Program-made: the position numbers and the translations under genes | The notes under the pieces: model-generated | The model's input: the letters and a program-made list of their open reading frames with translations, nothing else | Databases searched by the model: none | What the model was told of the DNA's origin: nothing | NCBI GenBank assembly: GCA_003566815.1 | Contig: PXBT01000025.1 | Location: 1-36,172, forward strand | DNA length: 36,172 nucleotides | DNA from: Caldisericota bacterium | GTDB lineage: Bacteria; Caldisericota; Caldisericia; UBA6126 | Direction of reading: 5' to 3' | Shown here: piece by piece, positions 1 through 36,172 of the stretch | How positions within the stretch are numbered: position 1 is the first letter of the stretch | Layout: every line of letters begins with the position of its first letter

Positions 1-1
1 C

Positions 2-235
2 AAGATTCGCCAATTGTTTGCTCAGCATCATATTCAATGGCAGACTGCAGAGCTGGGCAAAGTGGATGTAGGCGGCGGAGGGACGGTTGCCAAGTTTTTC
101 GGAGAACGAGGAATGGAAGTGGTGGATTGTGGTCCATCCCTCCTGTCGATGCATGCACCCTTTGAAATCAGTTCCAAGGCAGATGTCTATGAGACCTATC
201 TGGCATATAGCGCTTTTTTAAGAAATTTTCAGTAA
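2..235 (+). CDS. M18 family aminopeptidase, C-terminal fragment
   Basis: The open frame enters from outside the window, so only the last 77 residues or so are seen. They match the C-terminal end of M18 (aspartyl aminopeptidase-like) zinc metallopeptidases: the run VDVGGGGTVAKF, then GMEVVDCG, then LSMHAPFEISSKAD. In this family the His of SMHAPFE is a zinc ligand and the GGGGT loop lies close to the active site. These are cytosolic enzymes that remove N-terminal residues, often acidic ones, from peptides. The frame ends in TAA about 20 bases before a strong hairpin. The TTG at 14 is only an internal Leu codon. The family call is firm; substrate preference cannot be judged from this fragment. 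Confidence 0.88.
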   Translation, partial: KIRQLFAQHHIQWQTAELGKVDVGGGGTVAKFFGERGMEVVDCGPSLLSMHAPFEISSKADVYETYLAYSAFLRNFQ

Positions 236-255
236 AAAATTACTCTGAGGCCGAC

Positions 256-291
256 CAGGAGGGGTTTATACCCCTCCTGCAACAACAGGAG
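256..291 (+). promoter_or_regulatory. Two competing hairpins ahead of the 119-aa gene
   Basis: CAGGAGGGG (256-264) pairs perfectly with CCCCTCCTG (271-279) around a TTTATA loop. No T tract follows, so this is a poor intrinsic terminator. The 3' arm segment CTCCTG (274-279) is also exactly complementary to CAGGAG (286-291), which contains the Shine-Dalgarno site of the next gene (AGGAG, 6 bases before ATG 298). The two pairings exclude each other: the first frees the ribosome site and the second hides it. The pairing is seen in the sequence; a regulatory role is inference. It may simply be the end structure of the aminopeptidase transcript. Confidence 0.45.
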
Positions 292-297
292 TCTACG

Positions 298-657
298 ATG
301 AACTATATCCATAAAGAAATGGCAGAGGGCCGATGGAAGACTTTCAGCTTTTTGGAGCAGATGGCCAATGTGGGAAGCGAAGTGGAAAGAACGATGGCGA
401 GAAAAAAGGAAGGCAAACTTTCAATGGCGGAAAAAGCTTTTGAAAGGGCCCTGGAACTGCTGGACCTTACGATCCAGGACCCCAAAAATCAATCTCGCTT
501 AAGCGAATTGTGCCGCATCAGAGAAGTTATGATCGACTATTTTATGTTTTCCAATCAATATAAGTCCTCTGATAAGTTGTGGCATAACTATTTCTATGCT
601 TTTGCTTATGCTGCACGAATGAAGCGACATGAGCAGGATCAGACCCTTTTGCGTTGA
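298..657 (+). CDS. Conserved hypothetical protein, 119 aa
   Basis: I cannot name a function. The protein is soluble with no signal peptide or membrane segment, and looks all-helical. It opens with an HKEMAEGRW motif, followed by FLEQMANVGSEVER, a FERALELLDLTI helix and SELCRIREVMIDYF, and ends in an aromatic helix (WHNYFYAFAYAARM). I recall proteins of this general pattern (a GRW start, NIGSEV, a Leu-rich central helix, then RE(V/L)-x-x-DYF) as widespread small unknowns in anaerobes and archaea, but that is memory, not a search. Start ATG 298 has the ribosome site AGGAG at 287-291. Its 3' end overlaps the convergent ribU gene by 19 bases. No nuclease, kinase or DNA-binding motif is visible. 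Confidence 0.8.
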   Translation: MNYIHKEMAEGRWKTFSFLEQMANVGSEVERTMARKKEGKLSMAEKAFERALELLDLTIQDPKNQSRLSELCRIREVMIDYFMFSNQYKSSDKLWHNYFYAFAYAARMKRHEQDQTLLR

Positions 658-1463
658 ATAATTTGTCCTGCAAGCAGTCCCAGCAATATTCCGAGTATCA
701 TCCCAATAATCAGATAATTAAATGATTGCTGAGCCAGAGGAATCAGGTTTTCTTCCAATTTTGCTCCTCGAGATAATATGTCCATTAGCTTTAATCTTAA
801 TGCAGGATCAGTGCTGCTGAAGGGTCTCAGTAGAAAAGCAATTGTGCCACCAAAGAAAAAACCGATAATGCTGGTGCTGATTAAATAGCTGTAGGAAGCT
901 CTTTTGATGGGCGTCAATACTCCAATTTTTTTTATCCAATCATTCCAAATGGGCTGAAGATAGCCAAATAGCCCAAGAAAGAGCAAAGCATTAACTCCAC
1001 CATGAATCAAATTGAAAGGAATAATGACGGGGATCAACATTCCCTTTACCACTGAAACAGGAATATTGGCATAAATCGGAGTGACTACAAGGTTGGCTGG
1101 AATCATGACCAATGCTCTTGCAAGGGTGGCTGCTATCAGAGCTACCACCATCATGGGATAGGTTTTTTTTGCTCTTACGATCAGACAAAATACTACCACA
1201 TAAGCAGATGAAGCTATAAAATGCATGAGCGTGCCCCACATGCCTCCCTGACCCCGGATAAGGCTATACAAGACTGCTTTCATGCCTACTGATACCACTC
1301 CCCAAACAGGGCCAAAAGCATATCCCACCAGCAACAAAGGGATATCGCCTGGCGCATACAAAAGATAGGGAGCAACTGCCATGATGGGAAAAGCCAGCAA
1401 CTCCAAGGTTAATCCAAAGGCGGTCAAGAGACCGATAAAAGTAATTAAACGAGTCCTGATCAT
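639..1463 (-). CDS. ribU: RibU-type riboflavin ECF transporter S component with C-terminal extension
   Basis: This is the membrane substrate-binding (S) subunit of an energy-coupling-factor importer, very probably for riboflavin. The core is residues 1-175, with about six hydrophobic segments, GDIPLLLVGYAFGP near residues 39-52 and IPFNLIHGGVNALL near 148-161. These match the D-x-P...FGP and P-F-N-x-x-x-G patterns of RibU proteins. The FMN riboswitch upstream supports riboflavin. The family is usually about 190 residues. Here a further 100 residues carry two more membrane helices (about 191-212 and 249-269), which I do not recognise. No ECF ATPase or EcfT gene lies nearby, as expected for a shared energizing module. 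Start ATG 1463 follows AGGAGG at 1475-1480, 11 bases away. Confidence 0.88.
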   Translation of the reverse strand: MIRTRLITFIGLLTAFGLTLELLAFPIMAVAPYLLYAPGDIPLLLVGYAFGPVWGVVSVGMKAVLYSLIRGQGGMWGTLMHFIASSAYVVVFCLIVRAKKTYPMMVVALIAATLARALVMIPANLVVTPIYANIPVSVVKGMLIPVIIPFNLIHGGVNALLFLGLFGYLQPIWNDWIKKIGVLTPIKRASYSYLISTSIIGFFFGGTIAFLLRPFSSTDPALRLKLMDILSRGAKLEENLIPLAQQSFNYLIIGMILGILLGLLAGQIIQRKRV

Positions 1464-1477
1464 CTTGCAACATACCT

Positions 1478-1503
1478 CCTCGAAGCAAAATTTTGCTCCA
1501 AGG
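1478..1503 (-). promoter_or_regulatory. Shine-Dalgarno sequestering hairpin of ribU
   Basis: On the minus strand, CCTTGGAGCAAAA (1503-1491) can pair base for base, counting three G-U pairs, with TTTTGCTTCGAGG (1490-1478). The 3' arm takes in the first half of the AGGAGG ribosome site (1475-1480) of ribU. No U tract follows, so the likely output of the FMN riboswitch is translational (site hidden when FMN is bound) rather than transcription termination. A second small hairpin, CGTATA/TATACG (1512-1529), sits between this element and the aptamer. Confidence 0.6.
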
Positions 1504-1528
1504 GCTGGGGGCGTATAACTTTGTATAC

Positions 1529-1633
1529 GTCTTCTTCCATCCAGACTTTACTGTCGGTACCGGAATTGCACCGGTTCAGCTTTCGCTCGCGGACTATCAC
1601 CGCCGGTCGGGAAATTCACCCTGCCCTGAAGAC
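1529..1633 (-). promoter_or_regulatory. FMN riboswitch (RFN element)
   Basis: The minus-strand RNA has the conserved RFN core in order: GTCTTC (start of P1, 1633-1628), CAGGGCAGGGTGAAATTCCC, GACCGGCGGTGATAG, CGCGAGC, a CCGGTGCAATTCCGG hairpin, and CAGTAAAGTCTGGATGG, closing with GAAGAC (1534-1529), the exact complement of the 5' P1 arm. RFN elements bind flavin mononucleotide and repress riboflavin synthesis or uptake genes. Here it governs ribU, acting on translation through the ribosome-site hairpin just downstream. The identity rests on near-consensus sequence over the whole aptamer. Confidence 0.96.
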
Positions 1634-1641
1634 CATAGTTT

Positions 1642-1669
1642 AATATAATTAAATCCATGTAAAATTCAA
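1642..1669 (-). promoter_or_regulatory. Likely sigma-A promoter of ribU
   Basis: The minus strand has -35 TTGAAT (1669-1664), a 16-base spacer and -10 TATATT (1647-1642). Transcription would begin around 1635, immediately before the 5' arm of the FMN riboswitch P1 helix, which is exactly where a riboswitch-controlled transcript should start. Confidence 0.6.
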
Positions 1670-1703
1670 CCTGTTAACTTTACGGGTTTTTAATGTGAAG
1701 ATT

Positions 1704-1733
1704 TTGTTAATCAGTATAATGGATAAGTATAAT
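1704..1733 (+). promoter_or_regulatory. Possible promoter of the PHP phosphatase gene
   Basis: TTGTTA (1704-1709), an 18-base spacer and TATAAT (1728-1733). A second TATAAT lies at 1715-1720 without a good -35. The resulting leader to the TTG start at 1759 would be about 20 bases. This is sequence-pattern evidence only. Confidence 0.45.
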
Positions 1734-1758
1734 TAGATAAGAAAGGAATGATAATAGA

Positions 1759-2604
1759 TTGCAAATAGTTGATTACCATGTGCATTCAGCCTGGTCGCCT
1801 GATAGCAGAATGAGCGTTAGAAAAGCATTAAATTACTGCAGGGAAAACCATGTTAAAGAAATCGTTTTTACTGAACATTTGGATATGGGGGATCCAGGAC
1901 AGATTCCCTATTTGGATTTATCATCTTATTTAGTGGATATTGAAGCTTCAAAGCTTGAATATCCTGATATTATCATAGGTTGCGGTCTTGAGCTGGGCAT
2001 GCATCCAGGAAACATCAAAGCAACTGAAACTTATATTCATCCCTATGAATGGGATTTTTTGATCATGTCGGTGCATCAGTATGAAAATATAGGTTTCTGC
2101 GATCCCATGCTTTTGCAGAGGTTTGAGAAGCAGGAGATTCTTGATAAATATTGGAATGCATGGTTTTATAATGTAGAGCATTTCAAGGATTTTCATGTAT
2201 TGGGCCATTTGGATTATCTACTACGGTATCAGCCTATCAGCATCGAGGAGTTTGAGGTCTGGACCGAGCCAAAGGATGCTATGCTGAAAAGATTAATTGA
2301 GCGAGGACAAGGAATAGAAATTAATGCCAAAGGGATTAAAAGCCTGGGCAGACCTCACCCTTCTTTAAATATTTTAAGACGATATAAGGCTTTGGGTGGC
2401 GAAATCGTGACTCTGGGCAGTGACGCTCATTCAGTTTCAAATATTGCCAGGCATTTTGATACTATATCGCAATACTTAAAAGAAGCAGGATTTAATTATT
2501 TTGCCCGTAGGGATTTTGAGAAAAAAGAGTTTTATTTTGAAAAACTATGCATAGAGAATTATGCAGGGGTTAATAGTGTTAATAAATCTTTTTTGATGGA
2601 GTAG
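1759..2604 (+). CDS. Histidinol-phosphatase-like PHP-domain phosphoesterase
   Basis: This is a polymerase-and-histidinol-phosphatase (PHP) family metal-dependent phosphatase of 281 residues, the usual size for HisK/HisJ. Metal-binding motifs are in order: DYHVHS (His7, His9), TEH (Glu39, His40), GLELG (Glu78), SVHQ (His106), GHLD (His150, Asp152) and GSDAHS (Asp222, His224). HisK enzymes dephosphorylate L-histidinol phosphate in histidine synthesis. No other his gene is nearby, so related phosphoester substrates are possible. The start is TTG at 1759 with AAAGGA at 1742-1747; the nearby ATG at 1748 is out of frame and runs into a stop. The 3' end overlaps the convergent lipid kinase gene by 46 bases. 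Confidence 0.85.
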   Translation: MQIVDYHVHSAWSPDSRMSVRKALNYCRENHVKEIVFTEHLDMGDPGQIPYLDLSSYLVDIEASKLEYPDIIIGCGLELGMHPGNIKATETYIHPYEWDFLIMSVHQYENIGFCDPMLLQRFEKQEILDKYWNAWFYNVEHFKDFHVLGHLDYLLRYQPISIEEFEVWTEPKDAMLKRLIERGQGIEINAKGIKSLGRPHPSLNILRRYKALGGEIVTLGSDAHSVSNIARHFDTISQYLKEAGFNYFARRDFEKKEFYFEKLCIENYAGVNSVNKSFLME

Positions 2605-3425
2605 TGAGCTGGAAGGTTTGTTTTGTAGTCACCGTCTGCAAATACTTCGCCTACTCCTTCAATGTTTATGTAGGGTAGCTGATAATAAGCAATGGAAGGG
2701 TGATCAATGTGTCGTCCTGAAAATACTTTGGGGAAAATAGTCAATAGTTTCCATTTGCTGATTTTTTTTACCATGCATAGATCCAGAAGTTCATCATCTC
2801 GAAGAGCTTGCGAGGTGATCTTCATGCCTCCTCCATAGCTGGTGCCCTGCCCTACAGCCAGGAGCATCACCTTTTCTTTGAGGGTGGCGTAAGGGGTGTG
2901 AACTATGATATCCATAGCTTTGAATCGAACCAGGGTGATTAGTAATGCAAGGGTGTATAGCAAAGGACCCTTGATGAGTCGAGGCATTCGATTGGCAGTT
3001 CGATTAACTTCAGTGTCCAGACCACAGGATGCTACTCCAAGAAAAGGCTGTTCATTGACCAGAGCTACCTCCAGCTTTTTTGGAACACCTGTTAACAGAG
3101 TAGACAGTGCATTTTGGGGAGTAATGCCCAAAGTGGTGGCAACATCATTGCCTGATCCGCAAGGGACCATAGCCATCAAAGAGGGAGATCGCAAGACCCC
3201 CCTCATTACTTCATTCATGGTGCCGTCGCCTCCAAGGGCAACGATCAAAGTATCTTTTTCAGCATGCTCTCTTGCCAGGCTTTCAAGATGCCCGGGCGAT
3301 GTGCTTTGAAACACTCGATAAGTCCTTTGGTTTTTGTCCAGGAAGTGCATGGTTTTGACCAGCCAATTTTTGGACAAGCCTCCTCCAGCAATAGGGTTGA
3401 CCAATAGGATTATCGAGGGGGGCAT
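2559..3425 (-). CDS. Diacylglycerol/lipid kinase family protein (YegS/DgkB type)
   Basis: A soluble lipid kinase of the DAGK catalytic family, 288 residues, a typical length. Motifs: NPIAGGG (residues 10-16), the nucleotide-binding GGDGT (65-69) followed by NEV, and PCGSGND (88-94). The C-terminal half has the expected beta-sandwich with a late FADGDY segment. Members phosphorylate diacylglycerol or related lipids for phospholipid recycling; the exact lipid cannot be told. It is the last gene of the minus-strand cluster, six bases after the cyclophilin gene. No good ribosome site is visible before ATG 3425, so translation may be coupled. Its last 46 bases lie within the convergent phosphatase gene. 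Confidence 0.87.
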   Translation of the reverse strand: MPPSIILLVNPIAGGGLSKNWLVKTMHFLDKNQRTYRVFQSTSPGHLESLAREHAEKDTLIVALGGDGTMNEVMRGVLRSPSLMAMVPCGSGNDVATTLGITPQNALSTLLTGVPKKLEVALVNEQPFLGVASCGLDTEVNRTANRMPRLIKGPLLYTLALLITLVRFKAMDIIVHTPYATLKEKVMLLAVGQGTSYGGGMKITSQALRDDELLDLCMVKKISKWKLLTIFPKVFSGRHIDHPSIAYYQLPYINIEGVGEVFADGDYKTNLPAHYSIKKDLLTLLTPA

Positions 3426-3431
3426 GCAGTA

Positions 3432-4199
3432 TTATCTTTGGACGACAGCAGCACTTCGTATCATGATATTGGATACGGGTCGATCTGCTTGATCGGTACC
3501 TACATCAGCTATTGCGAGGGCTATATCCATTCCTTCTACAACTCTGCCAAAACCAGTGTGAGCACCATTAAGCCAATCGGTGCCTTCTTCTCTGGTTATG
3601 ATAAAAACCTGAGAGCCATTGGTATTGGGGCCTGCATTGGCCATAGCCAGCACACCATATTCCAAAGGAATGGAAGGTAGAGAGTAGTCAAATTGATATC
3701 CTCTTTGTTCTAATCCACGAATAGTATTTTGGTCAAGACCCAGTGCTTCCGGGTTAATTTCATCCTGGAATTTGTAAGGTACATTTTTGGGGGTTTGAGC
3801 TGTAAATCCTCCCATTTGAATCATAAAGTCTTTTATGACACGATGAAAGATAATGCCATTATAAAATCCATCTTCCACCAGGTTTCTAAAATTGAAGCTG
3901 GTCATGGGAGCAGCTTCTGGGAATAATTCAAGCTTAATCATTCCTTTGTCGGTGTCCAGCACAATGTATTCATTTTTCATTTGTTCAATTTCTTCTGCAC
4001 TTGGCATACTCGGACCTTTGGGTTGCATAGGCGTCTCCCTTTCTTTTTCTTCTTCTATCACCGGTGGTGGTGTTTCTCGTTGGGGTGTTTCCTGTCTTGT
4101 CTCTTGCTGAGGTGGTGTTTCCGCTGTTTTGGGAGCAGTTCCACAAGAGCTCAGCATTACAATAGTCATCAAGGCACATCCCATCATCAAAATTTTCAT
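3432..4199 (-). CDS. Lipoprotein peptidyl-prolyl cis-trans isomerase, cyclophilin type
   Basis: A secreted, lipid-anchored cyclophilin of 255 residues. The N-terminus is a lipoprotein signal (MKILMMGCALMTIVM) ending in the lipobox LSSC with Cys19. A Pro/Thr/Glu-rich, disordered spacer of about 45 residues follows. The catalytic cyclophilin domain runs from about residue 75 to the end, with FHRVIKDFMIQMGGF, AMANAGPNTNGSQVFI and LNGAHTGFGRV. It would speed proline isomerization in proteins folding at the outer membrane face. Two ATGs lie in tandem; the one at 4199 is 7 bases from AGGAGG (4207-4212) and is chosen over 4202, which is only 4 bases away. The nuclease gene lies 56 bases upstream. 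Confidence 0.92.
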   Translation of the reverse strand: MKILMMGCALMTIVMLSSCGTAPKTAETPPQQETRQETPQRETPPPVIEEEKERETPMQPKGPSMPSAEEIEQMKNEYIVLDTDKGMIKLELFPEAAPMTSFNFRNLVEDGFYNGIIFHRVIKDFMIQMGGFTAQTPKNVPYKFQDEINPEALGLDQNTIRGLEQRGYQFDYSLPSIPLEYGVLAMANAGPNTNGSQVFIITREEGTDWLNGAHTGFGRVVEGMDIALAIADVGTDQADRPVSNIMIRSAAVVQR

Positions 4200-4255
4200 C
4201 ATAAAACCTCCTGAAAAAATCAATTTACATCATTTAAACATTAAAAAAAATAACC

Positions 4256-5500
4256 TTACGATTCATCATTGTCAATGGAATCATCTTTTTCTTCCTCTAA
4301 ATTCTTATCCAGATTTATCCATTTAAAGCTCGTTTTGATTTCCATGGAAGAAAAACCAAGTAGTTCATTTCTAATCTCTTCGTCCACTTTTGCGTTTTTG
4401 ATCATTTTGTTGAGTTTGGAGGAGTGTAAGATGGAAGCCTCCATCCATAGTCCATTTTTTTGTATCAGCTCTTCAAGCGCTGGTCGAGCGGGGTCTTTGG
4501 AATCTGGGAATCGATAGGAAATCTTATCTTTAACCTGAATGCCTCCGTATTTACCTTCCATAACTTTGTATTCATTAGCTTTGGCATACTCATGCAGGGT
4601 GTTTTCCATTTGTTCTTTTTCTGATTTGATTGACTCAAGCTCTGATCTGGCTTTTTTGTATTTACTGCAAATGTAGCCATATTTTGAAACCAGACGATAT
4701 CCTTCATTTTCTTCGCGATCATCCTCTTGATCCAATTTTCTCTCATGTGTTTTTGCTGGGCAGATATCCTGAAAAGTACACCAGTTGCAAAGTCCTGATG
4801 GTTGGGGTTCAAAGATCAAGTCGTGTTCAAGATCAAATACTTTTTGAGCAATCATGGTTTCTTTTAAGGCAAGCTGTTCGGCATCAAGCTCAACTTCCCA
4901 TGATTGATCAAAAAGCAAATAGTGCCAGATGGATCGAACTCTTTTTACATCGGGATAATGCTTTTGAACAGAAATTTGATACATGGCCAGCTGTAGATCT
5001 TTTTCAGCTTCAGGAAAACTTGGCATACTGCCTGAGGTCTTATAGTCATGGATTTCGTAGGTATCAGCTTTATCCCTGCTTAGACGATCAATGTATCCTT
5101 TAAAAGAATAAGGCCCTATTTTAAAAGTTAGCATTTTTTCGAGTCCAATAGTTTGCGCTTGATCAAAAGGGGGATAACGCTCGTAATAATTGGATAGAGC
5201 TTTTTCACCTGTGCTTTTATAATGATTTGGATCCAAAGGGGTCTTCATGATCACGATATCATCAGTCCATTTTTCTTTCCAGTAGGTTTCGTAGCATGCG
5301 ATCAAATCCTTTTTATCGGGGATGCGTTGGTAGATTAACTGTTGGTAAAAATCATTCAAAGCTGAATGTATGCAGCTACCCATAAAGGCTTCAATAGTTT
5401 TTAACTCAAAAGGAGGCTTGATGCGATCAATGTATTTGAATTTGTATTGCCTGGGGCAATTATCATAAGTATTAATTCGGCTGTAAGAATAAACTGGCAT
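4256..5500 (-). CDS. PD-(D/E)XK nuclease with predicted Fe-S cluster
   Basis: A RecB/Cas4-like nuclease of 414 residues. The nuclease core reads SYSRINTYDNCPRQYKF near residue 5, His45, GYIDRL (Asp138), HDYKT (Asp152, Lys154) and LQLAMYQ (Gln170 onward), which is the full catalytic set of the PDDEXK_1 group. Cys15 together with Cys238, Cys241 and Cys247 (CNWC...C) fits the split four-Cys 4Fe-4S arrangement of AddB and Cas4. Beyond residue 255 an acidic linker, a likely coiled coil (278-312) and a 100-residue unknown domain follow. No helicase domain and no cas gene are nearby, so this is a stand-alone nuclease of unknown pathway, probably DNA repair. It ends 14 bases after nadE. Confidence 0.85.
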   Translation of the reverse strand: MPVYSYSRINTYDNCPRQYKFKYIDRIKPPFELKTIEAFMGSCIHSALNDFYQQLIYQRIPDKKDLIACYETYWKEKWTDDIVIMKTPLDPNHYKSTGEKALSNYYERYPPFDQAQTIGLEKMLTFKIGPYSFKGYIDRLSRDKADTYEIHDYKTSGSMPSFPEAEKDLQLAMYQISVQKHYPDVKRVRSIWHYLLFDQSWEVELDAEQLALKETMIAQKVFDLEHDLIFEPQPSGLCNWCTFQDICPAKTHERKLDQEDDREENEGYRLVSKYGYICSKYKKARSELESIKSEKEQMENTLHEYAKANEYKVMEGKYGGIQVKDKISYRFPDSKDPARPALEELIQKNGLWMEASILHSSKLNKMIKNAKVDEEIRNELLGFSSMEIKTSFKWINLDKNLEEEKDDSIDNDES

Positions 5501-5514
5501 TATACAATATTACC

Positions 5515-6360
5515 TCATAAGTCCAAGCTTCCCAGTTGCATGGTTTCTTTGCATAGTCGATAGTCAATGCCTATGGTTCTATCTGAAACTTTGCATATTG
5601 TTGGCTTTTTTTGTTTATACAATGCTTTGCGAGTTATTTTGACCACTTTTTCCACCGCCTCAAGATCAAAACCCATTTGAACAAGTTGCTGGGGACTGTG
5701 TCGTTGATCCAGCCAATAGAATAAAATGGCATCCAGCTTTTCGTAGGGCAGGCCAATTTCATCCTCATCGGTTTGACCTTCCCATAATTCAGCAGAAGGT
5801 GGTTTGCTGATAATGTTTTCAGGTAAATGACAATGCTGAGCCAGACCTTTAACTTGTGTTTTGTATAAATCTCCCAGGGGCATGATACCTGCAGCGCTAT
5901 CCCCATACCATGTGGAATAACCTATCATCAGTTCTGTTTTGTTGCTGCCCCCTATAACCATTAATTGGTCTCGCGCGCTTTGGTCAAAAAGAATATTCAT
6001 GCGCAGTCTTGCCATAATGTTGCCTTTTCGTTTGGGGTCGCGTATGCTTCTTTCCGTGCAGATTTGGTCTGTGATGGCTTGAATATCAAAGACTTCCAGA
6101 GGAGTGTCTATCATCTCTGCAAGAGTTGATACATCTTTGAAGGCAGAAGGATTTTTTCCATAAGGCATATATAATAAAGCAATATTTCCATTCAATGCTG
6201 TATGCGCCAACACTGAAGCCAAACTTGAATCCAGGCCTCCCGATAGAGAAATCAAGCCTCCCTTGAATCCATTGTACTGCACTTCATGTCGGATAAAGGT
6301 TTGAATGACTTTTTCAGTAAAAGTAAAGTCCATGGAAGGGATATTTAGTGGATGTTTCAT
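5515..6360 (-). CDS. nadE: NAD+ synthetase, synthetase subunit
   Basis: An N-type ATP pyrophosphatase of 281 residues that adenylates nicotinate adenine dinucleotide and amidates it to NAD+. The ATP-binding loop SGGLDSS is at residues 40-46. Downstream are GGSNKTELMIGYSTWYGD and GIMPLGDLYKTQV, the NAAD and ATP-binding segments, and KPPSAELWEGQTDEDEIGLPY, the substrate lid region. It lacks the N-terminal glutaminase domain of fused enzymes. The preceding gene encodes exactly such an amidohydrolase and overlaps it by ATGA. Start ATG 6360 has AGGAGG 7 bases before it. Inference: the two proteins form a two-subunit glutamine-dependent NAD synthetase. Alternatively this one uses free ammonia. Confidence 0.93.
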   Translation of the reverse strand: MKHPLNIPSMDFTFTEKVIQTFIRHEVQYNGFKGGLISLSGGLDSSLASVLAHTALNGNIALLYMPYGKNPSAFKDVSTLAEMIDTPLEVFDIQAITDQICTERSIRDPKRKGNIMARLRMNILFDQSARDQLMVIGGSNKTELMIGYSTWYGDSAAGIMPLGDLYKTQVKGLAQHCHLPENIISKPPSAELWEGQTDEDEIGLPYEKLDAILFYWLDQRHSPQQLVQMGFDLEAVEKVVKITRKALYKQKKPTICKVSDRTIGIDYRLCKETMQLGSLDL

Positions 6361-7190
6361 AAGGTTTCCTCCTCATCAAAGGCTGACAATAGAAGGGAAG
6401 GGTCTTCTTCATGTTTGAGCGATATAGCTGCAATTCTACGATGAATAGTATCAAGACTTATGTCAGCAGTAATGAGCTCTTCTTCCAGATAGCCAGCCTG
6501 AGCCACTACTTTTCCAAAAGGATCTGCAATCATGCTCCCCCCATAAAAGCAAATACCATCTTCAAAACCTACACGATTGGAAAAAGCAAAATAGATGGTA
6601 TGACGCTCTGCATAGGATCGGGAAGATCTCATAATAAAATCATGAATATTGGGGCCTTTTTCTCCTATGCTCCGAAGAGGCACAGCTGAAGCTGCTATGA
6701 CAAGTTGAGCTTTCTGTATAACCAAGGCCTGCACGGCATCTGCATGCCAGAGATCCCGACAAATCAGCATACCAAGAGTCCATTCATTGACATGAAAGGC
6801 CTGGATGGTTTTTCCTCTGCGAAAATCCTTTAAATCGTCAAACATCCCATTGATTGGCAAGTACACTTTCCTATGAACATGCAGAATGAAACCTTGATGG
6901 AAATATGCTGAAGAAATGGCAAAACCCTGCCCAGGAATGAGCTCAGGAAATCCTGCCACAATATCTATGTCATTTGACCACTGAGCGATTTGATTCAATC
7001 GGTCATCCTGCAAGGTTACAGCAAGATCAGGGGTTAGCTCTTTCAAGCTGTACCCTGAGAGGGACATTTCAGGAAAAATTACCAAATCTACTCCATTATG
7101 CTTTGCCAACTCAACATATCGCTCATGTTTTTGGATATTTGCACTCCATTGGCCAAAATGGGGATGAATTTGCGCCAGAGCTATTTTCAT
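6357..7190 (-). CDS. Carbon-nitrogen hydrolase, likely glutaminase subunit of NAD synthetase
   Basis: A nitrilase-superfamily amidohydrolase of 277 residues. The Glu-Lys-Cys catalytic triad is visible: Glu41 in FPEMSLSGY, Lys108 in HRKVYLP and Cys144 in LICRDLW. The pattern (SGYS, KVYLPINGMFDD, then CRDLWHAD) resembles the N-terminal glutaminase domain of fused glutamine-dependent NAD synthetases as well as stand-alone omega-amidase/nitrilase enzymes. It sits directly before nadE with an ATGA overlap, which supports ammonia supply to NadE. Start ATG 7190 is chosen because AAGGAG lies 8 bases upstream; the ATG at 7196 would be only 2 bases from it. That start also overlaps the queT stop by four bases. 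Confidence 0.85.
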   Translation of the reverse strand: MKIALAQIHPHFGQWSANIQKHERYVELAKHNGVDLVIFPEMSLSGYSLKELTPDLAVTLQDDRLNQIAQWSNDIDIVAGFPELIPGQGFAISSAYFHQGFILHVHRKVYLPINGMFDDLKDFRRGKTIQAFHVNEWTLGMLICRDLWHADAVQALVIQKAQLVIAASAVPLRSIGEKGPNIHDFIMRSSRSYAERHTIYFAFSNRVGFEDGICFYGGSMIADPFGKVVAQAGYLEEELITADISLDTIHRRIAAISLKHEEDPSLLLSAFDEEETL

Positions 7191-7699
7191 AACCATTTCT
7201 CCTTGTATTTTTGAATAAAATGAATCAACATCGAACCTCCGCCTCCCACTGCTATAGCCTGACCTGCTCCTATGGAAAGGGCTACTCCGGCATAGGTTAG
7301 CCAGTGAAAGGATGGGGGCTCATTGATCAAAATTGAAACATACAGACCCACTCCCAGGGCGTTGATGATAATGGGAGGCAAAATACCCCAATAAGGATTG
7401 CCTGTTCTCCTAAGGTAATAGGTCAATCCTCCTGCGCATAGGGTACAGAGGGATCCAAAAATGTAATCTATCCATCCAAATGGAGAAGCAAGATTGGCCA
7501 CAAAACATCCCAAAGTCAGTCCCCAAATAGCTTCAGGAAAAAAGAAAGGCAATACTGTTAATATTTCAGAAAATCGTACCTGTACTGGGCCGTAGCTGAT
7601 AGGTGCAAGCAAAACTGCAAGGCTGGCATATAGAGCAGCGATAATAGCACCTCGAATTAAAAAACGCAGATGCGGGGGTTGTTTTTTTTTAATCTCCAT
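7187..7699 (-). CDS. queT: QueT family queuosine-precursor ECF transporter S component
   Basis: A small membrane protein of 170 residues with about five or six helices. It carries the QueT (DUF988) pattern: SYGPVQVRFSEILTVLPFF (about residues 34-52), then GLTLGCFVANLASPFG and a Gly-rich end. QueT proteins are substrate-binding subunits of ECF importers and are associated with uptake of queuosine precursors such as preQ1 or queuine. Elsewhere the gene often follows a preQ1 riboswitch. None fits here, because the gene starts inside the end of rnj (11-base overlap) and must be co-transcribed with it. No ribosome site is clear, so translational coupling to rnj is likely. Confidence 0.88.
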   Translation of the reverse strand: MEIKKKQPPHLRFLIRGAIIAALYASLAVLLAPISYGPVQVRFSEILTVLPFFFPEAIWGLTLGCFVANLASPFGWIDYIFGSLCTLCAGGLTYYLRRTGNPYWGILPPIIINALGVGLYVSILINEPPSFHWLTYAGVALSIGAGQAIAVGGGGSMLIHFIQKYKEKWL

Positions 7700-9392
7700 T
7701 TTTCATCACGGTAACAAAAATGACGGGTTTTCGACGCATTTCTGAGGATACTGCACCAGATATACAGCCTTTGAGCATAATTTCCAAATCTTTTTCATTG
7801 CCTCGCTGTGTTGACCATTTATTGACTACTTCATTGATCTGGGCTGCTATTTTTTTATAAATATCACTGGATATCCTTGAAGACAATAAGCCCTTGGTTT
7901 CGATGATGGGCTGAGCACTCATTTTTCGAGTTTTGGCATCAATGAGAACTACAGCATTGACCACTCCTTCTCGGGATAATCTTCTGCGCTCATCAATTAC
8001 GGAAGGCTCTATGTCGCCAATGGTTTTCCCATCAATCATCACTGGAGCAGCTGGTACCCTACCTGATCGAAAAAGACGGTTGGGCTGTACGGTAATGACA
8101 TCGCCATTTTCTACAATGCGAGTATTTTTTTCCAGCACTCCAGTTTCATGAGCTACTTTGCAATGAGCATGCATCATGCGGTATTCTCCATGAACAGGGA
8201 TAAAGAAAGTAGGTTTGATGAGGGAAAGCATGGTGCGCAAATCTTCTTTTGCTCCATGGCCCGAAACATGCACATGATCCTGACGATAAATCACATTGGC
8301 CCCCATTTTTAACAGACTATCGATCACTTTATTGACATAGGCCTCATTGCCAGGTATGGGATCAGCAGAGATAATGACCGTATCCCCCTTTTTTATCTTC
8401 AGGTTTTCATGCTTGTTGCTGGCTAATCTTGTAAGCCCTGAAAATGGCTCGCCTTGAGTTCCAGTGGCAAGAATCAATTGCTCGTGATCTTTTAGCTTTT
8501 CTAAATCTCCGTAGCTTATCATCTGATCTTTGGGGATTTTAGCGTAGCCCAGGCGATTGGCAACTTGAATCACATTCATAATGGATTTGCCATCAACCAA
8601 AATTTTTCTTTTTACACGAAGAGCAATATCAAAAACTTGCAAAACTCTGTGGAGATTGGTAGAGAAAGTGGCTAAAATTACTCTTCCTGCAGATAATCGT
8701 ATCAATTCTTCCAGTCGTTTTCCCACCAGTCTTTCAGAGCCGGTGTAACCATCTTCATCTGCATTGGTGCTATCTCCAAGATAAAGCAGGACTCCTCTTT
8801 TTCCAATTTCACCAAATCGAGGCAAATCAATGGGCTTGTTGTCAATGGGAGTAAGGTCTATTTTGAAATCACCTGAATGGACAATGCTTCCAATGCTGGT
8901 ACGAAAAACAGTAGCGCACCCATCGGGGATAGAATGGTTGACGCGAATAAATTGTACTTCTGTTTTTCCAATTTTATGCGTCGAGGGCAATTCAATCGTT
9001 TTAAAGTTTACATTTTTACTCAAATAAGAAGGCATTTCTTCTTTTAAAATACCGATAGTTAGTGCAGTGGCATAGACAGGGACATTGACCTGGTCTATGA
9101 AATAACGGAGGGCCCCAATATGGTCTGCATGACCGTGGGAAAGAATGATGCCTTTCAGTTTGTGTTTGTTTTCCAATAGGAAGGAAAAATCAGGGATGAC
9201 TTTGTCGATACCCAACATTTCCACTCTGGGAAACATAAATCCTGCATCCACTAAAATCATTTCGTTGTCAATCTCAAAAACGGTCATGTTTTTGCCTATT
9301 TCTCCGACACCGCCGAGAAATATAACGCGAATATTAGTGGGTTTGTTAAAGGGTTTGTTTACATTTTTTTTAATCATAGTTTTGTCTTTCAT
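7689..9392 (-). CDS. rnj: Ribonuclease J
   Basis: A metallo-beta-lactamase/beta-CASP ribonuclease of 567 residues with 5'-3' exonuclease and endonuclease activity, central to mRNA decay and rRNA maturation in Gram-positives. The metal motif HGHADH is at residues 86-91, preceded by IFLGGVGEIGKNM and a conserved LVDAGFMFP. Later come NHSIPDG, HSGDFKID, LGDSTNA, the beta-CASP region with ATGTQGEP and HVSGHG, and a C-terminal domain of about 120 residues. An alternative start at ATG 9377 would remove five residues and reduce the overlap with the UDG gene from 23 to 8 bases. Neither start has a strong ribosome site, so I keep 9392. It lies in the same cluster as pnp, its 3'-5' counterpart. Confidence 0.95.
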   Translation of the reverse strand: MKDKTMIKKNVNKPFNKPTNIRVIFLGGVGEIGKNMTVFEIDNEMILVDAGFMFPRVEMLGIDKVIPDFSFLLENKHKLKGIILSHGHADHIGALRYFIDQVNVPVYATALTIGILKEEMPSYLSKNVNFKTIELPSTHKIGKTEVQFIRVNHSIPDGCATVFRTSIGSIVHSGDFKIDLTPIDNKPIDLPRFGEIGKRGVLLYLGDSTNADEDGYTGSERLVGKRLEELIRLSAGRVILATFSTNLHRVLQVFDIALRVKRKILVDGKSIMNVIQVANRLGYAKIPKDQMISYGDLEKLKDHEQLILATGTQGEPFSGLTRLASNKHENLKIKKGDTVIISADPIPGNEAYVNKVIDSLLKMGANVIYRQDHVHVSGHGAKEDLRTMLSLIKPTFFIPVHGEYRMMHAHCKVAHETGVLEKNTRIVENGDVITVQPNRLFRSGRVPAAPVMIDGKTIGDIEPSVIDERRRLSREGVVNAVVLIDAKTRKMSAQPIIETKGLLSSRISSDIYKKIAAQINEVVNKWSTQRGNEKDLEIMLKGCISGAVSSEMRRKPVIFVTVMKNGD

Positions 9393-9969
9393 TTTCTTTC
9401 ATAAGTTTGTTTAAAGTTAAAAAATCTTTTTTCATTTGTTCGTAGGTTTCTCTTCTATAAAGAGAGGCTGCTGGGTGAAAAACAGGAAAAAATTTCATGC
9501 CCTGATGGTCAATAAGTGAACCTCTGACCTGGGAAATGGATCTTGTATTGCCCAGCAAGGCTGTTAATGCTGCATTACCAAGGAGAACAATAATCTGAGG
9601 CTCAATCATGGCAATCTGTGCCAGTAGAAAATCTTCGCAGGCTTTAATTTCCTCCAGATGAGGAGTTCGATTGCCTGGAGGCCTGCATTTGACTGCATTT
9701 CCTATAAACACATCATTTCTATGCAATCCTATGGATTCAAGTAATTGATCCAATACTTTACCTGCCTGACCTACAAAAGGTCTTCCCATTTTGTCCTCAG
9801 TAACTCCTGGGCCTTCACCTACCAGCATAAGTTCTGCATCCAAAGATCCTTCTCCTGGTACCGGATGGAGTCGTTTTTCGTGCAGGGTGCATTTGGTGCA
9901 TTTTGCAATCTCAGAACATAGTGCCTCAAATAAATCTTTTTTGGCAGCTTGCTGAGTACTGCTTTTCAT
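9370..9969 (-). CDS. Uracil-DNA glycosylase, family 4 (Fe-S)
   Basis: Removes uracil from DNA at the start of base-excision repair. It is 199 residues, usual for this family. Four cysteines that would hold a 4Fe-4S cluster are in the family pattern: Cys24 and Cys27 (CTKC), Cys95 (KCRPPGNR) and Cys111 (ACEDF). The water-activating motif GEGPG is at residues 51-55, followed by ED and GRPFVGQAG; the late FHPAASL carries the HP(A/S) motif. The gene starts 10 bases after pnp and runs into rnj. The endonuclease IV-like gene at the head of the cluster would act on the abasic sites it makes. Confidence 0.93.
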   Translation of the reverse strand: MKSSTQQAAKKDLFEALCSEIAKCTKCTLHEKRLHPVPGEGSLDAELMLVGEGPGVTEDKMGRPFVGQAGKVLDQLLESIGLHRNDVFIGNAVKCRPPGNRTPHLEEIKACEDFLLAQIAMIEPQIIVLLGNAALTALLGNTRSISQVRGSLIDHQGMKFFPVFHPAASLYRRETYEQMKKDFLTLNKLMKENERQNYD

Positions 9970-9979
9970 AAGTCAACAG

Positions 9980-12064
9980 CTAAATATCTTTCATTGATAG
10001 GCTGATCCTTCCTTGCTCATCAATGCCAATCACTTTTACCATGACTTCCTGACCCATTTGAAGCACATCTTCAACTTTGTTGATTCGCTGATGTGATATT
10101 TGTGATATGTGTAACAGCCCATCCTTGCCTCGTTGAATTTCAACAAAAGCACCAAATTCACGAATATTAACCACTTTTCCTTTGTATAGTTTGCCTACTT
10201 CAATGTCATCAATAACAGCATGAATGGCATCCAGCGCCAGGATCATTCTTTGTTCATCGGGTGATGTGACATATACTTTTCCATCGGGCTCGATATCAAT
10301 TTTTGCCTCTGTTTCTTCAATGATTTTTTTGATAACTTTGCCTTGAGGACCAATGAGATCACCAATTTTATCCGTTTTAATTTGTAGTACTTTGAGTCTT
10401 GGGGCGTATCTGGATAGATTTTCACGGGGTTTTTGTATGGCCTGCTCCATCTGATCCAGAATATGAAGCCGAGCTTTTTTTGCTTGCTCCAAGCCTTCTT
10501 CGATAATCTCAAGCGATATCATATCTTTTTTTACATCCATTTGGAGTGCAGTGATGCCCTTTCGAGTGCCCGCCACTTTGAAGTCCATGTCCCCTGTGGC
10601 ATCTTCGACACCCTGGATATCAGTCAGGATACGGTATTCGTCTCCTTCGGAAATAAGTCCCATGGCAATTCCTGCCACCCCGCTGCTAACGGGAACTCCG
10701 GCATCCATTAAAGCCAGGGTGCTGCCACAAACAGAAGCCATTGAGCTTGACCCATTGGACTCAAGGACTTCAGAAACCACATGGATGGTGTAGGCAAAGT
10801 CTTCTTCAGGTGGAATAACAGGAATTAGAGCTCGCTCCGCCAATGCTCCGTGTCCTACTTCTCTTCTTCCTGGACCTCGATTGGGTCGAGTTTCTCCTAC
10901 GCTAAAGGCAGGAAAGTTGTAATAGTGCATATAGTGTTTGATTTCTTCATCATACAGGCCTTCTATGAGTTGACCCTCCCCTTTGGAACCAAGAGTAACC
11001 AAAGAAAGCACTTGAGTTTGCCCTCTTCTGAACAAGCCTGATCCATGCACTCGGGGCAGTAGTCCCACTTCCATGGTTAATGGGCGAACCTCATCCACTT
11101 TTCTTCCATCAGGGCGCATATTTTCTTTAACAATCTTTCGCCGGACATAAGCTTCAATGTAATCATCAAAAGCCAGCTCCAAGTCGCTCTTTCTTTCTTC
11201 GAAAGTTGATTCGAGCTCCATTAACAAATCTTTTTTTAATTGACTTACTGCATTTTCTCGTTGAAGTTTGTTGGGGTTAAATAAAGTATCTTCAATTTTA
11301 CTTGAGAGATATTTATCGACAGCTTCTTTTGCATCTGCTGGGGTCTCTGGAGCATGAATAACAATTTTTTCTTTTGGATGGGCTGCTTTAATAAATTCTT
11401 CCTGGAATTGAAGAAAATCTTTGTTGGCACGATGAGCTTCTTGAAAGGCTTGTGCAATTTTTTCTTCTGCCAATTCTTTGGCTCCGCATTCTACCATTAA
11501 TATGGATTGATGGTTTTGAGCTACTACCATATCAAGTGTATCATCATTTTCACTGGAGGGTAATTCGTTAATAACCCATTGATCATTTTTTAGTCCTACT
11601 CGGACAGCAGAGACAGGACCATTGAAAGGTATTTCAGATATGGAAAGCGCTATGGAAGCTCCCTGAATGGCTAATATATCACCAGAGTGAATACCATCAG
11701 AAGACAATACATAACACATGATCTGAACTTCATTGCGAAGATAATCTGGAAATAAAGGTCGAAGAGGTCGATCTACCAGGCGAGATTTTAAAATTTCATA
11801 GTCTGTTGGGCGACCACCGCGTTTAAAAAAACCTCCTGGAATTTTTCCGGCAGCATACATTTTTTCCATATAGTCAACGGTTAAAGGAAAGAAGCTGATT
11901 TCTTCTCTGGGTTCTTTTGCCATGGTTACACAGCTCAGCACAAGAGTATCGCCAGCTCGAATGAGCACGGAAGCACTGGCCTGGTTGGCCATTTTTCCCA
12001 CATTGACAGCATAATTTACGCCATGAAGGGTTTTTTGGAAGTTCAGTTCATTAATATCTTGCAT
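9980..12064 (-). CDS. pnp: Polyribonucleotide nucleotidyltransferase (PNPase)
   Basis: A phosphorolytic 3'-5' exoribonuclease of 694 residues, full length. Order: first RNase PH domain (about 10-140), linker helical domain, second RNase PH domain with the catalytic segment DATGDMDFKVAGT (about 480-495), KH domain (about 553-615, with GDLIGPQGKVIKKI) and S1 domain (about 620-692). It degrades mRNA with inorganic phosphate and can add tails in reverse. It follows rpsO by 15 bases, the classical rpsO-pnp order. An AAGGA site precedes ATG 12064. No separate promoter is evident in the short gap. Confidence 0.98.
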   Translation of the reverse strand: MQDINELNFQKTLHGVNYAVNVGKMANQASASVLIRAGDTLVLSCVTMAKEPREEISFFPLTVDYMEKMYAAGKIPGGFFKRGGRPTDYEILKSRLVDRPLRPLFPDYLRNEVQIMCYVLSSDGIHSGDILAIQGASIALSISEIPFNGPVSAVRVGLKNDQWVINELPSSENDDTLDMVVAQNHQSILMVECGAKELAEEKIAQAFQEAHRANKDFLQFQEEFIKAAHPKEKIVIHAPETPADAKEAVDKYLSSKIEDTLFNPNKLQRENAVSQLKKDLLMELESTFEERKSDLELAFDDYIEAYVRRKIVKENMRPDGRKVDEVRPLTMEVGLLPRVHGSGLFRRGQTQVLSLVTLGSKGEGQLIEGLYDEEIKHYMHYYNFPAFSVGETRPNRGPGRREVGHGALAERALIPVIPPEEDFAYTIHVVSEVLESNGSSSMASVCGSTLALMDAGVPVSSGVAGIAMGLISEGDEYRILTDIQGVEDATGDMDFKVAGTRKGITALQMDVKKDMISLEIIEEGLEQAKKARLHILDQMEQAIQKPRENLSRYAPRLKVLQIKTDKIGDLIGPQGKVIKKIIEETEAKIDIEPDGKVYVTSPDEQRMILALDAIHAVIDDIEVGKLYKGKVVNIREFGAFVEIQRGKDGLLHISQISHQRINKVEDVLQMGQEVMVKVIGIDEQGRISLSMKDI

Positions 12065-12079
12065 TTACATATTCCTTTT

Positions 12080-12352
12080 TTATTTAATCGGTCGAATACC
12101 CAAGCGTTTAATAACTTCAAGATAGCGTTCATGCTCATTTTTCTTTAGGTATTTTAGCAATCTTCTACGATGTCCAACAATCTTCAACAGACCTCTTCTG
12201 GAACTATGGTCATGTTTGTGGTCTTTAAGGTGCTCAGACAGCGTCTGGATTCTTCGACTCAGCAATGCGATTTGCACTTCTGGGGAGCCAGTGTCTTCTT
12301 CGTTGATCTTAAAATCTTGAATAATTCTTTCTTTTTCCTCTTTTGGTAACAT
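12080..12352 (-). CDS. rpsO: 30S ribosomal protein S15
   Basis: A ribosomal protein that binds the central domain of 16S rRNA early in 30S assembly. It is 90 residues and matches S15 throughout: [32 protein letters not shown]-type segment and [11 protein letters not shown]. The start is placed at ATG 12352 because GGAGG lies 9 bases upstream; an ATG at 12361 directly abuts GGAGG and cannot use it. Upstream, CACCT/AGGTG (12381-12397) forms a small leader hairpin. S15 controls its own mRNA in several bacteria, but I cannot show that here. Confidence 0.97.
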
Positions 12353-12430
12353 TGATATCATCCTCCATTAAAATTTAATTCACCTTAAACATAGGTGGTC
12401 GCTGAGGAAACAAACCCCCATGTGAAAGGC

Positions 12431-12460
12431 AAGCATATATAATTATATATGCTTTTTTTT
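12431..12460. other. 24-base perfect palindrome with flanking T8 (plus) tract
   Basis: AAGCATATATAA followed by its exact complement TTATATATGCTT (12431-12454), with six further Ts to 12460 on the plus strand. Read on the plus strand it has the form of an intrinsic terminator, but no plus-strand gene precedes it, so it could only stop antisense transcripts. Read on the minus strand it is a hairpin with a leading A tract, about 80 bases before rpsO, and could lie at the 5' end of the rpsO-pnp mRNA. Confidence 0.55.
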
Positions 12461-12462
12461 GG

Positions 12463-12493
12463 AATATAAGGGGGGGGGAATAAAATAGGTTAA
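12463..12493 (-). promoter_or_regulatory. Weak candidate rpsO promoter containing a C9 tract
   Basis: On the minus strand TTAACC (12493-12488) and TATATT (12468-12463) are 19 bases apart, and the spacer contains nine consecutive C (12478-12470). The -35 match is poor and the spacer is longer than the 17-base optimum. If real, gain or loss of C residues would tune the promoter. The tract is certain; the promoter is speculative. rpsO could instead be read from the nfo promoter. Confidence 0.25.
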
Positions 12494-12514
12494 ATCTATA
12501 TGTATTTTATTTTC

Positions 12515-13384
12515 TTAAAATACCCATGGCATAGATGAAGCAGAAGAATTAGCTTCTGGATCTCTTGCGTTTGCCTGGATAAGCTTTTTTAGTCTTTCAA
12601 CAGAGGCATTTAATTCTTCAAAAGGGGCAGCTGGGGGCTCCATAATTAATGGCAAGTCTTTGTCAAAAAGAGATAACAATGCGCCCAATGCTCCAAGACC
12701 AATGCATCCTTTTCCAATATGCTCATGCCTATCCTTGAAACTCCCAAAAGGCTCTTTTGAATCGTTTAAATGAAGGAGAGCGATATGTTTAAAAAAATCA
12801 GGATATTGTTTTTTTAATTGAGTAGCGGATTCCCTGTTTTCAAAGCGATAAGCTGAAGCAAACAAATGTGCTGAATCCAGGCATATATTGGTTGGAGTCC
12901 ATTGTTCAATAGTTTCTGCAAGGTTGCCCAACAGGGATAGATCGCATCCATATGAATCTTTGGGGTAAGCTGTATTTTCCAGGATCAATGGTGTTTGGAT
13001 CATAGAATCAAAAAAAATGGTTGACAATTCATCATTCAGCGATTTTATGGTCAGAGTCTTTCGAAGGTTAACATGCACAATAAGTCCATCGATGCCCATG
13101 TTTTCACAGGATTCAAGCAGGCGACGAAGAATTCTGAAACTCCGAAGCCTCTGATACCTTGTCATTCCTTGAATGCTGATATGATCAGGAGCATGGATAA
13201 ATATTTTTTGCAATTGATGATTTTTCTTTAGTTGTTCAAACAAGCTTTGAAAATGAAATCTTGTTTTGGGAACCCCAAAAGCAGAGGGATGAACTACGAT
13301 CTGGCAAGCTTGAATCTGCAATATATCAATAATTTTTGCCCAACGGTCAAGAGCCTGTTTTCCTGATATTTGAATCCCAATCAT
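12515..13384 (-). CDS. Endonuclease IV-like AP endonuclease
   Basis: A TIM-barrel, three-zinc AP endonuclease of the Nfo family, 289 residues. All nine metal ligands of E. coli endonuclease IV have counterparts: His64 (HAPD), His104 (VHVN), Glu136 (LENTA), Asp170 and His173 (LDSAH), His205 (HLNDSK), Asp218 and His220 (DRH) and Glu249 (MEP). The segment DRHEHIGKGCIG is near consensus. The first 60 residues and the motif flanks differ from typical Nfo (HAPD for HAPY, LDSAH for LDTCH), so it may be a divergent subgroup. It would cut at abasic sites, including those left by the UDG encoded in the same cluster. No ribosome site precedes ATG 13384. Confidence 0.85.
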   Translation of the reverse strand: MIGIQISGKQALDRWAKIIDILQIQACQIVVHPSAFGVPKTRFHFQSLFEQLKKNHQLQKIFIHAPDHISIQGMTRYQRLRSFRILRRLLESCENMGIDGLIVHVNLRKTLTIKSLNDELSTIFFDSMIQTPLILENTAYPKDSYGCDLSLLGNLAETIEQWTPTNICLDSAHLFASAYRFENRESATQLKKQYPDFFKHIALLHLNDSKEPFGSFKDRHEHIGKGCIGLGALGALLSLFDKDLPLIMEPPAAPFEELNASVERLKKLIQANARDPEANSSASSMPWVF

Positions 13385-13400
13385 TTCATAATACTATAAT
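13370..13400 (+). promoter_or_regulatory. Possible promoter of lpdA
   Basis: TTGAAT (13370-13375), a 19-base spacer and a perfect TATAAT (13395-13400). It would give a leader of about 55 bases to ATG 13463. It physically overlaps the minus-strand promoter of the nfo-like gene, so the two could not be occupied at once. The long spacer lowers confidence. Confidence 0.4.
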
Positions 13401-13421
13401 AAGGTTGAAGTTATAGTGCAA
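13393..13421 (-). promoter_or_regulatory. Promoter of the nfo-like gene, probably leaderless
   Basis: The minus strand has TTGCAC (13421-13416), exactly 17 bases, then TATAGT (13398-13393). Initiation 6-7 bases later falls at about 13386, within 1-3 bases of the ATG at 13384. Together with the absence of a Shine-Dalgarno sequence this predicts a leaderless or nearly leaderless mRNA. Confidence 0.55.
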
Positions 13422-13462
13422 AATTCTTTTTTTTAAAATGTGACTTGAGCAAGGAGGAAGCA

Positions 13463-14818
13463 ATGAAAGTAGTGGTTATTGGTGGAGGCCCGGGAGGATA
13501 TGTTGCAGCATTGCATGCAGTACAGTCAGGAGCAGAAGTCCACTTGATTGAAAAAGGTCATTTGGGGGGAACTTGTGTTAATAGAGGATGTATTCCCACC
13601 AAAGCCCTGCTTAAGGCTGTTCACCCTATTGTTGAGACTAAAAGGTATAAGGCTATGGGGATTGATATGAGCAGCATAGAGATGGATGTAGCTAAAATCC
13701 GTTCTCATGCGCAAAAATCTGCTCAATTGTCGCGAAAAGGAATTGAATATTTGTTAAATAAACGCTCGGTCGCCATCATACAAGGAGAAGCTATAGGGGC
13801 TTCAAATTCTTTCATTGAAGTAAAAGCATCGGATGGAGAAAAAAAACAGATTGAATTTGATAAGCTCATCATTGCTACAGGTTCAGAGCCTGCCCTTATC
13901 CCAGGCATGGAAATGGATGGAGAGCGTGTTATTACAAGCAATGAAGCCTTACTGATGAAAAAAATTCCATCCACCCTGTTGATTGTGGGAGGAGGAGTGA
14001 TTGGGATTGAAATGGCCACTATCTATCAAGCTCTGGGTTCCAGGGTAAGTATTGTGGAAATGATGCCACAGTTGCTTCCAGGAGAAGACAGAGAATGTGC
14101 GGATATTTTAGCTCAAATGCTAATGAAAATGGGCATTCAGGTATGGACTCAACAGAAAATTGAGAAAATTGAAAACAGAACCGATAGTTGTAATGTATGT
14201 CTCAATAAAAATAATACCATTATTGAGGAAGATTTTGAACAGATATTGCTTGCCACTGGAAGAAAAGCTCTAATGCCTCAACCTTTGCTGAAAGATTTGG
14301 GTGTCCAATCAAATGCTAAAGGGGTACAGGTGAATGAATGGATGGAAACCAGCCAGCCAGGTGTGTATGCGATCGGTGATGTGAATGGAGTTTCTTTGCT
14401 GGCTCATACAGCCTTCAAAGAAGCAAAAATAGCTTGCAGGCACTTATTGGGTGAAACTACGGAGCCTATGAATTATCATTCAGTGCCCAGGGTGGTCTAT
14501 TCCATCCCCGAATTTGCTGCAACTGGATCCATCGAAGAGGGGAAAATATATACTTTTCCTTATGCCGCCAATGGAAGAGCCAGAGCTTGCAACATAAGAG
14601 AGGGTCTGATAAAAATTGCCATTCAGGATAATTGCATCACCGGATGCACTATATTGGGAGAAAATGCATCTGATATGATTACTTTTGCAAGCCTTGCCAT
14701 TGAAGAAAAGATGGATCTACATCGTTTGGGAGAAATAGTGTTTCCACATCCTACTTTTTCAGAAGTCATAGCAGATGTAATTGAGGTAGCTTTGGGCAAA
14801 CCTATTCATTTAGCCTGA
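13463..14818 (+). CDS. lpdA: Dihydrolipoamide dehydrogenase (E3)
   Basis: An FAD-dependent disulfide oxidoreductase of 451 residues that re-oxidizes dihydrolipoyl groups with NAD+. The FAD motif GGGPGG begins at residue 7; the redox disulfide is Cys38/Cys43 in GGTCVNRGCIPTK; a second Rossmann motif GGGVIG for NAD is near residue 176; GDVNG binds FAD; the C-terminal catalytic pair is His429/Glu434 in HPTFSE. ATG 13463 is chosen over TTG 13445 because AAGGAGG (13451-13457) is 5 bases upstream. No E1, E2, glycine-cleavage or lipoate gene is in the window, so its partner complex is unknown. Related flavoproteins such as mercuric reductase lack this C-terminal pair. Confidence 0.9.
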   Translation: MKVVVIGGGPGGYVAALHAVQSGAEVHLIEKGHLGGTCVNRGCIPTKALLKAVHPIVETKRYKAMGIDMSSIEMDVAKIRSHAQKSAQLSRKGIEYLLNKRSVAIIQGEAIGASNSFIEVKASDGEKKQIEFDKLIIATGSEPALIPGMEMDGERVITSNEALLMKKIPSTLLIVGGGVIGIEMATIYQALGSRVSIVEMMPQLLPGEDRECADILAQMLMKMGIQVWTQQKIEKIENRTDSCNVCLNKNNTIIEEDFEQILLATGRKALMPQPLLKDLGVQSNAKGVQVNEWMETSQPGVYAIGDVNGVSLLAHTAFKEAKIACRHLLGETTEPMNYHSVPRVVYSIPEFAATGSIEEGKIYTFPYAANGRARACNIREGLIKIAIQDNCITGCTILGENASDMITFASLAIEEKMDLHRLGEIVFPHPTFSEVIADVIEVALGKPIHLA

Positions 14819-14840
14819 TTCAGAAAAAAGAGCGAATCAG
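14815..14840. terminator. Shared hairpin between convergent lpdA and the 87-aa gene
   Basis: CTGATTC (14815-14821) and GAATCAG (14834-14840) form a 7-bp stem with a 12-base loop. It covers the lpdA stop codon and directly abuts the stop codon of the minus-strand gene. Following T runs are weak on both strands (TTATGTTTTG on plus). A modest bidirectional terminator is the likely role. Confidence 0.45.
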
Positions 14841-15104
14841 TTATGTTTTGTCAGATTCATTTTTATTGGAATCCGGGTCTTCTTCTGGTGCAGAGTCGCA
14901 GGAGTCAAGGTCTTCGGCAAATAAATCCTCTTCTTTGAGAGGAGTCATGAGTCCAACTATAAATACTATTATTCCTGCAAGCACAATCATGGGACCCAGC
15001 AACCCCTTGATCATATCAATAAATTCTTCGAGCCAGAAAACAATAAGCAATATTCCAAGAGCAACCACCACAATTCCAAAGAATAAGTACAAAACTTTTT
15101 TCAC
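14841..15104 (-). CDS. Small two-helix membrane protein with acidic tail
   Basis: I do not recognise a family. The 87-residue product has two hydrophobic helices (about 4-24 and 34-53), a short turn between them with EEFIDMIKG, and a strongly acidic C-terminal tail (EEDLFAEDLDSCDSAPEEDPDS). It starts with GTG at 15104, supported by AGGAGG at 15111-15116, 6 bases away. It follows the PEGA-domain gene by 35 bases on the same strand, so the two are probably co-transcribed. The tail probably faces the cytosol, but topology is not certain. An overlapping open frame on the other strand lacks a comparable start signal. Confidence 0.75.
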   Translation of the reverse strand: MKKVLYLFFGIVVVALGILLIVFWLEEFIDMIKGLLGPMIVLAGIIVFIVGLMTPLKEEDLFAEDLDSCDSAPEEDPDSNKNESDKT

Positions 15105-15139
15105 TTAAATCCTCCTGATCATAAAAATTGCTTATATCA

Positions 15140-15733
15140 TTATTCCTGGGGCAAAAGAGTAGCTTCAACTTCCCAGGGTGTATCTTTATCCAGGGTTATA
15201 TCCTGCATAAAAGATTCATAGCCTTCTTTTCGAATTTCAAAGGCATACACCCCCGTTGGCAGGATAATACCTATTTCCTGGTTGAAAAAACAATCAAATT
15301 CTCCATCAATATAAAGCTCACAATCATCCAAATTTGTGATGAAGGTGATACTTATTAGTTCTGCTTTCAGTACAATGCGTTGACGAAGCTCATCCCTGTC
15401 TCCGCTTATAACAACAATATCACTTTGAAGCTCGTTGCCTTCGTAGTCTTTTAATACAATGGTGCGAACCCCCGGCTTGATTTCAAATATTGTTCCAGGA
15501 TCAGTGATATCCTTATCTCCAATAAAAGCTCTGACAGGCTGATCTGCAACAATATCCAAGTAAGCTGTCATAGTAACGGGTTCTTCGCTGAAAACTGGAG
15601 TGGGTGGAGTGTCAGGTTCAACAGGATCGACGGGCTCAACAGGCGCAAGGGCGATTCTAAATCCTCTGATAGCAATCACAGCAATTATAAACAAACATAC
15701 TATCCAAATGACGATTCTAACTCTATTTTTCAT
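15140..15733 (-). CDS. Membrane-anchored PEGA-domain-like protein
   Basis: A 197-residue protein with one N-terminal membrane helix (about 7-26), a Pro/Val/Glu-rich spacer with the repeat PVEPVDPVEP (31-40), and an all-beta extracellular part. The last 70 residues fit a PEGA domain: CELYIDGEF, a central LPTGVYAFEIRKEGYESF and a closing DTPWEVEATL strand. PEGA domains are surface beta-domains of unclear role, often in cell-envelope proteins. The segment 55-125 may be a second, degenerate beta-domain. Start ATG 15733 is the first usable one; AGGAGA lies about 11 bases upstream. Function is unknown beyond a likely envelope location. Confidence 0.75.
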   Translation of the reverse strand: MKNRVRIVIWIVCLFIIAVIAIRGFRIALAPVEPVDPVEPDTPPTPVFSEEPVTMTAYLDIVADQPVRAFIGDKDITDPGTIFEIKPGVRTIVLKDYEGNELQSDIVVISGDRDELRQRIVLKAELISITFITNLDDCELYIDGEFDCFFNQEIGIILPTGVYAFEIRKEGYESFMQDITLDKDTPWEVEATLLPQE

Positions 15734-15735
15734 TT

Positions 15736-15764
15736 TTGTTTTTCATCTCCTATTCTTCTATAAT
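15736..15764 (+). promoter_or_regulatory. Likely promoter of leuS
   Basis: TTGTTT (15736-15741), a 17-base spacer and a perfect TATAAT (15759-15764). It predicts a leader of about 35 bases, too short for the T-box element that often precedes leuS in Bacillota. Confidence 0.55.
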
Positions 15765-15789
15765 TTAACTGAATTTTATGTGGTGTAAA
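15762..15789 (-). promoter_or_regulatory. Possible promoter of the PEGA-protein gene
   Basis: The minus strand has TTTACA (15789-15784), a 16-base spacer and TAAATT (15767-15762). Its -10 overlaps the -10 of the opposing leuS promoter by three bases, so the two promoters should compete. Confidence 0.4.
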
Positions 15790-15805
15790 GATAAAGAGGG
15801 ATAAA

Positions 15806-18220
15806 ATGAAAAAAGATTATTTTAATTTTAAAGAGATTGATCAAAAATGGCAGAACTACTGGGAAGAGCATAAAATCTTTCAGCGAAATACGGATAATTC
15901 GAAGAAAAAGTATTATATATTGGATATGTTTCCCTATCCTTCAGCTGAAGGGTTGCATGTGGGCCACCCTGAAGGATATACAGCCAGCGATATAGTTTCA
16001 AGGTTTTACATGATGAAGGGATATAATGTTTTACATCCCATGGGGTGGGATGCTTTTGGCCTTCCAACGGAAAACTATGCTATAAAAATGAAAATTCATC
16101 CCCGTGAAGCAACAAAAAACAATATTGATAATTTTCGAAGACAGATTAAACGATTTGGTTTTAGTTATGACTGGAGTCGTGAAATTAACACTTCTGATCC
16201 ATTTTATTATCGATGGACGCAGTGGATTTTTTTAAAACTCTATCGAAAAGGCTTGGCATATGTTGATGAAGCTCCCATTAATTTTTGCCCTGAATGTAAA
16301 ACAGGTTTGGCTAATGAAGAGGTGACCTCGGGAAAATGTGAGCGATGTGGAGGGGCAATCGAACGCAGAAAGATGAAGCAGTGGATGCTGAGGATTACAG
16401 CTTATGCAGACCGTCTCCTCGAAGACCTGGATATGCTGGATTGGCCTGAAAAAATCAAAGCTATGCAAAAACATTGGATTGGAAGATCAGAGGGAGCAGA
16501 TATTCAATTTTCCATTAAAAACACAGAAGAAAAGATTACGGTTTTTACTACTCGTCCAGATACTTTGATGGGAGCTACCTATATGGTGTTAGCTCCAGAA
16601 CATCCTTTGCTTTCAACCTATGTGGAAGGCGATTTTCGTGTAGCTTTGGACAAGTATTTGCATGAAATTGCTTCAAAAAGTGATCTGGAGCGAACTGAAT
16701 TATCCAAAGAGAAAACAGGTCTTTATACAGGATTGAAGGCTTTGCACCCTGTCACAGGCAATGAAATTCCTATCTATGTTTCAGACTATGTGCTGATGAG
16801 TTATGGCACGGGGAGCATTATGGCTGTTCCAGCACATGATCAAAGGGATTTTGATTTTGCGCAGAAATTTGATTTACCTATTTTGCCTGTTATCAAGCCT
16901 TTAAACAATGCTTTGCCAAATGATCGGGCCTATGAAGAAGAAGGAGTCATGTTTAATTCAGGCATCTTTGACGGAATGCCCTCAGAGGAAGGAAAAAAAG
17001 TTGTTGTTGAATGGCTTGAGAGCAAGGGCAAAGGAAAAAGCACTATACAATATCGTTTGAGAGATTGGGTTTTTTCAAGACAACGATTTTGGGGGGAACC
17101 CATTCCTGTTATTCATTGTAAAACATGTGGCATTGTTCCCTTGTCAGAAAAAGATTTGCCTTTAACCCTTCCTGAGGTTGATTATTATGAATCGAGTGGT
17201 ACAGGAGAGTCTCCTTTGGCGGTATTGAAAGATTGGGTAAATGTGCAATGTCCCAAATGCGGTGAGCCTGCTCAAAGAGAAACCAACACGATGCCACAAT
17301 GGGCGGGGTCATGCTGGTATTATTTGCGCTACATTGACCCGCGCAATAAAGATGCCATTGCATCCAAAGAAAATATTGAATATTGGTTGCCTGTTGACCT
17401 ATATATAGGAGGAGCGGAGCATGCTGTTCTCCATTTGCTCTATGCCAGATTCTGGCACAAATTTCTTTATGATGAAGGAGTGGTAAATACTCCTGAACCC
17501 TTTTTAAAACTCCGGAACCAGGGCATGGTTTTGGCAGAAGATGGAAGAAAGATGTCAAAATCTCTGGGCAATGTTATTAATCCAGATGAAGTTCTGGACA
17601 AATATGGGGCAGATGTGGTCAGATGCTATGAAATGTTCATGGGTCCTTTTGATCAGGAATCTTTGTGGAGCACCCAGGGCATTGAAGGCATCAATCGATT
17701 TATCAAAAAGGTCTGGTCGCTCTTTGATTCAAAGGAATATTCCTCAGCCGAGCCCAACAAAGACACTTTGCGCATCATGCATAAAACTATACGAAAAGTT
17801 ACCGAAGATATCACTCATTTTTCTTTTAATACTGCTATTTCTGCTTTGATGATCTATGTCAATCATTTGAGTAAAATGGAAAGACGAAGCAAAGAAGCTC
17901 TTGAAACGCTATTGCTTTTACTATCGCCATTTGCTCCCCATGTTGTAGAAGAGCTTTGGAATGATCTGGGGCATCCAAAATCTATTCTATGTCAACCTTG
18001 GCCAGCATTTGATCCTCATCTTGCCAAGGATGATATGATTGAAATTCCTATTCAAATCAATGGAAAACTTAGAGAACGATTAATTGTACCTGCTGATATT
18101 GGAGAAGAAGAGTTAAAAACTCTGGTGCTGCAAAGTGAAAAAATTCAGTCTTTTTTAGGAGAGCAGGGTATAAAAAAATGGATCATTGTTCCCAGGCGAT
18201 TGGTTAATATGGTGGCATGA
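15806..18220 (+). CDS. leuS: Leucyl-tRNA synthetase
   Basis: A class I synthetase of 804 residues that charges tRNA-Leu. The HIGH signature is HVGH (residues 51-54), a zinc ribbon CPEC...CERC lies near 160-180, and the CP1 editing domain has TTRPDTLMGATY and GTGSIMAVPAHDQRDFDF. KMSKS is at 582-586, followed by the anticodon-binding and C-terminal domains. Length and domain order are normal for bacterial LeuRS. AGAGGG precedes ATG 15806. It overlaps the next gene by ATGA, tying it to the deacetylase and Na/Pi transporter genes. Confidence 0.98.
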   Translation: MKKDYFNFKEIDQKWQNYWEEHKIFQRNTDNSKKKYYILDMFPYPSAEGLHVGHPEGYTASDIVSRFYMMKGYNVLHPMGWDAFGLPTENYAIKMKIHPREATKNNIDNFRRQIKRFGFSYDWSREINTSDPFYYRWTQWIFLKLYRKGLAYVDEAPINFCPECKTGLANEEVTSGKCERCGGAIERRKMKQWMLRITAYADRLLEDLDMLDWPEKIKAMQKHWIGRSEGADIQFSIKNTEEKITVFTTRPDTLMGATYMVLAPEHPLLSTYVEGDFRVALDKYLHEIASKSDLERTELSKEKTGLYTGLKALHPVTGNEIPIYVSDYVLMSYGTGSIMAVPAHDQRDFDFAQKFDLPILPVIKPLNNALPNDRAYEEEGVMFNSGIFDGMPSEEGKKVVVEWLESKGKGKSTIQYRLRDWVFSRQRFWGEPIPVIHCKTCGIVPLSEKDLPLTLPEVDYYESSGTGESPLAVLKDWVNVQCPKCGEPAQRETNTMPQWAGSCWYYLRYIDPRNKDAIASKENIEYWLPVDLYIGGAEHAVLHLLYARFWHKFLYDEGVVNTPEPFLKLRNQGMVLAEDGRKMSKSLGNVINPDEVLDKYGADVVRCYEMFMGPFDQESLWSTQGIEGINRFIKKVWSLFDSKEYSSAEPNKDTLRIMHKTIRKVTEDITHFSFNTAISALMIYVNHLSKMERRSKEALETLLLLLSPFAPHVVEELWNDLGHPKSILCQPWPAFDPHLAKDDMIEIPIQINGKLRERLIVPADIGEEELKTLVLQSEKIQSFLGEQGIKKWIIVPRRLVNMVA

Positions 18221-19575
18221 AAAAAAAATCATCAAACAGCCTGAAAAAAATATTAACAGGTTTTTTGCTCATAAATTTTTTTATGATTGCATCTGCCTTG
18301 ACGGCTTCATTTGATGAAAAAGAATATCTTGACTATCTTGGTTATCCTGACCCTTTGGCGAATGTAATTCTCAGACAAAACCATTCTGCTCGTTTGTTTT
18401 TTCTTGACCATGCTTTCAATTCTTATCTTGAAGAGTTATATTATGGTGTTTTGGTGGATGGAATCTTAAAAGAGGAAGAAATCAAGCTTATTGGTCATGT
18501 TAAAAAGACATATCCCAATCAACGCATAAAATTTCATGAAGTGATTGCTTTTGATAATTTACTTCAGGTTAACGATTGGGAGTTGTTTTTCAGCTTCAAC
18601 ATTCCCCTTGATTTGATTAGTCTAATTGATTTTGATGAAAAAATGATGGAACAAGTGGAAGAAGTGGTTTATCCTGCGGAAGTGCCTTTTATTCCCGTTA
18701 TAACTTATCATATGGTGGATGATAGCAGATATTGGATTAATCAAATTTCATTTCAATGGCAATTGGAGCAGTTGGCCAATGCTGGGTTTAGCACCATTAG
18801 AGCGGATGCTTTTTTTAGGGGTGACTTTTCTGGCATTCCTGAAGGACGAAAACCAGTTTTACTCACTTTCGACGATGGCTGGGAAAGTCAGTTTCGGCTA
18901 TTGGATGCTCATACTCCAGATCCTATCTCAGGGGTGGGCATGATCCAGTCTATAGCAGAAAAATATCCTGAATTTGGCAATCATGCAGTATTTTATATCT
19001 ATTTTTCTATCATTCCTTTTGGAGAGACTCAGCATCCTGGAAGGTGGAGAGAAAAGTTGATTTATTTGCAAGAGCATGGATTTGAGATTGGTAACCACAC
19101 TTACGACCATCAAATTATGACCAGGTTTAGTCCAGAACAAATCAAGGATAATCTGGACAAATTTTACCAAAGGCTTGAAAAAATTCCGGAAATTGACATC
19201 AGCAAGGCTATGACTCTGGCTTATCCAGGAGGATACATTCCTCTTCATAGAGAGTCAATTGAAAATTATGAGTACAAAGGTCAACCTCTATTAGGTGCTT
19301 TCAAAGCATGGGGAGAAAAGGCTTTGATCCCCCTGCATCCAGATGCGGATATTTATAATTTGCCCAGATATGAAGGCAACAATGAAAATATTCGAAAGAT
19401 ACTGCAGGATGATTTTTTCATTAAAAGATCTTTATATATGACATTGCCTGAATTGTTTACTCAATCAAAACAGTTGATGATTTTTTATCTTTCCGAATTT
19501 ACTGGTACTCTTGAATTTGATCTTATCTGGAGAGGAAAGTGGATGGAAAGCAACAGATTAATGGAGGATCTATGA
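18217..19575 (+). CDS. Secreted NodB-type polysaccharide deacetylase
   Basis: A carbohydrate esterase family 4-like enzyme of 452 residues. A signal or anchor helix spans about 10-30. Residues 31-160 form an unrecognised helical domain with EEL and LKEEEIK motifs. The NodB domain follows, with HMVDD, the metal/catalytic motif TFDDG (217-221), GNHTYDH (292-298; His294 and His298 as metal ligands) and a late AYPGGY. These enzymes remove N-acetyl groups from extracellular or wall glycans. The long N-terminal domain and the insertion after TFDDGWESQF are atypical. It overlaps leuS and the following transporter gene by four bases each. I infer that its substrate may be the polymer made by the GT2 enzyme encoded at 22418. 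Confidence 0.87.
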   Translation: MKKKSSNSLKKILTGFLLINFFMIASALTASFDEKEYLDYLGYPDPLANVILRQNHSARLFFLDHAFNSYLEELYYGVLVDGILKEEEIKLIGHVKKTYPNQRIKFHEVIAFDNLLQVNDWELFFSFNIPLDLISLIDFDEKMMEQVEEVVYPAEVPFIPVITYHMVDDSRYWINQISFQWQLEQLANAGFSTIRADAFFRGDFSGIPEGRKPVLLTFDDGWESQFRLLDAHTPDPISGVGMIQSIAEKYPEFGNHAVFYIYFSIIPFGETQHPGRWREKLIYLQEHGFEIGNHTYDHQIMTRFSPEQIKDNLDKFYQRLEKIPEIDISKAMTLAYPGGYIPLHRESIENYEYKGQPLLGAFKAWGEKALIPLHPDADIYNLPRYEGNNENIRKILQDDFFIKRSLYMTLPELFTQSKQLMIFYLSEFTGTLEFDLIWRGKWMESNRLMEDL

Positions 19576-21233
19576 TAGGACCATTGGATTTTCAGCATAT
19601 CGGATTTATCATTGGAGGCCTGGCAATTTTTCTATACGGACTCATGACATTTAGTGAATATTTGAAGGAAGTTGCTGGAGTCAAACTTAGAAATGTTCTT
19701 GAGTCTGCCACAAAATCTCCCTGGGCTGGTATGCTTTCAGGTGCCTTGATTTCAATGCTGGTCCAATCTTCAACTATTGTTTCCATTATTGCTGTTGCTT
19801 TCGTAAACTCAGGTCTGCTTACCTTTGGGCAAGCTCTTGGATTAATATTTGGAGCCAACATAGGTACCACTGTCACAGCCCAAATTATTGCTTTTAAAAT
19901 TACTGAATGGGGGTTTTTTATTGTACCCATTGGGTTAATAGTCTATTTGCTGGGCAAGAAAAAAAAGGTTCGCTATCTTGGGCACTCCATTCTTTCTTTT
20001 GGTACCCTCTTAATAGGACTTTTTTTAATGGAAAAAGGACTGTATCCATTAAGAGCATATGAGCCTTTTACCAATCTGATGATATCTATGGGAGACCATC
20101 CCATGAAGGGTATTGCAGTTTCCAGTTTTTTTACTGGAGTAGTGCAGTCATCTTCAGCTACCACTGCCCTGGCAGTAACTATGTCGAGTCAAAACTTAAT
20201 CAATATCAGCTCAGCTATTCCCCTGGTGCTTGGAGCCAATATAGGTACTACTGTTACTGCGTTATTGGCTTCCATAGGCACGCGTTTGAGCGCAAGAAGG
20301 ATTGCTCTATCTCACTTTCTATTTAATGCTGCAGGGGTGGTAATCATCTATCCTTTCATAGCTAATGGCTGGTATGAACAGGCTGTATATGCTTTTTCGA
20401 GGATCACAGGTGATACTTCCATAGAGCGATTGGTAGCTAATAGTCACTCTTTGTTTAATGTCTTATGGAGTTTGTTCTGGGTTTGGCAAACTCCATTGTT
20501 TTCGAGAATAGTCAAAGGTTTGTTTAAAGGAGAAGAAAAGCCTTGCTTGCAGAGAGCTACACATCTTGACGATCGATTGCTTCAAACTCCAGTGCTGGCT
20601 GTGGATGCCGTAAGAAAAGATTTGATCCATATGGCAAAAGTAGCCTATGAAATGATTGAATCGCAAATTAAGAATATTTCAAGAGAACTCCCTTATTCAG
20701 AAGCTAAAAGAGTATGGGAACTTGAAAGCATTGTTAATGAGATTCAGCACGAGACCCTAATCTACCTTAGAGATATCAGAGGAGAACATGTTACGGAGGA
20801 AGTAAGTCAGATGGTATCTATTTTAATTCAAACTGTTGATGATATTGAACGATGGGGAGATCATGCCACCAATCTTTTTGAGGTTGCAGAGTTTATTTAT
20901 GAAAATAACATAAAAATTAATCAGGGAACTATTAATATCATTAAAGAGCTTTTTGGTCTTGTAAGTCAAAACATGTTATTGGCTGTTGAAGCATTAAACC
21001 AAACTCCTTGTTCAGAAGATATTTTAAAGAAAGCAATTGCAATAGAACAACAAATCGATGAGAGCGTCAAAAGCTATCGATCTCACCGCTCCGAAACTTA
21101 TATCAGCCAGGAAACAGAAGTAGAATCCACCGTTGTTTTTACGGACATCTTGTCAAACCTTGAACGAGTTGCTGATCATGCATTTAATATGATTCAATTC
21201 TTTTGTGAACCGAATGGAATAAAATTATATTAA
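19572..21233 (+). CDS. Na/Pi cotransporter family protein with PhoU-like domain
   Basis: A sodium-coupled phosphate transporter family (NptA/PNaS type) protein of 553 residues. The membrane part is an inverted repeat with paired signatures: VQSST (64-68) and VQSSS (191-195), and GANIGTT at 94-100 and 221-227. About eight helices occupy residues 8-325. The cytosolic part (about 345-550) is a PhoU-like helical bundle with the metal-binding type motifs VDDIERWGDHA and LSNLERVADHA. ATG 19572 is preceded by GGAGG (19563-19567) and overlaps the stop of the deacetylase gene. The GTG at 19539 would need a long overlap and lacks a site. The likely role is phosphate uptake or export; direction cannot be told. 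Confidence 0.92.
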   Translation: MIGPLDFQHIGFIIGGLAIFLYGLMTFSEYLKEVAGVKLRNVLESATKSPWAGMLSGALISMLVQSSTIVSIIAVAFVNSGLLTFGQALGLIFGANIGTTVTAQIIAFKITEWGFFIVPIGLIVYLLGKKKKVRYLGHSILSFGTLLIGLFLMEKGLYPLRAYEPFTNLMISMGDHPMKGIAVSSFFTGVVQSSSATTALAVTMSSQNLINISSAIPLVLGANIGTTVTALLASIGTRLSARRIALSHFLFNAAGVVIIYPFIANGWYEQAVYAFSRITGDTSIERLVANSHSLFNVLWSLFWVWQTPLFSRIVKGLFKGEEKPCLQRATHLDDRLLQTPVLAVDAVRKDLIHMAKVAYEMIESQIKNISRELPYSEAKRVWELESIVNEIQHETLIYLRDIRGEHVTEEVSQMVSILIQTVDDIERWGDHATNLFEVAEFIYENNIKINQGTINIIKELFGLVSQNMLLAVEALNQTPCSEDILKKAIAIEQQIDESVKSYRSHRSETYISQETEVESTVVFTDILSNLERVADHAFNMIQFFCEPNGIKLY

Positions 21234-21305
21234 TAAATATGTTCAATAATATTTTCAAATGCATTAAACTATATTAAAATTTAAAATCGAATAAGGAGGC
21301 AGTGG

Positions 21306-22421
21306 ATGAAGGTATTGATTGATATCGCTATAATCGTTTTATCAATAACCAACATCCTTCTTATCATAATTCTTCTTATTCGAAAAGCTCTCATGATTTT
21401 ATCCGAGCGAAGATATCGAGAATATGAAAAAAGAATGCTGGATGAGATTGAATACAGCATGATGAATGACCCTCCTCAGCTTTTTCTTTCCAAGTATTTG
21501 GATCGCAGAAAACGATCTTTTATTTACCGATTACTTTTAACATTAGCTTCCGAGAAAGGAGCTGATTATCACATTATTTTTGATAAAGCTGGCTTCACAA
21601 GAGAAAAAATAAAAAAACTTAAGAGAAAACAAGATTTGCAAATTATAAAAGAGATATCTATAATTCGTTCGCCAATGGCCTATGATCATCTTTTTGAATT
21701 ACTGGACTCTCCCTCTTCGGAAGTTACCTATCGGGCAGCCTATGCTTTGGCAAATATTGAGCTTGATTCAACTCAGCAGAAAGAAGTCATAGAGACTTTG
21801 ATTCATACCAATATTGTTATGGACAGAGTCATTGAAATCATTGAAATTATTAATCCGCCTGCAGAAGATTATTTTAATTTGCTAAAACAACAACGAAATG
21901 CCAGAGGAAAAATTATTTTACTGCATTTTCTAAAAAATAAAATTAAAAACAAAGATACCACATATCGCTATTTGCAAAAGAAAATTCGCATTGAAACAAA
22001 AAAAATAATTGATCAGGTGATGCCCTTTGTTTATGATGAAGATGTAGTTTCCAACGCAGCTATTTTAGTCCTTGCAGAAACCAGAGAAATGGAAGCTCTC
22101 GAAACCATTTTGGAAAAATATCGCATCAGTTCTTCTGACAATATAAAAATTACCATAGCAAAATCATTACATCACTTTCTACCCCAAAAAGTTATCCCAT
22201 ATCTGAGAAAAATGATTGATCAAGATACCTGGTGGGTCAAATTTCATGCTTTTGAAAGTTTGTTGAAGCTTGGCAATGAAGGGTATAATGAAATTTTATC
22301 TATTTCCATGAATGCAGAAAATCCTGTTCAGGCTGATTTGGCCTATCAAATGATTAGCGGTGCTCATACTTTTCGTATGGTTAAAAGACCTGATGCACCT
22401 GATGAGGAAAATTTGACATGA
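21306..22421 (+). CDS. Membrane-anchored HEAT-repeat protein
   Basis: A 371-residue protein with one N-terminal membrane helix (about 3-28), a basic juxtamembrane stretch, and a long all-helical body. Helical pairs at about 118-160 (HLFELLDSPSSEVTYRAAYALANIEL), 230-262 and 270-345 have the HEAT/armadillo pattern. These repeats make a solenoid that binds partner proteins. The preceding basic segment suggests the body is cytosolic, but this is not certain. An excellent ribosome site AAGGAGG (21293-21299) lies 6 bases from ATG 21306. It overlaps the GT2 gene by ATGA, so the two are translated together. I infer a scaffold or assembly role for that glycosyltransferase. The 72-base gap before it has no terminator and only weak promoter-like sequence. 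Confidence 0.8.
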   Translation: MKVLIDIAIIVLSITNILLIIILLIRKALMILSERRYREYEKRMLDEIEYSMMNDPPQLFLSKYLDRRKRSFIYRLLLTLASEKGADYHIIFDKAGFTREKIKKLKRKQDLQIIKEISIIRSPMAYDHLFELLDSPSSEVTYRAAYALANIELDSTQQKEVIETLIHTNIVMDRVIEIIEIINPPAEDYFNLLKQQRNARGKIILLHFLKNKIKNKDTTYRYLQKKIRIETKKIIDQVMPFVYDEDVVSNAAILVLAETREMEALETILEKYRISSSDNIKITIAKSLHHFLPQKVIPYLRKMIDQDTWWVKFHAFESLLKLGNEGYNEILSISMNAENPVQADLAYQMISGAHTFRMVKRPDAPDEENLT

Positions 22422-23845
22422 TGTATGAGATTTATTACTGGTACAGTCTCTTTATCTTTATTTATTTTTTTGTGATTAATGGTCAATATATTATCCTTAT
22501 CCTTGTTTCTTCCAGAAGACTCAGAGAATACCTGCGATTGTCAAAAACAGATTTTTATGTAGCCACAGAATATACCCCATCCATATCCATTATTGTGCCT
22601 GCAAGAAATGAAGAGCATACGATAGTCGATACCATTACCTCACTTTTTCGATTGGACTACCCGGATTTTGAAATTGTGGTGGTGAATGATGGATCAACCG
22701 ACCAGACCCTTGAAAAATTAATTCAACATTTTGATCTCAAGCCAGTGGAAGCTTCGTATGAAAAAAGCGCAGACTGGATACCTTGCGAAACTGTGCATGG
22801 TTTTTATTCTTCTTTTGTGTATTCCAAACTGCTGGTAGTTGATAAAACGAATGGAGGCAAGTCTGATGCATTGAATGCTGGCATTAATTATGCCAAACAC
22901 GCCCTATTCTGTTCTATTGATGCTGATAGTATTTTGGAAAAACAGACTTTATTAAAATTGGTTCAACCTTTTCTTAACTCGGAAGATACAGTAGCTGTGG
23001 GAGGTATTGTTCGGGTTGCCAATGGATGCACTATTCGAGATGGTGTTTTAAAGGATGTGACCCTTCCCTTTTCGCCTTTGATTATCACCCAGATTATTGA
23101 ATACTTGAGAGCTTTTTTGACCAATAGAATTGGATGGGAGAAAATCAATAGTTTGCTTATTGTATCCGGAGCCATTGGTCTTTTTAAGCGTTCTGTCGTA
23201 ATGGAGCTCCAGGGGTACAAAAATACGATTGGCGAAGATATGGAAATGACCTTGAGAATGCATAAATTTTTAAGGAAAAAGCGTCGAAAGTATCGTATCG
23301 ATTTTGCTCCCGATGCAGTTTGTTGGACTCAGGTGCCTACCAATCTAAATAGTCTCTCGAATCAGCGCATACGATGGCAAAGAGGAATGATAGACTCCCT
23401 CTGGCTTCATCGAGATATGCTTTTCAATCCTCGATATGGAACAGTAGGCTTTTTGGCTCTTCCTTATTTTTGGATATTTGAGATGATGGGCCCCCTTATT
23501 GAGGCTTCGGGATATGTAGTTTTGATACTCTCTATTTTGAGTGGTATTATTTCAGAATTTTTTATCTTTGTTTTTTTGATGGCTTATTTATTTGGCTTTT
23601 TCTTTTCTTTGGTGGCAATATTTATCAATGAAATATCTTATAATTACTATAAAAAATACAAAGAAATACTTAAGCTGATTTTTTATGCATTGCTGGATCC
23701 AGTATGGTATAGACCTTTTACTGTTTATTGGAGAATAAAGGCGTTTGTGGGCTATAAAAAAAGTAAAAGGCAATGGGGCACCATAAAGAGGGAGACTTTT
23801 ATGATGGATCATTCTTCAGCACAAAATGAGGCAGCTCAGCAATAA
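22418..23845 (+). CDS. Processive-type family 2 glycosyltransferase
   Basis: A membrane GT2 enzyme of 475 residues resembling poly-GlcNAc, hyaluronan and cellulose synthases. Layout: one N-terminal helix (about 8-32), a GT-A catalytic domain with VNDGSTD (Asp91), NGGKSDALNAG (145-155), DADS (168-171) and GED (272-274), QRIRW (the QxxRW motif, Gln316-Trp320), then three or four membrane helices (about 345-420). The QxxRW motif marks processive synthases that push the chain through the membrane. An insertion of about 30 residues with SADWIPCETVHGF lies between the first two motifs. There is no PilZ domain, so c-di-GMP control is not indicated. It sits between the HEAT protein and the large glycosidase. 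Confidence 0.92.
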   Translation: MMYEIYYWYSLFIFIYFFVINGQYIILILVSSRRLREYLRLSKTDFYVATEYTPSISIIVPARNEEHTIVDTITSLFRLDYPDFEIVVVNDGSTDQTLEKLIQHFDLKPVEASYEKSADWIPCETVHGFYSSFVYSKLLVVDKTNGGKSDALNAGINYAKHALFCSIDADSILEKQTLLKLVQPFLNSEDTVAVGGIVRVANGCTIRDGVLKDVTLPFSPLIITQIIEYLRAFLTNRIGWEKINSLLIVSGAIGLFKRSVVMELQGYKNTIGEDMEMTLRMHKFLRKKRRKYRIDFAPDAVCWTQVPTNLNSLSNQRIRWQRGMIDSLWLHRDMLFNPRYGTVGFLALPYFWIFEMMGPLIEASGYVVLILSILSGIISEFFIFVFLMAYLFGFFFSLVAIFINEISYNYYKKYKEILKLIFYALLDPVWYRPFTVYWRIKAFVGYKKSKRQWGTIKRETFMMDHSSAQNEAAQQ

Positions 23846-23863
23846 GCGAGGTGACAGGAATCT

Positions 23864-26800
23864 ATGAAAAAAAAGGGATTGCGTCAAAAATTCAAGTCTT
23901 CATCAGTTCTGCTAATTTTTATTGCAATCGGGTTGATGCTATTGCTTCCTGTGATTCTTTGGCACTCACAGCCTTCATATACTTTAAATATTTGGATTCT
24001 GGATAATACTGTTCCTGATATGACCTACAGAGAACATAGAGGTTTGATGTGGGCGTTGAATCATTTTAGAGTTCAGCCTCCAGGGAAGTCTCATTTCAAG
24101 TATGAGCGCGATTATTTTGGATTTTTTCCTCATGAAGACAAAACATATACTATAAAAGATTTAACTTATGCGCCCGATCATCCTGATTTGATCTATATAG
24201 CTGACACTTATGGCGTATATGAGCAGGAATTTATGGAAGAAAAACCGAGAGGAGATCGTTCTCCTCTTATATATGGAGGATTCAGTGCTATTGATATGTT
24301 CAGGGTGAGGAAATTCTTGCGCAACGGGACCACCGTTATAGGAGAATTTAATACTTTTGCTACTCCCACATCAAAAGACATGCGTCATCAACTGGAAAAT
24401 ATTTTGGGAGCAAGCTGGAAAGAATGGATGGGAAGATACTTCCAGGATTTAGCTCGTGACAAGGAAGTTACCCGATGGATGGTTCAAAATTATGAAGCTC
24501 AGCATAGGAGACCATGGGTTTACGAAGGCCCAGGATATGTTCTTGCGTCCAACTGGGATGAAATCGTTGTGCTTAAATCAGGTGTGGATGTGGGCTCCAA
24601 AGAATGCCTGATCAAAGTTAGATCAGAACATGAGGAGGAGTTTGATTTAAAAAAAGAAATCCCATATTATTATTGGTTTGAATTTGTTCAAGCGAATGAT
24701 GAGACTGAAATTATAGCTGATTTTCATCTGGATGTTACACAAAAAGGCAAGGAAAAATTGGAAGCTATTGGGCTTCATGAAATATTTCCTGCCATCACAC
24801 GATATCGCAATGAAGACTATACTGCCTATTATTTTGCAGGAGATTTTGCAGATCATACTGCTGTGCCTCGTTTTTGGCAATTCGCTGGTCTAAGTTGGAT
24901 TAGAAAGCATACGACTATGCACATCAAGGGTGAAGCGAATGCCTTTTTTTGGAGAGGTTATGTGCCTTTGATGAAAAAGATACTCGAAGATATCAAGAAT
25001 GATCCCATGGTCGAACAAAGAAGAATAAAGGCTAAAACTGATGATTATTTTGAAGATGAAGGTATTCGCATGATAAGCAAGACTGACGATCAAAATTTTT
25101 ATATCTACAAGGACAATGAATGGGAGCCTCTTTTTATTCAAGGGGTTAACATGGGTCTTGCCAAACCTGGTAAATGGTCGACTGATTTTCCTTCCAACGA
25201 GGCTACTTATGAGCGGTGGTTTAAAATGATTGCTGAGATGAATGCTAACGCTATCCGCACCTATACGCTCATGGATCCTTCTTTTTATCGAGCTTTATAT
25301 TTATATAATATTCATCATCCCGAAAAACCTCTTTATTTACTGCAGGGAATATGGCCCGAAGAGCACCCTCCTGATGACAACTATATAAAGGAAGATTATA
25401 TGGAAGAATTCTTGCAGGAAATTCGATACGGAATTGATGCTCTTCATGGAAATATTGATATTCCCAAGAGGAGCGGAAGAGCATGGGGGAGATATGTGGC
25501 AGACTGCTCTCCTTTTACTATAGCATGGCTGGTGGGAAGAGAATTTGAACCTCAGGAAGTGGATGCTACCAACCAGCTTAATCCTGGTTTTATTTATGAA
25601 GGAAAGTACCTGCAATGCACACAGGGTTCACCAACAGAAGCTTGGCTGGCATGGTCATGCGATCAAACAGTAAAATATGAAGTTGAAAATTATGGATGGG
25701 AGCGCCCGGTTTCTTTTGTGAGTTGGCCTACTCTCGATCCTATTGAATGGGACTCTGAATGGAATGAAGAAGGCGATAAAACCAAAGAATGGAATGATTG
25801 GATGTCGGTGGATATTAATATGATTGATCGCATGCCAGCAATGAAGGGTGGTTTTTTTGGTTCTTATCATATTTATCCCAACTTTCCTGATTTTATGAAC
25901 AATGAGTTGGATTTTTTTAATTATTATGACGATGAAGGTCGTTTTCTTTACAGAGGATATCTGCAAACTTTTATCGATCAGCATACTCGATACCCTGCTC
26001 TGGTAGCTGAATTCGGACTGGCCACAGGAATGGGTAATGCTCATTCCAATCCAGATGGCTACCATCATGGGGCTCAAACTGAAGAAGAAATGGGCCATGG
26101 TGTAGTGCGAATGTTTAAAAATATATATGAAACAGGCTATATTGGAGGGGTTATTTTTGCATGGATGGATGAATGGGCAAAGAAGACCTGGACCACGGAG
26201 CCCTTTATGGTGCCTTTTGAGCGACAAGTGTTTTGGCATAATGCTATTTGCCCTGAACAAAACTATGGAATTTTGGCGAATGAGTCTGTAGAGCCTGATG
26301 AACCTGAATGGACAATAGAACAAAACGAGTGGATTCAGCGAATGTCTATAAAATCTGATGTAGCTTTTTTATACATTGATCTTGACTTCAAAGACCCCCT
26401 CAATCTTATGGAGCAGGAGCTAATCATAGGGATTGATACCCATGATCGCATTAGAGGTGAATTTCGCTATAGAGAAGATTTGAGTATGCGAGCTCCTTCA
26501 GGACTGGAGTATAAGGTTTCTTTTCAAAATGGAAGAGCTGATTTGTTGGTCATACCCTCCTACAACATAGGAAATATGAAGTTTCAATCTCAATCAAGTG
26601 AAAAGGGTTATTTTGAGAAAATGGAACCTCTGATTAATAAAGAACGCATTCGAAAAGATGGGAGCATTATTCCTGAAATTAGAGAAGATGCCAGTCTTTT
26701 GCTGGAAGGAAATTTCATCGAAAGTCGCTTTCATTATCACTGGTTGAATGGCGGAAGAACCTTGAGATTGCGTCTTCCCTGGGGAAGATTGAATGTTACC

Positions 26801-27076
26801 GATCCATCCAGTTACAGAGTTTTGGATGATCCTCGAACAATGTATTGGTACTTACTGAGGGATGAATATCAAACAGTTACAACGAATGGTTTTGTTATCA
26901 CAGCGCTACTTGCTGATCAAAACAACGATTTTGTACATAGCTTCATGCCTCGCAATCCTAATGATCAAAAGCCCTATCTTTGGAACCGTTGGGAAGAGCC
27001 TCTTTATCAGGAACGACTCAAAAAAAGCTACCCCATTATTCAGGAATTTTTAGGTTCCTTTTGGTGGAAAAATTAA
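23864..27076 (+). CDS. Very large membrane-anchored clan GH-A-like glycoside hydrolase
   Basis: A 1070-residue protein with an N-terminal membrane anchor (about 14-34) and an otherwise extracellular body. Residues 37-330 form an unknown domain with PDLIYIADTYGVY and TTVIGEFNTFATPT, perhaps a Rossmann-like fold. Residues 420-780 look like a TIM barrel: GVNMG (427-431), NAIRTYT (462-468), LVGREFEP with Glu560 as candidate acid/base, and PALVAEFGL with Glu716 as candidate nucleophile, both placed like the catalytic pair of GH2/GH5 enzymes. The last 290 residues are rich in beta strands and Trp, suggesting a carbohydrate-binding domain. The family is not one I can name. Position after the GT2 gene (18-base gap) implies trimming or release of the exported polymer. 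Its last 41 bases overlap a convergent gene. Confidence 0.72.
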   Translation: MKKKGLRQKFKSSSVLLIFIAIGLMLLLPVILWHSQPSYTLNIWILDNTVPDMTYREHRGLMWALNHFRVQPPGKSHFKYERDYFGFFPHEDKTYTIKDLTYAPDHPDLIYIADTYGVYEQEFMEEKPRGDRSPLIYGGFSAIDMFRVRKFLRNGTTVIGEFNTFATPTSKDMRHQLENILGASWKEWMGRYFQDLARDKEVTRWMVQNYEAQHRRPWVYEGPGYVLASNWDEIVVLKSGVDVGSKECLIKVRSEHEEEFDLKKEIPYYYWFEFVQANDETEIIADFHLDVTQKGKEKLEAIGLHEIFPAITRYRNEDYTAYYFAGDFADHTAVPRFWQFAGLSWIRKHTTMHIKGEANAFFWRGYVPLMKKILEDIKNDPMVEQRRIKAKTDDYFEDEGIRMISKTDDQNFYIYKDNEWEPLFIQGVNMGLAKPGKWSTDFPSNEATYERWFKMIAEMNANAIRTYTLMDPSFYRALYLYNIHHPEKPLYLLQGIWPEEHPPDDNYIKEDYMEEFLQEIRYGIDALHGNIDIPKRSGRAWGRYVADCSPFTIAWLVGREFEPQEVDATNQLNPGFIYEGKYLQCTQGSPTEAWLAWSCDQTVKYEVENYGWERPVSFVSWPTLDPIEWDSEWNEEGDKTKEWNDWMSVDINMIDRMPAMKGGFFGSYHIYPNFPDFMNNELDFFNYYDDEGRFLYRGYLQTFIDQHTRYPALVAEFGLATGMGNAHSNPDGYHHGAQTEEEMGHGVVRMFKNIYETGYIGGVIFAWMDEWAKKTWTTEPFMVPFERQVFWHNAICPEQNYGILANESVEPDEPEWTIEQNEWIQRMSIKSDVAFLYIDLDFKDPLNLMEQELIIGIDTHDRIRGEFRYREDLSMRAPSGLEYKVSFQNGRADLLVIPSYNIGNMKFQSQSSEKGYFEKMEPLINKERIRKDGSIIPEIREDASLLLEGNFIESRFHYHWLNGGRTLRLRLPWGRLNVTDPSSYRVLDDPRTMYWYLLRDEYQTVTTNGFVITALLADQNNDFVHSFMPRNPNDQKPYLWNRWEEPLYQERLKKSYPIIQEFLGSFWWKN

Positions 27077-27935
27077 TTTTTCCCAGGAAGATTCCACCAA
27101 GAACTAATATTAAACCCATCCAGGAATAAATACTTACCTCTTCTCCAAGGAAAACTCCTATCCAAACCATCGACAATACAGGAGAAAGATAAATCCAATG
27201 GATTATTCGAGGGTCCGAGGAAGATTGCTGTAATGCTAAAAGCCACCAAAAGAATGGAAGACTCATTTCAAAAAAACCCAAATAAATGCTACCCAGGATG
27301 CCATGAGTTAAAAAAAGATCGGGGATTGGCGAAAAGAAAATCGAAAATAGGAGTATGGCAAGGGTGCCTGTAGCAAATTGAATAAAAAGAGCAGATAAAG
27401 GTTTTTTTTCTTCTTTCATGTTGCATATCCAATATAAAGCCCAAACAAAAGCACTAAAGAAGGCTAAAAAATTTCCCCACGAAATATTGGGAAGTAATAA
27501 ATCTCCCCCTGAAATCAGTGCCCAAACACCTGCAAAGCTTATTAACATGCCACTAATGGTATTAATTTTCAAAGGTTTTTTAAATACAATGGAAGACAGT
27601 AAAGCAAGCAGGATGCCCCAAGTATAATTTATAACCAATGCTTCTTGAGCTGGTGTTGTTCGATAGGCTTCAAAAAGTAGCAGATAATAAAAAAAAGGAT
27701 TGATTAATCCAAGAAATACCCATTTCCATTTGATGTTATTGTTAATGTTGTAGGATGGGTGGACTGCCTGCATTATCCATAATACGATGGAGGCAGTTAG
27801 TGAAGAAAAAAAAAGCATCCAGAAAGGGTGAATATAATCAAGTGTCCATTTTGATGCAGAGGCAACGGTTGACCATGATAAAACCGATAATGTCACCCAT
27901 AGCCATGGGTAATGCATTTTTTTGGAGTGATTCAT
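27036..27935 (-). CDS. EamA/DMT family transporter
   Basis: A membrane protein of 299 residues with ten predicted helices in two EamA repeats, typical of drug/metabolite transporters. The second repeat ends in WIGVFLGEEVSIYSWMGLILVLGG, a family hallmark. Substrates of this family (amino acids, nucleosides, metallophores and others) cannot be read from sequence. It overlaps the upstream EamA gene by ATGA and has no ribosome site of its own, so it depends on translation coupling. The two EamA proteins differ considerably, so they may form a heteromer. Its 3' end overlaps the convergent glycosidase gene by 41 bases. Confidence 0.88.
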   Translation of the reverse strand: MNHSKKMHYPWLWVTLSVLSWSTVASASKWTLDYIHPFWMLFFSSLTASIVLWIMQAVHPSYNINNNIKWKWVFLGLINPFFYYLLLFEAYRTTPAQEALVINYTWGILLALLSSIVFKKPLKINTISGMLISFAGVWALISGGDLLLPNISWGNFLAFFSAFVWALYWICNMKEEKKPLSALFIQFATGTLAILLFSIFFSPIPDLFLTHGILGSIYLGFFEMSLPFFWWLLALQQSSSDPRIIHWIYLSPVLSMVWIGVFLGEEVSIYSWMGLILVLGGIFLGKINFSTKRNLKIPE

Positions 27936-28864
27936 TGTTTTAGAGTGCTTTCAACAAAAGAAGATCGTGGTTTTTGGTTCACTAAGAAAAGCGAGCTTAT
28001 GATTAATAAGCCGCCTATAGCCTGGATAGGAAGCAAGGGTTCTTTTAATATAAGAAATCCTCCCAGGACTCCTACTACAGGAATAAGGTTAACATAAACT
28101 GAAACAATGGTAATGCCAAGATGTTTGAGTGCAATATTATACAGGTAATAAGCAAATATGGAACATAGCAACGCAAGATATAATAAATGCAACCAAACCA
28201 TTCCTGATACAGGGATCCATGCGGTTGACTCAATCAGCGCAAATGGAATAAAAAGTAGTGTCCCATAAAAGCTTTGAATGGCAGTTATGTGGAAGCTATT
28301 ATACGTTTTTAGCAAATTTTTACTAAGTACTGAGTAGCCTACCCAGCAAAAACAGGCGCCCAACATTAGTAAATTGCCCAACATAGGGTTGGAAGCAGTT
28401 TCAAGGGGCGACAAAGTAGATTGAAAAATCAACCATACCCCTACAATTGAAACACCTATTCCCATAAGCTGAAACCAGCCAGGTCGTTTTTTAAAAAAAA
28501 ACCAATCAGCAAAAAGAGAAAAAACTGGAACCATGGCAATAATAATTGAAGCGCTGGAAGCTGTAGTTAGCTCAATACCTTTGGCCTCAAAAAGAAAGTA
28601 AGCTGTAATTCCAATGGCGCCACTCCAAAAAAAAAGAGCTTGATCTTTAAGTAATGTTTTCCAATTCAATTTGTTTTTGAGCATTAGAAACCCAATAATC
28701 ATAACAGCTGAAACAATCAAGTATCTTAGAGTAATCATTGTGAAGGGAGGCAGACCTGCAGTGATTACAATTTTCATACTCACAAAGGACATCCCCCATA
28801 AAAAAACTGCCAGAACTATAGCCAGACTGGCCCATAAAGTTTTATGCTTCAATATGTGTTTCAT
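27932..28864 (-). CDS. EamA/DMT family transporter
   Basis: A ten-helix drug/metabolite transporter of 310 residues. Hallmarks are FLWGMSFVSMK near the N-terminus, TTASSASIIIAMVPVFSLFADW at the end of the first repeat, and a second repeat ending with VNLIPVVGVLGGFLILKEPL. The ATG at 28864 is chosen; a TTG at 28879 is also in frame. Either start lies inside the end of copZ, and no clear ribosome site is present, so translation is probably coupled to copZ. The position behind copA-copZ raises the possibility of a metal-linked export role, but that is context only. Confidence 0.9.
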   Translation of the reverse strand: MKHILKHKTLWASLAIVLAVFLWGMSFVSMKIVITAGLPPFTMITLRYLIVSAVMIIGFLMLKNKLNWKTLLKDQALFFWSGAIGITAYFLFEAKGIELTTASSASIIIAMVPVFSLFADWFFFKKRPGWFQLMGIGVSIVGVWLIFQSTLSPLETASNPMLGNLLMLGACFCWVGYSVLSKNLLKTYNSFHITAIQSFYGTLLFIPFALIESTAWIPVSGMVWLHLLYLALLCSIFAYYLYNIALKHLGITIVSVYVNLIPVVGVLGGFLILKEPLLPIQAIGGLLIISSLFLVNQKPRSSFVESTLKQ

Positions 28865-29045
28865 AGCCTGCTTCTGCAAGGATTTTTCTCAATGATTCGA
28901 TATCATTGGTTGTTGCGATCACCTGCTTCTTTTCAAGGGAAATCTCAAAATCATTAATACCTTCTTCTTTTAAAATATTGCTGATTGCACGGTAACAATG
29001 CATACAACTCATCCCTGGGACAGACAAAACATATTTATTACTCAT
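28842..29045 (-). CDS. copZ: Copper chaperone CopZ-like HMA-domain protein
   Basis: A 67-residue single heavy-metal-associated domain. The metal site is GMSCMHC (Cys14 and Cys17 as the CxxC pair), followed by the ferredoxin-like fold and a closing AEAGYETHI strand. CopZ proteins carry Cu(I) in the cytosol and pass it to the N-terminal domain of CopA. The gene overlaps copA by ATGA, which supports that pairing. No CsoR or CopY repressor gene is next to it. Confidence 0.93.
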   Translation of the reverse strand: MSNKYVLSVPGMSCMHCYRAISNILKEEGINDFEISLEKKQVIATTNDIESLRKILAEAGYETHIEA

Positions 29046-31237
29046 TTTGATTTCCTCCTGAACATTTTTTGAAGTCTTAAAGAATTTAATATTACAGTCA
29101 TTGAGCTTAAAGCCATGGCAGCTTCTGCGATAACGGGGTGTAGCCAGCCTGCCATGGCAGCAGGTATGGCCATGAGGTTGTATAAAAATGCTCCAAATAG
29201 GTTTTGTCGAATAAGATGAAAGGTTAAGCCTGAGATAGTCATTAAATCCTTTATTCCAGCTATACCCTCTCTTAATAGAATCATATCAGCATTGTCTATG
29301 GCAAGATCGGTTCCCGTGCCTATAGCTACACCTATATCTGCTCCTTTGAGAGCAGCAGCATCGTTAATGCCATCACCCACCATCATCACTTTGTATCCTT
29401 TGGCCTGGTATTTTCGAGCTATATTTAACTTTTCTTCGGGCAATACTTCAGCATAAACTTTTTCAATGCCTGTTTTTAGTGCAATACGTTCTGCTGATAG
29501 CTTGTGGTCGCCTGTAACCATGATAGGCACAATTCCTCTTTTTTTTACCCATTGTATAATATTTCCGGATTCTTCTCTTAATGGATCTTCAAGAGCAATG
29601 AAACCTATTCGTTGTTGGTTTTTGAAGCATTCGACAATAGACTGCCCCTCATCAAATCGAGTTTCATACAATGAAGGATCATTTGCTTTTCCAATAAAAT
29701 AATGGTCTTGTCCAATCTTTGCTTCAATTCCTTTGCCAGCTATTTCTTTAATATGATCAATAGGAATTTTTTTGTCATGAGTTTGGCTGATTGCTTTGGC
29801 AAGAGGGTGATGAGACATGCTTTCTATACTTGCAATGATAGGAAGATCTTCGGAAGGAATATCAATATGATTTACACTGGGTTTACCCAAAGTTAATGTT
29901 CCTGTTTTGTCCAGCAAAATTACCCTGATTTGAGTGGATGTTTGAATAGACTCTCCATTGCGTATCATAATGCCTTTTTTTGCAGCTAGTCCTGTACCAT
30001 TAATCAAAGCCATCGGAGTAGCCAGACCCAAAGCACATGGGCAAGCAATCACCAAAGTGGCTACAAACGCAAAGAGAGCAAAAGAAAAAGATTCTGAAGT
30101 GGCTAATATCCATGGAAAAATATTGCGGGAAGCCAAATAAAAAGGTTGCAAGCGATCAAAATTAAAAAACCAGAACAATCCGCTGATAAAAGCTAAAAGA
30201 AGGACTAAAGGAACAAACCAGGAGGTTATTTTATCCGCTACAGCTTGAATGGGTACTTTGGTGCCCTGGGCTTCCTGAACCAATCTAATCATTTGGGACA
30301 AAAAGGTTTCATCCCCTGTTTTTGATACTTGATAGCTCAGCACCCCGGTTAAATTGATGGATCCTCCAGTAAGTTCATTGCCTGCCTTTTTTTCAATGGG
30401 CAAGGGTTCCCCGGTTAGCATGGATTCATCAACTGCGCTTTGACCTTCCAAAACGATCCCGTCAAGCGCAATGCGTTCTCCTGGATATGCTTTCAGGGTC
30501 CAATCTTTTTGAATAGCTTCTATTGGTAGCAGAGTTTCTCCTTTTTCTGAGACCCATCGAGCCATGGTTGCTTTCATTTGCATCAGGGCTTTGATTTCTC
30601 GTGCTGCCCTGTCTCTCAGCCAGGATTCAATTGCTCTTCCTGTGAGATGGAGAGCCATAATCATTGCCCCTATAGCTCCAAAGGAAAGAATATCAATGGA
30701 AAGCCATTCCATAAGATTTGCAAAATGTAGGACTGCTGTAAGCCATGAGGTTATAGCCCCCAATGATATCAAAGTATCCATATTGGCATGATAGTGCCTG
30801 AGTCCAATCCATGCACCTTTCAGGGTATGGCGACCGTTATAGAATACTACGACAGTGGATGCAATTAATTCAAAAATCCAATAAGACATGGCAGATTCAT
30901 GGTGAAGGTGAGAGCTGCTCATGTGAAAAATCATCCATATGGTTAGAGGTACTGTAAAAATTAGTGATATGAACAGGTTATTGCGGTGAAGCATCCAACG
31001 TTGTTTTTCACTTTTTTGATCAAGATTCTGACTGATATCATAGCCAGCTTTTTTAACAGCTTGCCTGAGGTCTTCCCAGTGCACTTTCTCATTGCTCAGG
31101 GCGAAGCCGGTTTCGGTGGCAAGATTGATGGTGGCAAAGGTTACGCCTGATACGCTTTTCAATGCTTTTTCTGTTCGATGGACACATGAGATGCAAGTTA
31201 ATCCTATTACCTTAAAGGTCCATTTTTTTTCACTCAT
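29042..31237 (-). CDS. copA: Copper-exporting P1B-type ATPase
   Basis: A heavy-metal P-type ATPase of 731 residues, probably for Cu(I) efflux. There is one N-terminal HMA domain with CISC (Cys15, Cys18), then eight membrane helices. Motifs: TGEP (275-278, actuator), CPC (399-401) in the ion channel, DKTGT (443-447, phosphorylated Asp443), HP (477-478) and GDGIND (621-626). Late helices carry YN and MALSSM, the Cu+-type (P1B-1) signature. A short His-rich segment (SSSHLHHES, 107-115) sits in the first outer loop. AAGGA precedes ATG 31237. It is 30 bases behind sppA and probably in the same operon. Confidence 0.95.
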   Translation of the reverse strand: MSEKKWTFKVIGLTCISCVHRTEKALKSVSGVTFATINLATETGFALSNEKVHWEDLRQAVKKAGYDISQNLDQKSEKQRWMLHRNNLFISLIFTVPLTIWMIFHMSSSHLHHESAMSYWIFELIASTVVVFYNGRHTLKGAWIGLRHYHANMDTLISLGAITSWLTAVLHFANLMEWLSIDILSFGAIGAMIMALHLTGRAIESWLRDRAAREIKALMQMKATMARWVSEKGETLLPIEAIQKDWTLKAYPGERIALDGIVLEGQSAVDESMLTGEPLPIEKKAGNELTGGSINLTGVLSYQVSKTGDETFLSQMIRLVQEAQGTKVPIQAVADKITSWFVPLVLLLAFISGLFWFFNFDRLQPFYLASRNIFPWILATSESFSFALFAFVATLVIACPCALGLATPMALINGTGLAAKKGIMIRNGESIQTSTQIRVILLDKTGTLTLGKPSVNHIDIPSEDLPIIASIESMSHHPLAKAISQTHDKKIPIDHIKEIAGKGIEAKIGQDHYFIGKANDPSLYETRFDEGQSIVECFKNQQRIGFIALEDPLREESGNIIQWVKKRGIVPIMVTGDHKLSAERIALKTGIEKVYAEVLPEEKLNIARKYQAKGYKVMMVGDGINDAAALKGADIGVAIGTGTDLAIDNADMILLREGIAGIKDLMTISGLTFHLIRQNLFGAFLYNLMAIPAAMAGWLHPVIAEAAMALSSMTVILNSLRLQKMFRRKSK

Positions 31238-31267
31238 CTTTTATCCTTCCTTCCTGAGTAAAAAAAA

Positions 31268-32203
31268 TTATGGTTTCCATCGATATTGCAAATCCAATGA
31301 GGGGATGTCTCGCAAGATATTCCACCAGGCGATATCTCCAAAAGGAATTCTTGCTTCCAGCCAGGACCACCAGCTTGTTCTTGTGGCATGCTTAATCCAA
31401 CGGATATCTTTTTCCCAGCCCATGTCAGCTTTAATCATTTCTTCCAATGCATACCAGCCTTTAACTTCATCCACCAGGCCATTTTTTTGAGCCTGGATTC
31501 CAATGAAAATTTGACCTTGAGTAAGCGAACGAAGCTTATCTTCAGGGATGTTTCGATGTTTTTTTACTGTTTGAAAAAATTGTTCAAACATTTCATCAAT
31601 TAATGTTTGTAGCATTTCTTTTTCGTCTGTTTCCATGGGTTTTCCAGGTGATCCCATGTCTTTATATTGACCACTTTTGATAACTTTTTCTTCAATGCCA
31701 ATCTTTTGCAGAAGTTCTTCGTAGTTGATCAATTGCATAATAACCCCTATACTGCCAGTGATAGTGCTTGGATTTGCAATGATTTTATCAGCAGGGCAAG
31801 CAATATAATAGCCTCCAGATGCAGCTACATCTTTCATCCAAACATAAACTTTTTTTTCAGTTTGTTCTTTGAAATGCAAGAGATGATCATAGATTTCCTG
31901 AGTGGGTTGAACAGAACCCCCAGGACTACTAATGCTTATTACCAATAAAGGAGAATCTATTTTTTCAGCTTGATTCAATAATTCTTTTACTCTGGAAGGC
32001 GTTATGGTAGGGCTTGCTCCGAATCCACCAATAGGATGGGAAGTGATAATGCCATTTAGCTCGATCAGCGATACTTCATGCAGTGATTTTTGTTCTCGAG
32101 TGGGAGATAAGACAGGAGAAGAAGTTCGATGCCAAAAAATAAAAATAAAAATAATGAATGTAAGCCCGATTATAAACCAACCCAATCGTTGAGATCTATT
32201 CAT
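31268..32203 (-). CDS. sppA: Signal peptide peptidase SppA, short form
   Basis: A membrane-bound serine protease of 311 residues, the single-domain type found in Bacillota. It has an N-terminal membrane helix (about 8-24). The Ser-Lys dyad is Ser129 in AASGGYYIA and Lys181 in SGQYKDMGSP; their 52-residue spacing equals that of B. subtilis SppA. It degrades signal peptides left in the membrane after secretion. AGGAGG lies 11 bases before ATG 32203. It follows the rhomboid gene after 58 bases that hold a weak hairpin. Confidence 0.93.
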   Translation of the reverse strand: MNRSQRLGWFIIGLTFIIFIFIFWHRTSSPVLSPTREQKSLHEVSLIELNGIITSHPIGGFGASPTITPSRVKELLNQAEKIDSPLLVISISSPGGSVQPTQEIYDHLLHFKEQTEKKVYVWMKDVAASGGYYIACPADKIIANPSTITGSIGVIMQLINYEELLQKIGIEEKVIKSGQYKDMGSPGKPMETDEKEMLQTLIDEMFEQFFQTVKKHRNIPEDKLRSLTQGQIFIGIQAQKNGLVDEVKGWYALEEMIKADMGWEKDIRWIKHATRTSWWSWLEARIPFGDIAWWNILRDIPSLDLQYRWKP

Positions 32204-32226
32204 TGATCTATGTCCCTCCTATCAAT

Positions 32227-32244
32227 AAAAAGCTTCAAAGCTTT
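32227..32244 (-). terminator. Weak internal hairpin between rhomboid and sppA
   Basis: On the minus strand AAAGCTT (32244-32238) and AAGCTTT (32235-32229) pair around a 2-base loop, followed by only two more Ts. A second AAAGC/GCTTT pairing with a T tract lies just upstream (32247-32260). Neither is a strong terminator. Partial attenuation between the upstream tld/rhomboid genes and sppA-cop is possible. Confidence 0.3.
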
Positions 32245-32261
32245 AAAAAAAGCAAGCTTTC

Positions 32262-32969
32262 CTAACTGGGATAAATGATTTCATAAGGTGGATTGTTTTT
32301 TGGATTTTTGGGATAGAAAACTTTTATCACAATCCATCCAATGGCAAAACCACCAATATGTGCCAACCAACCTACGCCAGGCACACCCGCAGAAGCTTGA
32401 ATAAGTTGAGTGAAAAACCAAAAAATAAGAAAAAAAGACGCAGGAACAGAAACAACTATGGGGAAAATAAGGAAAAGAGGAATCATTAAATCGACTTTAG
32501 CTTTTGGAAACAACACTAAATAGGCTCCCATCACGCAAGATATGGCACCTGAAGCTCCAACCATGGGGACGGTAGCTTCAGGTGCGGATGGGTGGGTAAG
32601 ATAGATCTGCACTAATGAGGCTAAAACACCTCCACCTATATAGAACAAAGGAAAAAGTATTTTACCCAACTTATCCTCCACATTGTCAGCAAAAATCCAT
32701 AAAAAAAGCATATTGCCGGCAAGGTGCCAGAATCCTCCATGAATGAAAAGTGATGTAAGTAATTTCCACCCCGGTTGAATGGATATTGGAGTATCCATGA
32801 TCACTTGTTGTGTTATTTCCAATGGAATCACGCCAAAACTTTTAATGATGACAAGCTGGTCAATGCCCACCAAAAAAGCACCAAAGAAGAGAGCAACATT
32901 AACAATAATCAAAGCTTTGGTAATAATAGGAGGATGAATGCGTTTCGGGGAATCTCCAATTGGAATCAT
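32262..32969 (-). CDS. Rhomboid family intramembrane serine protease
   Basis: A six-helix rhomboid protease of 235 residues that cleaves transmembrane segments within the bilayer. Catalytic elements are HLAGNM (Asn86, oxyanion side), GASGAIS with nucleophile Ser140 and AHIGGF with His204, forming the Ser-His dyad. The first loop contains a conserved WKLLTSLFIHGGFWH stretch. It starts 9 bases after tldE, so they are co-transcribed. Bacterial substrates are mostly unknown. Here the neighbouring protease genes suggest membrane protein or peptide turnover. Confidence 0.93.
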   Translation of the reverse strand: MIPIGDSPKRIHPPIITKALIIVNVALFFGAFLVGIDQLVIIKSFGVIPLEITQQVIMDTPISIQPGWKLLTSLFIHGGFWHLAGNMLFLWIFADNVEDKLGKILFPLFYIGGGVLASLVQIYLTHPSAPEATVPMVGASGAISCVMGAYLVLFPKAKVDLMIPLFLIFPIVVSVPASFFLIFWFFTQLIQASAGVPGVGWLAHIGGFAIGWIVIKVFYPKNPKNNPPYEIIYPS

Positions 32970-32978
32970 GGGAGAGAC

Positions 32979-34298
32979 CTATCCAGTAAATTTCATCGAA
33001 GCACAACGCAATGCTGGAGCGAGTGTTCTATCATAAAGCCTGGGCTGGTCACCCACAGAAAGAACCTTTGACATTACATTTACCAAACTGTCAGTGTACC
33101 TCAGGTTTTTGATAGCATGTTGGATTTTACCGTTTTTGATATAAAAGGTGCCATCCCTGGTCAGACCAGTAGCTATCCCTTTTTTGGGGTGAGCTGGGTT
33201 GGCATACCAAAAACGAGTTATCAATATGCCTTCATTGCAATCCTTTATCATGTGCTCCAAAGATTGTTGCTTTTCTCCTTCCAAAACCAGGTGAAGAGGT
33301 ATAGGGCCATAAGCATTGGGCGCAGGCAGAGCATGCCCTGTGTTGGACATATTGAGCTTTGCTGCATATTTTGCATCTGTTACCATTTTTTTGAAAATAC
33401 CTTTTTCAATCAAGGGAACTGTTTTTTTTGGAGCTCCTTCAAAGTCAAAAGGCATAGGGGCTTGCATGGGATTTCTGGCATCATCCCTGATGCTTATACA
33501 GGGATCAAAAATAAGCTCACCTTCTTTACCTGATAGAAAGGATCTATTTTCTACAATGGATTGTGTAAAAAAGCCCATATAATTCAGCATTTTTAAAATA
33601 TCTTCCACTGCTTCAGGTTTTAAAATAACTTCATAAGCTTTTGATTCCACAGGTTTTGCATCTGCACTGTTAAGGCAGGCCCATAAAGCATCTTCAACAA
33701 CTCTTTCTGTTTCAATATTCTTTATCGCAAATGAAGAGCTCTGAGCAAAACCCGAAGCCTGATCTTTCATGATTTGAGCTGATAGGGAGGCTTCAGTGTT
33801 TTGATGATGATTTTTTACTCCATAACTGTTGCCAACAAATAATGAATTTTTTTCACAAGACATGCTTCCATAGGCATCAGTTTTATGTTTTCTTGCTTCT
33901 TCACATACTTTTTGTACTATGGAAGCTCTTGCCTCGGGATCAAAAAAATCCGGGGTTTCGTCCATATGTTCAAAAGTTATGGGATCAATAGGCTCTGGAC
34001 GAGGGAGTTGATAGATCTCATCATCTTCCTCATTGTTTAGAAGCACTTCATTGGCTTTTTTTATCAAGCTTTCCACCCCAGTACTGCTTAAATCATTGGT
34101 AGTGGCAAAACCAGCTTTCTTTCCTCTAATGAGACGAAGGTGAAGATTAGCTGACGATGATTTAACATTTTGATGAATAGTGGAGACAGCAAAACGAGTC
34201 AAACATTCATTCTGATAATCTATCATACATTCAAAAGCATCAGCTGTTATTTTAGATTTTAGCAGATCGAAAATTTCAAGACAACTTGATTTGTTCAT
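32979..34298 (-). CDS. tldE: TldE/PmbA family metallopeptidase subunit
   Basis: The partner subunit of the TldD/TldE protease, 439 residues. It lacks the HExxxH zinc motif, as TldE proteins do. It has family features such as RFWYANPAHPKKG, GLTRDGTFYIKNGKI and LRYTDS near the C-terminus. In E. coli TldD/E matures microcin B17 and degrades the CcdA antitoxin by threading unstructured peptides. The gene overlaps tldD by ATGA, supporting a 1:1 complex. Confidence 0.92.
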   Translation of the reverse strand: MNKSSCLEIFDLLKSKITADAFECMIDYQNECLTRFAVSTIHQNVKSSSANLHLRLIRGKKAGFATTNDLSSTGVESLIKKANEVLLNNEEDDEIYQLPRPEPIDPITFEHMDETPDFFDPEARASIVQKVCEEARKHKTDAYGSMSCEKNSLFVGNSYGVKNHHQNTEASLSAQIMKDQASGFAQSSSFAIKNIETERVVEDALWACLNSADAKPVESKAYEVILKPEAVEDILKMLNYMGFFTQSIVENRSFLSGKEGELIFDPCISIRDDARNPMQAPMPFDFEGAPKKTVPLIEKGIFKKMVTDAKYAAKLNMSNTGHALPAPNAYGPIPLHLVLEGEKQQSLEHMIKDCNEGILITRFWYANPAHPKKGIATGLTRDGTFYIKNGKIQHAIKNLRYTDSLVNVMSKVLSVGDQPRLYDRTLAPALRCASMKFTG

Positions 34299-35743
34299 GA
34301 TTGCACCACTCCTACTCTGATATTTCTAAATCTTGCAGGACTGGCTCCATGAGAAACCCTCATAGTTTGCATAGGCTCTCCTTTTCCGCAATTGGGCACT
34401 CCCCAGATATGCCAGTGGTCCTTGTTGGCTATACCATCACAGGAACTCCAGAATGCAGGAGATATTCCTGTATAGCTCGGGTTCTTAATTACTTTTTCAA
34501 TTTTACCATTCTTGATGAGCCATCCAATTTCAGAGCTAAATTGAAAATTAAGTCGTTTATCATCGATAGACCAGCTTTTTATTCCTGAAACGAAAATACC
34601 ATACTCAATACCTTCGATAAGCTTATCCAGGGTTTGATTACCAGGAAGCAAATTGATGGAAGTCATTCGAATAATGGGAATGCGAGACCATCCATCAGCT
34701 CTCATGGAACCCATGGGGTGCTGTTTGAAGTGATGAGCAGTTTCTCTTGAATTAAGATATCCTGTAAAAATGCCATCTTTTATTAGATTGATGCATTGTC
34801 CCTGGACTCCCTCATCATCGTAAGCAAATCCTCCCAATGATCCTGGAATAGTGGCATCTGCTGTAATATTAACGATAGGCGACCCTACCTGGAAGGAGTT
34901 TAGTTTTTCTGGAGTCATGTAGGAGGTTCCCGCAAAAGCTGCTTCATAACCAAGGACTCTGTCCAATTCCGCAGGGTGGCCTATGGATTCATGAATTTGA
35001 AGAGCAAGCTGCTGACTGTCGATCAGTAAGTCCATTTCGCCCTGTGGGCAGGAATCAGCATAAAGTAGCGATCTGGCTTCCTCAGCAATTTGTTCAGCAT
35101 GTTCAGAAAGCATCATGTCGCGAATAAATTCAAACCCAAAGGTGGAATAGTCGCCCCCGAAAGCATTGGGGTATGAACGGATTTGAGCATCCTGATTGCC
35201 TACAGCTGTAGCGCTAATGCCGGCTCCTGTTTCAATTCGCTCCTGCTCAATCCATGAGCCTTCGGTGGATGCAAATAGTTTTTCTATCTTTCTTGCCTGG
35301 TAGTTTGCTGTTCGAATTGCAATGTCAGGATGAACCTTCATTTTACAACAAGCTTCTTTTAGCAGCCCAATGATCTCACTTAATGGGATTTCAAAAGGGT
35401 TTTCTTTTGCTTGACTTTTAATGTTGGCGCGCACTGGCTTGGTTTCTGCCAATTGGATGGGTTCTTCTGCGGCAAATGCTGAAGCCTTTGCTATGTCGCA
35501 TGCTTCCTGAGCTGTTTTTTCAAAAGAAGCCTCATTCATTTCACTCGAAGCTGAAAAGCCCCATCTGCCATTTAATAACACTCTAATTCCAAAGCCATGG
35601 CTGGAGTTATTTTTCAAAGCTTCATTTTGATCATTTTTAATTAATACGGATGTGGAATCTGTATGCTCAAAGCGAATGTCTGCATATTCAGCTCCATTTT
35701 GCTTTGCTTTTTGCAAAGCTTTTTCGATCCATGTTTTGTGCAT
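34295..35743 (-). CDS. tldD: TldD family zinc metallopeptidase
   Basis: The catalytic subunit of the TldD/TldE peptidase, 482 residues. The zinc site HESIGH (His251, Glu252, His256) is intact, and a Cys in VPNCGKGEPMQ near the C-terminus corresponds to the third ligand. PGSLGGFAYDDEGVQ matches the substrate-cleft region. The start is placed at ATG 35743 because AGGTGG lies 5 bases upstream; the in-frame GTG at 35752 is part of that ribosome site. It is the first gene of the eight-gene minus-strand unit, behind a good promoter. No small precursor-peptide gene is evident beside it, so a general peptidase role is more likely than RiPP maturation. Confidence 0.94.
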   Translation of the reverse strand: MHKTWIEKALQKAKQNGAEYADIRFEHTDSTSVLIKNDQNEALKNNSSHGFGIRVLLNGRWGFSASSEMNEASFEKTAQEACDIAKASAFAAEEPIQLAETKPVRANIKSQAKENPFEIPLSEIIGLLKEACCKMKVHPDIAIRTANYQARKIEKLFASTEGSWIEQERIETGAGISATAVGNQDAQIRSYPNAFGGDYSTFGFEFIRDMMLSEHAEQIAEEARSLLYADSCPQGEMDLLIDSQQLALQIHESIGHPAELDRVLGYEAAFAGTSYMTPEKLNSFQVGSPIVNITADATIPGSLGGFAYDDEGVQGQCINLIKDGIFTGYLNSRETAHHFKQHPMGSMRADGWSRIPIIRMTSINLLPGNQTLDKLIEGIEYGIFVSGIKSWSIDDKRLNFQFSSEIGWLIKNGKIEKVIKNPSYTGISPAFWSSCDGIANKDHWHIWGVPNCGKGEPMQTMRVSHGASPARFRNIRVGVVQS

Positions 35744-35770
35744 ATGCGCCACCTACCTTTCGATAAGCAA

Positions 35771-35799
35771 AATATACTTTAAAAATAGCTTAAATGCAA
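35771..35799 (-). promoter_or_regulatory. Promoter of the tldD-led operon
   Basis: The minus strand has TTGCAT (35799-35794), exactly 17 bases, then TATATT (35776-35771). The predicted start near 35764 gives a leader of about 20 bases to ATG 35743, enough to hold the ribosome site. No other good promoter is seen before the downstream rhomboid, sppA and cop genes. Confidence 0.55.
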
Positions 35800-35832
35800 A
35801 GACTGATATTGCCTCTTTGTTTGAAAACTTTT

Positions 35833-35860
35833 TTGTTTATAAGGCGGTATGATTTAAAAT
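35833..35860 (+). promoter_or_regulatory. Possible promoter of the flavin oxidoreductase gene
   Basis: TTGTTT (35833-35838), a 16-base spacer and TAAAAT (35855-35860), giving a leader of about 30 bases to ATG 35897. The region is AT-rich, so chance matches are common. Confidence 0.35.
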
Positions 35861-35896
35861 GATTTATAACTATGATATATAAATAAAGGAGTTGCA

Positions 35897-36172
35897 ATGA
35901 TGAAAAAAATTTGGCAGTCCTGCGAAATAAAAGGAAAAACCATTCCCAATCGTATCGTTTATCCTCCAATTGCTACTGAAAAGTGTCAGGAAGATGGTGG
36001 CGTCACCTCTTCGTTGCTTGATAATTACCAGCAACTATCACTTTCAGGTGTTGGGACGCTGATCGTGGAGCATGCTTTTATTCATGAAGATGGAAAGTTC
36101 AGTCCTTTGCAGCTATCTATCTCCACTGATGAAGCTATTGAGGGTCATAAAAAAATATCAACAATTATAAAA
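35897..36172 (+). CDS. Old-yellow-enzyme family NADH:flavin oxidoreductase, N-terminal fragment
   Basis: The first 92 residues of a gene that runs off the window. The opening (WQSCEIKGKTIPNRIVYPPIA, with breaks) is the standard start of OYE/2,4-dienoyl-CoA reductase type TIM-barrel flavoproteins, where NRIV.PP binds FMN. The later segment LLDNYQQLSLSGVGTLIVEHAFI is the usual second strand region. These FMN enzymes reduce activated double bonds or related substrates with NAD(P)H. Start ATG 35897 has AAAGGAG 5 bases upstream; ATG 35900 is a close alternative. Whether a C-terminal Fe-S/FAD domain follows cannot be seen. Confidence 0.88.
   Translation, partial: MMKKIWQSCEIKGKTIPNRIVYPPIATEKCQEDGGVTSSLLDNYQQLSLSGVGTLIVEHAFIHEDGKFSPLQLSISTDEAIEGHKKISTIIK

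Follow-up and report, generated by a model that had tools for sequence, protein, structure and literature searches.

Three consecutive genes on a contig of a Caldisericota bacterium probably encode a synthase-dependent extracellular polysaccharide (EPS) system built around an inner-membrane GT2 glycosyltransferase and a membrane-anchored, cytoplasmic HEAT-repeat protein. The gene set is conserved, its GT2s form a separate clade and its HEAT domains show a topology bias, and we infer the mechanism proposed below from these observations together with the predicted folds. An earlier note on this DNA had proposed that the genes form a candidate system of the synthase-dependent kind and that its glycosidase is an unfamiliar one, a proposal that the conserved HEAT-GT2 pair supports. 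No description of such a system was found in the open-access literature, although subscription journals or preprints may hold one; the HEAT-GT2 polysaccharide machine is thus apparently undescribed so far.

Organization of the locus

The window, i.e., the whole stretch of DNA that was analysed, is 36,172 nucleotides long (contig PXBT01000025.1). The HEAT-repeat gene (21306 to 22421, plus strand; 371 aa), assigned from Pfam HEAT_2, homologues and topology, is preceded by a strong ribosome-binding site, AAGGAGG. It overlaps by four bases (ATGA, 22418-22421) the GT2 gene (22418 to 23845, plus strand; 475 aa), and 18 nt further on starts the gene for a membrane-anchored, predicted glycoside hydrolase, hereafter the GH protein (23864 to 27076, plus strand; 1070 aa). 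Coordinates, strand, overlap and gap are exactly those of the earlier note. A promoter scan of the locus had a yield not above that of shuffles. No receiver gene or export part adjoins HEAT-GT2 here, and a search of the window genome returned no GGDEF, PilZ or Omp85 match. That PilZ, GGDEF and outer-membrane parts are missing, as first claimed, therefore holds for this genome; absence of GGDEF and outer-membrane parts does not hold as a family trait.

A separate clade of processive-type GT2 synthases

Pfam, NCBIfam and a tree define the GT2 as processive-type and HEAT-linked, with PF13641 and PF00535 both well over cut-off. Motif reading places NDGS at residue 90, DAD at residues 168-170 (22919 to 22927, plus strand; invariant in A2), GED at residues 272-274 (23231 to 23239, plus strand) and QxxRW, in the form QRIRW, at residues 316-320 (23363 to 23377, plus strand), and hydrophobic segments lie on either side of the catalytic domain, much as the earlier reader had described it. 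The D, DxD, ED and QxxRW motifs and the membrane helices of an inner-membrane processive synthase are thus all present. The top NCBIfam match is PgaC_IcaA (TIGR03937), at 135 bits and far under the 422-bit cut-off, and scores also fall short for cellulose synthase BcsA (TIGR03030; 45 bits, cut-off 699) and the XrtG-associated glycosyltransferase (TIGR03111; 102 bits, cut-off 364). In the tree, a branch with an SH-aLRT of 99 sets the HEAT-linked GT2s apart from PgaC, IcaA and others; with long-branch references retained, the value falls to 86. The HEAT-linked GT2s fall outside the PgaC/IcaA, BcsA, NfrB and XrtG groups, and the proposal of the earlier note thus passes the test that it had set, namely that placement inside a characterized synthase clade with known partners would refute it. 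Romboutsia ilealis RiGT2 (PMC10374906), a BcsA-like protein with a PilZ domain, was considered and set aside.

The HEAT protein and its pairing with the GT2

The HEAT protein matches Pfam HEAT_2 at 50.1 bits (gathering cut-off 27.7), the best-scoring stretch being residues 247-319 (22044 to 22262, plus strand). Hydropathy and charges indicate a single, N-terminal membrane helix at residues 7-25 (21324 to 21380, plus strand), followed by a Lys/Arg-rich stretch, in keeping with the membrane-anchored HEAT-repeat protein first described. In an independent test, HEAT_2 was matched by 41/41 homologues. The positive-inside rule, a simple rule, predicts a cytoplasmic HEAT domain in 74 of 80 proteins and, because of this bias, HEAT is probably a partner or regulator of the synthase and not a periplasmic TPR substitute. 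The latter role, suggested at the outset, was rejected on topology; moreover, diderm loci encode a separate TPR/YaiO protein beside HEAT.

An alignment of the GH protein with all seven divergent homologues proved too variable for a genome scan, and the GT2 was therefore chosen as query, which is also the less biased test of co-occurrence. Among the 80 loci retrieved, 78 have an intact GT2, and in 77 of these HEAT lies directly upstream on the same strand with a gap of at most 35 nt, the sole exception being at a contig start. The pair occurs in at least ten bacterial phyla, and plasmid records extend it to Deinococcota and haloarchaea: HEAT is at position -1 in 12/12 examined plasmid GT2 loci scoring at least 222 bits, three of them haloarchaeal, versus 0/7 control plasmid GT2s at or below 149 bits, under the score gap. 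It is likewise beside none of four E. coli synthase loci. Distances of GT2 and HEAT correlate (Mantel r 0.83, 0/999 permutations), as is partly expected from common species history. Since the adjacency recurs in 77/78 loci from other genomes, it is more than chance. The label of a Gram-positive counterpart is too narrow: diderms have the core no less commonly, and it reaches haloarchaea.

Export, modification and receiver partners

The YaiO outer-membrane barrel is encoded in 36/40 Bacteroidota, 4/4 Pseudomonadota and 0/23 Bacillota loci (its profile, like that of the receiver below, was built from the same loci, with samples confirmed by Pfam/NCBIfam). The TPR and outer-membrane porin expected of diderm systems are thus present, with YaiO in 40 of 44 Bacteroidota and Pseudomonadota loci and TPR often alongside; for the window organism, whose genome gave no Omp85 match, this feature is not applicable. 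The gene for the GH-A enzyme shows another distribution (16/23 Bacillota, only 2/40 Bacteroidota); the glycosidase, which the earlier note had grouped with the other two, is not part of the core, and of the three genes it is HEAT and GT2 that nearly always recur together. In G002, a close relative, the GH gene and HEAT-GT2 are on separate contigs. Predicted polysaccharide-modifying enzymes comprise the GH-A protein, with both Glu, and phospho-transferases in Bacteroidota; five GT2-LTA-synthase-like fusions were found.

A receiver-domain protein is encoded near HEAT in 56/78 loci, at position -2 in 39/75 versus about 2% at distant positions, and its phospho-acceptor Asp (94%) and Lys (100%) are conserved. 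The GT2 thus has a conserved HEAT partner and receiver neighbours that may be regulatory; no c-di-GMP domain is common to all HEAT-GT2 loci. Substrate clues across the family are mixed, with amino-sugar genes in Halosolutus, a UDP-sugar dehydrogenase in Legionella and GH157/GH16-like beta-glucanase folds.

The GH-A protein

AlphaFold2 and Foldseek give the following domain order for the GH protein: a membrane anchor (residues 14-32; 23903 to 23959, read from the sequence), a GATase-like domain of the ThuA / GH42 accessory / Agd3-like type (residues about 40-330; 23981 to 24853, from the model and relatives), a GH-A (beta/alpha)8 barrel (residues about 420-800; 25121 to 26263) and a C-terminal beta region, all on the plus strand. 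The GATase-like domain stands alone in some relatives. The structural model, with a pLDDT of 84, finds its matches among enzymes of clan GH-A, in agreement with the initial GH-A-like label, and the barrel resembles GH157 with a Foldseek E of 1.2e-11. Glu560 (25541 to 25543, plus strand), the predicted acid/base, is kept in 20/21 homologues, and Glu716 (26009 to 26011, plus strand), the predicted nucleophile, in 21/21. As modelled, the barrel and the two putative catalytic Glu make this protein a predicted clan GH-A glycosidase. Its sequence has no match in Pfam, NCBIfam or PDB, which, as judged by sequence, places it in no existing family of these libraries; PDB sequence searches with the GH profile, a GH16-like neighbour and a 300-aa neighbour also returned no match. 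The predicted barrel and Glu pair are shared with GH157, GH2, GH5 and GH72, and the N-terminal domain resembles the GATase-like domain of GH42 and Agd3, whereas domain order and membrane anchor differ from all of these.

Proposed mechanism and alternatives

The GT2 would polymerise a nucleotide sugar and, like BcsA, HasA and PgaC, itself form the membrane channel through which it drives the growing chain. The HEAT solenoid would be its obligate partner and dock onto the catalytic domain on the cytoplasmic side. Where a receiver is present, HEAT could relay phosphorylation to the synthase, taking the position that PilZ or PgaD occupies under c-di-GMP control. Diderms would export the chain via the YaiO barrel, frequently together with TPR, and the LTA-synthase-like enzyme may add phospho-groups to it. 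In many Bacillota, as in the window organism, the polymer would emerge at the outer face, and the anchored GATase/GH-A protein, with its retaining Glu pair, may trim, release or remodel it. The regulatory half of this model does not apply directly to the window locus, because no receiver adjoins it. A bolder and more tentative proposal is that of a separate synthase class, common to haloarchaea and bacteria, whose cytoplasmic HEAT adaptor would link the receiver of a phosphorelay directly to the synthase; phosphorylation, not c-di-GMP, would then control synthesis post-translationally.

Other explanations were weighed against these data. The GT2 could make poly-GlcNAc in a divergent PNAG (PgaC/IcaA-type) system, with HEAT in place of PgaD/IcaD and the deacetylase at 18217 to 19575 as PgaB/IcaB. 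This is unlikely: the best NCBIfam match, the deacetylase two genes upstream and the GlmS and sugar nucleotidyltransferase genes flanking the haloarchaeal set all fit, but the score far under cut-off, the separate clade and a HEAT gene where PgaD/IcaD is absent do not. In addition, a phosphate symporter gene separates the deacetylase, which was rejected as an operon member, being neither conserved in relatives nor related to the one that lies close to the HEAT-GT2 system of G001. The GT2 might instead build a membrane glycolipid or teichoic-acid-like glycan, extended by the LTA-synthase-like partner, and be no polymer synthase. Although the LTA-synthase/phosphoglycerol-transferase partners and fusions of Bacteroidota point that way, this reading is improbable in view of the intact QxxRW and flanking helices, the outer-membrane partner YaiO/TPR, of a kind known from export systems, the GH-A enzyme of monoderms and the majority of loci without a phospho-transferase. 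BcsG-type enzymes carry out phospho-decoration of cellulose, and decoration of this type is another reading of the LTA-synthase-like partner.

That HEAT is an extracytoplasmic scaffold replacing TPR in a monoderm system draws on the helical solenoid common to both and on the monoderm loci without a YaiO/TPR partner; the predicted cytoplasmic location and the diderm loci, where HEAT accompanies TPR-YaiO instead of replacing it, make it very doubtful. Finally, HEAT and GT2 genes are each common and might be unrelated ordinary neighbours, arranged by chance, a view refuted by their near-constant adjacency in at least ten phyla, its absence from the control GT2s and the correlated distances.

Significance and comparison with known systems

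If the preferred reading of a synthase-dependent system is correct, a further EPS system, present in at least ten bacterial phyla plus Deinococcota and haloarchaea and annotated under no other label than 'HEAT repeat protein + glycosyltransferase', would imply that much of the biology of bacterial matrices is still uncharted. Control through receiver-HEAT-GT2 would be an alternative to c-di-GMP that can be tested, the orphan YaiO barrel family would gain a role, and a glycosidase family would be added that has no relative at the sequence level in the searched libraries.

Among known systems, PNAG (PgaABCD / IcaADBC) shares the QxxRW membrane GT2 core, being its best NCBIfam relative, a small essential partner, the TPR and beta-barrel outer-membrane porin of diderms and a glycosidase/deacetylase accessory. 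The HEAT system differs by its GT2 clade, by HEAT for PgaD/IcaD and YaiO for the PgaA barrel, and by having no conserved PgaB. In E. coli yaiO-yaiX-yaiP-yaiS, a YaiO barrel also lies beside a GT2 and modifying enzymes, but HEAT is absent, and YaiP, whose identity to a part of the GT2 is only 24%, sits on a long branch that is not within the clade. Synthesis of Pel relies on PelF and PelG and on no QxxRW GT2. Gram-positive pelDEADAFG, which has no HEAT, nonetheless has as neighbours the CotH, VTC (polyphosphate polymerase) and DUF4956 genes that adjoin the HEAT-GT2 set in Planococcus and Clostridia (PMC7112168). A 2020 survey (PMC7112194) counted five EPS systems of the synthase-dependent type, and Nfr was added in 2021. 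E. coli Nfr (NfrB-NfrA-YbcH) is regulated by a fused MshEN c-di-GMP domain, lacks HEAT and has its GT2 outside the HEAT-linked clade; it nevertheless combines, as here, a GT2 synthase having its own regulatory part with a TPR/beta-barrel outer-membrane protein and an anchored auxiliary protein, and is likewise a recently recognised extra EPS system (PMC8669469).

A three-gene set in the window

Three plus-strand genes of the window had been read, from sequence alone, as a candidate new synthase-dependent exopolysaccharide system with a HEAT-repeat protein as scaffold, and their layout is as the earlier note described it: the HEAT gene (21306-22421), whose start is preceded by an AAGGAGG site, overlaps the glycosyltransferase gene GT2 (22418-23845) by 4 bases (ATGA), and 18 bases separate the latter from the gene for a 1070-aa protein (GH, 23864-27076). 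The HEAT protein has one membrane helix, N-terminal, and matches Pfam HEAT_2 at 50.1 bits versus a cut-off of 27.7. The GT2 carries the motifs NDGS, DAD, GED, and QRIRW, with hydrophobic segments at both sides of its catalytic domain; its nearest curated family is PgaC/IcaA (135 bits, well below the 422-bit cut-off), and it clusters with GT2s of Clostridium and Paenibacillus (tree support 98-99).

Both GT2 and GH are present in all five genomes of the window organism's family, with GH on a different contig from HEAT-GT2 in one of them (G002); among the 56 wider genomes searched, only one other has this GT2. The window genome has no match to Omp85, GGDEF, or PilZ, in agreement with the earlier note, and the organism thus looks monoderm and without c-di-GMP control. 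An extracytoplasmic polysaccharide deacetylase is encoded upstream of HEAT (18217-19575) but was rejected as a member of the system, as it is not conserved there in relatives; a Na/Pi symporter-PhoU gene lies between it and HEAT. A membrane-anchored PEGA-domain protein is encoded at 15140-15733 on the minus strand.

The HEAT-GT2 pair

The neighbourhood check suggested in the earlier note spoke for the pair. When 84,980 species genomes were scanned with the GT2 alignment and the best 80 matches kept, HEAT lay immediately upstream of GT2, on the same strand and with a gap of at most 35 nt, in 77 of the 78 loci where the GT2 call is intact, the sole exception beginning at a contig end. These best 80 matches span at least ten bacterial phyla (Bacteroidota, Bacillota, Pseudomonadota, Gemmatimonadota, Fidelibacterota, Elusimicrobiota, Thermodesulfobacteriota, Acidobacteriota, Actinomycetota, and Myxococcota), to which plasmid records add Deinococcota and haloarchaea. 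Since all 41 upstream-gene members tested match Pfam HEAT_2, their identity is not an artefact of our own profile. GT2 scores in the plasmid collection show a gap: HEAT is found at position -1 in 12/12 examined loci at 222 bits or more, and in 0/7 control loci at 149 bits or less. Nor does it precede PgaC, BcsA, NfrB, or YaiP in E. coli. HEAT-linked GT2s all lie on one side of a single branch (SH-aLRT 99, or 86 with long-branch references retained), and GT2 and HEAT distances are correlated (Mantel r 0.83, 0/999 permutations), which is owed in part to shared species history.

The HEAT domain is predicted by charge bias to be cytoplasmic in 74/80 proteins, i.e., on the face holding the GT2 catalytic domain, and we therefore read it as a putative obligate cytoplasmic partner of the synthase. 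A receiver-domain protein is encoded two to four genes upstream of GT2 in 56/78 loci among the best 80 matches, and at position -2 in 39/75, compared with roughly 2% for distant positions. In stand-alone receivers, the phospho-acceptor Asp is conserved at 94% and the switch Lys at 100%, and the order receiver, HEAT, GT2 recurs in haloarchaeal plasmid loci (L106, L107, and L108) and in a relative from the window organism's class. Where a receiver is encoded, HEAT may connect phosphorylation to synthesis. GT2 itself would carry the polymer across the membrane, with exit through the YaiO barrel in diderms, and in monoderms it would be acted on extracellularly by the anchored GH-A protein.

The 1070-aa protein

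Searches of Pfam, NCBIfam, and PDB gave no sequence match to the 1070-aa protein. The GH-A-like fold proposed for it was recovered in an AlphaFold2 model built from 27 homologues (pLDDT 84), whose best structural match is a GH157 endo-beta-1,3-glucanase (E 1.2e-11), followed by GH2, GH5, and GH72, of clan GH-A. Of the expected catalytic pair, Glu560 is kept in 20/21 homologues and Glu716 in 21/21; the protein is likely to be catalytically active, as a retaining glycosidase or transglycosylase. A distinct GATase-like domain (residues about 40-330, pLDDT 87) most closely resembles Agd3, GH42 accessory domains, and ThuA. As this domain is found on its own in several relatives, and the barrel without it in many homologues of Bacillota, Deinococcus, and Bacteroidota, the "giant" consists of two modules on one anchor. 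A lone anchored GATase-like domain also occurs in a distant genome, G059 (locus L007, 1492-2607), which has no GT2 of the HEAT-linked clade at E 1e-60.

Catalytic residues are lost in homologues at L008 (8935-12036), L017 (4803-7850), and L010 (7830-9899): one tandem paralogue in Paenibacillus lacks the acid/base Glu, and a Planococcus homologue lacks both. These are probable pseudoenzymes, beside or replacing active copies.

Lineage-specific partners and substrate clues

Among the best 80 matches, a YaiO outer-membrane barrel adjoins the pair in diderms (36/40 Bacteroidota and 4/4 Pseudomonadota, against 0/23 Bacillota), and 16/23 Bacillota loci have a linked GH-A protein. LTA-synthase-like phospho-transferases adjoin GT2 or, in five of these loci (L041, L046, L055, L065, and L075), are fused to it, giving proteins of about 1140 aa with an LTA-synthase/phosphoglycerol-transferase-like domain. 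A conserved protein of ~300 aa, with no Pfam family and one weak TIM-barrel hit, is encoded near the system in 11 loci (e.g., L008 5449-6546, L010 4030-4956, and L089 1757-2656).

Substrate clues disagree between lineages, and none is assigned. GlmS and sugar nucleotidyltransferase genes follow the receiver-HEAT-GT2 set on a haloarchaeal plasmid (Halosolutus), which suggests an amino-sugar polymer there; in Legionella, the clue is a UDP-sugar dehydrogenase and epimerases; the GH barrel is GH157-like; and a GH16-like protein with an ExDxE motif adjoins the system on the opposite strand in close window relatives (L013 12082-12945; L015 10419-11222, the latter with a weak Pfam match).

Comparison with known systems

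No description of the HEAT-GT2 set was found in the open-access full texts searched, and a report outside them is possible. In E. coli K-12 (L096), yaiO-yaiX-yaiP-yaiS combines a YaiO barrel and a GT2, with no HEAT; as yaiX is split by IS2, a possible relative of the system may be disrupted in this strain. The CotH, VTC, and DUF4956 genes that precede the set in Clostridia and Planococcus have been reported as accessory genes beside Gram-positive pel (PMC7112168), and the YaiO barrel is often combined with TPR repeats, an architecture that PgaA and BcsC share. A 2020 survey of synthase-dependent systems covers cellulose, acetylated cellulose, PNAG, alginate, and Pel, with no mention of HEAT or YaiO (PMC7112194); Nfr, a later addition to these systems (PMC8669469), differs from the HEAT-GT2 system.
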